A stretch of DNA of 64,000 nt from an uncultured Chryseobacterium sp. (lineage in GTDB: Bacteria > Bacteroidota > Bacteroidia > Flavobacteriales > Weeksellaceae). The notes beneath the pieces are model-generated. The model did not search any database. It was not told the DNA's origin and saw only the letters and a list, made by a program, of their open reading frames with translations. The stretch covers positions 1 through 64,000 of the forward strand of contig CAJYXJ010000041.1 in the NCBI GenBank assembly GCA_913778085.1, in the 5' to 3' direction. Positions 1 through 64,000 of this stretch are shown here, in pieces (the stretch's first letter is position 1; each line of letters starts with the position of its first letter). A program made the position numbers and the translations under genes.

Positions 1-49
1 TTACAGCGTTGATGGTATTGCTGATGAGTTGCTCCTCAGCATTGCTCAT
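1..49 (-). CDS. N-terminal fragment of an unidentified protein, cut by the window edge
   Basis: Reading leftward from the ATG at 49, sixteen codons are open to the edge (MSNAEEQLISNTINAV). The fragment is too short to identify. A TTG at 61 could extend it upstream by four codons. The repeats to its right resemble those I associate with GxxExxY-family genes in Flavobacteriia, and an N-terminus of this style would fit that family, but this is only a guess. Confidence 0.35.
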   Translation of the reverse strand, partial: MSNAEEQLISNTINAV

Positions 50-131
50 TTCCTCTTTCAATCAACACCTAAATATTACGAATTATTTTTGTGAAAAACA
101 CCAACTATTTTTGACCACATTACCATTTTTT

Positions 132-700
132 AACACAAATGGCACTAATTTAAGCACAAATAACACTATTTTATATTTGCGTCATTAGTGAAGAATATTT
201 GTGAAGTTCGTGTTTAAATTCCTGTCGAAAAATGCTGACAGAAGCATAGCACTAATTTTAAGCACTAATAACACGGCTTTATATTTGTGCTCATTCGTGA
301 AGAGTATTTGTGAAATTCGTGTTTAAATTCCTGTTGAAAGATGCTGATATAAACACAAATATCACTAATTTTAAGCACAAATGACACGGTTTTATCTTTG
401 TGCTTATTTGTGAAATCCGTATTTAAATTCCTGTCAATTGAATTTAATGAGCAGAAGAAGCTGATTGAAATAAAGAAATTTTACGAACCCAAAAAATCCT
501 GATGTCCTGGCATCGGGATTTTATTTTTGCTGGTTAAACACAAAGGACACTAATTTAAGCACTAATAACACGGTTGTTATATTGGTGCTATTTGTGAAGA
601 GTATTCGTGAAGCTCGTGTTTGAAATTCTGGCTGGTTAAAATACAAAGGATACTAATTTAAGCACCAATGATCCAGTTTTATATTAGTATGTAAAACTAT
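132..700. repeat. Five imperfect copies of an AT-rich intergenic repeat
   Basis: Copies start near 132, 246, 351, 536 and 639. Each contains a variant of CACTAATTTAAGCAC, then AATAACAC, a TTATATTTG-like segment, and usually TTTGTGAAGnTCGTGTTT followed by AAATTCCTGT. Copies 1-3 are directly abutting with a period of about 105-114 bp; copies 4 and 5 follow a terminator-like hairpin and are more decayed. No reading frame of length runs through them. This accounts for the gene-free stretch between 50 and 696. Confidence 0.7.
495..527. terminator. Hairpin between repeat copies 3 and 4
   Basis: A 10-bp stem (495-504 with 511-520, one G-U type mismatch) with a 6-nt loop is followed by a T-rich tract on the plus strand and preceded by an A tract, so it could act in both directions. 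Confidence 0.5.
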
Positions 701-945
701 TTGTCGATCGAACCTAATACTTTCTGAGCAAATGAATTTAAAGCATCCTTTTCGCTCATTCCATTCTGTACGCTGGCATGAACTTCCAGAGCTCCGCAGA
801 TATTGGTGATCAGCTCTCCGGCAACATTCATATCTTCTTCGGTAGTTCCTCTGAATTCCGTGAAGCTTTCCAATACTTCGAGGGTCTTTTCCAGATTTTC
901 AGGGGTCTGATTCTGGTAGAACTGTCTGATGATCGGTAATTTCAT
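697..945 (-). CDS. DUF6952 family small protein
   Basis: An 82-residue soluble protein with no signal peptide or membrane segment, rich in acidic and helical residues. Its start MKLPIIRQFYQ and the central segment around GELITNICGALEVH match my memory of the DUF6952 family, conserved in Flavobacteriia next to thioredoxin and peroxiredoxin genes. Its function is not known. Only two bases separate it from the thioredoxin gene upstream, so it is almost certainly co-transcribed with it and, through it, with the peroxiredoxin. That context suggests a part in thiol or peroxide stress. Family assignment is from recognition, not a search. Confidence 0.75.
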   Translation of the reverse strand: MKLPIIRQFYQNQTPENLEKTLEVLESFTEFRGTTEEDMNVAGELITNICGALEVHASVQNGMSEKDALNSFAQKVLGSIDK

Positions 946-947
946 AA

Positions 948-1253
948 TTACAATTCGTTAAATAAATTGATTAGACTTTCTGCCTGATTAGACTGCACCT
1001 GGTTCACCAATTCCCCGTTTCTGAAAATGGCAAACGTCGGAAGGTTATCCACTTTAGCCAGTTTTCTGCTTTCCGGCAGTTTTTCCGCATCTACATACAG
1101 GAAAGGAATACTGTCGTTTTCAGAAGCTAATTTTTTAAATTTAGGCTTCATAATCCTGCAGTTGCCACACCATGTTGCTCCATACTGAACGACTACTTTT
1201 TCATTTTCGCTTACGATGTTCTGAAGCGTATCTTCTGTTAATTCGGTATACAT
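948..1253 (-). CDS. Thioredoxin family protein
   Basis: A 101-residue cytoplasmic thioredoxin fold. The active site is W28-C29-G30-N31-C32, a CGNC variant of the usual CGPC, and the cis-proline is P72 in the segment NLPTFAIF. The variant middle residues would be expected to shift the redox potential relative to standard thioredoxin. It lies between an AhpC-type peroxiredoxin and a DUF6952 gene on the same strand, so the likely job is reducing that peroxiredoxin or related thiols. The family call is firm; the substrate is inferred from position. A 117-bp palindrome separates it from the peroxiredoxin gene. Confidence 0.9.
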   Translation of the reverse strand: MYTELTEDTLQNIVSENEKVVVQYGATWCGNCRIMKPKFKKLASENDSIPFLYVDAEKLPESRKLAKVDNLPTFAIFRNGELVNQVQSNQAESLINLFNEL

Positions 1254-1257
1254 AAGT

Positions 1258-1374
1258 TAAATTTTAGGATAAAATTTAACAATGTACCAATAAAACAATG
1301 TAACAGTTTATCAATCATATTCTTCTGCATCATTGTTACATTATTAGATTGATACATTGCTAGATTAAAATTTA
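1258..1374. repeat. Large imperfect palindrome between peroxiredoxin and thioredoxin genes
   Basis: The two arms (about 1258-1305 and 1334-1374) are inverted versions of one another. The outer arm is TAAATTTTA and the inner arm carries AATGTAyCAAT and AATGTAACA; the central loop is about 28 nt. The right end includes the peroxiredoxin stop codon. It could fold as a long hairpin in the mRNA and partly uncouple the two genes, or be a small mobile repeat. AATGTAACA-type repeats of this style look like a dispersed family. Confidence 0.65.
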
Positions 1375-2004
1375 GTTTTTCGCTAAGTATTCAGCGGTAG
1401 AAGTACGGTCTGCTTTCATCGCGTCTTTTCCTTCTTCCCAGTTTGCAGGGCAAACTTCACCGTGCTTCTGAACGTGCGTATAAGCATCGATCAGTCTGAT
1501 ATATTCTTTTACATTTCTGCCAAGCGGCATATCGTTTACCGATTCGTGGAAAATTTTTCCGGTCTCGTCGATCAGGTAAGTTGCTCTGTATGTTACATTT
1601 GATCCGGTGAAAACTTCTTCTCCTTCTTCGTTGTATTCGAAATCCTGGTCTACGATTCCAAGGATGTTGGCCAGTTGTCTGTGGGTATCTGCCAAAAGCG
1701 GGTAAGTTACGCCTTCGATACCGCCGTTGTCTTTGGAAACGTTCAGCCATGCGAAGTGTACCTCGTTGGTATCGCAAGAAGCACCGATTACCTTCGTGTT
1801 TCTTTTTTCGAATTCAGGCAAAGCTTCCTGGAAGGCGTGAAGTTCAGTCGGGCATACGAAAGTAAAGTCTTTCGGGTACCAGAACAAAAGCACTTTCTGC
1901 TGATTGGCCGTAGCTTCTTCAAAGATGTTGATTCTAAGATCATCCCCCATTTCAGACATAGCGTCTACAGTTACATTTGGGAATTTTTTTCCTACTAAAG
2001 ACAT
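1372..2004 (-). CDS. Peroxiredoxin, AhpC/Prx1-type 2-Cys
   Basis: A 210-residue typical 2-Cys peroxiredoxin that reduces hydrogen peroxide and organic peroxides in the cytoplasm. The peroxidatic cysteine is C51 in the family motif FTFVCPTE; the resolving cysteine is C185 in GEVCPANW, near the C-terminus as in AhpC/Prx1 dimers. The length is usual for the family. It heads an operon with thioredoxin and DUF6952. A good promoter lies 35-66 bases upstream. No ahpF is present here, so the thioredoxin next door is the natural electron donor, though this is inference. Confidence 0.93.
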   Translation of the reverse strand: MSLVGKKFPNVTVDAMSEMGDDLRINIFEEATANQQKVLLFWYPKDFTFVCPTELHAFQEALPEFEKRNTKVIGASCDTNEVHFAWLNVSKDNGGIEGVTYPLLADTHRQLANILGIVDQDFEYNEEGEEVFTGSNVTYRATYLIDETGKIFHESVNDMPLGRNVKEYIRLIDAYTHVQKHGEVCPANWEEGKDAMKADRTSTAEYLAKN

Positions 2005-2038
2005 AATTTCTTGGTTTTTATATTTAAATTTTCTGGTG

Positions 2039-2070
2039 CAAAGATAAACATACTCTGTCTATCATACAAA
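2039..2070 (-). promoter_or_regulatory. Promoter of the peroxiredoxin operon
   Basis: On the minus strand, TTTG (2070-2067), a 20-nt spacer and TATCTTTG (2046-2039) match the Bacteroidota -33/-7 pattern TTTG / TAnnTTTG with ideal spacing. Transcription would start near 2032, giving a leader of about 28 nt. Confidence 0.75.
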
Positions 2071-2213
2071 AGCAGTATGATAAATATAATCTATAATTAA
2101 TTTTGATAGCATGAGAGGAAAATCAGCCTAGAATCAATTGTTTTTAAGTATTATTTTAATTAGAATCCGATAAGATGTGAATTTATTAAATTTGATAAAA
2201 TTAATTGAGCTCC

Positions 2214-3020
2214 ATGAAAAAAATAATTCTACTAATGAGTTTTTTGCCGGCTTTCTGTCTTGCACAGCATATCACCTGCATTTACCAGCTTAAGCATAAA
2301 ACCAATCCGCACAAACCTGATCTGATTACCGAAAATTACTATCTGGATATTTTAGAGGAAGGATCGGCATTTCGTTCGGAGCGTGAGCGTGCTTCCGATT
2401 CTCTGATTGAAAGGACCGGGCTGGGGCTGGGCAGAAGCCCGGTATTTAATTCTCAGCTGTATACTCTGAAAAATCTGAAGACCAGGGATGTTCAGAAAAT
2501 TATTTTCACAAACTTTTTTAACGACAAGTATTCCATTACAATTAATGAAAAATTAGAATGGAAAATTCTGCCTGACAAAAAAAAGATTGCGGATCTGGAC
2601 TGTCAGAAGGCAACGGTAAATTATGGAGGCCGAAGCTGGACGGCATGGTTTACCCAGAGCATTCCGGTGCCGGAAGGTCCGTATGTTTTTAATGGTTTGC
2701 CGGGAATGATCGTAAATATTTCAGATAATCAGTCAGATTATAGTTTTAATTTAATAAAAACAAAGGAATTCGAGAAAGATAATTTATTTGCGGTTAAAAG
2801 GGCGAAGGTTGTTAATTGGGAAGTCTTTCAGAAAATTCAGTCGGATTATTATACCGATCCTTTTGCAGAAATTAAAGCGAGGAATATGAAAGTGCAGGCC
2901 GGAGACGAAAAAGGAAATCTCATTCCTACAGATCTTAATAAAATAACAAAACAACTCAAAAAACAGATCAAAGAAAATAACAACCCTATTGAACTGAATC
3001 ATAGAGTAAATTATGAGTGA
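2214..3020 (+). CDS. GLPGLI family secreted protein (copy 1)
   Basis: A 268-residue protein with a signal peptide (MKKIILLMSFLPAFCLAQ) and then a largely beta-rich domain. The name-giving motif appears as GLPGMIVNISD near residue 161, preceded by the family-typical GGRSWTAWF segment. The GLPGLI family is confined to Bacteroidota and its function is unknown; members are probably periplasmic or surface exposed. I chose the ATG at 2214 rather than a TTG three codons upstream because it begins the signal peptide cleanly. It shares a near-identical C-terminus (KENNNPIELNH) with the gene at 3318, so the two are recent tandem paralogues. Confidence 0.85.
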   Translation: MKKIILLMSFLPAFCLAQHITCIYQLKHKTNPHKPDLITENYYLDILEEGSAFRSERERASDSLIERTGLGLGRSPVFNSQLYTLKNLKTRDVQKIIFTNFFNDKYSITINEKLEWKILPDKKKIADLDCQKATVNYGGRSWTAWFTQSIPVPEGPYVFNGLPGMIVNISDNQSDYSFNLIKTKEFEKDNLFAVKRAKVVNWEVFQKIQSDYYTDPFAEIKARNMKVQAGDEKGNLIPTDLNKITKQLKKQIKENNNPIELNHRVNYE

Positions 3021-3052
3021 AACCCTTAAAATTTCAGGGGCTTTGACATTTT

Positions 3053-3163
3053 TTATTTAGCGTTGAGCCGATCTTTTAGTTCTTCAATGACTTTTTCATT
3101 AGCCAGGTTCTTCTCTACCAGTTTTTTGAATTCTTCAAGGAAATTTTTCTGGGAAATTATTAT
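3053..3163 (-). pseudogene. Possible gene remnant, C-terminal end only
   Basis: Between the first two GLPGLI genes the minus strand has 36 open codons ending in a stop at 3053, encoding a charged, helical stretch (EEFKKLVEKNLANEKVIEEL). It has no start codon and no upstream continuation. It looks like the tail of a coiled-coil or regulator gene lost by deletion. I cannot name the parent family. Confidence 0.3.
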
Positions 3164-3295
3164 TTATTGTATCTAAATGATTTAGTCTAATCAATCCAGA
3201 ATTTTCTCGACTTTGTTTATAGTGTTTGAGCCTAAAAATATTCAAAATCCTTCTCAAGAAATTTACAGATTTTATCCATAATTAATACGTCTTAT

Positions 3296-3303
3296 TATCT
3301 TTG
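3296..3303 (+). promoter_or_regulatory. -7 box upstream of GLPGLI copy 2
   Basis: TATCTTTG fits TAnnTTTG and ends 14 bases before the ATG at 3318. No clear -33 TTG is seen at the expected distance. Confidence 0.5.
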
Positions 3304-3317
3304 AATAAATTTATCAT

Positions 3318-4139
3318 ATGAAAGGAAATATAGTATTTACAAGATTATCATTCTTTTTTGTCTTTCATTGTATTATTTATGTGTATGGTCAAAGTAAAAT
3401 TTTAAAATATGACTTGGAATATAAGCCAGATTTGTTAAAAGACAGTACTGTTTTAGAAAAAACTATTTTAGATATTAAAGATCAAGTATCAATTTTCAGA
3501 TCTGAAAAAGAAAAAAAGTCGGATTCACTTATAGCTCTTACGGGTTTGGGGTTAGGTAGGAAAATGAGGTTTGAAGATCAATTTTACACCAAAAAAAATC
3601 TATCTGATAAAGAAGTTTTTAAAAGTATTCAGACCGTATTCAGTGAAATCTTTTTCATAAGAATTGATGAAAAACTTAATTGGGAGATCTTACCGGAGAA
3701 AAGTAGAATAGGCAATTTTGAAGTTCAGAAAGGCAAATTGACGTATGGCGGTAGAAACTGGACCGCGTGGTTCACTACTGAAATTCCCATTCAGGATGGA
3801 CCATATGTTTTCTATGGCTTGCCCGGCTTGATTGTGAAAATTTCAGATGATAACAATAATTACCATTTCACTTTAACTGAAATAAAAAACGGAAATGAAA
3901 GGATCTATTATAGAAATAAAGGTCTTGAATTGACCTGGGAACAATTTCAGAAATTAGCGATGAATTATTATTCAGATCCCTTTGCACGTATGAAATCTAT
4001 GGGAGTTCCCATAAAAAAAGATGATGGACAAGGCAATGCGGTTTCTATAAATATGAAAGAAGAAACGGAAAAACTAAGAAAGATAATCCGGGAAAACAAC
4101 AATCCAATAGAGCTTAATCACAAAATTGATTACAAATAA
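3318..4139 (+). CDS. GLPGLI family secreted protein (copy 2)
   Basis: A 273-residue secreted protein with an N-terminal hydrophobic signal ending near VYGQ. The motif GLPGLIVKISD lies at about residue 167, following GGRNWTAWF. It is a clear paralogue of the gene at 2214: both have the segment SLIALTGLGLGR / SLIERTGLGLGR and the same C-terminal KENNNPIELNH-type end. The upstream copy is more GC rich, this one notably AT rich, so the pair has diverged in base use. Function of the family is unknown. It has its own -7 box and a strong terminator, so it is probably a single-gene transcript. Confidence 0.85.
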   Translation: MKGNIVFTRLSFFFVFHCIIYVYGQSKILKYDLEYKPDLLKDSTVLEKTILDIKDQVSIFRSEKEKKSDSLIALTGLGLGRKMRFEDQFYTKKNLSDKEVFKSIQTVFSEIFFIRIDEKLNWEILPEKSRIGNFEVQKGKLTYGGRNWTAWFTTEIPIQDGPYVFYGLPGLIVKISDDNNNYHFTLTEIKNGNERIYYRNKGLELTWEQFQKLAMNYYSDPFARMKSMGVPIKKDDGQGNAVSINMKEETEKLRKIIRENNNPIELNHKIDYK

Positions 4140-4157
4140 AATCATGAATTTCACTAC

Positions 4158-4192
4158 ACTTTGTCACAGTTAAAATCTTTGACAAAGTTTTT
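4158..4192 (+). terminator. Terminator of GLPGLI copy 2
   Basis: A perfect 9-bp stem ACTTTGTCA / TGACAAAGT with a 13-nt loop, followed by TTTT. Confidence 0.75.
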
Positions 4193-4200
4193 AAATAAAA

Positions 4201-4259
4201 ACCTGCCTTAAGGCAGGTCGATTTCAAACTAAAAAGAGACTGTCCTGCGACAGCCTCTT
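4201..4259 (-). terminator. Two tandem terminators of the M16 peptidase gene
   Basis: The palindrome ACCTGCCTTAAGGCAGGT at 4201-4218 and a second hairpin at 4235-4255 (10-bp stem with one G-U pair) both have T-rich tracts on their minus-strand downstream side, so they terminate the leftward gene at 4266. Confidence 0.75.
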
Positions 4260-4265
4260 ACTTAT

Positions 4266-7205
4266 TTAATATCCAAATATTTCAGTCAGGTTCAGTTTCT
4301 TCACTTCACCGAGTTTCTGCATGTCGGCTTCGCTTACTTTGTCCTGTGAAGCAACTAAGCAGTAGGTGTAGCTTTTACCTTTCATTTCCTTATCGTGGAA
4401 ATTGTTGATGTCGGCAAATGTCAGTTTCGGAGCCTGTTCGTAGACATTTTTACGGATGTCTGAATTGTTTCCGAGTTTCTGTGCCCTCAAATAGGTAAAG
4501 ATGATACCGTCCTGCGTAATCCTTTCTGCCGCAATCGACTTTTTCAGGCCGCTCTTAGCCGTTTCAAACAGCTGGTCGGACTTTGGCAGGGTAGTCAGCA
4601 ATTCGTTCATCGCAGTAGTCGACTCATTGAATTTATCTGCCTGTGTTCCGACATATGCCATGATCATGTCCTTATCCTCTTTCTTACCCGGAAGCGAGAA
4701 GTAAGAATAAGTAGAATAAGCTAATGCTTTCGATTCCCGGATAGTCTGGAAAACCACGGAACCCATTCCGCCACCGAAATAATTGTTAAACAGATTAACG
4801 GTCGGGGTAATGCTCGCATTATAAGGATCGCTGTTTCGTACCCAGAAAATTTCTGCCTGTACCATATCATAATGGGCAAACAGTACCTTGTTTTTATCGG
4901 TAGCCACCTGCGTGAATGTTTTGGATTTCGGCATGTCCTTCAGGCCATTTGGTACTTTGTGGATCAGCGTAAGCGAAGATGCTACTTCGTTGGCCGATTT
5001 TGGTCCGTAGTGAAGGATCTTATGTTTAAAATTAAATAAATCGTGCAGCATATTTACCAGGTCTTCGGCCTTCAAAGCATCCAGTTCCGCGTCGCTCAAG
5101 GTATTGTTGAAAGGATTCTGGGCACCGTATTGGGCATAGCTCCTCAATCCGCTCATGATGGCACCTTTATTCTGTTTGGCGTTGGCTCTGGATTTTTTCA
5201 GTCTTACTTTGTAAGCATCCAGCGCTTTCTGATCGGCCACGCAGTTTTTGATGAGGTCTTCAAATAGAGCGGCGGTTTTATCAAAATTCTCATTCAGGCC
5301 TTCCATGGTAACGTAGGTTTCTTCATTACCGGCACTTACGTTGAAGCTTGAAGCCAGCTTATAGAACTCTTTGCTGATGTCTTCCGAAGATTTGTTTTTC
5401 GTACCCAGGTATTGCAGGTATTCTGCCGCGATCGGAAGGATCTTGTTGTTCCATTTTCCGGCATCGAAATAATAGTACAGCCTGAACAGGTCATTATCGG
5501 TATTTTTCACCGACAATACATCTACGGATTTCACTTTGCTTTTTGCAATATCACTGTCGAAATTCAGCCATACCGGAGAAATCGGGGATTCCGGCATCTC
5601 ATCGATCTTTTTCAGGAACGGAGACTGGTCTTCCCGGTTCACGGAAACCGGTGTAATGGTAGGTTTGTCTACTTTAACGATATTTTTATCTTCGCCTTTT
5701 CTTTTATAGACCGCTACATAATTGTTGTTTTTAAGGTATTTTGCAGCGAAATCCATAATGTCTTTTTTCGTCAGCTTGGAGATTTCCTCAATGTATTCCA
5801 GCTGGGTCTTGTGATCCACTTCCGAGGTGAATTCATCCATCAGCGATTCTGCTCTGGATGTATATTTTTCATACTTCTGGATCATGTTTTTCTTCTCGTT
5901 GTTCACGATAGACTGCATCAGATCCTGGGAAAATTCACCCTTTTTCAACTTGTCGATTTCCTGAAGCAGCAGGTTTTTCACTTCGTCCAGCGACTGTCCT
6001 TCCGTTGGGTTGCCCTGCAGTAAAAGAGCGGAATAATCTTTCAGGACATAAGGATAGGCATAAGCACTTAACAGCTTCTGCTTTTTCACAAGGTCAAGAT
6101 CGATAAGCCCTGCCTGTCCGTTGGTAAGCATACTGCCGATGAAGTTCAGCATCCGGGCGTCTTTCGTCGTAGCTCCCGGAAAACGGAAGCCGATCATGAT
6201 GTTTTCAGGGTTCGGGCCCCAGACTTCTCTGGTGACAGGCGCAGCAATAGGACTTTCCTGACCCGGGTTATAAACCGGAACCGGCTTGTTTTTCATATAG
6301 GAAAAAGCACGGTCGATTTTGCCGATCATTTCGTCCGGATTAAAATCCCCGGACATGATGATTCCCATGTTGTTGGGAACGTAATAATTATTGTAATATT
6401 CACGGATCGCTTTCAGGGAAGGATTCTTCAGGTGCTCAATCGTTCCGATGGTGGTCTGCTTTCCGTAATTGTTATTCGGGAACATCGCCGCAAACATCGC
6501 TTCATAGACCTTTCTTCCGTCATTGTCCAAACCTCTGTTCTTTTCTTCATACACGGCTTCCAGTTCGGTGTGGAAAAGCCTTAAGATCGGCTGTCTGAAA
6601 CGTTCCGCCTGTACGGCCAGAAATTTATCCGTTACGTTGGCCGGAATATCTTCTGTATAAACGGTCTGTTCGTATGAAGTAAAAGCATTGGTTCCGTCGG
6701 CACCCATGCCCGCCATCATCTTATCATACTCGTTTGCGATGGCATATTTGGCCGCTTCTCCGGAAACTTTATCGATTTCTTTATAAATTTCTTTTCTCTT
6801 AGCTTCATCCTTCGTTGAATTGTATTTTTCATAAAGGGCATCAATCTGATCCAGCAAAGGTTTTTCCTTAGACCAGTCTTTGGAACCGAAAGAATCGGTT
6901 CCTTTGAAAAGCATGTGTTCAAGATAATGCGCCAGACCGGTGTGGTCTGAAGGATCGGTCTTGCTTCCCGCTTTAGTAGCGATATAAGTCTGGATTCTCG
7001 GCTCTTTTTTGGTCGGACTTAAAATAACGGTAAGCCCGTTTTTTAAAGTATAATATCTTGCTGCCGTCGGATCATTGGTTACGTATCTGTACGTATAGCC
7101 GTTCGATTGTGCTTCTTTCCACTGGAAATCCTGCCCGTAGGCATATCCGCAGTAGCTGGCAGCAGCAATGCTGGTGGCAATGGTTAGTTTTTTTAAAATG
7201 TTCAT
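4266..7205 (-). CDS. M16 (pitrilysin) family zinc metallopeptidase, two-domain
   Basis: A 979-residue exported peptidase with a signal peptide ending near YAYGQ (residue 25). The inverted zinc motif HxxEH is H93-Y-L-E96-H97, and the distal glutamate ligand lies in ELEAVYEEKNRG near residues 214-221. A second M16-like domain fills the C-terminal half and lacks HxxEH, as is usual where the two halves form a clamshell. It probably degrades peptides in the periplasm or outer-membrane space. It follows an aminotransferase gene on the same strand after 67 bases and ends at two stacked terminators. The length is typical of Bacteroidota insulinase-like enzymes. Confidence 0.92.
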   Translation of the reverse strand: MNILKKLTIATSIAAASYCGYAYGQDFQWKEAQSNGYTYRYVTNDPTAARYYTLKNGLTVILSPTKKEPRIQTYIATKAGSKTDPSDHTGLAHYLEHMLFKGTDSFGSKDWSKEKPLLDQIDALYEKYNSTKDEAKRKEIYKEIDKVSGEAAKYAIANEYDKMMAGMGADGTNAFTSYEQTVYTEDIPANVTDKFLAVQAERFRQPILRLFHTELEAVYEEKNRGLDNDGRKVYEAMFAAMFPNNNYGKQTTIGTIEHLKNPSLKAIREYYNNYYVPNNMGIIMSGDFNPDEMIGKIDRAFSYMKNKPVPVYNPGQESPIAAPVTREVWGPNPENIMIGFRFPGATTKDARMLNFIGSMLTNGQAGLIDLDLVKKQKLLSAYAYPYVLKDYSALLLQGNPTEGQSLDEVKNLLLQEIDKLKKGEFSQDLMQSIVNNEKKNMIQKYEKYTSRAESLMDEFTSEVDHKTQLEYIEEISKLTKKDIMDFAAKYLKNNNYVAVYKRKGEDKNIVKVDKPTITPVSVNREDQSPFLKKIDEMPESPISPVWLNFDSDIAKSKVKSVDVLSVKNTDNDLFRLYYYFDAGKWNNKILPIAAEYLQYLGTKNKSSEDISKEFYKLASSFNVSAGNEETYVTMEGLNENFDKTAALFEDLIKNCVADQKALDAYKVRLKKSRANAKQNKGAIMSGLRSYAQYGAQNPFNNTLSDAELDALKAEDLVNMLHDLFNFKHKILHYGPKSANEVASSLTLIHKVPNGLKDMPKSKTFTQVATDKNKVLFAHYDMVQAEIFWVRNSDPYNASITPTVNLFNNYFGGGMGSVVFQTIRESKALAYSTYSYFSLPGKKEDKDMIMAYVGTQADKFNESTTAMNELLTTLPKSDQLFETAKSGLKKSIAAERITQDGIIFTYLRAQKLGNNSDIRKNVYEQAPKLTFADINNFHDKEMKGKSYTYCLVASQDKVSEADMQKLGEVKKLNLTEIFGY

Positions 7206-7272
7206 TGTTGAATATTGAATATGGATTTAATGTTCAAGTTTAAAGTTTATAAGGGTTTTTTAATTATTTAAT

Positions 7273-8466
7273 CTAATTAAACTGATCCAGAAGAGTTTTG
7301 ATTCTTCTCATCGCTTCCTTCAAATCTTCTTCCGAAGCGGCATACGAGAACCGGATGCATTCCGGGCTTCCGAATGAAACACCGCCCACACATCCTACAT
7401 GCGCGTTTTCCAGGATAAACATCGCAAAATCATCGGAATCTTTAATTTCCGTACCGTTCAGTGTCTTTCCGATGTAATGGGAAACGTCCGGGAAAAAGTA
7501 AAAAGCGGCTTTAGGCAAAACCACTTTGAAACCGGTAATTTCTTTCATCAGGTCATACACCAGATCCCTTCTTTTCTTAAAGGCGTCGATCATATATTTA
7601 TATTCCGAAGGATCAGCCTGTAAAGCCGTAATGGAAGCCCGCTGCGCTACGGTATTAGCCCCGCTGGTCATCTGGCCCTGGATTTTTTCGCAGGCTTTGG
7701 CCAGCCATTCCGGACAGGCGGAATATCCTATCCTCCAGCCGGTCATTGCAAAAGCTTTGGACATCCCGTTGATAACGGCAGTCTGTTCATACACTTCAGG
7801 AAACTGGGCAATGGATGTGGTCTTCGTTTCATAATTGATGTATTCGTAAATTTCATCTGAAATAACCGTCACATGAGGATATTTGGCAATTACCCTGGCT
7901 AAGGATTTCAGCTCATCATACGTATAATATCCGCCGGAAGGATTACACGGCGAACTGAAAAGTACCGCTTTTGTTTTATCGGTAATGGCTTCTTCCAGCT
8001 GTTCGGCTGTGATTTTAAAATCCGTAACATAGGAAGTAGGAAGCATCACGGAAACGCCGCCCATCATTTTTACCATCTCATCATAGCTTACCCAATACGG
8101 ATTCGGCAGGATCACTTCATCCCCGTCGTTCAGCAGTGCGGCCAGAACATTGATGATCGCTTGTTTGGCCCCGTTGGAAACACAGATCTGGGTCGGTTTG
8201 TATTCTAAATTGTTGTCTCTTTTCAGTTTGTGGGCAATGGCCTGACGAAGTTCCAGAAACCCCGGCACAGGAGAGTAGTGGCTGTAGTTCTCGTTGATGG
8301 CATCGAAGGCGGCCTGCTTAATATTGTCCGGAACGTCAAAATCAGGTTCACCTAAGGTAAGGCTGATCACATCTATTCCGTTGGCTTTCATTTCTCTGGC
8401 CTTATTGGACATCACGAAGGTCTGCGAGTAACCGAGTCTGTTTACTCTTTCTGAAAGTTTCTCCAT
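7273..8466 (-). CDS. Pyridoxal phosphate-dependent aminotransferase, AspC/AatA-like class I
   Basis: A 397-residue cytoplasmic fold-type I aminotransferase. The PLP-binding lysine is K237 in NGMSKAFAMTGWR; N175 (SSPCNPSGG), D204 and Y207 (ISDEIYEY) are the other cofactor contacts, and an arginine in ECIRFSYA near residue 374 should bind the substrate carboxylate. It most resembles the aspartate/prephenate aminotransferase Ib subgroup. The exact amino donor cannot be told from sequence alone. A -7 box lies 21 bases upstream of the start. It may be co-transcribed with the M16 peptidase downstream, with no evident functional tie. Confidence 0.9.
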   Translation of the reverse strand: MEKLSERVNRLGYSQTFVMSNKAREMKANGIDVISLTLGEPDFDVPDNIKQAAFDAINENYSHYSPVPGFLELRQAIAHKLKRDNNLEYKPTQICVSNGAKQAIINVLAALLNDGDEVILPNPYWVSYDEMVKMMGGVSVMLPTSYVTDFKITAEQLEEAITDKTKAVLFSSPCNPSGGYYTYDELKSLARVIAKYPHVTVISDEIYEYINYETKTTSIAQFPEVYEQTAVINGMSKAFAMTGWRIGYSACPEWLAKACEKIQGQMTSGANTVAQRASITALQADPSEYKYMIDAFKKRRDLVYDLMKEITGFKVVLPKAAFYFFPDVSHYIGKTLNGTEIKDSDDFAMFILENAHVGCVGGVSFGSPECIRFSYAASEEDLKEAMRRIKTLLDQFN

Positions 8467-8486
8467 ATATCGATTTCAAATTTTAA

Positions 8487-8494
8487 CAAATATA
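8487..8494 (-). promoter_or_regulatory. -7 box of the aminotransferase gene
   Basis: Minus-strand TATATTTG, about 21 bases upstream of the ATG at 8466; no clear -33 TTG. Confidence 0.5.
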
Positions 8495-8563
8495 TAAAAA
8501 AGTATTTCTCTAAAAATAAAATAAAAACGACTTTAATGATAAGCTCTGTATAAAATTTATCAC

Positions 8564-8571
8564 TATGTTTG
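8564..8571 (+). promoter_or_regulatory. -7 box upstream of GLPGLI copy 3
   Basis: TATGTTTG fits TAnnTTTG; the ATG at 8604 lies 32 bases downstream. Confidence 0.5.
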
Positions 8572-8603
8572 TAGTTATTAATTCGGTTTTAAATTAAATA
8601 AAA

Positions 8604-9425
8604 ATGTATAAACTCTTTTTTCTTCTCATCATGTCTGTGGCTTCGGCGCAAAGCTATCGTTTCGTTTATGAATACAGAATGAAACCCGACACGGCTAAAA
8701 AAGATTCTGTGATTACTGATTATATGAATCTGGATACCGATGGTAAGAAGTCGGTTTTCTATAATATGACCAAGCATGAACGCGATTCAACCTACGCTGT
8801 AACCAGGGATTTCAAAGATCTTTTTAAAGCTAAATCCTATGATCAGAATTTAAGCTATATCATTGAAAAGGATTACGCCAAGAAAAAAATCAATTTTTAT
8901 GATAACTTCAAGACCGTCAATATCCTGATTCCTGAAACCGAAAGCCCGAAATGGAAAATCGAAAAAGAATTTGCTAAAATCAATGAAATGAACTGCCAGA
9001 AAGCGACAGCAGAATATAAAGGAAGAATCTGGGAAGCCTGGTTCAGCAAAGACTATCCGGTGAATGACGGTCCTTATAAATTCAGCGGACTTCCGGGGCT
9101 GATTGTTAAGCTTAGAGACGCTGAAAATGATCATGTTTTTAATTTAATTCAGATTAAAAAAATCAATGCCTTACCGGTAGTTTTACCGAAATCCCCGAAG
9201 CAGATTACCTTTGCAGAATATAAGAAGGCCATGACTAATTATTCTTTTACCAATGAGGATATTGAAGGAATGGATGTCAGCAAGCAGGACAGCAAGGTAT
9301 CGATCCGCCTGAAAGACGGGTACATTGCCCGATTCGGAGCCGATGAAATGAAAAAGGTACAGAAACTCGATGAAGAGATTACCAAGCGTTTGAAAAGAAC
9401 CGATAATTCTATTGAAAGAAAGTAG
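8604..9425 (+). CDS. GLPGLI family secreted protein (copy 3)
   Basis: A 273-residue protein with a short signal peptide (MYKLFFLLIMSVASAQ). GLPGLIVKLRD lies at about residue 162, after GRIWEAWFSKDYP, and before it the family segment MNCQKATAEYKGR. It is the most divergent of the three GLPGLI copies in this window and ends in a basic helix rather than the NNPIELNH tail of the other two. Function unknown; probably periplasmic or outer-membrane associated. It is flanked by genes on other transcripts and seems to stand alone. Confidence 0.85.
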   Translation: MYKLFFLLIMSVASAQSYRFVYEYRMKPDTAKKDSVITDYMNLDTDGKKSVFYNMTKHERDSTYAVTRDFKDLFKAKSYDQNLSYIIEKDYAKKKINFYDNFKTVNILIPETESPKWKIEKEFAKINEMNCQKATAEYKGRIWEAWFSKDYPVNDGPYKFSGLPGLIVKLRDAENDHVFNLIQIKKINALPVVLPKSPKQITFAEYKKAMTNYSFTNEDIEGMDVSKQDSKVSIRLKDGYIARFGADEMKKVQKLDEEITKRLKRTDNSIERK

Positions 9426-9659
9426 TTTCGACTAAGGGCTGAAAGGTGGATGCCGGAAGTTTACTTTTACTTATAAAAATCAATGTTATCATTCATTTTA
9501 ACGCTAAAGATACAGAGAGTCGTTTTTTATATTCCAGATGCTGATTTTTCGATCACAACAGGTATTTCGTTCAGCAAGTGATAGCACTGGAAATTAATGT
9601 ATTTGTGAAATCTCATATTTCGGAAGTTCTATTTTTTCAATAAAGCGGTTAAAAAAACT

Positions 9660-9667
9660 TATTTTTG
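9660..9667 (+). promoter_or_regulatory. -7 box of rsmG, deciding its start
   Basis: TATTTTTG at 9660-9667 would start transcription near 9674, downstream of an in-frame TTG at 9665 and upstream of the ATG at 9686. This supports the ATG as the start. Confidence 0.55.
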
Positions 9668-9685
9668 CCTTTTATAATATTTCAG

Positions 9686-10321
9686 ATGTCTACAACGTTA
9701 CTATTAAAATACTTTCCGGATCTTACAGAAACCCAGATCGATCAGTTCGCTAAACTGGAAAACCTTTACCATGAGTGGAACGAGAAAATCAATGTGATCT
9801 CAAGAAAAGATATGGAATCGCTTTATGAAAAGCATATTTTACACTCTTTGGGAATTGCCAAGGTAATGGCCTTTGCTCCCGGAACGAAAGTATTGGATAT
9901 CGGCACCGGCGGCGGATTTCCGGGGATTCCTCTGGCGATCCTGTTTCCTGAAGCTGAATTTACGCTGATCGATTCCATCGGGAAAAAAATTACAGTGGTA
10001 AATGCCGTAGCAGAAGGAGTTGGCCTGACGAATGTAAAAGCGATTCACGGAAGGGCGGAGAAGCTGAAAGAAAAATTCCATTTTGTGGTAAGCCGTGCGG
10101 TAACCCAAATGCCCGAGTTCCTGAGATGGCTGAAAGGTAAATTTGAAAAAGAACAATTCAATCCCAAGCATAACGGGATCCTGTATCTGAAAGGAGGGGA
10201 CCTCGCAGAGGAGCTTGCGGGACTGAAATGCGAAATTTTCAGCCTTAAAAATTATTTTGAGGAAGAATTTTATGATACCAAAAAAGTAGTGTACCTGTCC
10301 AAAGGGAATTTTAATTCCTGA
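9686..10321 (+). CDS. rsmG: 16S rRNA (guanine527-N7)-methyltransferase RsmG
   Basis: A 211-residue SAM-dependent methyltransferase that modifies G527 in the 530 loop of 16S rRNA. The N-terminal helical cap (YHEWNEKINVISRKD) is followed by the SAM-binding loop DIGTGGGFPGIPLAI near residues 69-85 and the acidic strand end LIDSIGKK. The later segment VVSRAVTQMPEFL matches the family. The start is set at ATG 9686 because the predicted promoter overlaps the alternative upstream TTG. It is monocistronic as far as I can see. RsmG is widely conserved; loss gives low-level streptomycin resistance in other bacteria. Confidence 0.95.
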   Translation: MSTTLLLKYFPDLTETQIDQFAKLENLYHEWNEKINVISRKDMESLYEKHILHSLGIAKVMAFAPGTKVLDIGTGGGFPGIPLAILFPEAEFTLIDSIGKKITVVNAVAEGVGLTNVKAIHGRAEKLKEKFHFVVSRAVTQMPEFLRWLKGKFEKEQFNPKHNGILYLKGGDLAEELAGLKCEIFSLKNYFEEEFYDTKKVVYLSKGNFNS

Positions 10322-10457
10322 TGATTTAATTTAACCATAAGATGATTATCTCATCTTAATAATTGTCTATTGCAATTGATAAAACAATAAACAGGTTCAA
10401 AATAACATCACTGAGGAATAATTTTTGTTTAATTTTTTAATAATCAAAATTTTAGCT

Positions 10458-10865
10458 ATGAAAAAGTCTCTCCATATTGGATTGTCTGCAATAGTTTTAG
10501 GATTATTTCTGACTTCCTGCAACAACGATGACAATTATAATACGATCGAATCCGTAGACAAGATCAGGATCGACAGTGTAAGAATCATCAACGACACAAT
10601 GGATGTATTTACCGTGCAGAGCATCAAAACGTATTCTACTTATCCGTCTCACTGTGAGGGCTTTTACGGATATGATTATGTACACAGTGATAATTTAACA
10701 AGAAATGTAACCGCTTACAAATATATCACGGACGGACCGTGTACGCAGAGTACCTATACCGCAGCCGGCCAGATCAATTTCAGTGCGCAGCAAAAAGGCA
10801 CTTATACCTTTAAATTCTGGAAAGGTGACAACAGCTGGATCACCAAAACAATAGTAGTTAAATAA
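10458..10865 (+). CDS. Small lipoprotein of unknown function
   Basis: A 135-residue protein with a type II signal peptide: hydrophobic stretch followed by lipobox LTSC with C21, then an acidic, asparagine-rich linker (NNDDNYN). The mature part is beta-rich with two cysteines in short spacing (PSHCEGFYGYDY and DGPCTQS) that may form a disulphide. I do not recognise the family. The ATG at 10458 is chosen over a TTG at 10425 because it opens the signal peptide directly. Only four bases separate its stop from the DUF922 gene, so they form one transcript. Confidence 0.75.
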   Translation: MKKSLHIGLSAIVLGLFLTSCNNDDNYNTIESVDKIRIDSVRIINDTMDVFTVQSIKTYSTYPSHCEGFYGYDYVHSDNLTRNVTAYKYITDGPCTQSTYTAAGQINFSAQQKGTYTFKFWKGDNSWITKTIVVK

Positions 10866-10869
10866 ATAC

Positions 10870-11406
10870 ATGAAAGGAATTTTTGCAGTCTGTTTCTTGA
10901 TTTCCAATATGATATTCGCCCAGAAAATATATTGGGAAGAAGGAAAAAAATTGAACTGGAGCAATTTTAAAAGCCGGATCAATAATCAGCGGGGAGATAA
11001 TGTAGTAGCGTATACCAATTGTGGCTGGTCCTATTCTTATGTGAAATCCTCTAATCCCAAAGCACCGGTAAAGATAAAAATCGAAACGATCTTTAATGAA
11101 GATAAATCGTGGAAAGATAATAAAAGAATCAACGATTATGTACTGCTTCACGAACAAAAGCATTTTGACGTTGCTGAGGTATTTGCCCGTAAACTGCGAA
11201 AAGAGGTTTCGGAAAAAATAAAAACAGGGGCGGATTTTGATAAATATTTTAAATCTATTTATAACAGGATCCTGAAAGAATACCAGGATTTCCAGCGGGC
11301 CTATGACGGCGAAACAAAGAATGGAATGGTAGAGGAAAAACAATCCGAATACAATGCGATGATCGCTGAAGAATTGGAAAACTATAAAAATTTTAAAACG
11401 TCTTGA
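10870..11406 (+). CDS. DUF922-like secreted putative zinc protease
   Basis: A 178-residue exported protein: signal peptide MKGIFAVCFLISNMIFAQ, then a domain with YWEEGKKLNWSNFK and the metal-binding signature LLHEQKHFDVAE, an HExxH motif (HEQKH) with a further glutamate downstream. This layout matches DUF922, annotated as predicted secreted zinc-dependent proteases; activity is unproven. The C-terminal part is a long charged helix. It follows a lipoprotein gene by four bases and its stop codon overlaps the start of the nuclease gene at 11403, indicating translational coupling. Confidence 0.8.
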   Translation: MKGIFAVCFLISNMIFAQKIYWEEGKKLNWSNFKSRINNQRGDNVVAYTNCGWSYSYVKSSNPKAPVKIKIETIFNEDKSWKDNKRINDYVLLHEQKHFDVAEVFARKLRKEVSEKIKTGADFDKYFKSIYNRILKEYQDFQRAYDGETKNGMVEEKQSEYNAMIAEELENYKNFKTS

Positions 11407-14099
11407 AATTCCTCAACAAAGTAATCCATGAACTCTTAGATCAAAACTCGGATTTGTCTGAGTTTAATATCGTGCTTCCCGGGAAACGTCCTATCGTTTT
11501 CATAAGGCGGATACTGGAAGACCGAAACTACTCGGGTTTTCTCCCGACTTTTTTTACCATTGAGGAACTGATTGACACAATTGCCGGTCAGCAGCAGATC
11601 CAGGGCATTGCGCTCTGGCTTTTTGCTTTCGACGTATACAAAAGCCTCAACCTGATCCCGAATGATGATTTCGCCGAATTCCTGAAATGGTTTCCGACCC
11701 TGCAGAAAGACTGGGACGATATGCTGAAGTTTTCCGACAGTGATACGGCGGTGCTCCAATATATGTTTGATGAAGAACGCATCAAGGAATGGGCGCAGGA
11801 TCTTGGAGAAGACGATGAAGCGCCACGAAAAAAGTTCCTCAATTTCTGGAAAAACATGAATGTCTTCCTCCCTGTTCTAAAGAAAAAGCTGCAGGAAAAA
11901 GAATGGGCGACCTCCGGAATGATTAATGAAACGGCAAAAGCAAAGATTGCTGATTTTGCTAAAGATACGAAGCAACAGTTTATTTTCTGCGGATTCAATG
12001 CCTTTACGCCGGCGGAAGAAAAGCTTGTCAGAAGCCTGCTGCAGTGGAATAAAGCCCAATGTTTTTTCCAGGCAGACCGGTACTATTTTAACGATGAAAG
12101 ACAGGAAGCCGGAAAGTTCTTGAGGAATCACAGGACCTGGAAAGAATTTGACGATAACCGTGCTTTCCAGTGGATCGAAGACGATTTTAACCAGCCTAAA
12201 AATATAAAAGTCTACGAAGTTTCCGGAAATATTACCCAGACGAAAATTTTACCGGAAATTTTTGAAGATATAGAAGACAAAACATATTCCAACACTGCTG
12301 TCGTTCTGTTGGACGAAAACCTGCTCCCGGCAAGCCTTGATGTCATGCATGGGGTCCGGAACCTGAATATTACGATGGGTTTTCCTTTGAAAAACCTTTC
12401 GTTTTCCAATGCAGTGAAGCAGCTTTTCTATCTTCAGAAGCAATTGGAGAAAAACCGGTCTTCCTATTACTATCGTGATATTTTTCCGATCCTGGAAGAA
12501 TTGCCAGCCTCTGCAGAGGACGAATTGGTTATCAATAATTTCAGGGCAAAAATAGAAGAGCGGAACGTCGTTTATATCTCCAAAAAATTATTGCACGAGC
12601 TGCTGGGGACGCTTTCTTATTATAATCTGCTGATCAAAGCGGAATCCACGGTAATTTATCTCGATACACTGATCGACTTCTGCCGGCAGATTAAATGGCT
12701 GGAAATTGATGATATTCAGTATGAAAATGTGTCTCACTTTGAAAATGCCTTCAGGACCATTAAAAATCAATTGGCGCCGTACCGGTTTGAAATCCGGATG
12801 GAAACGCTGGAAATCCTGATCAATCAGCACATTAATTCCGAAAGCATCGATTTCCAGGGAGAACCTTTGCGTGGCCTTCAGATTATGGGACTGCTGGAAA
12901 CCCGTCTCCTTAATTTCGAGAATGTGATTATGCTTTCCGTAAATGAAGGGAAACTGCCGCTCGGAAATTCACAGAATACCTATATTCCATTTGATATCCG
13001 GAGGGTTTTCGATCTTCATACGTTTCTGGAGAACGACAGTATCTATGCCTATCATTTTTATCGTCTGATCCAGGATGCGGAGAATATACATTTGTTATTT
13101 AACGCGCTCAGTTCAGGGGTAAATACCGGAGAAAAAAGCCGGTTTATCACCCAGATTGAAATGGAAAGTGCCCATAAGATCGAACACATCATCATTGAAA
13201 ATTCTTCGGAGCCGATCGTTACCCAGCCCATCGAAATTTCAAAGACGGACATTGTCATGCAGCGGCTTGAAAAATGGAAGGAAAAAGTTTCCGCATCACA
13301 TCTTACCAGCTACCTTTATAATCCGATTGATTTTTACCTATCTAAGATTCTAAATACCTCGGAAAGCGATGAAATTGAAGAGGAGCTCTCCGTTAAAAAC
13401 TACGGTAACCTAGTTCATTATACCCTTCAAGAAATTTATGAGGTATTAAAAGGTAAACGGTTAAAAGAAAATGATTTAAAAGAATCAGTTAAAGCAATAG
13501 ATCAATATATCGAAAAAGCAATTGAAAAGCTGAAACACCAGCCGGAATTTTATGAAAAGGGAATGAATTTCATTCACAAAGCCATTGCGAAAAAAGTGAT
13601 TGAAAACATTCTGGCCTATGATCTCGAGCTGGTAAAAAGCGACAATACGCTTGAGATTTTAGATATCGAAAAACGTTTTGAAGGAGTCGACTTTCCGTTG
13701 GGCGAGCAGGGAAAAATTTCATTCTTCGGTTTCATCGATCGTATCGACCGATTAAACGGGACGCTAAGAATTATCGATTACAAAACAGCTAAAATTAAAA
13801 ACCTGACTGTAAAAATCGACGAAACAAATGTAGATGAATATTTCCATAATAATGATCGTAAACAGGCCCTACAGCTTTGTATTTACCAGTATGTGGTTCA
13901 AAACCTTCCCGAATTCTGGGGAATGCCGATCGAAACGGGGATCTGGAGTTTTGCCGAAGCCAGGAAAGGCGTCGTTTCCCTGCAGTTTGAGAAAGGGGAT
14001 ATCGATGATGCAATGAAATCGGTGAAAAGCCTGATCGAGGAAATTCTGAATCCTGATATTAATTTTGTTGAAGAAATCAAAGCTTACAGCGGTAATTAA
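11403..14099 (+). CDS. PD-(D/E)XK nuclease family protein, AddB-like
   Basis: An 898-residue protein. The N-terminal and central parts look like the inactive helicase-like scaffold of AddB proteins; the C-terminal third is a RecB-type nuclease: YGNLVHYTLQEIY (conserved His region), GFIDRIDRLNG, then D792 and K794 in IIDYKTAK, and RKQALQLCIYQY (QxxxY motif). In AddAB enzymes such a subunit resects double-strand breaks with a UvrD-like partner, which is not in this window. The start is a TTG whose last bases are the TGA of the upstream gene (TTGA overlap); no in-frame ATG exists near the true N-terminus, so a TTG start is likely. Cytoplasmic. Confidence 0.85.
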   Translation: MKFLNKVIHELLDQNSDLSEFNIVLPGKRPIVFIRRILEDRNYSGFLPTFFTIEELIDTIAGQQQIQGIALWLFAFDVYKSLNLIPNDDFAEFLKWFPTLQKDWDDMLKFSDSDTAVLQYMFDEERIKEWAQDLGEDDEAPRKKFLNFWKNMNVFLPVLKKKLQEKEWATSGMINETAKAKIADFAKDTKQQFIFCGFNAFTPAEEKLVRSLLQWNKAQCFFQADRYYFNDERQEAGKFLRNHRTWKEFDDNRAFQWIEDDFNQPKNIKVYEVSGNITQTKILPEIFEDIEDKTYSNTAVVLLDENLLPASLDVMHGVRNLNITMGFPLKNLSFSNAVKQLFYLQKQLEKNRSSYYYRDIFPILEELPASAEDELVINNFRAKIEERNVVYISKKLLHELLGTLSYYNLLIKAESTVIYLDTLIDFCRQIKWLEIDDIQYENVSHFENAFRTIKNQLAPYRFEIRMETLEILINQHINSESIDFQGEPLRGLQIMGLLETRLLNFENVIMLSVNEGKLPLGNSQNTYIPFDIRRVFDLHTFLENDSIYAYHFYRLIQDAENIHLLFNALSSGVNTGEKSRFITQIEMESAHKIEHIIIENSSEPIVTQPIEISKTDIVMQRLEKWKEKVSASHLTSYLYNPIDFYLSKILNTSESDEIEEELSVKNYGNLVHYTLQEIYEVLKGKRLKENDLKESVKAIDQYIEKAIEKLKHQPEFYEKGMNFIHKAIAKKVIENILAYDLELVKSDNTLEILDIEKRFEGVDFPLGEQGKISFFGFIDRIDRLNGTLRIIDYKTAKIKNLTVKIDETNVDEYFHNNDRKQALQLCIYQYVVQNLPEFWGMPIETGIWSFAEARKGVVSLQFEKGDIDDAMKSVKSLIEEILNPDINFVEEIKAYSGN

Positions 14100-14106
14100 A
14101 TGAAAT

Positions 14107-14139
14107 AAACCTCACAGGTTTTTAAAACCTATGAGGTTT
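14107..14139. terminator. 16-bp hairpin after the nuclease gene
   Basis: Arms 14107-14122 and 14124-14139 match at 15 of 16 positions with a single-base loop; the core is AACCTCAnAGGTTTT. The same hairpin design recurs downstream of the tRNA at 46097. It can act in both directions. Confidence 0.7.
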
Positions 14140-14148
14140 GAGCAGTAC

Positions 14149-14196
14149 AAAATATAATGAGAGAGCCTGACTTTTCAGGCTCTCTCATTATATTTT
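14149..14196. terminator. Perfect 22-bp inverted repeat between convergent genes
   Basis: Arms 14149-14170 and 14175-14196 are perfectly complementary around a CTTT loop, with GAGAGCCTGA in the upper stem and AT-rich lower stem. The lower stem supplies T-rich tracts on both strands, so it should stop transcription from both sides. Confidence 0.8.
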
Positions 14197-14208
14197 AAAG
14201 TTTATATC

Positions 14209-15387
14209 TTAAAAAGCATTAATTCCCGTAATATCCAATCCGGTAATCAGTAAATGGACATCGTGGGTTCCTTCGTAGGTAATCACGGATTCCAAATTGG
14301 CTGCGTGCCTCATCATCGGGAATTCTCCCATGATCCCCATTCCGCCTAAAATCTGGCGGGATTCCCTTGCAATATCGATTGCCATTTTCACGTTGTTCCT
14401 TTTGGCCATAGAGATTTGTGCAGGCGTTGCTTTATGTTCATTTTTAAGGTTCCCGAGCTGTAAACAAAGCAATTGTGCCTTTGTAATTTCCGTTAAAAAT
14501 TCAGCCAGTTTTTTCTGCTGCAGCTGGTAGGAACCTATAGGCTTCCCGAACTGCTTTCTTTCTTTGGAATATTGAACAGCTGTACAGTAACAGTCGATGG
14601 CCGCACCGATGACCCCCCATGAAATACCGTACCGCGCGGAATTAAGACAAGATAATGGCCCTTTTAAGCCGGTTACCCCGGGAAGCAGGTTCTCTTTGGG
14701 AACTTTTACATTATTAAATACCAGTTCTCCTGTTTTGGAAGCCCGTAAGCTCCATTTGTTGTGGGTTTCCGGAGTGGTAAAGCCTTCCATGCCTCTTTCC
14801 ACGATCAGTCCCTGTACCTTTCCTTCCTCATTTTTAGCCCAGACTACGGCAATATGGCAAAGCGGAGAGTTGGTAATCCACATTTTGGCACCGTTCAGCA
14901 GGTAATGGTCTCCCATATCTTTGAGATTCGTTTCCATTGAACCGGGATCGGAGCCGTGATTGGGTTCGGTGAGCCCGAATGAACCGATCATTTCTCCGGC
15001 TGCAAGTTGTGGTAGATACTTCTTTTTCTGTTCTTCAGAACCGAATTCATTGATGGGGAACATCACCAGGGAACTCTGTACGGAGGCAGCAGAACGTACG
15101 GCAGAATCGCCTCTTTCAAGTTCCTGCATAATCAGTCCGTAGGAAATCTGGTCAAGGCCGGAGCCGCCGTATTCCACGGGGATATATGGTCCCAGAGCAC
15201 CGATCTGTCCCAGCTCTTTCATCAGATTGGGGATATCGGTATGGTTTTGGGCAGCATGGTCGATCTGCGGCATTACAAAACTTTCCACCCAGTCTCTTAC
15301 GGACTGCCGGATAAGCTTATGTTCTTCGGTAAGTAAAGCATCGATCCCATAATAATCGGGGATGCTGGTAAGGGAATAGTATGACAT
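14209..15387 (-). CDS. gcdH: Glutaryl-CoA dehydrogenase-like acyl-CoA dehydrogenase
   Basis: A 392-residue FAD-dependent acyl-CoA dehydrogenase. The catalytic base is E372 in ITYEGTHDVHLLITG, and the whole C-terminus (MRHAANLESV, then GLDITGINAF) closely follows glutaryl-CoA dehydrogenase, which oxidises and decarboxylates glutaryl-CoA to crotonyl-CoA in lysine and tryptophan breakdown. The segments FGLTEPNHGSDPGSM and MWITNSPLCHIAVVW are the FAD/substrate regions. Substrate preference is inferred from these matches; a related branched or short chain role cannot be excluded. It stands alone between convergent terminators and a divergent-free upstream gap. Confidence 0.85.
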   Translation of the reverse strand: MSYYSLTSIPDYYGIDALLTEEHKLIRQSVRDWVESFVMPQIDHAAQNHTDIPNLMKELGQIGALGPYIPVEYGGSGLDQISYGLIMQELERGDSAVRSAASVQSSLVMFPINEFGSEEQKKKYLPQLAAGEMIGSFGLTEPNHGSDPGSMETNLKDMGDHYLLNGAKMWITNSPLCHIAVVWAKNEEGKVQGLIVERGMEGFTTPETHNKWSLRASKTGELVFNNVKVPKENLLPGVTGLKGPLSCLNSARYGISWGVIGAAIDCYCTAVQYSKERKQFGKPIGSYQLQQKKLAEFLTEITKAQLLCLQLGNLKNEHKATPAQISMAKRNNVKMAIDIARESRQILGGMGIMGEFPMMRHAANLESVITYEGTHDVHLLITGLDITGINAF

Positions 15388-15508
15388 TCTATTTTAATTT
15401 TCCTAAAAATAAGACTTTTCATTATTTCAGGGAAATTTTTTTTAGATGCCTTTTACCGGTTGATTGTTAGGGGATTAAACCGGATTTTAAGGCGGAAGTC
15501 ATTTAAAA

Positions 15509-16297
15509 TCATTCTTCCGCATCATTGGAAATAGGGTACTGGTTGGTGGGATTGTAAATTCTGTTTTTAAACTTATACAGGTATGGAGCCTTATTGGCCG
15601 AACCGTCATACAATTTCTCCAGTCTTTCCAAAATGTTCAGGCTCAAAATCTTACGCTGAAAATTATTTCTTCTGAACTTTTCATTCAGAATGGTTTCATA
15701 CAGCAGCTGAAGATCTTTCATGGTAAATTTCTCAGGAAGCAGATTACTGGCTGCGACTTCTGTATTAATGTTCATTCTCAGATATTCCAAACCGGTTTCA
15801 ATGATCCTGTCATGATCGAATGCCATCTTGGGAAGTTTGTCTACCTCAAACCATTCACAACTTTCATTGAAGGCATCCGGAAATGTATTGGCCATCGAGA
15901 AATCAATAAGACTGCAGTAGCCGACTGTAATAAACCGCTGGAAAATCCAGTGGTCCTTCGGAACTTCAACTCCTTTATTTTTCAGAAGGATCTGATGGAC
16001 ATTGTTTTCGGTCCTGTCGATTCTTCCGAAGGTGTGAAACTGTTTCAGGAAAATATCTTTAAGGTGGGTTCTTTCATATAAAACACGGGCAGCAGCTTCA
16101 CGTAAATCCTCATCATTAAAAACGAAACCGCCCGGAAGAGACCACAGATCAAGGTCATGGTACTTCAGTAAAAGGACTTTAAGGATGTTGTTATGAAAAC
16201 CAAATATCGTACAGTCTACAGATACGTGTGCTACAAAATCTTTTGTATCAATGAGTTCCTGAAGGGTTTCCTTGTTTTTTTCGTTATTGATTTTCAT
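15509..16297 (-). CDS. Nudix-like transcriptional regulator (NrtR/AraR type)
   Basis: A 262-residue protein with an N-terminal Nudix fold (residues 22-150) and a C-terminal winged-helix-like region (KFTMKDLQLLYETILNEKFRRNNFQRKIL). The Nudix box at 57-79 keeps G57, E63 and R71 but has V for the first glutamate of REUxEE, R for the last, and H for the glycine, so hydrolase activity is doubtful. This pattern is typical of Nudix-derived sugar-responsive repressors. It lies 23 bases after an MFS permease gene and beside a divergent SusC operon, so it probably senses a sugar or sugar phosphate and controls the glucan locus. Regulatory role is inferred. Confidence 0.82.
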   Translation of the reverse strand: MKINNEKNKETLQELIDTKDFVAHVSVDCTIFGFHNNILKVLLLKYHDLDLWSLPGGFVFNDEDLREAAARVLYERTHLKDIFLKQFHTFGRIDRTENNVHQILLKNKGVEVPKDHWIFQRFITVGYCSLIDFSMANTFPDAFNESCEWFEVDKLPKMAFDHDRIIETGLEYLRMNINTEVAASNLLPEKFTMKDLQLLYETILNEKFRRNNFQRKILSLNILERLEKLYDGSANKAPYLYKFKNRIYNPTNQYPISNDAEE

Positions 16298-16320
16298 GGA
16301 GGTAAAAATAAAATTTTTTT

Positions 16321-17508
16321 CTAAATTTTTTGATCTGCAAATCTAAAATAAATTAAGCTAATAATAAATAGCAAAGAGACCGCACACAAAATATAGAATG
16401 GATAAAAATTAAGCAGTTGGTTTCCAAACAGTACTGCCATCGTCATAGAACTTACCGAACTGCCAAGGGAGGAAAAAATACCGATCAGCGAAGTAAGGAG
16501 ATTAGCTTTTGACCTGTCGATCCTGATAATCATCTTTGAATTGATTACCGGATAAAGAGGTGACAGGAAAAGTCCGATCACCGGGAATAAGAAGAGTAAA
16601 ATCCGGGAATCATCCGTATCGGCAAACTGGATCCCGATAATTAAGATCAGCAATAAAATGATGATGGAGATACAGAGGATATAATATTTCGATAATGAGA
16701 ACCTCTGGATAATATTGGCCGTAATCATTCTCCCGATATAAGAAAACAGGGCCAGGAAGGATGAAGCCTGCAGCGCAAAAAAAGAATCAACCTTTAAATG
16801 GTTCTTATAAAAGGAAGGCAGCCACGAGTTGAAGCTCTGTTCCACAAAAAGAATTGAAAAAATAACAGCTAAGAATATGAGCAGCAGTGGATTGATCATG
16901 CCTGAAACCTCTTTGAATATACTGTTCTGCTCTAATTTTTCAGGCTCTGAAATCTTCAGCCGTGAAAATAAAAACAGAGTTATTCCCGACAAAACAGAAA
17001 TTGATAAGAAGCCGAATTTCCAGAACTCTGAAAACCTGCTGGAGATCAGCCATCCGAAACCCGTATTCACGACAAATATCCCGATCATAAAGAAAGCCTC
17101 CACACTGGTCATGGTTTTCGCAAGCGATTTTTCATCCGGAATATTATTCCTGATCATTCCGAATACGCAGATTTTACCGATCGCAAAACAGGTCCCGATT
17201 ATAGCAAACCATACTTTATAAAACCAGAAAACTTCCACAAAAGGCAAAATCAGCGAGCAAATCCCAACAATTGTTAAAGCAAGGATCAGTGACTTTTTCG
17301 TGCCGGTTTTGCTGATAAAGTTAACCGCAAAAAGTGAAATAAAGGCAATGGGAATATCTTTGAAAGACTCCAAAAAACCCAGCTTGTCATAAGTGATTTT
17401 TGCCTCGGAAAGCTGAAGGATGACAATGCCCATGCAGTTTAGCACCATGGAGAAAATTAGAAAGGTAAGCTTAAGCGGAAGGGAAAATTCGGAGAGCTTG
17501 GCGTTCAT
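16321..17508 (-). CDS. MFS transporter, probable sugar permease
   Basis: A 395-residue inner-membrane protein with about twelve hydrophobic segments and the usual central cytoplasmic loop (around residues 190-205). It has the weak MFS loop motif between helices 2 and 3 (NFISKTGTKKSL). It forms an operon with the Nudix-like regulator and is divergent from SusC, which suggests uptake of glucose or a short glucan released by the glycoside hydrolases of the locus. The exact substrate cannot be read from sequence. Other MFS subfamilies are possible, but the context favours a sugar. Confidence 0.8.
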   Translation of the reverse strand: MNAKLSEFSLPLKLTFLIFSMVLNCMGIVILQLSEAKITYDKLGFLESFKDIPIAFISLFAVNFISKTGTKKSLILALTIVGICSLILPFVEVFWFYKVWFAIIGTCFAIGKICVFGMIRNNIPDEKSLAKTMTSVEAFFMIGIFVVNTGFGWLISSRFSEFWKFGFLSISVLSGITLFLFSRLKISEPEKLEQNSIFKEVSGMINPLLLIFLAVIFSILFVEQSFNSWLPSFYKNHLKVDSFFALQASSFLALFSYIGRMITANIIQRFSLSKYYILCISIIILLLILIIGIQFADTDDSRILLFLFPVIGLFLSPLYPVINSKMIIRIDRSKANLLTSLIGIFSSLGSSVSSMTMAVLFGNQLLNFYPFYILCAVSLLFIISLIYFRFADQKI

Positions 17509-17581
17509 TTTGGGGAAAATTTTTGTGGGATTTTTAAAATTATTTATAGTCTACAGGATAAAATTTATGCCTTGAAATGCC

Positions 17582-17589
17582 CAAAAATA
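17582..17589 (-). promoter_or_regulatory. Possible -7 box of the permease-regulator operon
   Basis: Minus-strand TATTTTTG, giving a leader of about 67 nt to the ATG at 17508. No -33 TTG at the usual distance. Confidence 0.4.
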
Positions 17590-17653
17590 CAGGAAATATT
17601 AAAATAGTTATTAATAAAATGTTAATTATTTAAAAAAAAATATATTTTTATTG

Positions 17654-17666
17654 TCTCAATTTGAGA
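17654..17666. promoter_or_regulatory. Palindrome upstream of susC, operator candidate
   Basis: TCTCAATTTGAGA is a perfect 6-1-6 inverted repeat, 20 bases upstream of the SusC ATG. It contains TCAATTTG, a one-mismatch -7 box, so a protein bound here would cover the likely promoter. The Nudix-like regulator is the obvious candidate ligand. Confidence 0.45.
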
Positions 17667-17685
17667 ATTAAAAAACTAACTGTAT

Positions 17686-20586
17686 ATGAACGTAAGAATA
17701 TCTAGGAATTTGGGGATGGTGGCAGTACTTTATTTTACGGCCAGCTTCAATGCCCAAAACACAAAAAACGACACGCTTCCGAAAGAGCAGAAAATCGAGG
17801 AAGTGGTAATGATCGGTTACGGTACCCAGAAGAAGAGTAACGTCACGGGAGCGATTTCCAGTATCAAAGCCAGCGATATTGAAGCCATTCCTGCAGGTAA
17901 GCCGGAACAGGTGCTTCAGGGTAGGGCTGCTGGTGTCAATGTAATCTCGAATTCGGGACAACCCGGATCCAACGCAACAATCAGAGTGAGAGGGGTTACC
18001 AGTTATTCCTCAAATAATGATCCGTTATGGGTTGTCGATGGTATTGTCGTTGATGGTATCGGCTGGTTAAGCCAAAGTGATATTGAAAGTATTGAAGTAT
18101 TGAAAGACGGTGCTTCTTCTGCTATCTATGGAGTCTCTGCAGCCAGAGGAGTTATTTTGGTAACAACTAAAAAAGGCAAAAGAGGAAAACTTACTTTATC
18201 TTACAACGGTTTCTTCGGGGTGAGCAATGCCGCAAGAAAACTGGATCTTTTGGATGCCACACAGTATGCTACTGTCATTAACGAAGGTTTTACAAATGAC
18301 GGACAATCTGCAAGATTTCAAAATCCGGCATCGTTCGGAAAAGGAACCGATTGGCAGAATGAAATTTTCGGAACCGGAGCAAGGCAGAACCACGAGGTAA
18401 GTATACAAGGTGGAAATGAAAAATCTACTTATTTTGCATCTTTTGGATATTACGATCAGACCGGTATCGTGATGAGCGATATTTCTTATTATAAAAGATT
18501 AACAGGACGTTTAAATTCAACTCATAAAGTAACCGACTGGCTGACTTTGGGGCAAACTTTTGCGTATACCAACCAAAAAAACCAAGGGATTAATGCTAAC
18601 GGTGAATTTGGCGGTCCGTTAAGTTCTGCAGTGAATTTGGATCCCATTACTCCTGCTGTCGTAACAGATTGGTCGCAGGTAAATCCTGCCATATATAACA
18701 ATGAACATATTGTAAGGGACGAAAATGGAAATCCGTACGGAATTTCGCCTTACGTGAACCAGGAAATGTCTAATCCAAGAGCTTTTAGATATACACAGCT
18801 AGGAAACACTAACTGGTCGGACGATTTTATTGCTAATGTTTTTGCAGAAGTGAAATTTTTAGATCATTTTACATTTAAATCTTCATTAAACGGTAAAAAA
18901 GCATATTGGGGAAACCAGAATTTCACACCACTTTTCTATCTGAGTTCTACATACAGCAATTTACTTTTAAACAGTTTAAACCGTACTACCCAAACCAAAT
19001 TTGAATGGAGTTTTGAAAACACGCTGAATTACCAAAATAAATTTGGAGATCACAATTTTAATGTGCTTTTGGGAACAGGTTATTATGATTACAACATCGG
19101 ATATGGGCAAAGCGTCACCCATAAAGGTCTCCCGATCAGCAGTTATAAAGATGCTTCCTTCAACTTTGATGTTCCTTTGGCTAACCAAACTTCTACAGTA
19201 TGGGATAATCAGGAATGGAACAAAGCTTCTTATTTCGGACGTTTGATTTACGATTTTAAAAACAAGTACCTGTTTACAGGAACATTAAGATATGATGGTT
19301 CTTCATTGTTTGGAGCAAATCATCATTGGGGGGTCTTCCCATCGTTCTCTCTTGGATGGAATGTGGATAAAGAAAACTTCTGGCCCGAAAATAATATTGT
19401 AAATAGCTTAAAATTCCGTGGAGGGTATGGTACTTTAGGGAATGATGGTATCGAAGCTTATAAGTTTTCAAAATTCTATGTATCCGGAGCTAACTATACC
19501 AGTGGATCAGGTGGTGTATTAATCGGATATTTGCAAAATGGTCTTGAAAATAAAGATCTAAAATGGGAAACTACTACACAAACAAATATCGCGGCGGATT
19601 TGCGACTTTTCAAAAATTTTACTCTAACTGTTGATGTTTATGACAAAAAAACGTCAGATATTCTGCGTCCGGTGCAAATTCCTGGTTATGTAGGAGTTAC
19701 CGGATCCTATATAGCCAATATCGGAGACATGAGTAATAAAGGGGTGGAAGTAGAATTAGGCTACAAAAAGAATTGGAATGATTTCACGGTTTCTGTAAAT
19801 ACTAATTTTGCTTACAATAAAAACGAGGTTTTATCACTTGAACAGGGAACAAAATTTCTGGATGGAGCAGGTTTTCAATCTATGGGATCGATCCAGAGAA
19901 TTGTGGTAGGTGATTCGTATAATTCTTTTTACGGTTTTAAAACTTTGGGTGTTTTCCAAAATCAGGCGCAGATTGATTCTTACGTAAATTCTAAAGGACA
20001 ATTGCTTCAAACGGATGCGAAACCTGGAGATTTTATTTGGGCAGACTCTAATGGTGATGGAGTAATCAATGATTTGGATAAAGTGAATTTGGGAAGTTCT
20101 ATTCCTAAATATAATTTCGGAGCTACTTTAAATCTAAGCTATAAAAACTGGGATTTTATGGTATTCGGACAAGGTGCAGGAGGAAACAAAATCTTTCAGG
20201 GTTTAAGAAGATTGGATATTTTAGATGCTAATTATCAGACAAAAATCTTAGACAGATGGACAGGAGAAGGTTCTACTAATGAAAATCCTAGGTTAACACG
20301 GGCAGATGCAAACAAAAATTATTCAAGATTATCTGACTGGTATCTTCAAAAAGGAGACTACTTTAGAATAAAACTAATTCAGTTGGGCTACACGCTTCCG
20401 CAAAATGTTACCCAAAACTTTGGTGTAAACAAGCTGCGCTTTTATGTAACGGCCGAAAACCTAGTTACTTTCACAAAATACACTGGTTACGACCCGGAAA
20501 TTGCGGCAGGTGATTCTTTTGGAATAGATAGAGCATTTTATCCGCAAGCAAGAACTTTTATGCTTGGAGCTAATATAACTTTCTAA
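17686..20586 (+). CDS. SusC/RagA family TonB-linked outer-membrane transporter
   Basis: A 966-residue outer-membrane glycan importer. After a signal sequence ending near FNAQ, the protein goes directly to the plug domain (IEEVVMIGYGTQKKSNVTGA, GRAAGVNVISNSG, IRVRGVTSY, DPLWVVDGI, IEVLKDGASSAIYG), then a 22-strand barrel ending in the aromatic LGANITF. The N-terminal carboxypeptidase-regulatory-like domain found in many SusC proteins is absent. It would work with the SusD lipoprotein encoded 11 bases downstream to import oligosaccharides with TonB energy. First gene of the catabolic operon, behind the palindromic operator candidate. Confidence 0.95.
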   Translation: MNVRISRNLGMVAVLYFTASFNAQNTKNDTLPKEQKIEEVVMIGYGTQKKSNVTGAISSIKASDIEAIPAGKPEQVLQGRAAGVNVISNSGQPGSNATIRVRGVTSYSSNNDPLWVVDGIVVDGIGWLSQSDIESIEVLKDGASSAIYGVSAARGVILVTTKKGKRGKLTLSYNGFFGVSNAARKLDLLDATQYATVINEGFTNDGQSARFQNPASFGKGTDWQNEIFGTGARQNHEVSIQGGNEKSTYFASFGYYDQTGIVMSDISYYKRLTGRLNSTHKVTDWLTLGQTFAYTNQKNQGINANGEFGGPLSSAVNLDPITPAVVTDWSQVNPAIYNNEHIVRDENGNPYGISPYVNQEMSNPRAFRYTQLGNTNWSDDFIANVFAEVKFLDHFTFKSSLNGKKAYWGNQNFTPLFYLSSTYSNLLLNSLNRTTQTKFEWSFENTLNYQNKFGDHNFNVLLGTGYYDYNIGYGQSVTHKGLPISSYKDASFNFDVPLANQTSTVWDNQEWNKASYFGRLIYDFKNKYLFTGTLRYDGSSLFGANHHWGVFPSFSLGWNVDKENFWPENNIVNSLKFRGGYGTLGNDGIEAYKFSKFYVSGANYTSGSGGVLIGYLQNGLENKDLKWETTTQTNIAADLRLFKNFTLTVDVYDKKTSDILRPVQIPGYVGVTGSYIANIGDMSNKGVEVELGYKKNWNDFTVSVNTNFAYNKNEVLSLEQGTKFLDGAGFQSMGSIQRIVVGDSYNSFYGFKTLGVFQNQAQIDSYVNSKGQLLQTDAKPGDFIWADSNGDGVINDLDKVNLGSSIPKYNFGATLNLSYKNWDFMVFGQGAGGNKIFQGLRRLDILDANYQTKILDRWTGEGSTNENPRLTRADANKNYSRLSDWYLQKGDYFRIKLIQLGYTLPQNVTQNFGVNKLRFYVTAENLVTFTKYTGYDPEIAAGDSFGIDRAFYPQARTFMLGANITF

Positions 20587-20597
20587 TTTTTAACATA

Positions 20598-22157
20598 ATG
20601 AAAAATAAATTTTTAAAAATATCAATAGCAGCTTCATTTTTAGTGAGTATGTCTACTCTTAATGTAGCTTGTAATAATGAAACCTTGGAAGAAAAAGAAT
20701 ACAATGGAGCATTTGCCGGAGATAACTTTTTCAGAAATGAGCAAGAATGTTTTTTTGGTCTTGTAGGTACTTATGATGTGATGAGAAAGTATGCAGGCGG
20801 GTTTGAGAATATGGTAACTTTTTTCAATGCGGCTTCAGATGATTTTTATGCAGGAGGTGGCAGTGCTACAGATGGAGCAGGTATTCAGGGGGCATCAAGC
20901 TTTCAGATTAACCCGACTACAATGCCTGCAAGTTACTGGAAGGATTATTATCAGGGTATTGCAAGAGCCAATGATCTTATCCAAAATGCTCCTAAGGCAT
21001 CAATGGATGAAACTTTGAAGCAACGCTTCATTTCGGAAGCAAAAACTCTTCGGGCAATGTATTATTTTGATTTGCTGAGGGTTTTCGGAAATATTCCTCT
21101 TATTTTAAAACCTTTTGAAGCAACAGACGATTTCTATAATATTCCGCAAGTTGCACCTGCACAAGTATATGCTCAAATAGAAAAAGATCTGACCGAAGCT
21201 TTGCCAAATCTTCCTATGACGGTAAATGGAGAGGAAAAAGGTAGATTAACGCAAGGGGCGGCAAAAGCTCTTTTAGGTAAAGTATATTTATATCAAAATA
21301 AAAAAGCCCAGGCTGCCGCACAATTTGCAGATGTAAATGGAACTCCGGGCGGAACCAGCCAATATGGATACAAACTGTTGGCAAGTTATGATGATCTTTG
21401 GAAAGCGGGAGTCGCATTAGGCGGGACTCCAGATCCTTACGAATTTACATCAGAATCCATTATTGAAGCATCCCATAGCGATCAGGGAAAATCAGACTGG
21501 AACTTTTGGGGACAAGGCAAAGATGAAGGAAATTCTATTTGCGTAATGACGGCGCCAAGATCTTATACAAGAATTATTCAAACAAATCCTGCCAATAACG
21601 CACCTGATGTCGTTTCCGGTTGGGCTTTCAATACCATTACTACGGATCTGTTCAATTTTATCCAAAATGATCCTCGTGTGAATTCTACCGTTTTGAATAT
21701 GAATGTATTAAAATCGCAAAACAAAGCGGATTATGCACCAGCTTATAAGGACACGGGGTATTTTCTTAATAAATTCATGCCTACTTCAGATAAAAAATCA
21801 ACTTTGGGAGTTACTGAACTTAATTACCGTCAAAATTATATGGTAATAAGATTAGCAGATACTTACTTAATGGAAGCGGAAGCTCTAAATGGATCTGGAT
21901 CCAGAGCTCAGGCTTTATTAGATGCCGTAAGAGCCAGAGTCGGTTTGGCGTCAGTCCCTGTATCTCTTCAGGCTATTAAAGATGAAAGAAGAAGAGAGCT
22001 TGCAGGTGAAGGTCATCGGTTTTTTGATCTTGTAAGATGGGGAGAGGCATCTGCAAAATTAGCTTCCAAAGGTTTTGTGGCAGGGAAAAATGAGATTATG
22101 CCAATACCTCTCACAGAACTTACAGGAACCGTTTTAAAACAAAATCCAGGATACTAA
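20598..22157 (+). CDS. SusD/RagB family surface glycan-binding lipoprotein
   Basis: A 519-residue lipoprotein with lipobox LNVAC (C25). The alpha-helical SusD core is seen in YWKDYYQGIARANDLI, AKTLRAMYYFDLLRVFGNIPLI and the late TPR-like segments (LADTYLMEAEAL, RRRELAGEGHRFFDLVRWG). It caps the SusC barrel at the cell surface and binds the imported oligosaccharide. Position right after SusC and ahead of the hydrolase genes is standard. The internal glycine-serine rich segment (residues 75-95) is variable in the family and may shape ligand binding. Confidence 0.95.
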   Translation: MKNKFLKISIAASFLVSMSTLNVACNNETLEEKEYNGAFAGDNFFRNEQECFFGLVGTYDVMRKYAGGFENMVTFFNAASDDFYAGGGSATDGAGIQGASSFQINPTTMPASYWKDYYQGIARANDLIQNAPKASMDETLKQRFISEAKTLRAMYYFDLLRVFGNIPLILKPFEATDDFYNIPQVAPAQVYAQIEKDLTEALPNLPMTVNGEEKGRLTQGAAKALLGKVYLYQNKKAQAAAQFADVNGTPGGTSQYGYKLLASYDDLWKAGVALGGTPDPYEFTSESIIEASHSDQGKSDWNFWGQGKDEGNSICVMTAPRSYTRIIQTNPANNAPDVVSGWAFNTITTDLFNFIQNDPRVNSTVLNMNVLKSQNKADYAPAYKDTGYFLNKFMPTSDKKSTLGVTELNYRQNYMVIRLADTYLMEAEALNGSGSRAQALLDAVRARVGLASVPVSLQAIKDERRRELAGEGHRFFDLVRWGEASAKLASKGFVAGKNEIMPIPLTELTGTVLKQNPGY

Positions 22158-22175
22158 TCAAACTAACATTAAGAA

Positions 22176-23024
22176 ATGATAAAGAAATATATTACAACAT
22201 CATTGTTGCTAAGTGCAGGAATCTTTTTCCTGACAGGTTGTTCGCCGGAAACGGTTGATGAAGGCTATGGAATTACTCAGCCGGCTGTTGATGCAAGTTT
22301 TACAGTAACAAAAATTTCAGAAAACAAATATCATTTAAAAAGAAACTATAACAACTATCTTAATTCCCAATGGAATGTAGACGGAGGTGGATTTGCTGCA
22401 GGAAAAGATGAGATCGATGTTTTCTTTCCGGATACGGGCACGTACACTGTTCAACACAATGCAGTAGGAATCGGCGGACAGGTGGGCGGTACCGTAAGCC
22501 ATACTTTCGTCGTAACGACTCCCGACCCGGTTGCAGGAAATATTCTGCAGGGAGGAAAATTCGAGACAGCAGATGATGTTGCAAAGTGGTCTATCCATAC
22601 CATCAGCCCTACAAAAGCACAATGGGTATTTTCAAACAAAGCCGCTACCATCGTAGCCAGTGAAAGTAATCAGCAGGCTATTTATACCCAGATAAATGTA
22701 GAAGCAGGAAAAAAATATGCCATTGATCTTACGGCTTCTTCAGCAAGCGCATTGGAGGACACTTGGTTTGAAGTGTATGTATTAAACAGTTTACCGGCTG
22801 CCGGACAGGATATCAGCGGAACCGTTTACAGGAACATCAATACCTGGGACGGCTGCGGAAAGGCTGCTTTCGGAGGAAAAATCTCAGCAATAGGCTGTGG
22901 AAGCAAGAACGCCGGAGTTTATACGGCAACTGCTACAGGGCCTGTCTATCTGGTAATCAAATGTGGTGGGAAAACGGTTAACGGATTAACTATTGACAAC
23001 GTTGAGGTTCGTAGGACCCAGTAA
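22176..23024 (+). CDS. PKD-domain surface lipoprotein, probable glycan-binding SusE-like protein
   Basis: A 282-residue lipoprotein (lipobox LTGC, C22). Residues 40-115 look like a PKD-type immunoglobulin fold (SQWNVDGGG, VFFPDTGTYTVQHNAVG). Residues 125-280 form a jelly-roll or carbohydrate-binding-module-like domain (NILQGGKFETADDVAKW, YLVIKCGGKTVNGLTIDNVEV). It has no catalytic motif. Position after SusD and before the hydrolases suggests a surface glycan-binding protein that holds beta-glucan for the GH30 and GH16 enzymes. The binding role is inferred from context. Confidence 0.75.
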   Translation: MIKKYITTSLLLSAGIFFLTGCSPETVDEGYGITQPAVDASFTVTKISENKYHLKRNYNNYLNSQWNVDGGGFAAGKDEIDVFFPDTGTYTVQHNAVGIGGQVGGTVSHTFVVTTPDPVAGNILQGGKFETADDVAKWSIHTISPTKAQWVFSNKAATIVASESNQQAIYTQINVEAGKKYAIDLTASSASALEDTWFEVYVLNSLPAAGQDISGTVYRNINTWDGCGKAAFGGKISAIGCGSKNAGVYTATATGPVYLVIKCGGKTVNGLTIDNVEVRRTQ

Positions 23025-23039
23025 TTTTCCAACAATCAA

Positions 23040-24515
23040 ATGGATATGAAATCACAACATTCATATAGTTTCGTACTTAGAAGTGCTGCACTCTGCGGTG
23101 TAGCGCTTCTTTCTTTTTTAAACTGCAGCAGTACGTCTTCGGATCTTGCCAACAACGGCGACAATTCGGGGAACGGCAACGGTGGAAATACCGCCGGCGA
23201 TCCCGTGCAGATGTGGCTGACAAAAGGAGACCAGTCGGTGAAACTACAGCAACAGGCAACAGCTTACTTTTCAGGAACTGCAGGCTCGGGAACAACCATT
23301 GAGATCGATCCGGCACAGGTCTTCCAGACCATCGACGGCTTTGGATATACCCTTACCGGTGGCAGTGTTCAGGTGATCAACCAGCTAAGTGCCGCCAAGA
23401 AGCAGGAATTGCTGAATGACCTTTTCAGCAGCTCGGGAATCGGTATCAGTTATCTCAGGATCAGCATCGGTGCGTCGGATCTGAACAGCGAAGTCTTTTC
23501 TTATGACGATATGCCGACAGGGCAGACCGATCCGACACTCGCTCAATTCAGCCTTACCAAAGATCAGGCAGTTATCCAGATGTTGAAAGATATTCTGGCC
23601 ATCAATCCGAATATTAAAATCCTGGCAACCCCATGGTCACCTCCTGTTTGGATGAAAGATAACGGAAATACGATGGGCGGAAGCTTAAAGCCTGAATTCT
23701 ATGGCGTTTATGCCCAGTATTTTGTAAAATACATCCAGGCAATGCAGGCTCAGGGAATTAGGATTGATGCAATTACACCCCAAAATGAACCGTTGCATCC
23801 GGGAAACAATCCGAGTATGTACATGACGTCAGGCAATCAGACCACCTTTATTAAAGCGAATTTAGGTCCTGCTTTTCAGGCAGCCAACATCACCACGAAA
23901 ATTATTGCTTACGATCACAATTGCGACGACCCGGCTTATCCGCTGGCCGTCCTGAATGATCCGGCAGCCAATACTTATGTAGACGGATCGGCTTTCCACC
24001 TGTATGCAGGGGATATCTCGGCCTTGGGAACGGTACATAATTTATTCCCGAATAAAAATGTTTACTTTACCGAACAGTGGACAAGCTCTACAGGAAATTT
24101 CTCAGGAGATTTGGATTGGCACGTAAAAAACATTATTATTGGCTCCATGAGAAATTGGAGCAGAACTGCACTGGAATGGAATGTGGCTAATGATGCATCA
24201 TTCGGTCCTCACACACCCGGAGGCTGTACGCAGTGTAAAGGGGCTGTCACCATAAACGGAGGCAGCAGCTATGAGAAAAACGTAGCCTACTACATCATTG
24301 CACATGCATCAAAATTTGTTCCGGTAAATTCCCAGAGGATTGCTTCTACCCAAAGCGATAATCTGTCAACGGTCGCTTTCAAAACACCGGTAGGAAAAAC
24401 AGTTCTGATTGTTCAGAACAGCAATTCTTCGGATAAAGCATTTAATATTAAATACAATCAGAAAACAGCTTCCGTAACGATTCCCGGGATCTCAACGGCA
24501 ACCTATATTTTTTAA
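23040..24515 (+). CDS. GH30 family glycoside hydrolase lipoprotein (probable endo-beta-1,6-glucanase)
   Basis: A 491-residue lipoprotein (lipobox FLNC, C29), followed by a glycine-asparagine linker and a GH30 TIM barrel. The general acid/base is E250 in ITPQNEP and the nucleophile E345 in YFTEQW, at the ends of strands 4 and 7 as expected for clan GH-A. GH30 enzymes include glucosylceramidases, beta-1,6-glucanases and xylanases; the neighbours (GH16, GH3, second GH30) favour beta-1,6-glucan. It would act on the cell surface. Identity to the second GH30 gene at 27702 is limited, so the two probably have distinct bond or chain-length preferences. Confidence 0.88.
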   Translation: MDMKSQHSYSFVLRSAALCGVALLSFLNCSSTSSDLANNGDNSGNGNGGNTAGDPVQMWLTKGDQSVKLQQQATAYFSGTAGSGTTIEIDPAQVFQTIDGFGYTLTGGSVQVINQLSAAKKQELLNDLFSSSGIGISYLRISIGASDLNSEVFSYDDMPTGQTDPTLAQFSLTKDQAVIQMLKDILAINPNIKILATPWSPPVWMKDNGNTMGGSLKPEFYGVYAQYFVKYIQAMQAQGIRIDAITPQNEPLHPGNNPSMYMTSGNQTTFIKANLGPAFQAANITTKIIAYDHNCDDPAYPLAVLNDPAANTYVDGSAFHLYAGDISALGTVHNLFPNKNVYFTEQWTSSTGNFSGDLDWHVKNIIIGSMRNWSRTALEWNVANDASFGPHTPGGCTQCKGAVTINGGSSYEKNVAYYIIAHASKFVPVNSQRIASTQSDNLSTVAFKTPVGKTVLIVQNSNSSDKAFNIKYNQKTASVTIPGISTATYIF

Positions 24516-24523
24516 AAGATATT

Positions 24524-26746
24524 ATGAAGAGAATTTATTTCGCATTGGCATTCGCAGCATTCGGATTCAACGCATTCGGACAAAAAAATATCGATCAGAA
24601 AGTGGCTGATATATTGTCGAAAATGACGTTGGAAGAAAAAGTCGGGCAGCTTGTTCAGTATAGTGGTTTTGAATATGCCACAGGACCTCAGAATTCCAAT
24701 TCTGCCAATGTCTTAAATGAAATAAAACAAGGAAAGGTCGGATCTATGCTTAACGTATCGGGAGCAGCGGAAACCCGGAAGTTCCAGGAACTGGCTTTAC
24801 GGTCGAGGCTGAAAATTCCTTTGCTGTTCGGGCAGGATGTCATTCACGGCTACAGGACGACCTTTCCGGTAAATCTTGGACAGGCCGCAAGCTGGGATCT
24901 GAAACTGATAGAAAAGTCCGAAAGAATTGCAGCTACCGAAGCTTCGGCTTACGGTATCCACTGGACGTTTGCACCGATGGTGGATATCGCCCGCGATCCG
25001 AGGTGGGGAAGGGTAATGGAAGGTTCAGGCGAAGATACGTATCTGGGAACGCAGATCGGTCTGGCAAGGATCAGGGGATTTCAGGGAAAAGGCCTTGGGA
25101 ATCTTGACGCGATTATGGCTTGCGCCAAGCATTTTGCAGCGTATGGGGCAGCGGTTGGCGGAAGAGACTACAATTCCGTAGACATGAGTCTGCGGCAACT
25201 GAATGAAACCTATCTTCCCCCTTTCAAAGCAGCTGCAGAGGCCGGAGTAGCTACTTTCATGAATTCTTTTAACGACATCAACGGGATTCCGGCAACAGCC
25301 AATAAGTATATCTTAAGGGATTTGCTGAAAGGGAAATGGAACTACAAAGGTTTTGTAGTTTCAGACTGGGGAAGTATCGGCGAAATGGTTCCTCACGGCT
25401 ACGCAAAAGACAACAGGGAAGCAGCGGAAAAAGCCATCAATGCCGGAAGCGATATGGATATGGAAAGCCGTGCCTATATGGCTGAACTCCCAAAACTTGT
25501 AAAGGAGGGAAAAGTAGATCCGAAACTGATTGATGATGCAGCCCGAAGGATTCTGGTTAAAAAATTTGAAATGGGACTATTTGATGATCCTTACCGGTTT
25601 AGCAGCGAGAAAAGGCAGCAGGAGCAAACGGACAATCAGGAAAACAGAAAATTCGGAAGGGAGTTCGGATCCAAAAGTATTGTTCTGCTTAAAAACCAGA
25701 AAAACATTCTCCCCCTTTCAAAATCAATAAAAACAGTTGCTCTGATCGGGCCTTTCGGAAAAGAGACTTCTGCCAACCACGGATTTTGGTCGGTTGCTTT
25801 TAAAGATGACAACCAAAGAATCGTAACGCAGTTTGACGGGATTAAAAATCAGTTGGATAAAAACTCTGCTCTATTATACGCCAAAGGCTGTAATGTTGAT
25901 GATCAGGATAAATCTATGTTCGCCGAAGCGGTGGAAACTGCCAGGAAAGCAGATGTGGTTATTATGACCCTGGGCGAAGGCCATGCCATGAGCGGTGAAG
26001 CGAAAAGCCGGAGTAATCTTCATTTTTCAGGCGTTCAGGAAGAGCTGTTAAAAGAGATTTCAAAAACGGGAAAACCAATCGTGTTGATGATCAATGCAGG
26101 AAGACCATTGGTTTTCGACTGGGCGGCAGATCATATCCCGGCGATTCTTTACACCTGGTGGCTGGGAACGGAAGCGGGCAACTCCATAGCTGATGTTCTT
26201 TTCGGAACCGTTAATCCGGCAGGAAAACTGCCGATGACCTTCCCGAGAACCGAAGGCCAGATTCCGGTATATTACAACCATTATAATACAGGAAGGCCGG
26301 CAAAAAACAATACCGACAGGAATTATGTTTCAGCCTATATCGATCTTGATAACGATCCTAAATTCCCGTTCGGCTATGGTTTGAGCTATACGCAGTTTAA
26401 ATATGCCGATATGAATCTCAGTTCGACGAACCTTAAAGGAAACCAGACTCTAAAAATCAGCGTCAGTGTTTCCAATACCGGAAATTACGATGGGGAAGAG
26501 GTCGTTCAGCTTTATATACGGGATCTTTTCGGAAAAGTGGTACGACCGCTAAAGGAATTGAAAGGCTTTGAGAAAATTTTCATTAAAAAAGGGGAAACCA
26601 AAACCGTTATTTTCACTTTAACCCCTGAAAACCTGAAATTTTATGACGATCAGCTGAACTATGACTGGGAAGCAGGAGAGTTCGACATTATGATCGGAAC
26701 CGATTCTCAGAACGTTCAGACAAAAAGAATTAACTGGTTAAAATAA
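24524..26746 (+). CDS. GH3 family beta-glucosidase, BglX-like
   Basis: A 740-residue exported enzyme: signal peptide ending near NAFGQ, GH3 N-terminal TIM barrel, the alpha/beta sandwich, and a C-terminal fibronectin III-like domain (residues 630-735, DGEEVVQLYIRD). The nucleophile is D281 in VVSDWGSIGEM. A start-proximal segment EEKVGQLVQY and the KHFAAYGA motif match periplasmic BglX. It should release glucose from the non-reducing ends of oligosaccharides imported by SusCD. The gene is nine bases after the GH30 gene. A short hairpin after its stop may modulate expression of the two following genes. Confidence 0.93.
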   Translation: MKRIYFALAFAAFGFNAFGQKNIDQKVADILSKMTLEEKVGQLVQYSGFEYATGPQNSNSANVLNEIKQGKVGSMLNVSGAAETRKFQELALRSRLKIPLLFGQDVIHGYRTTFPVNLGQAASWDLKLIEKSERIAATEASAYGIHWTFAPMVDIARDPRWGRVMEGSGEDTYLGTQIGLARIRGFQGKGLGNLDAIMACAKHFAAYGAAVGGRDYNSVDMSLRQLNETYLPPFKAAAEAGVATFMNSFNDINGIPATANKYILRDLLKGKWNYKGFVVSDWGSIGEMVPHGYAKDNREAAEKAINAGSDMDMESRAYMAELPKLVKEGKVDPKLIDDAARRILVKKFEMGLFDDPYRFSSEKRQQEQTDNQENRKFGREFGSKSIVLLKNQKNILPLSKSIKTVALIGPFGKETSANHGFWSVAFKDDNQRIVTQFDGIKNQLDKNSALLYAKGCNVDDQDKSMFAEAVETARKADVVIMTLGEGHAMSGEAKSRSNLHFSGVQEELLKEISKTGKPIVLMINAGRPLVFDWAADHIPAILYTWWLGTEAGNSIADVLFGTVNPAGKLPMTFPRTEGQIPVYYNHYNTGRPAKNNTDRNYVSAYIDLDNDPKFPFGYGLSYTQFKYADMNLSSTNLKGNQTLKISVSVSNTGNYDGEEVVQLYIRDLFGKVVRPLKELKGFEKIFIKKGETKTVIFTLTPENLKFYDDQLNYDWEAGEFDIMIGTDSQNVQTKRINWLK

Positions 26747-26765
26747 ATACAGATTTTACTTACTG

Positions 26766-26787
26766 AAAGCGGGATAAAACCCGCTTT
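26766..26787 (+). terminator. Hairpin inside the glucan operon
   Basis: AAAGCGGG / CCCGCTTT stem with a 6-nt loop, 20 bases after the GH3 stop, ends in four Ts then GG. It may be a partial terminator or a mRNA-stabilising element. Confidence 0.5.
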
Positions 26788-26830
26788 TGGCGGCAGAAGA
26801 CCCAATTTTTGAATTTTAAATCCTGAACGT

Positions 26831-27637
26831 ATGATGAAACTTCAACCAGCGATCCATTTGGTTATAGGCGGAATGCTACTGTTTTCCGGTGTGGGCTGTG
26901 CTTCAAACAGACCGGATAAAAACAGAACACTGATCTGGAGCGATGAGTTTAGTACTGAAGGATTACCCGATGCATCCAGATGGAATTATGATACCGGCGG
27001 CAGCGGATTCGGAAACGAAGAAGACCAGTTTTACACCAAAGACCGCCTGGAAAACGCACGCATTGAAAAGGGTAAACTCGTGATTGAAGCCAAAAAGGAA
27101 GACTGGGAAAAAAGTAAATACACGTCCGCCAGATTATTGACCAAAGGAAAATTTTCTTTCCGGTACGGAACGGTGGAAGTAAGGGCAAAACTTCCGAAAG
27201 GACGGGGAACCTGGCCTGCGATCTGGATGATGAGCGAGGATATGAAAAAATGGCCGGATGACGGTGAGCTGGACATTATGGAACATGTGGGCTATCATCA
27301 GGGATACATTCATGCATCGGTACATACCCAAAAGTACAACCATATAATGCAAACCCAGAAAACCGACACCCTCTTTGTAAAAGATGCCAGCGAAAAGTTT
27401 CATATTTATAAAGCGGACTGGTCACCGGAAAAAATTGAAGTCTATGTAGATGACAAAAAGTTTTTTACCTACGAAAATAAAGAGAAGACCCCGGGAGCCT
27501 GGCCCTTTGATAAGCCTTATTTTATTATCTTAAATCTTGCCATAGGAGGATTTTGGGGCGGGAAAGAAGGCATTGACAATACCATTTTTCCCCAGAGATT
27601 TGAAATCGATTACGTAAGGGTCTATCAGAATAAATAA
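26831..27637 (+). CDS. GH16 family laminarinase-like beta-1,3-glucanase lipoprotein
   Basis: A 268-residue lipoprotein (lipobox GVGC, C23) with a GH16 jelly roll. The catalytic signature is E146-L-D148-I-M-E151 (ELDIME), the bulged form with the extra residue typical of laminarinases; the nucleophile is E146 and the acid/base E151. The substrate-binding strands LIWSDEFSTEGLPD, WPAIWM and the closing segment NLAIGGFWGG fit the family. It should cut internal beta-1,3 (or 1,3-1,4) bonds at the surface. Located between the GH3 and second GH30 genes; the gaps of 84 and 64 bases suggest the operon continues. Confidence 0.92.
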   Translation: MMKLQPAIHLVIGGMLLFSGVGCASNRPDKNRTLIWSDEFSTEGLPDASRWNYDTGGSGFGNEEDQFYTKDRLENARIEKGKLVIEAKKEDWEKSKYTSARLLTKGKFSFRYGTVEVRAKLPKGRGTWPAIWMMSEDMKKWPDDGELDIMEHVGYHQGYIHASVHTQKYNHIMQTQKTDTLFVKDASEKFHIYKADWSPEKIEVYVDDKKFFTYENKEKTPGAWPFDKPYFIILNLAIGGFWGGKEGIDNTIFPQRFEIDYVRVYQNK

Positions 27638-27701
27638 TAAAATACTACAGAGTGATCTTCCTTTTCAGGATGGTCAAATTATAAAAATAAGAGATGATAT
27701 A

Positions 27702-29141
27702 ATGAAGAGATTAGTCGTAAGCTGCCTGGTGATTGGCATGACTGCCCATGTTCAGGCACAGAATTATTGGAAAAAGAATGCCGGAAAAACGGCAAAACTC
27801 ATTGTTACCAATTCCAAAACCAATGAAAAAATGGTGGATAAAGGCATGGTTAAGTTTGAAAAAATGGATCAGCCGAAAGAAACCGATGCCTGTATTTTTG
27901 TAGATCCGGATTTTAAGTACCAGAAACTGATCGGAATCGGAGGTGCAATCACCGATGCGTCGGCAGAAACGTTTTATAAGATGCCAAAAGCAAAACAGAA
28001 AGAAATTATCGAAGCCTATTACGGCAAAAATGGTCTGGGATATACGGTAGTCCGTACCAATATGAATTCCTGTGATTTTTCAAGTGATTCCTATACTTAT
28101 GTACAGGATAACGATCGATCCCTAAAATCTTTTAATCTGGCACACGACGAGAAATATAAGATCCCGATGATTAAAGAGGCGAAACAATTAATCGGGAAAG
28201 ATTTTACCTTTTATTTTTCACCCTGGAGCCCGCCGGCCTGGATGAAATCCAACAAAAGCATGCTGAAAGGGGGAAGGCTGGAAAATGCCTTCTACCAGAC
28301 CTGGGCAGATTACTATATCAGATTCATTAAAGAATATGAAAAAAGAGGAATTAATGTCTGGGGACTGACGGTTCAGAACGAGCCGATGGCCACCCAGACC
28401 TGGGAATCCTGTATCTATACGGCGCAGGAAGAAGGCGAGTTCCTGAAAAATAACCTAGGCCCGACTTTATGGCAAAACGGTTTTAAAGATAAAAAAGTAA
28501 TGATTTGGGATCATAACCGCGACCTGATTTATCAAAGAGCAACCACCACCTTAAGTGATCCTGAAACTTCCAAGTATGCTGCCGGAATAGGCTACCACTG
28601 GTACGAAACCTGGAATAACAAAACCCAGCTTTTCGACAATCTTGCCGAAACCCAGAGGGCTTTTCCGGATAAGTTCCTGGCCTTTACCGAAGGCTGCAAA
28701 GAGCAGTTTGACCTGTCTAAAATTTACGACGTCAAACTGGGAGAACTGTACGGAAAGAATATGCTGAACGACTTCAATAAAGGAACCGCTTTATGGACCG
28801 ACTGGAATGTTCTTCTTGATGAAACCGGCGGACCGAACCACGTTGGGAATTTCTGCTTTGCACCGATTATCGCAAATACAAAAACCGGCGAAGTACATTA
28901 TACCTACGAATATTATTATGTAGGCCATGTTTCCAGATTCATTAAACCCAATGCAGTACGGATCGGAAGCTCATCAAACAGAGCAGCCCTAACCTCTACC
29001 ACTTTTATGAACAAGAACGGACAATTGGTCACCGTGATTATGAATGATTCTGACAATGATATTGATACTCACCTGTGGATCGAAGGGATGGCAGCCAAGT
29101 TGAATGCGCCGGCCCACTCGATACAGACGGTGATTTTATAA
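27702..29141 (+). CDS. GH30 family glycoside hydrolase (second copy)
   Basis: A 479-residue exported enzyme with a cleavable signal (ending near HVQAQ) rather than a lipobox. The acid/base is E227 in LTVQNEP, the nucleophile E330 in AFTEGC, both in the GH30 context. Segments KLIGIGGAITDAS and YFSPWSPPAWMKSN are the standard strand-1 and strand-3 motifs. It most resembles GH30 glucosylceramidase/beta-1,6-glucanase enzymes. Being periplasmic, it may trim oligosaccharides after import, complementing the surface GH30. It is the last gene before a strong terminator. Confidence 0.9.
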   Translation: MKRLVVSCLVIGMTAHVQAQNYWKKNAGKTAKLIVTNSKTNEKMVDKGMVKFEKMDQPKETDACIFVDPDFKYQKLIGIGGAITDASAETFYKMPKAKQKEIIEAYYGKNGLGYTVVRTNMNSCDFSSDSYTYVQDNDRSLKSFNLAHDEKYKIPMIKEAKQLIGKDFTFYFSPWSPPAWMKSNKSMLKGGRLENAFYQTWADYYIRFIKEYEKRGINVWGLTVQNEPMATQTWESCIYTAQEEGEFLKNNLGPTLWQNGFKDKKVMIWDHNRDLIYQRATTTLSDPETSKYAAGIGYHWYETWNNKTQLFDNLAETQRAFPDKFLAFTEGCKEQFDLSKIYDVKLGELYGKNMLNDFNKGTALWTDWNVLLDETGGPNHVGNFCFAPIIANTKTGEVHYTYEYYYVGHVSRFIKPNAVRIGSSSNRAALTSTTFMNKNGQLVTVIMNDSDNDIDTHLWIEGMAAKLNAPAHSIQTVIL

Positions 29142-29173
29142 AGAGCACTTCATGTTAACATTTATTTTTTATG

Positions 29174-29208
29174 AATCTGCGGCATCAATAATGCCGCAGA
29201 TTTTTTTT
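29174..29208 (+). terminator. Terminator of the glucan utilization operon
   Basis: A perfect 12-bp stem AATCTGCGGCAT / ATGCCGCAGATT with a 5-nt loop and an eight-T tract. Confidence 0.9.
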
Positions 29209-29212
29209 AAAG

Positions 29213-30289
29213 TTATTCTCTATGTAATTCCATCCATTCTTTTATGGTGCCTTCACCCCCAACTCCCTTTATATAATATTTGTCCTTTTCTTTTTTTATA
29301 TTAAATTTACTGGAATCGGATTTGCAATGTTCTTCGGCATCATTATAATAGAGCTGAAAAATGGTATTATGTTCTTTTAAAAGGTATTTCCCATTACAGG
29401 TTATGGGTTCATGATAGGTAGTGGTCTCTAATAGGGCTTCATTCCCTCTGATTTTGAATGAATAACTGATTGAGGCCATTCCCGTCGTTGTAGGCTCCGT
29501 TTCTACACTGATAGAATAATTACCGTCGATACCTGAAAAATCTTTATGACCACTAACCGATAAATTTGCTTTATAGTATCTGAAAGTTTTTAAATCATCA
29601 TTGGTTACTTTTATTCCAATATGATCATCACCGAACCAAGCTGTTTCCATGATCTTAAAATTACTTGATGAATAGCTTCTGTATTCCATAAATGTTTTTT
29701 TATCAGATCCGATTTTTAATATACCGATGAAACTTTTATTTTGATCATAAATATAATTGTAGTGATATACCAGATACTTTGTCATAGGAGAGACCACCGG
29801 ATTTTCTACCTTATCATCTCCAGGTGATATGATGCTGTAATAAAAAGAATCGGACGCATTAATCAGGTTAAGTTCGCTGAATCCCAAATTATCATTTAAA
29901 CTGTTTACGGAAAAGGCGTACATATTTAAGGCAGGATAAAATCCCAAATAATCATATTGGTTTTCCCCTTCTTTTACGGTGGGTGTCACTTCTTTTAATT
30001 GAAGGGTTTTGTTTTCAACATCCAATAAATAATTATGATTTCTTTTCTTTACAGGAAGATCTGTAATAGAATTAGCTGCAATTTTCAAATTATCATATTC
30101 ATCCTTAGAAATTTCTACAAAATCCAATACGGGAAGCGAATCGAATTTTTCGGACGATCCAACTTCGAGATGTTTTAAATCTTTAATATCAATAACTGAT
30201 TTCTGAAACGGAAATTCGGATTTTGTTTCTTTTTTATTACAGTTAATCAAAATAGCTGTTAATACAATAATTTGTGCAATATTTTTCAT
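29213..30289 (-). CDS. Lipoprotein of unknown function
   Basis: A 358-residue lipoprotein: short hydrophobic signal and lipobox LINC (C17), then a lysine-glutamate rich linker. The mature domain is beta-rich with many aromatic residues (YDYLGFYPALNMYAFS, YLVYHYNYIYD) and could be a beta-propeller-like fold, but I see no repeat clear enough to claim this. I do not recognise the family. It is more AT rich than the neighbouring genes. It follows fabI on the same strand but a terminator lies between them, so it is probably a separate transcript. Confidence 0.75.
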   Translation of the reverse strand: MKNIAQIIVLTAILINCNKKETKSEFPFQKSVIDIKDLKHLEVGSSEKFDSLPVLDFVEISKDEYDNLKIAANSITDLPVKKRNHNYLLDVENKTLQLKEVTPTVKEGENQYDYLGFYPALNMYAFSVNSLNDNLGFSELNLINASDSFYYSIISPGDDKVENPVVSPMTKYLVYHYNYIYDQNKSFIGILKIGSDKKTFMEYRSYSSSNFKIMETAWFGDDHIGIKVTNDDLKTFRYYKANLSVSGHKDFSGIDGNYSISVETEPTTTGMASISYSFKIRGNEALLETTTYHEPITCNGKYLLKEHNTIFQLYYNDAEEHCKSDSSKFNIKKEKDKYYIKGVGGEGTIKEWMELHRE

Positions 30290-30306
30290 TTAGTTTACAA
30301 TAATAA

Positions 30307-30334
30307 AAAAACCAAAGTAAAATTTACTTTGGCT
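30307..30334 (-). terminator. Terminator of fabI
   Basis: A 10-bp perfect stem CCAAAGTAAA / TTTACTTTGG with a single-base loop, then a seven-T tract on the minus strand. Confidence 0.8.
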
Positions 30335-30357
30335 TATAGTATATAAGTAATTATCAA

Positions 30358-31167
30358 TTATTCAGTATCATATTTGCTGATCACTTTCTGCGTAACTCCC
30401 GAACTGCTGAAACCTCCGTCATGGAAAAGATTCTGCATGGTTACTTTTTTGGTAAGGTCGGAGAATAAAGTCACACAGTAATCGGCACACTCAAGAGCTG
30501 TAGCATTTCCGAGCGGAGACATATCTTCAGCATAGCCCAGGAAACCTCCGAAACCTTTCACACCGCTCCCTGCGGTTGTAGGGGTAGGAGATTGAGAAAC
30601 CGTATTTACCCGTACTTTTCTTTCTCCCCAATAGCTTCCGAAAGTTCTGGCAATACTTTCCAGATAGGCTTTATTATCTGACATATCATTATAATCCGGG
30701 AATGTTCTCTGAGCGGCAATATAAGTAAGCGCCAGGATGCTTCCCCATTCGTTCATGCAGTCTTTTTCATAAGCTACCCTCATTACTTTATGGAAAGAAA
30801 CTGCGGAAATATCCCAGCCTTTTTCCAACCAGTCGTAGTTCATTTCTGTATAATGTTTTCCTTTTCTCACATTTACGGACATCCCGATAGAGTGGAGGAT
30901 AAAATCGATTTTACCGAATTTGGCAACAGCAGCATCAAAAAGCTTTTCCAGATCTTCAAGAGAAGTAGCATCTGCCCCGATTACTTCAGAACCCGTTTTT
31001 TCCGCTAAGCCGTTAAGTTCTCCCATTCGCAGCGCGATAGGAGCGTTAGACAAGATAAATTCAGCACCTTCTTCATGACACCTTTCCGCAACTTTCCATG
31101 CGATCGATTGTTCATTAAGGGCTCCAAAAATAATTCCCTTTTTGCCTTTAAGTAAACCGTATGACAT
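30358..31167 (-). CDS. fabI: Enoyl-[acyl-carrier-protein] reductase (NADH), FabI type
   Basis: A 269-residue short-chain dehydrogenase that reduces the trans-2 double bond in the last step of each fatty-acid elongation cycle. The cofactor region is GIIFGALNEQSIAWKVAE, a FabI-type version of the Rossmann loop. The catalytic pair is Y159 and K166 with the Y-x6-K spacing typical of FabI, in FPDYNDMSDNKAYLE. The substrate loop near SQSPTPTTAGSGVKGF also fits. It has its own -7 box and terminator. It is the expected target of diazaborine or triclosan-type inhibitors in this organism, although that is family knowledge. Confidence 0.95.
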   Translation of the reverse strand: MSYGLLKGKKGIIFGALNEQSIAWKVAERCHEEGAEFILSNAPIALRMGELNGLAEKTGSEVIGADATSLEDLEKLFDAAVAKFGKIDFILHSIGMSVNVRKGKHYTEMNYDWLEKGWDISAVSFHKVMRVAYEKDCMNEWGSILALTYIAAQRTFPDYNDMSDNKAYLESIARTFGSYWGERKVRVNTVSQSPTPTTAGSGVKGFGGFLGYAEDMSPLGNATALECADYCVTLFSDLTKKVTMQNLFHDGGFSSSGVTQKVISKYDTE

Positions 31168-31192
31168 AATTTTTTAATGTTTATTTAAGATA

Positions 31193-31200
31193 CAAATGTA
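31193..31200 (-). promoter_or_regulatory. -7 box of fabI
   Basis: Minus-strand TACATTTG, 25 bases upstream of the ATG at 31167; no -33 TTG at standard distance. Confidence 0.5.
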
Positions 31201-31227
31201 GCAATAATTTGTATTCAGAGCATCATA

Positions 31228-31262
31228 AAAAACGGAGCCCTTTATAAAAAGGCTCCGTTTTT
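31228..31262 (-). terminator. Terminator of the LEA-like gene
   Basis: A 12-bp perfect stem AAAAACGGAGCC / GGCTCCGTTTTT with an 11-nt loop. The gene at 31290 ends just upstream on the minus strand. Confidence 0.8.
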
Positions 31263-31289
31263 CTTGAAAATATTTATATGACTGAAATT

Positions 31290-31589
31290 TTAGTTCGTTT
31301 TCTTGTTCCATTCTGCTTTCACATCTTCTGCTGCATCTTTGGTTTTTTCCCATGCATCGTTTGCTTTGTCTTTGATGTTATCCCATGCGTCGGAAGCATT
31401 ATTTTTTACTCTGTCCAACCAATCCTCATGAGTTGCTTCTTCATCATTCGCTCTTTTTTCATTGATATATTCCTTCGCTCTGTCAGACAGTTCTTCAATT
31501 TTCCACTTTGCATTGTCTGCAGCATTTTTTAAAGAATTTTCTGTGTTGTCTACTGCATTTTCTGCCTTGTTGTATTCTGAATTGTTCAT
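31290..31589 (-). CDS. Small LEA-like or CsbD/YtxH-like stress protein
   Basis: A 99-residue, highly charged, cysteine-free protein predicted to be almost all amphipathic helix. Two imperfect 11-residue units, DAWDNIKDKAN and DAWEKTKDAAE, recur in the second half, the type of repeat seen in LEA proteins and in CsbD/YtxH-like stress proteins. No signal or membrane segment. The ATG at 31589 is chosen since the frame upstream to 31628 lacks the composition of the rest. It is flanked by a 500-base AT-rich gap on its upstream side, which may hold its promoter. Function is inferred from composition only. Confidence 0.65.
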   Translation of the reverse strand: MNNSEYNKAENAVDNTENSLKNAADNAKWKIEELSDRAKEYINEKRANDEEATHEDWLDRVKNNASDAWDNIKDKANDAWEKTKDAAEDVKAEWNKKTN

Positions 31590-32118
31590 AATGTTGATAT
31601 TTTGTTTGTGTTGTAGTATATAAAACAATAACTATTCCTAAAATTTCGTGGTATTGTTAAAATTTTCATAAATCTTGAAATAGGGGTTTTATCAAATCTA
31701 CAATTATTCATCTTTCTGTCTTTTTGAGACAATATTCGGCATTAAGAATAGATAAATGGTAATTCTGTATGTATAATAAATTAATTATAAGAATTATTAG
31801 TCAATAAATAATTATGGTTACGTATTGCTTATGATTATTAACAGAACTACATCTAGTAGAGATTTCATTTTATAAAAATCAATTAAATATTTAATTTAGT
31901 TATATTTATTAAAATGATTAAATTTTTATTAATAATACAAATTAAATATATTTAAAAAAGCGTTTTTTAATTTGTTTAAAATGGGTTTTAGGTTAGAATT
32001 AATTCTATTTAAAATTAATTAAGTTATTGTAAAACAGTATTTTTATTTACTTTTTCACCGGTTTGCACATTCCTTGTATTGATTATTTAATAAAATTAGG
32101 TTTTTATTAAATAATTTA
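31590..32118. other. AT-rich intergenic gap
   Basis: Over 500 bases with no open frame of length, very rich in A and T runs. It separates divergent genes and must hold both promoters. I see no hairpin of note or recognisable RNA in it. Confidence 0.5.
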
Positions 32119-32126
32119 TATATTTG
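32119..32126 (+). promoter_or_regulatory. -7 box of the YadA-head-like gene
   Basis: TATATTTG, giving a leader of about 27 nt to the ATG at 32160. Confidence 0.5.
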
Positions 32127-32159
32127 CAGTCGGAAACTATAACCATAAAATATATAAAC

Positions 32160-33533
32160 ATGTACACAACATCCAGATCAAAGATCGCAGTGACGATCTT
32201 GCTGCTGCTTTATTTTAATTTTTCATTTTGCCAGGTCGGAATAGGAACCACTACGCCGGATCCCTCATCCATTCTGGATGTTAAATCCACAAATAAAGGA
32301 ATACTGCTGCCCAGCATCGCTATCACATCCCTTACCGATAATAGTACAGTCCTTTCCCCGGCCAACGGACTTATTATCTGGAACAACGGATTAGGAGGAC
32401 TTGCCGATACCGGGCTGTATTACTGGAACAATCAGAAATGGAATAAAATTTCTATTGCCGGTACGCCCGGTACAATCGCTTCTGGTATCTCCGGAAATGC
32501 GTGGAATAATTCCGCCACCAACGGCGGAAACAATGCAGGAGGCAATACCCATCTCTCATTGGGAACCAATACTTATGATGATCTGATCTTTAAAGTAAAT
32601 TCGGTAAAATCAGGCAGATTGGGAACCGATAACTCGGTAAGCCTGGGAGCAGGAGCCAATGCCGGACAGAACGGTATCGCTATCGGAATGTCGGGTTCCG
32701 CCTATCAGGGTGTTTCTATAGGAAACGAAGCTTCAGTAAATGCAAACGATGGTCTGGCTGTGGGAAATAAAGCCATGGCGGCGGCTTATAAGTCGAATGC
32801 CATCGGATATAATGCAAAAACCAATAAAAATGAATCCACTGCCATAGGTAATAATTCCTTTGCCGACGGATTCCAGTCTACTGCGATCGGCTATAATGCG
32901 AAAACCTCAGCCAACGAATCTTCTGCACTGGGGAATAATTCCGAAGCTGCGGGCTTTCAGTCGGTAGCCTTGGGATACAGCGCCAAAACAAATACAAATA
33001 GTGAAACAGCTGTTGGATATTATGCTGCAACCGGCGGACAGCATTCAACGGCTGTCGGTTCGGGAGCCTCGGCAACAGGTCAATATTCCACGGCAATAGG
33101 ATATAATGCCTCTGCTTTACAGGCTAATGCGATTGTTATAGGAAGTAGCAACGCTAATGTCGGGATTGGAACCTCTACACCCAATACCACCACAAAACTG
33201 GATGTAAGCGGACAGTATAAGCTGGGAAACCAGGGTACAGTCCATAAAAACCAGATCAGTTTTGAAGTCTGGCCGGTGGTCTCTATCCATAACCTGCCAT
33301 GCGGCAAATCCACGACGATGAATATTGCGGTTCCTGCAGCGATGATTCCTTCTTCAACAAAAGCGACGATTACCGTAACACCGGCATCAGATTTTCCGGG
33401 AAATTCAACATTTTCCATTTCAAACCCGAGAATGACTTCCACTTCCAACATCACCATAAACCTTACAAATATATCTGCAAATGCTGAAAGCCTGTATTCT
33501 GCGCATTTTTACGTAATGATTAATGAATTTTAA
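32160..33533 (+). CDS. Secreted protein with YadA-like head repeats
   Basis: A 457-residue exported protein: signal ending in FSFCQ, then VGIGTTTPDPSSILDVKST, a start motif common to Bacteroidota surface proteins. Residues about 160-345 are some 13 units of a 14-residue repeat with the form S-x-A-I/L/V-G-x-x-A, as in the trimeric left-handed beta-roll of YadA heads. A second VGIGTSTPNTTTKLDV follows, and a C-terminal beta domain of about 95 residues. There is no YadA membrane anchor, no sorting signal that I can identify and no glycosyl hydrolase motif. It may be a secreted adhesin or fibre. The ATG at 32160 opens the signal peptide. Confidence 0.75.
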   Translation: MYTTSRSKIAVTILLLLYFNFSFCQVGIGTTTPDPSSILDVKSTNKGILLPSIAITSLTDNSTVLSPANGLIIWNNGLGGLADTGLYYWNNQKWNKISIAGTPGTIASGISGNAWNNSATNGGNNAGGNTHLSLGTNTYDDLIFKVNSVKSGRLGTDNSVSLGAGANAGQNGIAIGMSGSAYQGVSIGNEASVNANDGLAVGNKAMAAAYKSNAIGYNAKTNKNESTAIGNNSFADGFQSTAIGYNAKTSANESSALGNNSEAAGFQSVALGYSAKTNTNSETAVGYYAATGGQHSTAVGSGASATGQYSTAIGYNASALQANAIVIGSSNANVGIGTSTPNTTTKLDVSGQYKLGNQGTVHKNQISFEVWPVVSIHNLPCGKSTTMNIAVPAAMIPSSTKATITVTPASDFPGNSTFSISNPRMTSTSNITINLTNISANAESLYSAHFYVMINEF

Positions 33534-33592
33534 AAAGTATCCGGGCCGTTTTGCTTTTGTATAGAACAGAGTCTTTTAAAATAGATCATGAT

Positions 33593-33624
33593 AAAAAGGA
33601 TTTCACAAAATTGAAATCCTTTTT
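33593..33624 (+). terminator. Terminator of the YadA-head-like gene
   Basis: A perfect 13-bp stem AAAAAGGATTTCA / TGAAATCCTTTTT with a 6-nt loop. Confidence 0.85.
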
Positions 33625-33828
33625 ATTAATTAATATAGGAATTATCTGCCCATATTTACTTTGTAATCTAGTGATCAATCACTAAAGATTTTATACTTAT
33701 TTGTGACTTTTTCCAATGCAAAATTAGCTTATTATGCAGAAAATAAGCATGTAAAAGTGAATCCGCAAGCTAATCTTATCCAACTGTACGTGTCTATTGC
33801 GTGCTTCATCAGCGGTTTTGCGTAGACG

Positions 33829-33897
33829 CTAGAGTAAACCTGCTTTGGAGTACCAGTAATTTTCAAACCTGAAAGCTTTATGGATAAAGCTTACATG
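33829..33897 (-). pseudogene. Decayed duplicate of the 3' end of the next gene
   Basis: The minus strand reads KAFRFENYWYSK before a stop at 33829; the intact gene at 33901 ends KTFGLENYWFSKFI. At nucleotide level 33852-33879 matches 33918-33945 at 25 of 28 positions. This is a broken tandem copy of the gene's tail. The rest of 33625-33828 holds nothing I can recognise. Confidence 0.6.
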
Positions 33898-33900
33898 GAT

Positions 33901-34347
33901 TCAAATGAATTTGGAAAACCAGTAATTTTCAAGCCCGAAAGTTTTCTTGTATTGATGCATCTCGGCAGAATTTTTCTCAAAGGACTCGTCATCTTCATCA
34001 AAAACAAGAGAATCGTGGATAATATTTCCACCAGAAACCATCATGAAAAAGTGATCAGCAGGAACATCCCCAAACTCAGAATAATGTTCGAGGATAAAAT
34101 CCTTTATTTGATGATCCTCAATTATATTAATGAGTTTAGCAAGCGGAGACTGCTTTTCAAAGTCATCTCGTGATTTGATATAGTCAAAGTATATTGCAGT
34201 GCTTTCAAAGTCTCTTGCATTTTTGATCAGCCAGCAAAAATCGTCATCGAAGCGGAAAAATAAGAATCCATCTGATTGTTTATAATCAATAGGGTCATCA
34301 ATTTCAATGGTATCCTCTATGACAAGATAGGTGATATAACAGCTCAT
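33901..34347 (-). CDS. Small acidic protein of unknown function
   Basis: A 148-residue acidic soluble protein without signal peptide. It is rich in aspartate and aromatic residues (DGFLFFRFDDDFCWLIKN, EDHQIKDFILEHYSEFGD). I do not recognise the family; the style recalls small immunity or SMI1-like proteins, but no motif supports this. The start at 34347 sits one base after the stop of the nucleoside phosphorylase gene, so both are in one operon and translation is probably coupled. A decayed partial copy of its 3' end lies just downstream, showing that this locus has undergone local duplication. Confidence 0.65.
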   Translation of the reverse strand: MSCYITYLVIEDTIEIDDPIDYKQSDGFLFFRFDDDFCWLIKNARDFESTAIYFDYIKSRDDFEKQSPLAKLINIIEDHQIKDFILEHYSEFGDVPADHFFMMVSGGNIIHDSLVFDEDDESFEKNSAEMHQYKKTFGLENYWFSKFI

Positions 34348-34348
34348 T

Positions 34349-35203
34349 TTAACTGATAATTCTCTCCAATACCCATTCAATAAGGTTCTTTTCGGAAGCG
34401 TGATGATCAGAAGAGAATTCCCCGCGCCTCCTGTTGGCTATTACATTATTCACCGTAATGGCTTTATGGCCTAAGAGTTTTGATAAAGCATAAATTGCAG
34501 AAGTTTCCATCTCAAAATTCGTCACGCCCAGATCATTTAATGTTTCAAGGAATTTATCGTCAACCGCCTTCAAGCGGAGTTGTCTTCCCTGTGGTGCATA
34601 AAAGCCCGGAAAAGTAGCCGTGTTGCCATGGTATTTTGCATCCTTATAGAGCTTACCCAGTTCCTCTGCCCAATCAGCGAAATACAGCATTGGTTTGATT
34701 TTAGCGTACGGGAACTTCTCTAAAAAGTTTTTAGAGAATTCGTTTTCAAACTCGTAATCCTGATAAAAATGCATCAGGCCGTCCAATCCTACAACATTTT
34801 GGGTAACCAGCATATTGTCTACCTGAACTTCAGGATTTACACTACCGCAGGTTCCCATTCTGAAAAGCTGCAATGCCGTGTGCTCGGATTTAAATTCCTT
34901 CTGCTGAAGGTCGATATTAACCAGTGCATCCAGCTCATTCATCACAATGTCGATATTTTCCGTACCGATTCCCGTTGACATTACGGTGATTCTTTCACCG
35001 CGAAGCATACCGGTATGTGTGTAAAACTCTCTTTTGTTTTTTCTGATCTCTACAGTATCAAAATACCTGGAAACCTTTGCTACACGATCCGGATCTCCCA
35101 CAAGAATAATCTTTTCAGCGATATCTTCAGGTAAAAGGTTGAGATGGTAAACGCTTCCGTCTTCGTTCAGTACCAGTTCCGAAGCTGCAAGTTTATTGAG
35201 CAT
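34349..35203 (-). CDS. Nucleoside phosphorylase (PNP/uridine phosphorylase family)
   Basis: A 284-residue enzyme of the NP-I family that splits nucleosides with phosphate to give a base and ribose-1-phosphate. Seen motifs are ILVGDPDRVAKVS (phosphate site), MSTGIGTENIDIVMNEL, FRMGTCGSVNP, and the ribose-binding FEMETSAIYALSKLLG. The length is slightly above that of bacterial uridine phosphorylase (about 250 residues), with an insert around residues 155-200. Uridine is the likeliest substrate, by resemblance. It leads a two-gene operon with the small acidic protein. Confidence 0.87.
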   Translation of the reverse strand: MLNKLAASELVLNEDGSVYHLNLLPEDIAEKIILVGDPDRVAKVSRYFDTVEIRKNKREFYTHTGMLRGERITVMSTGIGTENIDIVMNELDALVNIDLQQKEFKSEHTALQLFRMGTCGSVNPEVQVDNMLVTQNVVGLDGLMHFYQDYEFENEFSKNFLEKFPYAKIKPMLYFADWAEELGKLYKDAKYHGNTATFPGFYAPQGRQLRLKAVDDKFLETLNDLGVTNFEMETSAIYALSKLLGHKAITVNNVIANRRRGEFSSDHHASEKNLIEWVLERIIS

Positions 35204-35857
35204 AATATTTTTATAGTTTAAAATGAAAATTGTGATTTAATAAATCCTCCCCAAATATCCTTCCTCATTATTCAAAAGAAAAGCCTGTGCAGAATAGGCC
35301 GTTTTTAGTAATGAATGTGATTTCGGGGTCTAAAATTAATAAAAAAGTTTAAAAGGATATTTAAATTATTCAATAATTTCTATGAACCCTGACTTGGCGG
35401 ATATCCGAAGAAATAAAGTTATTCTCTTTATATAAAAAATCTTAGGTTGAACACCAGTCAGCTCGGGGCCATTAAATTGAAAAATAGGAAATCGGCAAAT
35501 CGATTCAAATTAACCTTATTAAGAATCCGTGACAAAGCTTATTTAAGACTACGATGCCTAATACCACCGGTGCCGCTCAAAGAATGGCAAAGATTAAAAT
35601 TGGTATCAGTTTATTTACAGTCGGTTAAAAGTTTAAGATTTTAATTTTAACGGAAGGCTAAAAGAAACTTCATTCTGAAAAGCTTAAAATACGGATACCG
35701 GAAACACGGATTTCTTTTTAAAACGAATTAATTGGCAGAACTTAAATTACAGGTCGCAGCTTTTTCATTCACTATGACAACCTATCGGTTGAAAATCAGA
35801 GGGTGTATCTTAAGCTTTTAAAATTCATCTGTAAAACAAAATTCACCATTCTCCTCA
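35204..35857. other. 650-base gap without a supported gene
   Basis: Short open frames exist on both strands (the longest about 65 codons from 35447) but none has a plausible composition, start context or conservation that I recognise. Part of it could be a decayed gene. Confidence 0.4.
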
Positions 35858-36181
35858 TTATCCGCCGACCCTCTTAGTTTTAAAGCCCATATCTTTAAGG
35901 ATTTCCATGATCTTATCACGGTTGTCTCCCTGAATAATTATGGTGCCGTCTTTTTCAGAACCGCCGATACCCAGTGTGGTTTTTATCTTTTTTGATATCT
36001 TCTTTAATTCTTCCTCGCTACCTTCCCAGCCCTCAATAATCGTTACGGGTTTTCCGTTTCTGCCTTTCTTTTCAAACTTACACACCAATGGCTCTTTCTG
36101 CTTAAATTGTTCTTCAGGCATTTCAAAATCCTGCTCGTCATGATCAGGAAAAAGGTTTTTCAGTTGGTCTCTCAAATCCAT
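35858..36181 (-). CDS. SUI1/eIF1-like translation factor (YciH family)
   Basis: A 107-residue protein ending in a SUI1 domain: the core KPVTIIEGW, then KKISKKIKTTLGIGGSEKDGTIIIQGDNRDK with the conserved TLGxGGS turn, and the terminal LKDMGFKTKRVGG. Bacterial YciH resembles eukaryotic eIF1 and can influence start-site fidelity, though it is non-essential where tested. The first 25 residues are acidic and variable. It is a single-gene transcript with a -7 box directly upstream, divergent from the pyrophosphatase gene. Confidence 0.9.
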   Translation of the reverse strand: MDLRDQLKNLFPDHDEQDFEMPEEQFKQKEPLVCKFEKKGRNGKPVTIIEGWEGSEEELKKISKKIKTTLGIGGSEKDGTIIIQGDNRDKIMEILKDMGFKTKRVGG

Positions 36182-36185
36182 AAGG

Positions 36186-36193
36186 CAAAATTA
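36186..36193 (-). promoter_or_regulatory. -7 box of the SUI1 gene
   Basis: Minus-strand TAATTTTG five bases upstream of the ATG at 36181, implying a near-leaderless mRNA. Confidence 0.4.
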
Positions 36194-36322
36194 ATAATTA
36201 TTTGGAGTAAAGAAAAATTATATATGAATTATAGCAAGGCTTGATCCGGCATAATATTTTAATGGAATCATAACAATAAAATGATTATATTTAGTAATCT
36301 ATTACCAAAAAAATATTAAACT

Positions 36323-39064
36323 ATGGATCTATTTGTATTAGTACCCATTTTTGGGGTTATTGCCTTGGTGTATACTTACCTTCAGAGCAATTGGGTTAAT
36401 AAGCAGGATGCCGGAAATGAAAAAATGAAACTTATCAGCGGCCATATCGCTGACGGTGCGATGGCCTTTCTGAAGGCCGAGTACAGAATTTTAACTTATT
36501 TCGTCATCGTCGTAGCCATTCTCCTGGCGGTAATGGGCATGAGCAATGCCAATTCGCACTGGACCATCGGAATTGCTTTTATCTTTGGAGCGATGTTCTC
36601 TGCATCGGCCGGCTTTATCGGGATGAAAATTGCCACCAAAGCCAACGTGCGGACGGCAGAGGCTGCCAGGACTTCTCTTTCAAAGGCCTTAAAGGTTTCT
36701 TTTACCGGAGGTTCCGTGATGGGAATGGGGGTTGCCGGATTGGCCGTGTTAGGATTGGGGGCCTTGTTTTTAATTATCAGACAGATATTTGCTCCAAATT
36801 CCCCGGTGGACTCTCATGAAATGGAAAGAACCATCGAAATTCTTACCGGTTTTTCATTGGGTGCCGAATCCATTGCGCTGTTTGCAAGAGTAGGCGGAGG
36901 GATTTATACCAAAGCTGCTGATGTAGGAGCGGATCTTGTAGGAAAAGTAGAAGCGGGAATTCCTGAGGATGATCCACGAAATCCGGCCACAATTGCCGAC
37001 AATGTAGGGGATAATGTAGGTGATGTTGCCGGAATGGGAGCAGATCTGTTCGGTTCTTATGTAGCGACTGTCCTGGCAACCATGGTGCTGGGAAGAGAAA
37101 CCGTTTCCCAGGATTCTTTCGGAGGTTTTGCTCCAATCCTTTTACCGATGCTGATTGCCGGGACAGGGATTATTTTTTCAATTGTAGGGACTTTATTTGT
37201 AAGAATTAATGATAATGAAGATTCATCCACCTCCAGTGTTCAGAATGCCCTGAATCTGGGGAACTGGGGAAGTATTGTCATCACGGCTATCGCTTCTTAT
37301 TTCCTGGTAACCTATATTCTGCCGGATAAAATGATACTGAGGGGACATGAGTTTTCCAAAATGGGCGTTTTCGGAGCCATTATGGTAGGGCTGGTGGTTG
37401 GAACTCTAATGAGCATTATTACGGAATATTATACGGCAATGGGTAAAAGGCCGGTTTCCAGCATCGTACGGCAGTCTTCAACCGGGCATGCTACGAATAT
37501 TATCGGCGGTCTTTCCGTAGGAATGGAATCAACTTTGCTGCCGATTATTGTGCTGGCAGGCGGAATTTATGGTTCCTATCTGTGTGCCGGACTGTACGGT
37601 GTAGCTATTGCCGCGGCTGGAATGATGGCAACAACAGCCATGCAGCTGGCCATTGATGCATTCGGGCCCATTGCAGATAACGCAGGCGGAATCGCTGAAA
37701 TGAGCGAATTGCCGAAAGAAGTTCGTGAGAAAACGGATATTCTGGATGCCGTAGGTAATACAACCGCCGCTACCGGAAAAGGATTTGCCATTGCTTCCGC
37801 AGCACTGACGGCTTTAGCTCTTTTTGCAGCGTTTGTAGGTATTGCAGGAATCGATGGGATCGATATTTACCGGGCGGATGTATTAGCCGGATTATTTATC
37901 GGAGGAATGATTCCTTTTATCTTTTCATCTTTAGCTATTACAGCTGTCGGGCAGGCAGCTATGGCCATGGTGGAAGAGGTAAGGAGACAGTTCCGTGAAA
38001 TTCCGGGAATCCTGGAAGGAAAAGCACAGCCTGAATATGAAAAATGTGTAGCTATTTCTACCGATGCCTCCATTAGAAAAATGATGCTGCCTGGAGCTAT
38101 TGCTATTATTTCACCATTATTGATCGGATTTATTTTCGGTCCCGAAGTATTGGGCGGATTTTTAGCCGGAGCTACTGTAAGCGGGGTGTTGATGGGAATG
38201 TTTCAGAACAATGCAGGCGGTGCATGGGACAATGCCAAAAAATCATTCGAGAAAGGTGTAAATATAAGCGGAGAAACCTATTATAAGGGTTCGGAACCTC
38301 ATAAAGCTTCAGTAACCGGCGACACCGTTGGTGATCCTTTCAAAGATACCTCCGGGCCTTCGATGAATATTCTGATCAAATTAATGTCAATAGTATCACT
38401 GGTTATAGCACCAACCTTAGCGGTTATGCATAAAGATAAAATAGAGGCCAACCGGAAAGCGAAACTGGAAGCTTTAACGGGAACTGCCGGTATTGCTACC
38501 GTTAATCCGGCTGCTGCAGCGGCTAACGGGACCGGAGCCGTAGTGCTGCCTGAGGTGAAAGGTTATCTGAATGAAAACGGAGACTTCGTATATGATACTG
38601 GAGCGGTAAAAGAAGTAGAGCTGAAAGACGGTAAAAAAATAAAAATTGGGGAAGGCAGCCAGATGTATCAGCTGTACGATGCCGTTAAAAACAAAGATCA
38701 GGCAGTTTTGGATCCGAACAGGTGGTATACCATCGAGAACCTTTATTTTGAAACAGGATCCAGCGATCTGAGACCGGGTTCCGATGCGCAGCTCCTCAAT
38801 CTGGTAGAGCTCTTGAATGCTTATCCGACAATGAAAATAAAACTGGGGGGATACACCGATAACAGCGGAAACGAAGAAAGCAACCAGAAACTATCCAACT
38901 TGAGGGCCCAGACTGCGAAGCTTAAATTATTGGAGCTTGGTGTAGGCGGCGACAGGGTGGAAGCGGAAGGTTACGGTTCCCAACACCCGGTATGCGAAGC
39001 CAATGATACTGAAGAATGTATGGCGAAAAACAGAAGGATTGACGTGAGAGTGCTGTCTCTATGA
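36323..39064 (+). CDS. hppA: Membrane ion-translocating pyrophosphatase fused to a C-terminal OmpA domain
   Basis: A 913-residue fusion. Residues 1-710 are a full membrane pyrophosphatase (about 16 membrane helices) with the catalytic loops [11 protein letters not shown] (200-210) and DNVGDNVGD (226-234). GNTTAA at 478-483 has alanine where potassium-independent pumps have lysine, so it should be the K+-dependent, probably sodium-pumping class. A linker of about 90 residues rich in alanine leads to an OmpA/MotB-type peptidoglycan-binding domain (about 800-913) with [36 protein letters not shown] and NRRIDVRV. Pyrophosphatase C-termini face the periplasm, so the OmpA domain could anchor the pump to the cell wall. 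Monocistronic, with its own terminator. Confidence 0.93.
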
Positions 39065-39084
39065 TCCGGATCAAAATAGTATTG

Positions 39085-39114
39085 AAAGCACTGCCGAACG
39101 CAGTGCTTTTTTTT
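39085..39114 (+). terminator. Terminator of hppA
   Basis: A perfect 10-bp stem AAAGCACTGC / GCAGTGCTTT with loop CGAAC and an eight-T tract. Confidence 0.9.
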
Positions 39115-39117
39115 AGT

Positions 39118-39560
39118 AACAAATTTATTTAAATGTTGAGCTTTTTGGATTTAGCTTTATCTTTATTATTGAGAGATCAGGTCTTCAGCCAAAAATAATT
39201 ATTGAATGTTTCAGCAATATTACTCTATTTTTGAGAGTGATTGTTTTTAAGTGAAGAATAAACGAAGTTTATTTTTAACCAAAAAATTAAAAGAGATAAT
39301 GGAAAATTCCTGAATTAAAGTTTAGACGTGCTTTCAATGAATGAATTCCTCTTATTGCTATATTTATTTTAAATTTTTACTCAAATTCGTCAATGGCCTT
39401 TTCTCCGGGTTCATGTTGATATCAAATAATAACGCAGCGGTTATCTATTGAAAAATGCCTTTACGACCGGAAAAATATGTACTAAAAATGCAACTTCCTT
39501 TTGCGTCGGTAGCGTTAAAATCTACGCCTCTGATTATTCCTTTTTGTGGCCTAAAAAAAA
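39118..39560. other. Gap of about 440 bases between convergent genes
   Basis: AT-rich, with no credible reading frame and no further hairpin that I can see beyond the hppA terminator. Confidence 0.5.
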
Positions 39561-40700
39561 TCAAAGCACCTTTTTCAAATGCTTCAGCGCATCAGTAATC
39601 AGATCATCATTTTTTGCAAAACTAAACCGGATATAATCGGAATTCTGTCTCGAATTGTAGAACGCGGAAAGTGGTAAACAGGCAACCTTTTTTTCAATCG
39701 TCAGCCATTTTGCAAATTCTACATCAGTCATGGTCTGGGATACGGATCGGAAATTGGCGATCTGGAAGACCGCGCCTTCAGCTTTCTGTTCAACCGTCAA
39801 TGCCGTCTGATTGATCAACTCATAAAAAAGATCACGTTTTCCCTGCATGAGCACCTGATTGCCCGAAGGATCAAAAACTTCAAGATATCTCGCAATGGCA
39901 TACTGGCAGGGCGCGTTGGCACCGTAAGAAATATATTGCTGATGACAACGGAATTTCGCGGTCAGGTCTTCGGCAGCAAGGAGATAGCCCACTTTCCAAC
40001 CTGTAGAATGGAACATTTTCCCGAAAGAAAAAATACCGAATGACCTTTTTCTCAGCTCCGGATGCAGAAAAGCGCTGTAATGGTCCTTTCCATCAAAACA
40101 GTAAGTGTCGTAGATTTCTTCGGAGATGAGGTAGATCTCCTGATTTTCAATCAAAGTATACAGCTGATTCCAGTCTTCCCGGGACCAGACTTTTCCGGTA
40201 GGATTCTGGGGAGAGTTGACGATAATAGCTTTGGTTTTTCCGGTAATGCAGTTTTGCAGCTTTTCCCAGTTTATTGAAAAATCATTGTCAAGATCGTAAT
40301 AGACGGGAATGCCACCGTTCAGAAAAACAGAAGGGCCGTAGGTGTAATAGGATGGCTGGATAACCACAACTTCATCACCCGGATTCAAAATACAGCGGAG
40401 GGAAGTGTATAATGCAAAAGTAGCGCAGGGAACAATGGTTACTTCATTTTCTTTCAGGTTGATGCTGTGCTTTCTGTTCATATTAAAACCGATAACATTA
40501 CTTACCAGCAGCGGATTTCCCGCAAGCGGCTCATAATTATGGTTGTTGAGATCGGCTGCTTCTTTCAGGTATTCCCGCAGACGGATATCAATGTCGAAAT
40601 CCGGTAATCCCAGCGAAAGATCGAAGCTGTTATTTTTAACAGCCATCTCAGACATTTCCGTAAAAAAAGAGTAATGATTGAATCCGTAAATATTTCCCAT
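39561..40700 (-). CDS. Aminotransferase of the KAT/YbdL type (methionine/aromatic amino acids)
   Basis: A 379-residue PLP enzyme. The cofactor lysine lies in SFGKMFHSTGWKVGY, the signature of kynurenine aminotransferase and the YbdL methionine aminotransferase rather than AspC. Other contacts are NSPQNPTGKVW and ISEEIYDTYCF, and the final arginine in YIRFSFAKND. It probably transfers the amino group of methionine, glutamine or aromatic amino acids to a 2-oxo acid, as in methionine salvage. It is a single gene, divergent from the M28 peptidase gene, with its own -7 box. Confidence 0.88.
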   Translation of the reverse strand: MGNIYGFNHYSFFTEMSEMAVKNNSFDLSLGLPDFDIDIRLREYLKEAADLNNHNYEPLAGNPLLVSNVIGFNMNRKHSINLKENEVTIVPCATFALYTSLRCILNPGDEVVVIQPSYYTYGPSVFLNGGIPVYYDLDNDFSINWEKLQNCITGKTKAIIVNSPQNPTGKVWSREDWNQLYTLIENQEIYLISEEIYDTYCFDGKDHYSAFLHPELRKRSFGIFSFGKMFHSTGWKVGYLLAAEDLTAKFRCHQQYISYGANAPCQYAIARYLEVFDPSGNQVLMQGKRDLFYELINQTALTVEQKAEGAVFQIANFRSVSQTMTDVEFAKWLTIEKKVACLPLSAFYNSRQNSDYIRFSFAKNDDLITDALKHLKKVL

Positions 40701-40717
40701 ACTTTTTGCATTTCATT

Positions 40718-40725
40718 CAAATATA
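40718..40725 (-). promoter_or_regulatory. -7 box of the KAT-type aminotransferase gene
   Basis: Minus-strand TATATTTG, 17 bases upstream of the ATG at 40700. Confidence 0.5.
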
Positions 40726-40788
40726 TGAAAAATACCATTCCGTCCGGGATTAAATAAATTTTGTTATTTTTAAACAAATTATTCATCA

Positions 40789-41835
40789 ATGAGAAAACTA
40801 TTCATTCCATTATTTTCAGTTGCCGTGCTGGTTGGCTGCGGTGCCGCAAAAAATACTTCCGGGCCGGCAGCTGCCCAGTCTCCGTCTGGCATGAAGGCCG
40901 ACAAAGCTTTTCTCTCTGCCTACAAAGAGATTAAGGCAGAAGATTTAAAGAAAAATTTATACGTTATTGCTTCTGATGAAATGGAAGGTAGGGACACGGG
41001 AAGTCCCGGACAAAAAAAAGCAGGGGAATATATGGTAAACTATTATAAAAGCCTTGGGATCTCTTATCCGAAAACACTAGGCTCTTACTACCAGAAGGTT
41101 CCTGCAGATTTTATGAAGAAAAGAGGCGGCGGAAATCTTCCCGACTCCGAAAATATTTTAGCTTTTATCGAAGGTTCAGAAAAACCTCAGGAAATTGTGG
41201 TGGTTTCAGGGCATTATGATCATGTCGGAACAAGAAACGGAGTGGTTTACAACGGTGCGGATGATGACGGAAGCGGAACCGTTGCCGTGATGGAAATCGC
41301 AAAGGCCTTCCAGGCCGCCAAAAAAGCAGGAAACGGACCGAAAAGATCCATACTTTTCCTTCATGTGACCGGGGAAGAGCATGGTTTATTCGGATCAGAG
41401 TATTACACTGATCATCCGGTTTTTCCACTGTCCAATACTGTGGTTGATTTAAACATTGACATGATCGGCCGTGATGATCCTGAAAACAGAGGAAAGCAGT
41501 ATGTGTATGTCATCGGTTCTGAAATGCTGAGTTCTCAGCTGAAAGTCATCAACGAATCTGCTAATAAAATGACGAACAATCTTGAACTGAACTATAAATA
41601 TGATGATCCGAACGATACGGAAAGATTATATTACAGATCGGATCATTATAATTTTGCCAAAAACAATGTTCCGGTAGCATTTTTCTTTGATGGGATCCAT
41701 GAAGATTACCATAAGCCGACCGATGATGTGGAGAAAATAGATTATAATCTGCTGGCGAAAAGAACACAGCTGGTTTTTACCACTGCCTGGGAACTGGCCA
41801 ACCGACCGGAAAGAATTACCGTAGACAAAAAATAA
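40789..41835 (+). CDS. M28 family metallopeptidase lipoprotein
   Basis: A 348-residue lipoprotein (lipobox LVGC, C17) with an M28 aminopeptidase domain. The two-zinc site is readable: His in VVSGHYDHVG, bridging Asp in GADDDGSG, the catalytic and ligand glutamates in TGEEHGLFGS, Asp in NIDMIGRDD, and a final His in FDGIHEDYHKPTDD. It should remove N-terminal residues from peptides in the periplasm or at the outer membrane. It stands alone, divergent from the aminotransferase gene, and ends at a compound hairpin. Confidence 0.92.
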   Translation: MRKLFIPLFSVAVLVGCGAAKNTSGPAAAQSPSGMKADKAFLSAYKEIKAEDLKKNLYVIASDEMEGRDTGSPGQKKAGEYMVNYYKSLGISYPKTLGSYYQKVPADFMKKRGGGNLPDSENILAFIEGSEKPQEIVVVSGHYDHVGTRNGVVYNGADDDGSGTVAVMEIAKAFQAAKKAGNGPKRSILFLHVTGEEHGLFGSEYYTDHPVFPLSNTVVDLNIDMIGRDDPENRGKQYVYVIGSEMLSSQLKVINESANKMTNNLELNYKYDDPNDTERLYYRSDHYNFAKNNVPVAFFFDGIHEDYHKPTDDVEKIDYNLLAKRTQLVFTTAWELANRPERITVDKK

Positions 41836-41848
41836 TCTGCACGTCATA

Positions 41849-41889
41849 AAATGAAAGGCAAATCTGCTGTAGCAGTGTGCCTTTCATTT
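41849..41889 (+). terminator. Terminator of the M28 gene
   Basis: A 12-bp perfect stem AAATGAAAGGCA / TGCCTTTCATTT encloses a second small hairpin CTGCT-GT-AGCAG. The T tract is weak. Confidence 0.6.
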
Positions 41890-41929
41890 AATCAGGATTA
41901 ACAAATGAAGTAATTAAAAATCAACCAAT

Positions 41930-42292
41930 ATGAAACAAACTGTTAAATCGATCCGCTCTTTCATAGGTTCCGAAAATTTTGAAACCAGCAGGAGCTTTTA
42001 CAGAGATCTCGGTTTTGAAGAAATAGTAATCGATCCGAAAATGTCCCTGTTCAGATGGAATGACGCCGGATTCTATCTTCAGGATGCTTACGTTAAAGAC
42101 TGGATCGACAATACAATGGTTTTCATCGAAGTAGACAATACGGATGAATTTTTCCAACAGCTTTTAAGTTTAAATCTTACCGAAAAATATAATACCGCAA
42201 AAATATCTCCAGTGAGAACAATGCCTTGGGGAAAAGAATGTTTTGTGCATGATCCAAGTGGGGTTCTGTGGCATTTCGGGGAGTTTTTTTAA
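41930..42292 (+). CDS. VOC (glyoxalase/bleomycin resistance) superfamily protein
   Basis: A 120-residue single VOC module of two beta-alpha-beta-beta-beta units: SIRSFIGSENFETSRSFYRDLGF at the N-terminus and the closing ECFVHDPSGVLWHFGEF. The metal-ligand positions are not all occupied by His/Glu in a way I can confirm, so it may be a binding protein rather than an enzyme. Substrate unknown. No operon partner is evident. Confidence 0.82.
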   Translation: MKQTVKSIRSFIGSENFETSRSFYRDLGFEEIVIDPKMSLFRWNDAGFYLQDAYVKDWIDNTMVFIEVDNTDEFFQQLLSLNLTEKYNTAKISPVRTMPWGKECFVHDPSGVLWHFGEFF

Positions 42293-42414
42293 TATAAATC
42301 AAAATCAACCGGTCTAAGCAAAACTTGTTATCATTATTGATAGAAAAATTATAATATCGATTGGTTTTCTTTTATATTGCTGCAAGGAGGACTATAGGTT
42401 CGGATGAATTTGAT

Positions 42415-42678
42415 ATGATTACCACCCGGCTTGATCTGGTAAGTAAAAATATAATGACTGAGGAAGTCCGCAAATTCCAGGAAAACGGTAAGTTAAAATT
42501 AAAAGGCGATAAATACTTGACAGATCATTGTCAAAATATTCATCAATTGGATATGGATCCGTGCAGGAAAAATAAGGCTAGCGAATGGCTTATATTATTG
42601 AAACAGGAAAATCATTCATGTTATTTTTCACAGAACATTTATATTACTAATTTCGTACTTTTAAAGTATGCACTGTAA
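42415..42678 (+). CDS. Doubtful small reading frame, possible gene fragment
   Basis: An 87-codon frame from ATG 42415 (open upstream to 42355) encodes a polar stretch with three spaced cysteines (YLTDHCQNIHQLDMDPCRKN, then NHSCYFS). The composition looks protein-like through about codon 65 and then becomes AT-driven, as if a real gene were truncated at its 3' end. It overlaps the start region of the endonuclease V gene. I recognise no family. Confidence 0.3.
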   Translation: MITTRLDLVSKNIMTEEVRKFQENGKLKLKGDKYLTDHCQNIHQLDMDPCRKNKASEWLILLKQENHSCYFSQNIYITNFVLLKYAL

Positions 42679-42682
42679 GACC

Positions 42683-43183
42683 ATGATCTACGCTTTTGAT
42701 ACCTATTATTACGACAATTACGCCAATACGATCTGTCTGGCATTTCCGGATTGGACCTCCGAACACGAAGCTGAAATTTTCAGAGAAAGAACAGCTATTT
42801 CTTCAGATTATGAAAGCGGTGCCTTTTATAAGCGTGAATTGCCCTGTATCTTAAGCCTCTTAAACAAAATAAACTTGAACCCAAATGATCTCATCATTGT
42901 AGACGGCTATGTCACTTTAGATGAAAACGGAAAAAATGGCCTCGGCGGTTATCTTTATGAAGCCCTGAACCAAAAAATTCCCGTTGTAGGAATTGCTAAA
43001 AACGGTTTCAACAGCAATGATCCTGAAAGAAGAACGGTTTATCGCGGCGAGAGCAAAACCCCGCTTTTCCTGACATCAAAAGGAGTAGATGTAGATGAAA
43101 TAAAAGCGAAGCTTAAACAAATGCACGGCAGTTTCAGAATTCCGACACTGCTGAAAAAGCTGGACCACTTGACAAGAAGCTGA
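42683..43183 (+). CDS. nfi: Endonuclease V family protein
   Basis: A 166-residue protein of the Bacteroidota type of endonuclease V, which nicks DNA near deaminated adenine (inosine). Motifs are AFDTYYYDNYA (first catalytic aspartate), ELPCILSLL, LIIVDGYVTLDENGKNGLGGYL (VDG with second aspartate) and VVGIAKNGF. It is shorter than E. coli Nfi (223 residues) and lacks its C-terminal part, as do related Flavobacteriia proteins that I recall. The ATG at 42683 is preferred to one five codons upstream because family members start MIYAFDT. Confidence 0.82.
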   Translation: MIYAFDTYYYDNYANTICLAFPDWTSEHEAEIFRERTAISSDYESGAFYKRELPCILSLLNKINLNPNDLIIVDGYVTLDENGKNGLGGYLYEALNQKIPVVGIAKNGFNSNDPERRTVYRGESKTPLFLTSKGVDVDEIKAKLKQMHGSFRIPTLLKKLDHLTRS

Positions 43184-43397
43184 ATTGGAATCAGGCCAAT
43201 AAGAAAAAAATTGTCTGAAAGTATCGGTCCACATTACAGATGATGTCCTCATTTATAAACTTATTGAAGACAGTCCAAACAATTCTTCAACAAGTGATAA
43301 ATATCAGGCCGATATTATTTTTATTGATTCTAAATAGATATAAATTTGCTGTAATAAAAACACAACAATCATATCCATATCAATTTTTGTTTTTTCG

Positions 43398-43426
43398 AAC
43401 CGGCAGCTTAAAGCCGGTTTTTTATT
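43398..43426. terminator. Bidirectional terminator between nfi region and the HxlR gene
   Basis: AACCGGC / GCCGGTT stem with an 8-nt loop; T-rich on the plus side and A/T-rich enough on the minus side to serve the converging HxlR gene. Confidence 0.75.
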
Positions 43427-43781
43427 TTTGATACAGGGATTTTCTGTATTCAATGCCCCATTTTGCGATTTCATCGATAATAGGCTCGATGGTTTTTCCG
43501 TATTCCGAGACTTCATATTGCACCGTTATTGGTTTTGTATCCAGAACAGTACGTTTGATAAGATGATTGATCTCCATATCCTGTAGCTCTTTGGAAAGCA
43601 TCTTGGCTGCAATGCCGTCGATTTCCCTGAGGAGATCCATAAACCGCATTGTACCGCCTTGCATAAGAGTACCTAAAATATGAAATTTCCATTTACCGGA
43701 TAAAATCTCCATCGAATCTCTGATGGCGTTCATTCTATTTTTACATATCGGGGAAGTATTGAAATTGGCCTCCTTTTTCAT
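43422..43781 (-). CDS. HxlR family winged-helix transcriptional regulator
   Basis: A 119-residue MarR-like winged helix of the HxlR family: C13 before the domain (SPICKNRMN), then SMEILSGKWKFHILGTLMQGGTMRF, the recognition helix in AKMLSKELQDME, and wing TKPITVQYEVSEYG. Family members often respond to aldehydes or redox changes through the N-terminal cysteine. It is divergent from a DsbA-like lipoprotein gene, whose promoter region carries two small dyads, so it probably controls that gene and itself. Confidence 0.92.
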   Translation of the reverse strand: MKKEANFNTSPICKNRMNAIRDSMEILSGKWKFHILGTLMQGGTMRFMDLLREIDGIAAKMLSKELQDMEINHLIKRTVLDTKPITVQYEVSEYGKTIEPIIDEIAKWGIEYRKSLYQK

Positions 43782-43825
43782 AGCTGATTTATTTAAAAGG
43801 TAAAGATAAGAAATTCCGGTGAGTT

Positions 43826-43859
43826 AGTTTCATCGAGGAAACTGGTTTCCAAAAGGAAA
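43826..43859. promoter_or_regulatory. Two small dyads in the HxlR/DsbA intergenic region
   Basis: AGTTTC-ATCGAG-GAAACT (43826-43843) and TTTCC-AAAA-GGAAA (43846-43859) lie back to back between the divergent genes, upstream of the plus-strand -7 box. They are candidate binding sites for the HxlR regulator. Confidence 0.45.
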
Positions 43860-43888
43860 TCAATTACTGAAATACAGTGATTAAATCT

Positions 43889-43896
43889 TAGTTTTG
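43889..43896 (+). promoter_or_regulatory. -7 box of the DsbA-like gene
   Basis: TAGTTTTG matches the consensus; leader about 30 nt to the ATG at 43933. Confidence 0.55.
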
Positions 43897-43932
43897 TGTA
43901 AAGCAAAAAGACATTAAATCTTAACACCATAC

Positions 43933-44937
43933 ATGCTGAATTGCAAGATATTGACATTTTTGTTCATTACGGCTGCGGTGAGTGGCTGTAACGGACAAAG
44001 TGATAAAAGTAAGAAAATGAATAATAAATCGACGAATCCGCTGTTATGCGATCCTGCTGCAGGAATTTGTGAAGTTCCCGGAGAGAGAATGGAAACCGGG
44101 AACATTAATGTAAAAGCTGATGAGAAGCCTGTAAAAGTTATTTATTTCACAGATCCGATCTGTTCTTCATGCTGGGGAATCGAGCCGCAGCTGAGAAAAC
44201 TTAAAATGGAATACGGAAAGAATGTAGATATAGAATACAGAATGGGTGGTCTTCTTCCGGACTGGAGCTACAACAGCGGTGGCATTAGCAAGCCGTCCGA
44301 TGTGGCGCACCACTGGGATGAAGCGAGCAGATATTACGATATGCCGATCGACGGAGATGTATGGCTTCAGGATCCGCTGGATTCTTCCTATCCGCCGTCT
44401 ATTGCCTTTAAAGCTGCCCAGATGCAGGATAAAAACAAGGCCGTTGATTTTATGAGAGAGCTTCGTGAGATGGTTTTCTTAAAGAAAAAGAATATCACGA
44501 AATGGGAGCACATTGCTGAAGCCGCTGAAAAAGCAGGCCTCGATACGGAACAGCTGAAAAAAGACTTCGATGGAAAAGGAAAAGAGCTCTTCCAGGAAGA
44601 TCTTAAGCTTGCCAGAGAAATGGGCGTACGCGGATTTCCAACGATGTTCTTTGCCAATGATGCGGGAAGCCGAGAGATTGTATACGGATCTAAGCCTTAT
44701 GCATTCTATGAAACAGCTATTCTCAAAATAAACCCGGAGACCAGAAAATCAGAATATTCCAAAAACTGGGAAAACCTTTTTGCGAAATACCATTCGCTGA
44801 CGGCAAAAGAATATTCCGAGTTATCCGGAACACCTCGCAGAGAGAGCGAGCAGTTACTCAATGATCTTTCCGCAAAGGGAAATCTTGAAAAGCTCACCAC
44901 CAAAAACGGTTCGATCTGGACTTTGAAAATGAATTAG
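43933..44937 (+). CDS. DsbA family thiol-disulphide protein, lipoprotein
   Basis: A 334-residue lipoprotein (lipobox VSGC, C19) with a DsbA/FrnE-like thioredoxin fold. The active site is C77-S-S-C80 in FTDPICSSCWG; the helical insert follows, and the cis-proline segment is VRGFPTMFF near residue 238. The C-terminal 60 residues (TAKEYSELSGTPRRESEQLL) are an added helical domain that resembles a small winged helix. It lies in the periplasm, tethered to membrane. Divergent from an HxlR regulator, which suggests induction by thiol-reactive or oxidative stress. Function as oxidase or isomerase cannot be told. Confidence 0.87.
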   Translation: MLNCKILTFLFITAAVSGCNGQSDKSKKMNNKSTNPLLCDPAAGICEVPGERMETGNINVKADEKPVKVIYFTDPICSSCWGIEPQLRKLKMEYGKNVDIEYRMGGLLPDWSYNSGGISKPSDVAHHWDEASRYYDMPIDGDVWLQDPLDSSYPPSIAFKAAQMQDKNKAVDFMRELREMVFLKKKNITKWEHIAEAAEKAGLDTEQLKKDFDGKGKELFQEDLKLAREMGVRGFPTMFFANDAGSREIVYGSKPYAFYETAILKINPETRKSEYSKNWENLFAKYHSLTAKEYSELSGTPRRESEQLLNDLSAKGNLEKLTTKNGSIWTLKMN

Positions 44938-44965
44938 TTTCAATTAATATTTAGCAAATTTTTTT

Positions 44966-44996
44966 CCGGAAATTCGTAAGAATTTCCGGTTTTTTT
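44966..44996 (+). terminator. Terminator of the DsbA-like gene
   Basis: A perfect 10-bp stem CCGGAAATTC / GAATTTCCGG with loop GTAA and a seven-T tract. Confidence 0.9.
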
Positions 44997-45039
44997 GTTG
45001 AAAATTAAGAGCAAAATTTAAACTTATCCTTATATTACA

Positions 45040-45047
45040 TATTTTTG
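45040..45047 (+). promoter_or_regulatory. -7 box of the secreted protein gene
   Basis: TATTTTTG, 16 bases upstream of the ATG at 45064. Confidence 0.5.
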
Positions 45048-45063
45048 TCTTCTCAATAATACA

Positions 45064-45525
45064 ATGATGAAAAAATTATTTCTTCCGGTACTTGTCTGCC
45101 TGTCGTTTTCAGGCTTTGCACAGAAACTTTATACAAAAGTCAATGATTCAAAAGTAAACAGCGAAAGATTGGAGACAGCAAAGCGTTTTATCAGCCGGTA
45201 TATCGAAAAGTGCAAGAATAAAGATTATTCCGAATTTAAAGATTTTACCATTTCCAAAAGGATAGAAAAGGACCTCAATACAGATAGGGAAAAGGGATGT
45301 GTAAGCGCTGAAAAGGTTACTGTTTTGGAATTTAATTCCGCTTATATACTTAAAGATACAAAATATGATGATCCTGTCGAATTATTTATTTTTGATATAA
45401 ACCATTCCGGAAGTTCATCCCTGAAGTATATCAGCACTTGGGTATATCAGGATCAGAACGTTATTGATGGAATCTGGATTTCTAAAGAAAAACCGTTATA
45501 TAGAAATAAGAAAAATACCAGATAA
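45064..45525 (+). CDS. Small secreted protein of unknown function
   Basis: A 153-residue exported protein: signal peptide ending GFAQ, then a helical segment with ETAKRFISRYIEKCKNKDYSEF and a beta-rich end (ELFIFDINHSGSSSLKYISTWV). The pattern of an N-terminal helix pair followed by a curved sheet would fit an NTF2-like or DUF4878-type fold, but I cannot confirm it. Two cysteines may pair. It is a single-gene transcript with a -7 box upstream. The second ATG one codon inside could equally be the start. Confidence 0.7.
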   Translation: MMKKLFLPVLVCLSFSGFAQKLYTKVNDSKVNSERLETAKRFISRYIEKCKNKDYSEFKDFTISKRIEKDLNTDREKGCVSAEKVTVLEFNSAYILKDTKYDDPVELFIFDINHSGSSSLKYISTWVYQDQNVIDGIWISKEKPLYRNKKNTR

Positions 45526-45784
45526 TATTATTCTGGTTATCCTAACTGTATCTTTGAGAGATTTATTTAACTTAAAATATCTCTGATATTCAATGTTAAA
45601 AATGGTGTAAATTTCAATGACTGCCTGAAATAGGACATTAAAGAATTCAGCAACCTATCAACATGGAAAAGGCTTTTCCTTATCCTTAAATTTTATTTTA
45701 AGCAAATATCTATTGAAACTTGTTTTAGATAAGTGGCAAATTTAACATTTAGTTCATTGTTTGGCATAGAATTTATTCCTACAT

Positions 45785-45892
45785 TTACTAAGAAATACAA
45801 CTGAAGTGGAAACATATTTTGCTTTTTTCAGCTCTGAAATCGCAATTAAATTTATAAAAATTTAAGCACAGCATCGTCGGCTGTGCTTTTTT
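45785..45892 (+). ncRNA. Candidate small RNA ending at an orphan terminator
   Basis: A stem AAGCACAGC / GCTGTGCTT (45864-45888) with a T tract ends a stretch with no open frame. About 100 bases upstream a TTTGGCATAG element (from 45758) and TACATTTA (45779-45786) look like a weak promoter, though the last base of the -7 box is wrong. The transcript would be about 100 nt. No known RNA family is recognised. Confidence 0.3.
45864..45892 (+). terminator. Orphan terminator
   Basis: A perfect 9-bp stem with a 7-nt loop and six Ts, more than 330 bases beyond the nearest gene stop. Confidence 0.75.
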
Positions 45893-45932
45893 ATTGTTGT
45901 CTAATTAAAAAAATGAGATGTTTTTATCTACT

Positions 45933-45965
45933 GAATTCGCTCCTAAAGAGCGGATTCTTTTATTT
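45933..45965 (+). terminator. Second orphan terminator
   Basis: A 10-bp stem GAATTCGCTC / GAGCGGATTC (one mismatch), loop CTAAA, followed by a T-rich tail just before the tRNA promoter. Confidence 0.6.
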
Positions 45966-45984
45966 TAAATCATAAAAAAATTAG

Positions 45985-45992
45985 TATCTTTG
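45985..45992 (+). promoter_or_regulatory. -7 box of tRNA-Arg
   Basis: TATCTTTG, 11 bases before the mature 5' end of the tRNA. Confidence 0.65.
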
Positions 45993-46003
45993 GCGCACCA
46001 AAA

Positions 46004-46075
46004 GGTCCCATAGTTCAACGGATAGAATAGAAGTTTCCTAAACTTTAGATCCAAGTTCGATTCTTGGTGGGACTA
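46004..46075 (+). tRNA. tRNA-Arg (anticodon CCT)
   Basis: A full 72-nt cloverleaf: acceptor GGTCCCA / TGGGACT, D arm GTTC / GAAT, anticodon stem GAAGT / ACTTT with loop TTCCTAA (anticodon CCT, reading AGG), T arm CCAAG-TTCGATT-CTTGG, discriminator A. The first acceptor pair is G-U and the CCA end is not encoded. A -7 box and a strong terminator frame it, so it is a single-gene transcript. Confidence 0.93.
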
Positions 46076-46096
46076 CATGACAGAAGTGTTTCACAT

Positions 46097-46135
46097 AAAA
46101 CATCACAGGTTTTCAAAACCTGTGATGTTTTTATT
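46097..46135 (+). terminator. Terminator of tRNA-Arg
   Basis: A perfect 17-bp inverted repeat (46097-46113 and 46115-46131) around one base, with core CATCACAGGTTTT, followed by a T-rich tract. It resembles the hairpin at 14107. Confidence 0.85.
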
Positions 46136-46168
46136 TTCAGCCAGAATCTCCGGTTACTCGAATGATGT

Positions 46169-46200
46169 AAAAAGGCTGTCCGGAAAAGGACAGCCTTTTT
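46169..46200 (-). terminator. Terminator of uvrA
   Basis: A perfect 13-bp stem AAAAAGGCTGTCC / GGACAGCCTTTTT with a 6-nt loop, directly after the uvrA stop on the minus strand. Confidence 0.85.
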
Positions 46201-46203
46201 GTT

Positions 46204-48996
46204 TTAATTTTCCAGCTTTTCTTTGATGTATTTTGCGGTATGGGATTTTTTGTTTTTGGCAAGTTCCTCCGGTGTCCCGGTGAAAACCACTTCACCGCCG
46301 TGCTTTCCTGCTTCCGGGCCGATGTCGATAATATAATCGGCGGATTTGATAATGTCCGGCTGGTGCTCGATCACAATCACAGAATGCCCCAGGTCGATCA
46401 GAGCCTGTAAAGACTTCAGCAGTTTCTGGATATCATGGAAATGAAGCCCCGTAGACGGCTCATCGAAAATAAACAGTGTTTTGTCCGTTGTTACTCCTTT
46501 TACCAGGAAAGAAGCCAGTTTTACGCGTTGTGCTTCACCGCCAGAAAGGGTAGAAGAACTCTGCCCTAGCTGTAAATATCCCAAACCGACATCCTGCAGT
46601 GGCTTCAGTTTGGTTACGATTTTCTCTTCTTTATTATCGGTAAAGAATTCCAGTGCTTCATCCACGGTCATATGAAGGATATCCGAAATGTTTTTTTCGT
46701 CGTATTTTACTTCCAGGATTTCGTTTTTGAAACGGGTTCCTTTACAGACTTCGCATTCCAGCTCAATATCGGCCATAAACTGCATGGAAACATTGATGAC
46801 GCCTTCACCTTTACATTCGTCGCATCGTCCGCCGTCTACGTTGAAAGAAAAATGCTTTGGCTTGTAGCCCATCATTTTTGCCATTTTCTGCTTGGCAAAC
46901 AGATCCCGGATGTCGTCGTAAGCTTTAAGGTAGGTTACGGGATTTGATCTTGAAGATTTTCCGATTGGGTTCTGGTCGATCAGTTCAATATTTTTAATGA
47001 GCTTTGTTGGAAAATCCACGGAATCATAATCACCTTTTTTACCGCCCATACCCAGCTGAATCTGGACGTCGTTGGTCAGGATTTCTTTCATCAGGGTAGA
47101 TTTCCCGCTTCCCGAAATCCCTGAAATTACAGCGAGACTCTCAAGAGGAATGTCTACATTTATATTTTTCAGGTTATTCTGGCGGGCACCTTTAATTTGG
47201 ATCCACTCTTTCGGTTTTCTGCGTTTTTTCGGAACTTCGATTTCCAGCCTTCCGGTCAGGTATTTCGAGGTCAGCGTATCTGCATTTTTAAGTTTCTTAT
47301 AATCGCCAGCAAATACCAGTTCACCGCCCAGATATCCGGCTTCAGGCCCTATATCGATAATGTAGTCTGCTGCCTTCATGACATCTTCATCGTGTTCCAC
47401 CACAATAACGGTATTGCCAAGATCACGCAGGTTATGTAAGACTTCAATTAGATTTTCTGTGTCTCTTGAATGTAACCCGATCGACGGTTCGTCGAGAATA
47501 TAAATGGAACCCACCAGGGAACTTCCTAAACTGGTGGCCAGGTTGATCCTCTGGCTTTCACCACCGGAAAGGGTGTTGGAAGTCCTGTTCAGAGTCAGAT
47601 AACCTAATCCGACTTTTAGTAAAAATTCCAGACGGGTTGTAATTTCGTATAAGAGCCTTTTGGCAATTTCCTGGTCATGTCCGGATAATTTCAATCCCTG
47701 AATCAGCGGGAAGAGTTCGTCCAACGGCAGCTCGATCATCGACTGGATGTTGTAGCCGTCGATTTTCACCCAACTGGTCTCTTCACGCAGCCTCAAACCT
47801 TCACAGGTCGGGCAAAGCGTTTTTCCACGGTAACGGGAAAGCATCACCCGGTATTGGATTTTGTATAAATTTTCCTCCAGCATCCGGAAGAAATTATCAA
47901 TGGAAGGGAAGGTGCTTTTTCCGTCGCCTTTCCAAAGATATTTTTTCTGTTCTTTGGTTAATTGGTGATAGGGCTTATGGATCGGGAAATCTTTTGCTTT
48001 TTTAATGAAATCCTTCTTCCATTCGCTCATGCTGTCTCCTCTCCAGGATGCCACTGCATCTTCAAAAACAGACAGGGTTTTATTCGGGATCACAAGGTCT
48101 TCATCAATACCGATTACTTTCCCATATCCTTCACAGGTCGGGCAGGCACCGTAAGGATTGTTGAAGCTGAAAAAATGAACGTTGGGTTCCAGGAATTCGA
48201 TGCCGTCAAGCTCAAATTTATTGGAGAATTCTTTGATTTTTCCGGTATCGGTATTTTTCAGCGAACAGTAGCCACGGCCTTCATAAAAAGCCATCTGAAT
48301 GGAATCTGCCAGACGCTGAAGAAAACTTTCATCTTCTTCGTAAGCAAAACGGTCAATGACCAGATTGATTTCCATTCCTTTTTCGGGAATGAAGCCGAAA
48401 CTTTCCAGGTCTTCGATGCCCGCAACATTACCGTTGATTTCAAGCCTGGTAAATCCTGCCAGCTTTAAGACATTCAGGTTTTCACCGAAATTTGCCGCAT
48501 CATAATCATAAGGTGCCGTAAGTAAAAATGAGGTATCTTTCTCGGAAGCTTTGATAAAATCAATAACATCAGAAACGGAATCTTTCTTTACTTCTTCGCC
48601 CGAAACCGGGGAAAATGTTTTCCCGATCCTTGCAAAAAGCAGCTTCATATAATCATAAATTTCCGTAGAAGTTCCTACCGTAGATCTTGGATTGGACGAA
48701 ATTACTTTCTGCTGAATGGCGATCGAAGGTGCAAGGCCTTTTATATCATCCACTTTCGGTTTTTCAAGTTTTCCTAAAAACTGCCGTGCATAGGAGCTTA
48801 GACTCTCTACGTATCTTCTCTGTCCTTCCGCATAAATCGTATCAAAAGCCAGTGAAGATTTTCCGCTGCCGGAAACTCCCGTAATGACGATCAGTTTGTT
48901 TTTCGGGATAAGAACATCAATGTGTTTCAGATTGTTAAGGTGTGCATTCTTAACGAAAATCTGTTTTTTAATATCTATATCTGTTTTAGTAGCCAT
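46204..48996 (-). CDS. uvrA: Excinuclease ABC subunit UvrA
   Basis: A 930-residue DNA damage sensor of nucleotide-excision repair. It has two ABC ATPase modules, with Walker A GVSGSGKSS near residue 35 and GISGSGKST near residue 630, signature LSGGESQR and LSGGEAQR, and zinc-binding cysteine pairs CPTCEGYG, CPTCEG and CDECKGEG...CEVCKG. Length is normal. The start is placed at ATG 48996 (MATKTDIDIKK) since a -7 box at 49014-49021 would start transcription downstream of the more distant ATG at 49059. UvrB and UvrC are not in this window. Confidence 0.97.
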   Translation of the reverse strand: MATKTDIDIKKQIFVKNAHLNNLKHIDVLIPKNKLIVITGVSGSGKSSLAFDTIYAEGQRRYVESLSSYARQFLGKLEKPKVDDIKGLAPSIAIQQKVISSNPRSTVGTSTEIYDYMKLLFARIGKTFSPVSGEEVKKDSVSDVIDFIKASEKDTSFLLTAPYDYDAANFGENLNVLKLAGFTRLEINGNVAGIEDLESFGFIPEKGMEINLVIDRFAYEEDESFLQRLADSIQMAFYEGRGYCSLKNTDTGKIKEFSNKFELDGIEFLEPNVHFFSFNNPYGACPTCEGYGKVIGIDEDLVIPNKTLSVFEDAVASWRGDSMSEWKKDFIKKAKDFPIHKPYHQLTKEQKKYLWKGDGKSTFPSIDNFFRMLEENLYKIQYRVMLSRYRGKTLCPTCEGLRLREETSWVKIDGYNIQSMIELPLDELFPLIQGLKLSGHDQEIAKRLLYEITTRLEFLLKVGLGYLTLNRTSNTLSGGESQRINLATSLGSSLVGSIYILDEPSIGLHSRDTENLIEVLHNLRDLGNTVIVVEHDEDVMKAADYIIDIGPEAGYLGGELVFAGDYKKLKNADTLTSKYLTGRLEIEVPKKRRKPKEWIQIKGARQNNLKNINVDIPLESLAVISGISGSGKSTLMKEILTNDVQIQLGMGGKKGDYDSVDFPTKLIKNIELIDQNPIGKSSRSNPVTYLKAYDDIRDLFAKQKMAKMMGYKPKHFSFNVDGGRCDECKGEGVINVSMQFMADIELECEVCKGTRFKNEILEVKYDEKNISDILHMTVDEALEFFTDNKEEKIVTKLKPLQDVGLGYLQLGQSSSTLSGGEAQRVKLASFLVKGVTTDKTLFIFDEPSTGLHFHDIQKLLKSLQALIDLGHSVIVIEHQPDIIKSADYIIDIGPEAGKHGGEVVFTGTPEELAKNKKSHTAKYIKEKLEN

Positions 48997-49013
48997 AGTA
49001 AAATTAAGACTAA

Positions 49014-49021
49014 CAAAATTA
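49014..49021 (-). promoter_or_regulatory. -7 box of uvrA
   Basis: Minus-strand TAATTTTG, 17 bases upstream of the ATG at 48996. I see no SOS-type operator that I can name for this class. Confidence 0.5.
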
Positions 49022-49054
49022 CGAATTTTTGACGGAAGTTCAGGTATATGTTTT

Positions 49055-49203
49055 GGCAACTATTTACAAATCTACACTGCTGAAAAACTCATTTTTAAAT
49101 GATACCCGGGTGTGGTTTTTTTTCCAGCTGTTTTTTCTTTCGGTAAAATATATGAAATCTTTCAAAGCATGGCTATATGGCAGTTATTTACATTTCTACA
49201 CTG
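49055..49203. repeat. Pair of 25-bp imperfect direct repeats upstream of the IS1595 gene
   Basis: 49055-49079 and 49179-49203 match at 21 of 25 positions (GGCAnyTATTTACA...TCTACACTG), 124 bases apart, in a gene-free region. They may be remnants of element ends or binding sites. Confidence 0.5.
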
Positions 49204-49366
49204 TGTGAGAATATTTAGAACAAGACTTTTTATTCATAGATTTTTAAATAAATTAACCCTGATCTTCACTAAGTCACGATTTTTAGAAAAATATAGAAAC
49301 TTTAACTAAAATTTAATAATATGTACCAAAACTATACGTTCAGATAATTGCTAATATTGCACTACC

Positions 49367-50293
49367 ATGATTAACACAAATTTCAAGTCTGTACTGGAAT
49401 TGATCCAGACTTTCTCCTCCGAGCAGGTTTGTATCGACTACTTAGAGCAAATGAGATGGGGCGGAGTCGTTGAAAGCCCGTTCGATCCGGAATCAAAAAT
49501 ATATAAATGCAGCAATAACCGCTACCGATGTAAGAATACCGGAAAGTATTTTAACGTAAAAACCGGTACTATGTTTGAGAATACAAAGATCAGCCTTCAG
49601 AAATGGTTTCTGGCGATCTGGCTGCTTACCTGTGGCAAAAAAGGAATAAGTTCCGTACAGCTGGCAAAAGATATCGGTGTTACCCAGAAAACCGCCTGGT
49701 TTTTATCCCACCGCATCCGCGAATGTTTCGGAATTGAAAATAACCATGTCCTCGAAGGCGATGTTGAATGTGATGAAACTTTTATCGGCGGCAAAAATAA
49801 AAACAGGCATGCCGATAAGAAAGCCAAATATTCGGGAGGCCGCAATTTTCCGGATAAGATTCCTGTAATAGGCATGCTTCAGCGAAAAGGTAAAATGAAT
49901 GCTTTCGTGATAGACAATACCGGTAAAAAAAACATCCATCCTCTGATACATCGGTATATCGCCGCGAAGAATACCAGGCTGATCACTGACGAATGGTCAG
50001 GTTATAAAGGTCTGCACACCTTCTACCGTCATGCTGCCGTAGACCATTCAAGAAAAGAATACGTCAACACCACAGATAAAACGATACACACCAACAGCAT
50101 TGAAGGCTGCTGGAAAATACTTAAAAATTCAATTTACGGAATATATAATGCTGTATCCCGAAAACACCTCCAGAAGTATGTGAACGAATTCCTTTACAGA
50201 TTCAACCTGCGAAGTATTCCGGATAATACGAGATTTACCTACCTGCTGAGAAAAAGTAAAGTCAGAACCAAATATAAAAGCCTGATTCTGTAA
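49367..50293 (+). mobile_element. IS1595-family (ISXO2-like) transposase gene
   Basis: A 308-residue intact transposase. The N-terminal zinc-ribbon-like region has WGGVVESPF, YKCSNNRYRCKNTGKYFNV; the DDE-type catalytic core has D136 in ECDETFIGG, D208 in ITDEWSGYKG, and N243/E246 in TNSIEGCWK, as in IS1595-type enzymes. Despite the intact frame I could not find matching terminal inverted repeats on either side, so the full element boundaries are unknown and it may be immobile or domesticated. The neighbours show no passenger gene. Confidence 0.85.
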
Positions 50294-50512
50294 AAGAGCA
50301 GATTAAACCGGCATTTTCGAAATTAATATTATTTCAGTTTTTGTGATATGCAGAACTGGTGGATATAATAACAATACAATTCCTTATTTATAAATTTATT
50401 ATCGGAAATTGCATCATTTATGATCGGTTGTTTTTATGGGATATAAAAATCTGAAAAAGAAATAATTATTTCTTTCAGTTTAGCGTAAATATGACTACTT
50501 TAACAGTTGAAA

Positions 50513-50734
50513 ATGTTACCTGATATATTAAGAGAAAAAAAGATAAAAAGTATTTTTATAAGGAAAGAAGAATACTTTGATGTAACTGATATCGAAAAAA
50601 ATCATCCCGATTTGAATATTGATAGCAGCAAAGCTGTTATTGTAAAAAAAGCGAAATATATAAAAGCGGAATATGTAAATCCCTTGTCTGATTTTGATCA
50701 TATGATAAAGAATATTTTTAAACCAAAAAAATGA
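50513..50734 (+). CDS. Small basic protein of unknown function
   Basis: A 73-residue lysine-rich soluble protein (FDVTDIEKNHPDLNIDSSKA, VKKAKYIKAEYVNP). The ATG at 50513 is used; an in-frame TTG lies two codons upstream. No family is recognised. It is 220 bases after the transposase gene and could be either a passenger of that element or an unrelated gene. AT-rich composition leaves some doubt that it is real. Confidence 0.45.
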   Translation: MLPDILREKKIKSIFIRKEEYFDVTDIEKNHPDLNIDSSKAVIVKKAKYIKAEYVNPLSDFDHMIKNIFKPKK

Positions 50735-50962
50735 TTTTTAACCAAGAACTGCAGACGATAAAAACTTAAAGCTGGATGAGTTTCATCAATTTTATCATCT
50801 TCGGACTTTTCAGATCATAAAAAAATTAGTACTTAAAATCTGATTTTTAATTATTTATGCCAAAAAGTAGACAATTCAATAGATTTCGGTGAATTTTAAC
50901 AATAAATATTGTTTCATAATGTAAAATTTATTAAATTGTACTAATAAATAGGTAATTTAGAA

Positions 50963-51013
50963 ATGAGAAAACTATTCAGAGATCTGGTTACACATTTAAT
51001 GAGAAAAAGATAA
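50963..51013 (+). CDS. Possible 16-residue mini-gene
   Basis: An ATG at 50963 opens a 16-codon frame encoding MRKLFRDLVTHLMRKR, a strongly cationic amphipathic peptide, and its stop is followed after 15 bases by a strong terminator. The TonB receptor downstream has its own promoter beyond that terminator, so the frame is either an independent small gene or chance. No start signals can be judged in this phylum, and the -7 region upstream (TAATTTAG) has one mismatch. Confidence 0.4.
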   Translation: MRKLFRDLVTHLMRKR

Positions 51014-51028
51014 AAACCATAATTCCCG

Positions 51029-51056
51029 GGATGCGCTTTTGCCGCATCCTTTTTTT
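51029..51056 (+). terminator. Terminator after the mini-ORF
   Basis: GGATGCG / CGCATCC stem with a 7-nt loop and seven Ts. Confidence 0.85.
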
Positions 51057-51069
51057 ATGACAACAATCA

Positions 51070-51101
51070 TTTGCCTGTCTTCAGGAACTCCACTACTTTT
51101 G
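51070..51101 (+). promoter_or_regulatory. Promoter of the TonB receptor gene
   Basis: TTTG (51070-51073), exactly 20 bases, then TACTTTTG (51094-51101). Transcription from about 51108 places the ATG at 51137 as start and rules out a TTG at 51071. Confidence 0.75.
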
Positions 51102-51136
51102 GGATCGCAAAACTAACTGAGAATAAACCCGAAATT

Positions 51137-52948
51137 ATGATTAAAAAAGCTGGAAGTATTTTTTTCCTTGGAGTCTTCTTTTTTGTGCAGGCGCAGGAAA
51201 AATCAACGGATATTGAAACCATTGAAGTCCAGGGAAAGCTTTTTTCCACTCCTTACAAAGCAGCAAACCAAAATATTACCATCATTACAAGAGAGGAAAT
51301 CTTACATTCTCCTGCAAAAAGCATTGATGAAATCCTTCAGCTGGTTCCGGGAATGGATATCAGGAGGAGAGGTGCGAACGGGGTGCAGAGCGATCTTGGC
51401 TTCAGAGGCAGTTCTTTCGAGCAGGTGCTTTTGCTGCTGAATGGGATCAGGATGAACGATTCGCAGACGGGGCACAATTCGATGAATCTTCCGGTTGATC
51501 TCGATGATGTCGAAAGGATTGAAATCATCAAAGGTCCTGCAGCAAGACGTTTCGGGCAGAATGCCTATGCCGGCGTAATTAATGTCATCACAAAAACGTA
51601 TTCCGGGAAAAGGGTAAAGGTAAGCGCAGAAGGCGGCGATTTCAAAACATATGGCTTCGGGCTGAATGCTCAGTTGGGAAATGAGAAATTTTCCAACTCG
51701 TTACAGGCTAATTCTTCAGGCTCTCAGGGATATATTTACAATACGGACTATGAGATCCGGAATATCTTTTACCAGAGTAAACTGAATATCAAAGAGGGAG
51801 ACCTCAGGCTGCAGGCCGGCTTTTCAGAGAAAAAATTTGGTGCGAACGGTTTCTATGCGTCCAAAGCAGCCACCGAACAGTATGAAGAAACCCAGGCTTC
51901 GGTGGTAAGTCTGGCACATCAGCAAAAATTTGGAAGACTGAAGCTGAACTCAAATGTTTATTGGAGAAGAGGACAGGATATGTACCTTTATAATAGGGAA
52001 AAACCTGAGATTTACAGAAATATGCACATTGGGAACAATGTAGGAGGGGAAGTAAATTCGGCTTATGAATGGGGACTGGGAACAACTGGAATCGGTGTTG
52101 AATTAAGGAAGGAATTTCTGGTAAGCAACAACCTGGGCAACAGAAACCGCTTTGTTTCGCAGGTATTTTTTGAACATCATTTTTCATTACTGGATAAAAA
52201 ATTAAACGTCAGTCCGGGAATTTCCTGGGCCAATTATTCCCAGGAAGGCAACTTTTTCTACCCGGGCTTAGACGTAGGATTTACCTTTAACCAAAACCAT
52301 AAAATCTACGGAAACATTGCAAAAGTACACCGTGTACCTACTTTTACCGATCTTTATTATACCAGCAAAACCGAGCGCGGAAATCCCGATCTTCAGCCTG
52401 AAAATGCAGTATATACGGAAATAGGATACCAATACCAGACGAAAAGTATCCTGGCTAAAATAAGCGGATTCGTCAGAGATACCCATAATGCCATCGACTG
52501 GACCAAAGTAAATGAAAATGACACTTTCTGGTCCGCCCGCAATATAGGGAATGCTGCCATCAAAGGAATCGAAGCAGAATGGAACCACCGCCTGAACGAC
52601 TGGCTGAAATATACTGTCGGATATACGTACCTGGATAATAAGTTGAACCAGCCCGCTGATTTTTTAGCCCGATATGCACTTGATAATTTAAAGCATCAGT
52701 TTGTCGCCAGGCTGGAAACGAGATTCCTGAAAAATTTCACAAATGAAATTTCGTATCGATACAATCAACGGCTAAATAACGGAAGTTATAATCTAGTAGA
52801 TGAAAAATTAAGTTTCGTTAAAAAAGACTTTTCCGTATATCTTTTGATTAATAATCTTACAAATACTTATTATACAGAAACTTTCGGTGTTCAGATGCCG
52901 CAAAGATGGTTTCATTTAGGTTTTTCATACACTATCAATATTAAGTAA
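51137..52948 (+). CDS. TonB-dependent outer-membrane receptor
   Basis: A 603-residue receptor: signal ending FVQAQ, plug domain (PYKAANQNITIITREEIL, LQLVPGMDIRRRG, LLLLNGIRMND, VERIEIIKGPAARRFGQNAYAGVINVITK) and a 22-strand barrel ending YTINI with a terminal hydrophobic pattern. It is short and lacks a regulatory N-terminal domain, as in siderophore, vitamin or metal receptors (BtuB/CirA-like). The ligand is not clear; the barrel has no telling motif. The following DUF2490 gene is 72 bases on with its own -7 box but may be functionally linked. Confidence 0.92.
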   Translation: MIKKAGSIFFLGVFFFVQAQEKSTDIETIEVQGKLFSTPYKAANQNITIITREEILHSPAKSIDEILQLVPGMDIRRRGANGVQSDLGFRGSSFEQVLLLLNGIRMNDSQTGHNSMNLPVDLDDVERIEIIKGPAARRFGQNAYAGVINVITKTYSGKRVKVSAEGGDFKTYGFGLNAQLGNEKFSNSLQANSSGSQGYIYNTDYEIRNIFYQSKLNIKEGDLRLQAGFSEKKFGANGFYASKAATEQYEETQASVVSLAHQQKFGRLKLNSNVYWRRGQDMYLYNREKPEIYRNMHIGNNVGGEVNSAYEWGLGTTGIGVELRKEFLVSNNLGNRNRFVSQVFFEHHFSLLDKKLNVSPGISWANYSQEGNFFYPGLDVGFTFNQNHKIYGNIAKVHRVPTFTDLYYTSKTERGNPDLQPENAVYTEIGYQYQTKSILAKISGFVRDTHNAIDWTKVNENDTFWSARNIGNAAIKGIEAEWNHRLNDWLKYTVGYTYLDNKLNQPADFLARYALDNLKHQFVARLETRFLKNFTNEISYRYNQRLNNGSYNLVDEKLSFVKKDFSVYLLINNLTNTYYTETFGVQMPQRWFHLGFSYTINIK

Positions 52949-52999
52949 ATGTTAATTAATAATGAATTAAAGTTAATATTACGAAATTGTTAATTCGTC

Positions 53000-53007
53000 T
53001 ACATTTG
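53000..53007 (+). promoter_or_regulatory. -7 box of the DUF2490 gene
   Basis: TACATTTG, 13 bases upstream of the ATG at 53021. Confidence 0.5.
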
Positions 53008-53020
53008 CAAAAATTTTTTA

Positions 53021-53737
53021 ATGAAAGTATTTATAAGTTTAAGCCTGCTTTTAAGCATTACATTTTTTAAGGCACAAGAACATATTTCCAGCTTCAATGC
53101 CCTTACCATAACTTATAAGTTTCATCCGAAATTTTTCCTGTATCTGGAAGGCCAGTCCAGAGGAATCGAAGAATATACGTATCCCGATTATTATGAGATA
53201 AAAGGAGGATTGGGATATAACCTGACGAAAAATCACAAACCCTTTATCGGAATGGGGAGGTATGCAACATATAAAGAACATACCATCAACAGAGAAGAAT
53301 TCAGGGTCTGGCTTCAGGATGTGATCGATTTTAAAAAAGGGATCGTGAAATTTGAAAACCGTTTACGTGCTGAAAAGTCATGGTTTTATGAACCTCAGGC
53401 AGATAAAAGTTCTGAAAGGATGCGGTACCGTTACCGTCTAAATATCTCTGTTCCGCTGAATGCAAAGAAAATCGGACCGAAGACCTTGTTTGCCAATGTA
53501 TATGACGAAATCTTTATTGTTTCCCCTAATAAACCTGCATTTGCAAGAAACCGAATCTACGGCGGTCTGGGTTATCAGATTGATGAACATTTCGGAGTAG
53601 TAGGGGGTTACCTGCTGCAAAGGGAATTTGAAGCAAAAGGAAATAAAAATTTCCACTTTGTATATCTTGCTTTAAACATCAATATCGACGATACCAACCC
53701 GCCGGCAAGGACATACCATTTCCCGGGTGCGGATTAA
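53021..53737 (+). CDS. DUF2490 family outer-membrane protein
   Basis: A 238-residue exported protein with a signal peptide ending FFKAQ, followed by alternating beta strands (FLYLEGQSRGIEEY, RLRAEKSWFYEP, RYRYRLNISVPLN, IYGGLGYQIDEHFGVVGGY) that form a small barrel, as described for DUF2490 proteins in Bacteroidota. No enzymatic function is known. Position after the TonB receptor suggests both act in the outer membrane, perhaps together. Its stop codon overlaps by four bases the end of the convergent M48 gene. Confidence 0.85.
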   Translation: MKVFISLSLLLSITFFKAQEHISSFNALTITYKFHPKFFLYLEGQSRGIEEYTYPDYYEIKGGLGYNLTKNHKPFIGMGRYATYKEHTINREEFRVWLQDVIDFKKGIVKFENRLRAEKSWFYEPQADKSSERMRYRYRLNISVPLNAKKIGPKTLFANVYDEIFIVSPNKPAFARNRIYGGLGYQIDEHFGVVGGYLLQREFEAKGNKNFHFVYLALNINIDDTNPPARTYHFPGAD

Positions 53738-55784
53738 GGTATTTTCTCCAGTTTTTTCTGGTATTGAAGAAGTTCTTCTTTGAAATCAATGTAGATTCTG
53801 TGGATTATTGCCTGATATTCATTCACAACATGAAAAACAGAGTCTATTTCCTTCTGAATGTACCTGTCGTTGTTAAAGTAGATATATTCGGAATTGATAA
53901 AATCGTTGAGAAGCTGATGATCTTCGACTTTTAATAAGCTTTGATATGACGATTCTTCTATGAAACGTTTAAGAATATCTTTGAAGGGCTTTTCATTTCT
54001 AAGTAAAACAGCCCGGTATTTACGAATTTCTTCCAGAGGTAGGGTAACCATGATAAACTGAAGGTGGGGAATGAAATTATTGATGGAGTTCTGAAAGAGA
54101 TCAAACTCCTGATCCAGTAAAGCAAACTTTCTATATTTACCTGCAAGAATTCCTTTTTCATAGTGATCGGCCAGGCTGTAGTAATATCTGAAAATCCTGA
54201 TGTCATTTTCCATCAGTTGTTTTTTCAGATTTTCATATTCACTTTTAATTTTTGGGAGTAAAAGCCCGGCGTCTTTTGATTGATATAATCTGCCGTTGTA
54301 GGTAAAGGTTTTGACTGTTTTCGGATGTGCAATTAGATGATTCAATGTCAACAGATCGCTTTCACTGCCTGCTTTTTCATATACCAGACAAACATTTTTA
54401 TCACCGAATACATCTTGTTTTTCCGTAATTTCTGCATCAGATACCTGGGCATCAATATCTTCCAGGACAGGATTATGATGTTCATAATATCCGTTAAACT
54501 CGGAACTGATCAGGCGATAAGGATATTTTTCATTGTACAGCTGGAGGAATCGGTCATTGTCAGTGAGGGTTTCACCAATATTTTTAATATCATATGACGT
54601 TAGGTATTTGCTTGTCAAAGTCCTGCATATTTCCGTATATCCACGGATTATATTTTTGGCAGGATCATTATTTTCCGGATTATTCTTTGTTTTATTTTTT
54701 AAAATCATTTCAATTCTTTTATCCATTTCGGGATGAAAAGACCACTGATCCTCGATTTGTATTTTGCTTCTGTTATATCGGTTTATCACTTCAAGATCAA
54801 CTTTTGGAAGATCATTTTCAAAAAAATAGTTATTCCTTTCACTAAAAACTTTCAGAAGCAGCGTCTGGTTTTCAAATAAATTTTCGGGCAAAAACTGATT
54901 ATTGCTTTCGGCATAAAACATAAATGAACTGTTGAATGCTTTACTGCTCAATTCCATTCTCAATAATGCAGAAGCCTGCTCTCCGGGATTTGTGACGTAG
55001 GTAGCCACAGCATCGGCATGAAATTCCATTTCCCTCCTTAAAGAAGCATTGTTCTCAAAAAAAAATCTGAAAAGATCTTTAAAATATATTGAAAAGCACT
55101 GATAAATCCCACTGAAATAATTCCCGACATCTGAAACGCCCAATGTCCTGAACCATGTTTTATAGAATTTTCAAAATCTTTATTATTATATACCGTATCG
55201 AAAATTATCTTTTCAGCCTGATTGACGTATCCTCCGATTTTCATGCTTCGCTGTGAAAAATGTCCGAATTCATGGGCTAAAACGGTTTTAAGCTCGCCTA
55301 CGGTTACCGTGTTCACCAAACCGATCCCGATCGTAAGATTTTTTTTAACGGGCAAAAACATACTCCAGAAAGGAGAGCTGTAACTTACACTTGCATTAAC
55401 TTCCGGTGATAAAAAAACTTTTCCGGGTCTGCTTACTTTCATTTCCAGGATAATTTCATCGATGAGCATGAAAAGTTCAGGCTGGTTCTGTCTGTCTACC
55501 TCTATTAAATGTCTTGTGCCGTAAGCATTCTTTATGAAAATAAATTTAATCAGGAAATAAAAGACGATGAGTCCGATACTGATCAGCCCCAAAGCGATAA
55601 CCGCCGTAAAATAATTTGCATGCAGCATTACAAGTTTTATTGCGCCGTATCCCAGCAGGAAAATCATGAACAGGGATATGAGGATTAATGCGAGATAAAC
55701 GATAAAGAATACCGTTATCGAAATTATTGCAGTAATCAACTTAGAACGGTACGCTGAAGAAATAGGAGGCAGGTTATTAGTCAT
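53734..55784 (-). pseudogene. M48 family membrane metallopeptidase, frameshifted at an A9 tract
   Basis: Two minus-strand frames together encode one M48 peptidase of about 683 residues. The first (55784-55038, 248 codons) has three N-terminal membrane helices and the zinc motif H171-E-F-G-H175 in LAHEFGHFSQRSMK. The second (to 53734) picks up at FFFENNASLRREMEFHADAVATYV, where REMEFHADA carries the third zinc-ligand glutamate, and continues through a long helical C-terminus. The switch lies in a run of nine A (plus strand 55057-55065); one added base would restore the frame. It is either a true lesion, slippage, or an assembly or read error. Nearest family: membrane-bound HtpX-like M48 of Bacteroidota. 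Confidence 0.85.
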
Positions 55785-55799
55785 TCAGATCTGTGTTTT

Positions 55800-56246
55800 T
55801 TAGTATTTATCAGTCAGATAATGATAAGCTTTGAGATATTTGTTGAATCTTTTGATATCTTTCGGTGTCAATTCCCGGTTTACCCTTCTCAGGTCCATAT
55901 TGTCGCGCAGGTCGTTCAGTTTTACAGCCACGGCAAGGGGTGATCTTTCCGTCCTTTTCACAAAGTCGTCATACTCTTCTTCAGGATCGAATTTGGTAAG
56001 ACAACTGATGGCAAAAATGATATATTCCGGAAAACCTTCGCCTCTGAGATAATCCAGGCTGAATTCCTGTGGATGATCTTCCACTACATCATGTAAAACA
56101 CCTACGATTTTTTCATCCATGGTCTTGCCGTAATCCATCACCCGCATGACGTGGGCAATATAGGGAGCATGGTATTTATCGGTCTGTCCTTTATGCGCCT
56201 TATCAGCTATTTTTATGGCTCTGTTGAGCAGTTCTTCTTTTGTCAT
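55800..56246 (-). CDS. HD-domain protein, putative nucleotide or (p)ppGpp hydrolase
   Basis: A 148-residue single HD domain of the SpoT/MESH1-like group: RAIKIADKAHKG, PYIAHVMRVMD (metal-ligand His), VLHDVVEDH (H52-D53), and the late VKLNDLRDNMD aspartate. These four make the metal site of small HD hydrolases. It lacks the synthetase and TGS domains of Rel/SpoT, so it would be a stand-alone hydrolase; substrate is inferred, not shown. The ATG at 56246 is used because a -7 box at 56265-56272 would exclude the longer frame to 56285. Located upstream of the M48 gene by 15 bases, so co-transcription is probable. Confidence 0.85.
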   Translation of the reverse strand: MTKEELLNRAIKIADKAHKGQTDKYHAPYIAHVMRVMDYGKTMDEKIVGVLHDVVEDHPQEFSLDYLRGEGFPEYIIFAISCLTKFDPEEEYDDFVKRTERSPLAVAVKLNDLRDNMDLRRVNRELTPKDIKRFNKYLKAYHYLTDKY

Positions 56247-56264
56247 TATCTTTACAGTAGACTG

Positions 56265-56272
56265 CAAAAATA
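56265..56272 (-). promoter_or_regulatory. -7 box of the HD/M48 operon
   Basis: Minus-strand TATTTTTG, 18 bases upstream of the ATG at 56246, overlapping the edge of the hairpin that ends the preceding gene. Confidence 0.5.
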
Positions 56273-56302
56273 AAAAATGCTCCAAAATTTAAGAGCATTT
56301 TT
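56273..56302 (-). terminator. Terminator of the small secreted protein gene
   Basis: AAAAATGCTC / GAGCATTTTT stem with a 10-nt loop and T-rich tract on the minus strand; about 105 bases after the stop of the gene at 56407. Confidence 0.7.
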
Positions 56303-56406
56303 ATTTATTATTTTAATCGGTTGTTAATCTTTATTTCAGCCCATTCATTTTGTGCTGCTTTTTAGCCACACAATTACTCTTTTATTAAATCAAAAGCGAT
56401 ATAGCC

Positions 56407-56724
56407 TTATCTGCCTTCCTGCTTGGGAAGATTATCCGCTTTTTCTTTTTGACGTTCTTCCGGTTTTATGGAATTAAGCATCCTGTAATCCGTCCGGTCG
56501 GTTCTGGTATCTTTTAGGCTGGAATATTCGCTGCCCTTTGAAGGTTTCATGGTAGGCATTTTATAAAAGTTTTTCTGCTGACCCAATGGTCTGACGGTAT
56601 CTCTGATAAACCCGTCTTCTTTGTGAAGGGTATCTATTTGTACAACAAACGGTTCCAATTTTTTTCTCTGAGCAGAAACGGAAAAAGAAATGAACAAGGT
56701 AATAGGAAACAGTAATTTTTTCAT
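56407..56724 (-). CDS. Small secreted basic protein of unknown function
   Basis: A 105-residue exported protein: signal MKKLLFPITLFISFSVSAQ, then a polar, basic, low-complexity mature part (DTRTDRTDYRMLNSIKPEER) likely to be disordered. I recognise no family. The minus-strand hairpin downstream at 56273 would end its transcript. No partner gene is evident. Confidence 0.65.
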   Translation of the reverse strand: MKKLLFPITLFISFSVSAQRKKLEPFVVQIDTLHKEDGFIRDTVRPLGQQKNFYKMPTMKPSKGSEYSSLKDTRTDRTDYRMLNSIKPEERQKEKADNLPKQEGR

Positions 56725-57150
56725 TTTTATTTTATTGAATTAAGCTACCAGTTAAGACAAATAAGAAACAGGTTTTATTACATGGAAATTATAATTAACA
56801 GACGAAAATCACGTGAATTGAAAACATTTGATTTATTTTCAGTCAGTTAAAAAAATTATAAAAATATAGATAGGAAACTAAAAATAATCTAAATAAAATT
56901 AAATATTACATTGAGTAAACAGGCCTAATGCTTGGCTTATCTTATTTTTGTTATATATTACTAAATATTAATAATGTTTAAGAGACATCCGAAAGAGTTG
57001 GCTGGAAATTAAAAATCATATTGTGTGGATCCTGATAATTTTTTTTAAGAATAAGCATTAATACGATTTGATGGTCAGAATATTTAATGGAAATTTCCAA
57101 TTTACTGCTAAATAATCTGATTTGTATTTCGATCACATTTTAAAACAAAA
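56725..57150. other. AT-rich gap without a gene
   Basis: About 430 bases with no credible reading frame on either strand; it carries the promoter of the gene at 56407 and ends at the terminator of the acyl-CoA dehydrogenase gene. Confidence 0.5.
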
Positions 57151-57174
57151 AACGCCTCAAATAATTGAGACGCT
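57144..57174 (-). terminator. Terminator of the beta-oxidation cluster
   Basis: On the minus strand AGCGTCTCAA pairs with TTGAGGCGTT (two G-U pairs) around TTAT, followed by TTTTTTGTTTT. Confidence 0.8.
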
Positions 57175-57200
57175 TTGAAATCAAATTTATATATAAAAGA

Positions 57201-58979
57201 CTAATAATTTCCTTTATTGATGTAGTGAGCGGCAATTTTTTCTGTAAGTGACACTACGTTCGGATGGTTGGTATACTTGGTAAATCTTCTCAATCCGGAA
57301 AGCATCATCCGTTGCTCGTCACCCTCTGCGAAAGAAACAATTCCTTCTTTTGCCGCAATGATGATCTTTTCAACGGCTTTGTAAAGGTTCAGCTGGGCCA
57401 TGGCTGCTTCCACAGATTCCGGAGCGAAATGTTTTTCAGCTCTCAAAATGGCTGATTCCGCCATGTAAATCTGGTTAAGAATTTCCGAAGCATTCAGTAA
57501 CAGATGCTGTTGTTTTTCAATATCCATCATGAATTTCTGAAGGGCTGCTCCGGAAACCATCAGGAATACTTTTTTCAGATTGGCAATAATAGCTTTTTCC
57601 TCACTCATGAAAGCTGAATAATCCGGAACATCGAAGGAAGGAATTCCCATCAGTTCTTTACCGATGGCCATTGCCGGAGATAACAAATCCAGCTCTCCTT
57701 TCATTGCTCTCTTGATAAGCATTCCTACCGCTAAAAGCCTGTTAATTTCATTGGTCCCTTCATAGATTCTTGAAATTCTTGAATCTCTCCAGGCTGCTTC
57801 CATCGGAGTATCTTCAGAGAACCCCATTCCGCCGTACACCTGGATTCCTTCATCCGCTGTATGCTGCGCCAAATCTGAAACAAAAACTTTCAGAATAGAA
57901 CATTCCACTGCGAATTCTTCCACTCCTTTCAGCTCTGCCGCCTGATGATCCATTCCGCCGGCTACCAGCTCATCGATTTTATCCTGGATATTTTTTGCAG
58001 CCCTGTAAGAACCGGCTTCGCTGACATACACCCCGGTCGCCATTTCAGCAATTTTCTTTCTGATTGCTCCGAAAGTAGAAATGGAAACCCCGAACTGTTT
58101 TCTCTCATTTGAATACTGAATGGAGTGGTTTAAAATTCTTCTCTGCGCATCCAGACAGGCAGCTGCCAATTTGATACGGCCGACATTCAGTGCATTCAAT
58201 GCGATTTTGAAACCATTGTTTCTTTCGCCCAAAAGGTTTTCAACAGGAACTTTCATGTCGTTGAAGAAAACCTGTCGGGTAGAGGAGGCCCGGATTCCCA
58301 GTTTGTGCTCTTCCTCACCAAATGTCAGGCTTTCCGGATTTTCCAGTTCGGAACGGTTGATCACAAAACCCGTGATGTTTTTATCGTCGTCAATTTTAGC
58401 GAATAAAGTAAAAGTATCGGCAAATCCCGCATTGGAAATCCACATTTTCTGACCGTTAATGATGTAATTTTTTCCATCTTCAGAAAGTTTGGCTCTTGTC
58501 TTTCCGGAATTGGCATCAGAACCTGCATCCGGCTCCGTCAAGCAATACGCTCCGAATTTTGTTCCGGCAGCCAGATCCGGAAGGTATTTCTGTTTCTGTT
58601 CTTCTGTTCCGTAAAGTACGATCGGCAGGGTTCCGATTCCGGTATGCGCGCCGTAAGCTGTTGCCAGAGACCCGGTAACCCCCGAAATATAATCGCAGGC
58701 CAGCATGGTCGTTACAAATCCCATTCCTAATCCTCCGTATTCTTCAGGAACGGCGATTCCCAACATTCCCATTTCACCAAGCTTACGCATCACTTCTTCG
58801 GTGAAGGCATAATCTTTTTTCTCGAAACGTTCTTTTTGCGGGACCACTTCCCGGTCTATAAATTCTTTCGCCGAATCGCGAAGCATTTTCTGTTCTTCGT
58901 TCAGTTCTTCAAGGCTGAAGATGTCGTTTGCAGGAATTTCCTTAATCAGGAATTCACCACCTTTTACTATATTTCCCAT
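57201..58979 (-). CDS. Acyl-CoA dehydrogenase, long-chain type
   Basis: A 592-residue FAD enzyme for the first step of beta-oxidation, making trans-2-enoyl-CoA. Motifs are GAYCLTEPDAGSDA and KMWISNAGFAD for FAD and substrate, RKQFGVSI, and the catalytic base E407 in RIYEGTNEINR. The 170-residue C-terminal extension beyond the usual 390-residue core resembles that of very-long-chain acyl-CoA dehydrogenases and often serves in membrane association or dimer contacts. Last gene of the minus-strand beta-oxidation cluster, 117 bases after the thiolase, before a strong terminator. Confidence 0.93.
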   Translation of the reverse strand: MGNIVKGGEFLIKEIPANDIFSLEELNEEQKMLRDSAKEFIDREVVPQKERFEKKDYAFTEEVMRKLGEMGMLGIAVPEEYGGLGMGFVTTMLACDYISGVTGSLATAYGAHTGIGTLPIVLYGTEEQKQKYLPDLAAGTKFGAYCLTEPDAGSDANSGKTRAKLSEDGKNYIINGQKMWISNAGFADTFTLFAKIDDDKNITGFVINRSELENPESLTFGEEEHKLGIRASSTRQVFFNDMKVPVENLLGERNNGFKIALNALNVGRIKLAAACLDAQRRILNHSIQYSNERKQFGVSISTFGAIRKKIAEMATGVYVSEAGSYRAAKNIQDKIDELVAGGMDHQAAELKGVEEFAVECSILKVFVSDLAQHTADEGIQVYGGMGFSEDTPMEAAWRDSRISRIYEGTNEINRLLAVGMLIKRAMKGELDLLSPAMAIGKELMGIPSFDVPDYSAFMSEEKAIIANLKKVFLMVSGAALQKFMMDIEKQQHLLLNASEILNQIYMAESAILRAEKHFAPESVEAAMAQLNLYKAVEKIIIAAKEGIVSFAEGDEQRMMLSGLRRFTKYTNHPNVVSLTEKIAAHYINKGNY

Positions 58980-59096
58980 TTAATACTGTTTTTTATTTTT
59001 AATTTTAGATTATAAATGCAGAGGCAATCGACTTTTAATCCACAATAAAAGCTGTATGATTATAACTGCGCTTCATCTGTTTGTTTCTTTTTCTTA

Positions 59097-60275
59097 TTAA
59101 AGCAATTCAAAAACACTGGCTGCTCCCTGTCCTGTTCCTACACACATTGTCACCAGACCGTATTTATTTCCGCGCTTTCTCATCTCATCCAGCAGCTGAA
59201 CCGTCAGTTTGGTTCCGGTACATCCCAGCGGGTGGCCTAAAGCGATGGCCCCTCCATTAACATTTAAAATGTCAGGATTAAGATCCAGTTCCTTCTTAAT
59301 GGCCACGGACTGAGAGGCGAAAGCTTCATTCATTTCAATCAGTTCGATGTCCTTCAGTTCCAGTCCGGCCTGTTTTAAAGCTTTCGGAATCGCGTAAAGC
59401 GGACCCATTCCCATGATTCTCGGTTCCAAACCGGCAGCAGCGTAAGAAACCAATCTGGCTTCCGGCTGTAATCCCAATTCTTTTACCATTTCTTCACTCA
59501 TCACTACCACAAAGGCCGCTCCGTCACTCATCTGCGAAGAGTTTCCGGCCGTTACGCTTCCGCCATTGGCAAAAACAGGTTTTAGCTTTGCAAGACCCTC
59601 CAGGGAAGTATCTGCTCTCGGGCCTTCATCTACAGCAAAGTCAAACTTTTTAGACTGTATTTTCTGGTTTTCATCCAAAAAATTATATTCTACCGGGATC
59701 GGAACAATCTGGCTGGCAAAACGGCCTTCCTGGTTTGCTTTTAAAGCTTTTCTGTGAGATTCAAATGCAAACGCGTCCTGCTCTTCTCTTGTAATATTGT
59801 ATTGTTTGGCCACCTCTTCTGCCGTATAGCCCATTCCCCAGTAATAATCAGGGTTTGTTTTGGCAATATCCGTTTCAGGAACCGGTTTGTAACCGCCCAT
59901 GGGAATATAAGACATAGACTCCGTACCGCCGGCGATGATGCAGTCGGCCATTCCGGCCTGAATTTTTGCGGAAGCAATGGCAATCGCTTCACTTCCGGAG
60001 GCGCAGTACCGGTTAACGGTTACTCCCGGAACTTTATCAGTGTTCAGACCCATCAGGGAAATCAGACGGGCCACGTTCAGCCCCTGTTCTGCTTCCGGCA
60101 TCGCATTTCCTACGATCAGGTCATCAATTCTGTTTTTATCCAGCTGCGGAAGCTCGGCCATTAATTTTTCAATTACCGTGGCAGCCATCACGTCCGGACG
60201 AGTAAATCGTAAACTTCCTTTTGGCGCTTTTCCAACGGCGGTTCTGAATCCTTTTACTATATATGCTGTTTTCAT
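59097..60275 (-). CDS. fadA: Acetyl-CoA acyltransferase (3-ketoacyl-CoA thiolase)
   Basis: A 392-residue thiolase that cleaves 3-ketoacyl-CoA with CoA to acetyl-CoA in the last step of beta-oxidation. The nucleophile is C91 in VNRYCASGSEAI, with H348 in LGHPLGCTG and C378 in MCVGTGQG. Length and motifs are standard for degradative thiolases. It lies between the fused dehydrogenase-hydratase gene (upstream, beyond the inserted transposase) and the acyl-CoA dehydrogenase gene. The symbol follows function; the order of genes differs from enteric fadBA. Confidence 0.94.
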   Translation of the reverse strand: MKTAYIVKGFRTAVGKAPKGSLRFTRPDVMAATVIEKLMAELPQLDKNRIDDLIVGNAMPEAEQGLNVARLISLMGLNTDKVPGVTVNRYCASGSEAIAIASAKIQAGMADCIIAGGTESMSYIPMGGYKPVPETDIAKTNPDYYWGMGYTAEEVAKQYNITREEQDAFAFESHRKALKANQEGRFASQIVPIPVEYNFLDENQKIQSKKFDFAVDEGPRADTSLEGLAKLKPVFANGGSVTAGNSSQMSDGAAFVVVMSEEMVKELGLQPEARLVSYAAAGLEPRIMGMGPLYAIPKALKQAGLELKDIELIEMNEAFASQSVAIKKELDLNPDILNVNGGAIALGHPLGCTGTKLTVQLLDEMRKRGNKYGLVTMCVGTGQGAASVFELL

Positions 60276-60309
60276 ATTTTATTTAATTAAAATTGTTTTT
60301 GAGAATTAA

Positions 60310-60385
60310 TTGCCTCAGCGAGGCAAACTGTTAATAGCTTTTATCATTTATCATTTGCAGAGCTCCGTAGGAGTGACCTGTTAAT
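60310..60385 (+). repeat. Two REP-like hairpins downstream of the RAYT gene
   Basis: TTGCCTC-AGC-GAGGCAA with tail ACTGTTAAT (60310-60334) and GCTCC-GTA-GGAG with tail TGACCTGTTAAT (60362-60385). Both share the tail CTGTTAAT; the second overlaps the transposase stop codon. Confidence 0.7.
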
Positions 60386-60845
60386 CATCAATCCAGTTAA
60401 ACAAATACTGTGGATCATATTGAATTTCAAATTTTTGTAAGAATTCCAAATATTCTTCTTTAAATGTCTTCTTTTTATGATGTTCTTCCTGGTTTAAAAT
60501 GTATTTTACCACGGCATCTAAACTGCTTTTTGAATAGGAAAATGCGCCGTATCCTTCCTGCCAGCTAAACCTTCCGGTAGTCCATCCTTTTTCGTTAATA
60601 AACTTGGACGAGCCTGCTTTTATATCTCTTACCAGATCAGATACAGAAATGGTGGGGCCTATACTTACTAGCAAATGAACGTGATCCGGCATCGCAAACA
60701 CTGCCAATACCTTTTGATTTCTATTACTAACAATACCTGTTATAAATTTGTGCAATTCTTCTCTGTTTTCTTTCAGAATCACATTTTGTCTTCCTTTAAC
60801 AGTAAAAACAATCTGAATATAAATCTGAGTGTACGTATTAGCCAT
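60381..60845 (-). mobile_element. REP-associated tyrosine transposase (RAYT, TnpA-REP family)
   Basis: A 154-residue Y1 HUH single-strand transposase of the IS200/IS605 group. The HUH motif is H55-V-H57 in MPDHVHLLVS and the catalytic tyrosine is likely Y115 in VVKYILNQEEHHKK. The start MANTYTQIYIQIVFTVKGRQ is family typical. RAYTs move or maintain REP palindromes rather than acting as normal insertion sequences. REP-like hairpins flank it in inverted orientation on both sides. It splits the beta-oxidation cluster between the fused dehydrogenase and thiolase genes. The ATG at 60845 fits the family start. Confidence 0.9.
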
Positions 60846-60847
60846 GA

Positions 60848-60872
60848 ATAACAGGTCGCCCCTACGGGGCTT
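60848..60872 (-). repeat. REP-like hairpin at the start of the RAYT gene
   Basis: GCCCC-TAC-GGGGC with flank ATAACAGGTC, an inverted version of the copy at 60362-60385 (shared pattern GnCCGTAGGnGyGACCTGTTAwT), ending two bases upstream of the RAYT ATG. Confidence 0.7.
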
Positions 60873-60921
60873 ATTAAAATCCAAAAATCTTAACTACTAA
60901 CAGATAGCTTCTCCGGAGCTT

Positions 60922-63315
60922 TTAGTTTCTCAACGGTTTTCCATTCTGTAACATGTACTGGATTCTTTCCAGGGTTTTTCTTTCACCACAAAGCTGTAGG
61001 AAAGTTTCTCTTTCAAGATTCAGTAAATACTGTTCAGTCACTACGGTTTCTTCAGAAAGATTTCCGCCGACCATAACATTCGCCAGTTTATCGGCAATTT
61101 TCTTGTCGTGTTCAGAAATGTAGTTTCCGGTAAGCATTTGGTCGGTTCCCACGTAGAACATTCCCAGTGCATCTTTACCCAATACTTTTACTTTCTGTTC
61201 GATAGGCTGGGTATAGCCGTGTTCGGCAAGGCTTTTTGCCAGCATTTTAGCGGTCATGATCTGGCTTCTCTTGTCTACGGAGACAATATCTTTTCCATGC
61301 TCAAGAATTCCCATATCATAAGCTTCGTAAGCTGAAGTGGCCACCTTACCCATGGCGATGTTCATGAAAGCTTCGCGAAGACGGTTGTTTTTTACGTCAT
61401 CTTTATGGAATTCTCTGGAAGTTCTCAAAGTAAGTTCTTTGGTGCCGCCACCTCCCGGAATAACGCCGACTCCGGTTTCCACCAGTCCGATATAAGTTTC
61501 TGCTGCGGCAACAACGCGGTCGGCGTGCATTGTCATTTCACAACCTCCGCCCAGGGTCATTCCGTGAGGAGCAACTACAACCGGAATGGAAGAGTAGCGT
61601 ACCCTCATCATGGATTTCTGGAAATAAGCAATTGCCATATTCAGATCGTCCCAGTCCTGTTCGATGGCCATCATTAAAATCATCGCTAAATTGGCACCTA
61701 CGGAGAAGTTGGTTCCCTGATTTCCGATCACCAGGCCGTCGTATTCTTTTTCAGCCAGATCGATGGCTCTGTTTAATCCGTCGAGCACTTCGCCGCCCAA
61801 AGAATTCATCTTCGACCGAATTTCAAAATTGATGATTCCGTCGCCCAGATCCTCAATTGCAGCTCCGGAATTACTCCAAAGGGTTTTGTTTTTACGGATG
61901 TTATCTAAAATAATAAAAGAATCTTGTCCAGGAATCTTGCTGTATTGGCCTGAGTTTTTATCGACATAAATACTTTGTCCGTCTTCATTCACTTTATAGA
62001 ATGTTTCAACATTCTTCACCCAGTCGGACACTTCATAACCGGCATCCTGAGCCAGCTCGATACCTTTCTGAACGCCAACGGCATCCCAGATTTCAAACGG
62101 CCCGTTTTCCCATCCGAAACCGGCCTTCATGGCATCGTCGATTTTGTAAACCTCATCCGAGATCTCAGGAACTTTATGCGAAACGTAAGCGAAAAGCGCA
62201 CCCAGCGATTTTCTGTAAAGTTCTCCGGCTTTATCTTTTCCACCGATCAAAACTTTAAAACGGTCAATCGGTTTATCGATATTTTTGGTCAGTTCCAGGG
62301 TTGGGAAAGAAGATTTACCCTGAAGTTCATATTCCAGGGTATCCAGATTCAACCCATGGATTTCAGATTTCCCGTCTGCATTTTTCACTTTTTTATAGAA
62401 GCCCTGCTGTGTTTTGGAACCCAGCCATTTGTTATCCACCATTTTCTGGATATAACCTGGAAGGGCAAACACATCGTTAAAATTGTTTGCTTCTGCACCG
62501 CTCTGGCGAACACCGTTGGCCACCATCACCAAGGTATCGAGACCAACAACATCGGCTGTTCTGAATGTAGCCGATTTCGGCCGGCCGATCACAGGACCGG
62601 TTAATTTATCAACTTCAGAAACAGTTAATCCCAGTTTCTGTACATTGTGAAGCAGATCCATCATTGAAAATACCCCGATTCTATTGGCAATGAACGCAGG
62701 TGTATCTTTCGCCAGAACGGTTGTTTTTCCAAGGAATTTTGCTCCGTAATTCATGTAGAAATCAATCACTTCCGGAAGGGTATCACGGGTAGGGATCACC
62801 TCCAGTAATGGCAGATAACGCACCGGGTTAAAGAAGTGGGTACCTGCAAAATACTGCTTGAAATCTTCACTTCTTCCTTCCGTTAAAAGATGGATCGGAA
62901 TTCCTGAAGTGTTTGAAGAAATCAGGGTTCCCGGTTTTCTGAACTGTTCTATTTTTTCATATACGGATTTCTTGATGTCCAGTTTTTCAACCACTACCTC
63001 AATAATCCAGTCTGTATTTTTTATTTTAGGCAAATCATCGTCAAAGTTCCCTACAGCTATTCTTTCCGCAAATTTCGGAGAATAGAGCAGGGCCGGACTT
63101 GCTTTTTTTAGTTTCTCAAAATTTTCGGAAGCAATTCTGTTTCTTACCGCCTTATCATCTTTGGTCAGACCTTTTTTCTGTTCTGCGTCAGTCAGTTCAA
63201 AAGGAACGATGTCCAATAGCGCAACCTGGACGCCGATATTGGCAAAGTGTGCCGCAATACCGCTGCCCATAATCCCTGAACCAAGAACGGTTACGTGTTT
63301 GATTCTTCTTTTCAT
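60922..63315 (-). CDS. 3-hydroxyacyl-CoA dehydrogenase / enoyl-CoA hydratase fusion, FadN-like
   Basis: A 797-residue bifunctional enzyme for steps two and three of beta-oxidation. The NAD-binding loop VTVLGSGIMGSGIAAHF opens the N-terminal dehydrogenase half, with GTHFFNPVRYLPLLEVI and a C-terminal dehydrogenase domain near 190-480. The crotonase fold follows (about 500-700: GLVIGNQGTNFSVGANL, GMTLGGGCEMTMHADRVV, GLVETGVGVIPGGGGTKEL). This dehydrogenase-first order is that of Bacillus FadN, opposite to E. coli FadB. It is the second gene of the cluster after marR, 69 bases downstream of it. Confidence 0.93.
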   Translation of the reverse strand: MKRRIKHVTVLGSGIMGSGIAAHFANIGVQVALLDIVPFELTDAEQKKGLTKDDKAVRNRIASENFEKLKKASPALLYSPKFAERIAVGNFDDDLPKIKNTDWIIEVVVEKLDIKKSVYEKIEQFRKPGTLISSNTSGIPIHLLTEGRSEDFKQYFAGTHFFNPVRYLPLLEVIPTRDTLPEVIDFYMNYGAKFLGKTTVLAKDTPAFIANRIGVFSMMDLLHNVQKLGLTVSEVDKLTGPVIGRPKSATFRTADVVGLDTLVMVANGVRQSGAEANNFNDVFALPGYIQKMVDNKWLGSKTQQGFYKKVKNADGKSEIHGLNLDTLEYELQGKSSFPTLELTKNIDKPIDRFKVLIGGKDKAGELYRKSLGALFAYVSHKVPEISDEVYKIDDAMKAGFGWENGPFEIWDAVGVQKGIELAQDAGYEVSDWVKNVETFYKVNEDGQSIYVDKNSGQYSKIPGQDSFIILDNIRKNKTLWSNSGAAIEDLGDGIINFEIRSKMNSLGGEVLDGLNRAIDLAEKEYDGLVIGNQGTNFSVGANLAMILMMAIEQDWDDLNMAIAYFQKSMMRVRYSSIPVVVAPHGMTLGGGCEMTMHADRVVAAAETYIGLVETGVGVIPGGGGTKELTLRTSREFHKDDVKNNRLREAFMNIAMGKVATSAYEAYDMGILEHGKDIVSVDKRSQIMTAKMLAKSLAEHGYTQPIEQKVKVLGKDALGMFYVGTDQMLTGNYISEHDKKIADKLANVMVGGNLSEETVVTEQYLLNLERETFLQLCGERKTLERIQYMLQNGKPLRN

Positions 63316-63384
63316 TAATATTTATTTTTAGTTATTATCTGTCAATGTAATGGCTCTTATTATCTAAGCTGATTAATTCAAAGC

Positions 63385-63837
63385 TTATTTCCTGTGGTTG
63401 AGATCCGTGGCAATTTTCATGATCTCACTCATTACCTCCTTGAAAGTTTCCAGTTTCTCTGGAGAAATTTTTTCCATCACTCTTTTATTGAAATTCACCA
63501 CAACTTCTTTAGACATATTTCTGGAATTCAATCCCTTATCTGTAAGTTTGATAATTACCTCACGTTTATCGGTGGTTGTCTTTTCTTTATAAATATATCC
63601 GTTGTCTTCCAGAAGCTTAATGATTCTGGTGAGGGAAGTAGGCTCTATCGCCATTTTCGGACCGAGATTTGTACTTCTTGTTCCTTCCTTCGGATCTATT
63701 TTTAAGAGCGTAAGGGCCTGAACTGCCGTAGAATCGTGCTCCTGAGCCAATTCGGTGTACATTTTCGAGACTGCCAGCCAGGTTTGCTTTAAAATTAAAT
63801 CTACGTTTTCTATTTTTTCTTTATTGTTATCCATCAT
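63385..63837 (-). CDS. MarR family transcriptional regulator
   Basis: A 150-residue MarR winged-helix protein: dimer helix ENVDLILKQTWLAVSKMYTELA, DNA-binding core STAVQALTLLKIDP, GPKMAIEPTSLTRIIKLLEDNGYIYKEKTTTDKREVIIKLT with the wing DKRE, and a C-terminal helix. It heads the beta-oxidation cluster, so it probably represses it and responds to acyl-CoA or fatty acid, as FadR-like MarR proteins do. Two near-identical palindromic sites upstream (63869 and 63951) fit an operator pair. ATG at 63837 or the next codon are both possible starts. Confidence 0.92.
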   Translation of the reverse strand: MMDNNKEKIENVDLILKQTWLAVSKMYTELAQEHDSTAVQALTLLKIDPKEGTRSTNLGPKMAIEPTSLTRIIKLLEDNGYIYKEKTTTDKREVIIKLTDKGLNSRNMSKEVVVNFNKRVMEKISPEKLETFKEVMSEIMKIATDLNHRK

Positions 63838-63856
63838 TCTACTGAAAGGTTTTACC

Positions 63857-63864
63857 CAAATTTA
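63857..63864 (-). promoter_or_regulatory. -7 box of the marR-fad cluster
   Basis: Minus-strand TAAATTTG, 20 bases upstream of the ATG at 63837 and directly beside operator site 1. Confidence 0.55.
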
Positions 63865-63868
63865 GTAA

Positions 63869-63889
63869 ATATTATGCATGCATAGTATT
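63869..63889. promoter_or_regulatory. MarR operator candidate, site 1
   Basis: ATTATGCATGCATAGTAT at 63871-63888, containing the palindrome ATGCATGCAT, lies just upstream of the -7 box of marR where bound repressor would block RNA polymerase. Confidence 0.7.
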
Positions 63890-63950
63890 TATTTCTGTTA
63901 AAATTTGTTAATTAAATGAGAATGAGGTGGTTAAATTATATGATGTGCAT

Positions 63951-63971
63951 AATACTATGCATGCATAATAT
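63951..63971. promoter_or_regulatory. MarR operator candidate, site 2
   Basis: ATACTATGCATGCATAAT at 63952-63969 is the exact inverted copy of site 1; the match extends to 21 bases. Centres are 82 bases apart, so site 2 may serve a divergent gene beyond the window or a DNA loop. Confidence 0.7.
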
Positions 63972-63984
63972 ATGACTTATTTAA

Positions 63985-64000
63985 ATGGAAGCCCGTATTA
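63985..64000 (+). CDS. Possible start of a divergent gene, cut by the window edge
   Basis: ATG at 63985 opens MEARI and runs off the edge. With operator site 2 just upstream, a divergent gene controlled by MarR is plausible, but five codons cannot prove it. Confidence 0.2.

Follow-up and report, generated by a model that had tools for sequence, protein, structure and literature searches.

Membrane pyrophosphatases (M-PPases) are homodimers, with a hydrolytic centre on the cytoplasmic side and an ion gate directed towards the periplasm (PMC5150537, in part). The K+-dependent H+-PPase of Flavobacterium johnsoniae has its gate glutamate at position 5.43 (excerpts of PMC10897367 and PMC6882861), no Glu at 6.53 and the motif GNTTAA; this type is listed in published class tables, and part of another paper reports a shift of the glutamate to helix 5 in a lineage that switched from Na+ to H+ pumping. 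M-PPases extended by a C-terminal OmpA-like domain have been documented in Burkholderiales, as exemplified by the 810-residue protein of Paucibacter sp. KCTC 42545, and the passages of PMC11210485 at hand call the role of this domain still to be elucidated. As in the protein reported here, the M-PPase core precedes the OmpA-like domain in one chain, but according to the same passages the Burkholderiales core is K+-insensitive, as opposed to the K+-dependent core with E5.43 described below.

Three outer-membrane proteins, PorE, Capnocytophaga OmpA and OprF, possess the same fold and D/N/R triad as the domain reported here, which instead hangs from an inner-membrane pump. MotB and PomB, which belong to ion-using complexes, are, like the predicted fusion, inner-membrane proteins reaching the wall by an OmpA-type domain; their complexes admit ions for work, whereas an M-PPase expels ions using PPi. 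The MotB matches of the present protein are confined to its tail, its core being that of an M-PPase, and no homology to the MotB/PomB stators is found outside the OmpA domain.

The window analysed here is a stretch of 64,000 nucleotides from an uncultured Chryseobacterium sp. of the family Weeksellaceae (contig CAJYXJ010000041.1). It contains the fusion gene (36323..39064, + strand) in a single frame from ATG to TGA, encoding 913 residues followed by the stop, with no internal stop across these 913 codons in the window sequence and its translation. The absence of a stop between the two parts had already been seen in the preliminary description, made from the sequence alone. The encoded protein matches the NCBIfam family NF001955 with 1268.1 bits (cut-off 1059). 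An AF2 model of the full protein (mean pLDDT 77.7, pTM 0.69, 36-row alignment) displays an M-PPase fold followed by a helix at 704-719, disorder over 720-743, a small beta/alpha pre-domain and a separate OmpA domain. The comparison drew on 60 relatives of the window genome, 36 of them from the same genus. All 37 same-genus genomes (the window genome and these 36) carry the fusion, aligned over residues 1-912 or 1-913 with 86-100% identity, in open frames of length 902-914. An assembly error joining two genes, the weakness that the preliminary description itself had named, is excluded by these 37 genomes, single-contig ones included, and is also countered by the same fusion in named strains of other genera; its probability is negligible. 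The M-PPase-OmpA fusion is real and genus-wide, but it does not extend to the whole family.

The gene has a divergent SUI1 gene upstream and a convergent aminotransferase gene downstream. Directly past its stop, a hairpin followed by a T run (39085..39114, + strand), identified by eye, resembles an intrinsic terminator. Because of the divergent SUI1 gene and this hairpin, the fusion gene is likely a single-gene unit. By the coordinates read, 19 of the 23 same-genus genomes have a soluble PPase gene (PF00719) up to 3 kb upstream of the fusion (in one of them, G021, as a fragment at a contig end). The two genes are apart in the window genome, where the soluble PPase lies at G000:C20:10085-10603, and in G013, G014 and G019. 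The idea that the pump might localise ion flux close to TonB/ExbB or to gliding complexes was abandoned: no such gene was found among the five neighbouring genes scanned with Pfam, and the gene usually found next to the fusion in the genus, that of the soluble PPase, favours PPi metabolism instead. Elsewhere in the window (32124-33533, + strand), a 469-residue, secreted-looking protein is encoded, the repeats of which (AIGYNAKTNKNESTAIGNNS..) resemble those of trimeric-autotransporter heads.

The core (residues 12-695; 36356..38407, + strand) matches Pfam H_PPase over the entire 645-position model (E 7.1e-273), and Foldseek retrieves solved M-PPases with the AF2 model at E 8e-45 to 4e-32. By full-length homology, intact catalytic motifs and fold, it belongs to the M-PPases, complete and with its catalytic loops preserved as first described. 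The motif GNTTAA is confirmed at residues 478-483 (37754..37771, + strand) and marks the K+-dependent type, as already proposed, by the sequence and by the class table in the available part of PMC10897367. In an alignment with solved M-PPases, E182 (codon 36866..36868, + strand) faces the Ser found there at 5.43, the position of the gate Glu in F. johnsoniae-type H+-PPases, and G244 replaces the Glu 6.53 of Na+-PPases. Having GNTTAA instead, the core is not of the K+-insensitive Burkholderiales type, K+-insensitive M-PPases carrying a Lys in GNTTK. It has Glu at 5.43 but not at 6.53, together with Ala at 12.46, like the K+-dependent H+-PPase of F. johnsoniae, the choice of which Ala of GNTTAA fills 12.46 being our assumption. 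Since E occupies 5.43 and G occupies 6.53, the core is predicted from these motif positions to be a K+-dependent H+ pump of the F. johnsoniae type, to which the window protein adds a linker, a pre-domain and an OmpA domain. A Na+-PPase of the Thermotoga type, with Glu at 6.53, was rejected on the gate residues, G244 standing at that position; of the sodium or proton pump first envisaged, only the proton pump is retained. The family name of NF001955, sodium-translocating, differs from this motif-based assignment. The gate E5.43/G6.53 is shared by 144 of 147 distinct readable homologues, the other 3 having S5.43/E6.53; by locus, 150 of 151 homologous loci are readable, 147 with the former and 3 with the latter pair.

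The tail begins with a linker (residues 701-745; 38423..38557, + strand), composed of the helix 704-719 and a disordered, Ala-rich stretch (720-743) with pLDDT below 50 in the AF2 model. It is followed by the conserved beta/alpha pre-domain (about 746-805; 38558..38737, + strand), defined on the same model and common to a stand-alone DUF937-TM-OmpA protein (L213/L225, see below), and by an OmpA-type peptidoglycan-binding domain (806-913; 38738..39061, + strand). Pfam OmpA (PF00691) matches residues 808-897 at E 3.7e-15 and 56.5 bits (cut-off 27.2) in the full protein, and at E 3.5e-16 in the 214-residue tail alone. Foldseek returns the OmpA domains of OprF (5u1h), Capnocytophaga OmpA (5wtp) and PorE (6top) at E 6e-6 to 2e-5, that of OprF superposing at 1.3 Å over 105 columns. 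Profile, fold and triad place the domain among OmpA_C-like domains. The Ala-rich linker and C-terminal OmpA/MotB-like domain with its NxxLSxxRA signature (N854, L857, S858, R861, A862) are upheld by Pfam and motif; of the segment first assigned to the domain, 790-913, the start moves to about 806, with the pre-domain ahead of it.

The triad D846, N854 and R861 (38858..38905, + strand) has the spacing of PorE D576/N584/R591, is invariant in an alignment of 10 fusions, and the pattern D-x7-N-x6-R is found in 59/59 fusion loci (57/57 distinct sequences). When PorE holds a peptidoglycan fragment, its D576, N584 and R591 side chains form hydrogen bonds with that fragment (PMC7192894, in part). By homology, the tail is predicted to bind peptidoglycan. 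In pairs among 20 same-genus genes, the median dN/dS is 0.017 for the core, 0.26 for the linker (701-744), 0.088 for the pre-domain (745-805) and 0.041 for the OmpA domain (186, 136, 103 and 92 of 190 pairs with usable dS, respectively), these values being rough because dS, with medians of 1.4-1.7, approaches saturation. Purifying selection acts on the OmpA domain. This selection, together with the retention of the tail in 37/37 same-genus genomes, speaks against a neutral leftover of domain shuffling at a periplasmic M-PPase end that tolerates nearly any periplasmic domain; the variety of unrelated tails found there, and the absence of this one from close relatives, would fit such a leftover, which we hold to be highly improbable.

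The side of the membrane on which the tail emerges was deduced from helix 16. N682 and K686 match the 16.46/16.50 ion-gate spacing, downstream of a motif that belongs to the cytoplasmic hydrolytic centre; helix 16 therefore runs outward. Other tails at the same C-terminal place are typical of the periplasm (FKBP_N + FKBP_C in L095, BON + OmpA in L115). A Lys/Arg-rich sequence lies just past helix 16, and the positive-inside rule alone would not favour an outside location. Helix polarity and the kinds of tails suggest that the C-terminus of the fusion is probably periplasmic, in agreement with the placement first proposed.

The account we favour, and consider fairly probable, is that of a K+-dependent, PPi-driven inner-membrane H+ pump whose periplasmic OmpA tail is tethered to peptidoglycan. 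The M-PPase chain would emerge from its final helix into the periplasm and end in the OmpA-type domain, which would grip peptidoglycan by its diaminopimelate stem peptide. As a homodimer, the pump would be attached to the wall twice via a flexible tether, and binding in the cell may fix the pump or staple the inner membrane to the wall. A wall-anchored pump with its domain on the wall, as the preliminary description had it, is plausible because the M-PPase is of the K+-dependent type, the OmpA domain is intact, triad included, and the C-terminus is probably periplasmic. Alternatively, the domain might pair with that of the dimer partner or cover the exit channel, tuning pumping with no wall binding in the cell: two OmpA domains would stand side by side in the M-PPase homodimer (PMC5150537, in part), and the core persists with or without the tail. 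Such a cap is decidedly unlikely, since a complete peptidoglycan triad in 57/57 distinct fusions would be superfluous and the modelled disorder at 720-743 makes a fixed cap unlikely.

In 15 genomes searched, the best stand-alone matches to the tail are DUF937-TM-linker-OmpA proteins. Pfam confirms DUF937 and OmpA in L206, in L213 (= L225) and in L205 of the window genome itself, and the others are named by resemblance to these three. L225 (G039) has the pre-domain and the PVCAANDTDEC end in common with the fusion tail, and L229 of Spirosoma validum resembles the M-PPase tail of the same genome. Like the fusion, these proteins are predicted to reach the wall from the inner membrane via an OmpA-type domain, but they have a single apparent TM and carry no known enzyme. 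Across the 59 fusion loci, 57-162 residues (median 98) separate the end of helix 16 and OmpA; among stand-alone DUF937-type TM-OmpA proteins (10 distinct ones), OmpA follows the end of the TM after 64-112 residues. The same module therefore serves elsewhere over a comparable span. A tree built from 37 modules, 26 of them from fusions, shows the fused and the stand-alone ones intermixed, with at least 4 changes, 2 of which are forced by starred branches, and with 9 of 34 forks open. This intermixing and the similar spacing fit a further explanation, in which selection acted on the tether rather than on where the pump sits, the dimer being a handle that holds the inner membrane to the wall, probably the job that DUF937-TM-OmpA proteins do. 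Such a staple would be redundant in the window genome, which encodes a DUF937-TM-OmpA protein as well as the fusion, and we regard it as a possible but rather unlikely account.

The combination of M-PPase and OmpA is already in print. The Bacteroidota set, its gate type, the repeated change of the tail and the DUF937 relatives were not found in the literature searched, the passages of PMC11210485 at hand make no mention of Bacteroidota fusions, DUF937 relatives, gate type or triad, and a search for DUF937 with OmpA returned no paper. The available part of PMC13078209, on Elizabethkingia miricola OmpA proteins, contains no occurrence of "pyrophosphat-".

M-PPases are present in 245 of 321 genomes of the family and, by the rows read, in 168 of 174 genomes of the genus, 6 being without any. 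In other families of the order, 22 of 23 genomes have some match, with M-PPase matches ending near residue 699-726. The OmpA model finds no match in the tails sampled from them (L087-L101, L118, L119). As the tail HMM derives from Weeksellaceae sequences, very divergent OmpA tails may have escaped it. Within the same family or its named kin, L082-L085 and L138 have short or Cys-rich tails without OmpA. In an order survey of 395 genomes, all 57 full-length matches, among those listed, fall in the own family. A phylum survey of 395 genomes yields at least 14 fused genomes, at least 10 of them through a full-length match (8 from the own family and 2 from f24) and 4 added by reading of the tails (G809 in f24, G669 and G756 in f33, G843 in f58). 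A scan of named genomes, covering the best 80 of 529 confirmed matches, places the fusion in Chryseobacterium, Kaistella, Taibaiella, Spirosoma, Emticicia and MAGs. One MAG locus, titled Phycisphaerales (L135), clusters with Bacteroidota M-PPases and is taken as mis-binned or transferred, though counted among the fused rows. The fusion loci examined number 59 (57 distinct sequences).

On a quick LG+G4 tree of 132 M-PPase cores (41 fused; same-genus rows thinned to 6 among loci with group codes; long-branch warning at L115), the OmpA label requires 10 changes, of which starred branches force 6 or more; once L046, cut by a contig end, is dropped, the minimum is 9. The tail has been gained or lost repeatedly, gain and loss being indistinguishable, and the fusion occurs in several Bacteroidota genera outside the own one, scattered over the tree. 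In f33, L120 is devoid of an OmpA tail beside the closely related cores L113/L114 that have one, a recent gain or loss. Its absence from close relatives (L082-L085, L138, L120) means that the pump can do without the tail. M-PPase and OmpA appear to have been joined in three M-PPase subfamilies, this one, the L115 type and that of Burkholderiales; the last, being a different subfamily, probably has a separate origin. The wall-anchored pump is less unusual than first thought, an OmpA-like tail on Burkholderiales M-PPases being already published (PMC11210485, in part). Plasmid-borne spread was rejected: in a tblastn search of the fusion protein (P0001) against plasmids, 377 records match and none covers 80% of the query. 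The Persicobacter plasmid records CP012860.1 and NZ_AP025295.1 carry M-PPase genes about 74% identical to the window core, matching residues 1-712 and 2-699 only.

A diversity of other tails has also been observed. L095 (G389:C17:10200-13200) bears FKBP_N and FKBP_C on the M-PPase C-terminus in one 923-residue frame, joining a peptidyl-prolyl isomerase to the pump in a single chain. L115 (G843:C1:2860500-2864300) is a 998-residue M-PPase with S5.43/E6.53, the Na+-pump type, and a BON + OmpA tail; this core and this tail make its fusion look separate. Cys-rich stretches past the last helix are found in L082 (G219) and L083 (G216) of the same family, ending in QCCK and ECCK, and in L101, as well as in the linker of L142; these may be metal or redox sites. 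Unassigned tails of 96-147 residues are carried by L087, L088, L090-L093 and L099 (f7), and by loci of Chitinophagaceae, L108, L141 and L175 among them. With their first residues omitted, the tails of L087, L090, L093, L108 and L096 (f8) have no Pfam match at E 0.01. A wider proposal, unlikely and offered as speculation, would make the tether part of the pump: pull or spacing of the wall would pass via the linker to helix 16 at the ion gate, so that H+ pumping, driven by the PPi that the synthesis of cell material releases, would sense wall growth or periplasm width, and the M-PPase C-terminus in Bacteroidota would be a docking site repeatedly taking up periplasmic modules (OmpA, BON + OmpA, FKBP, Cys-rich).

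The fusion offers a clean test system, with two well-known domains in one chain, in which point mutants should spare the enzyme while breaking binding. Primary ion pumps are usually thought of as free in the membrane, and a pump tied to the wall would say that its seat or its hold can matter. With such tails on several separate M-PPase branches, some bacteria seem to pin this pump to the wall.
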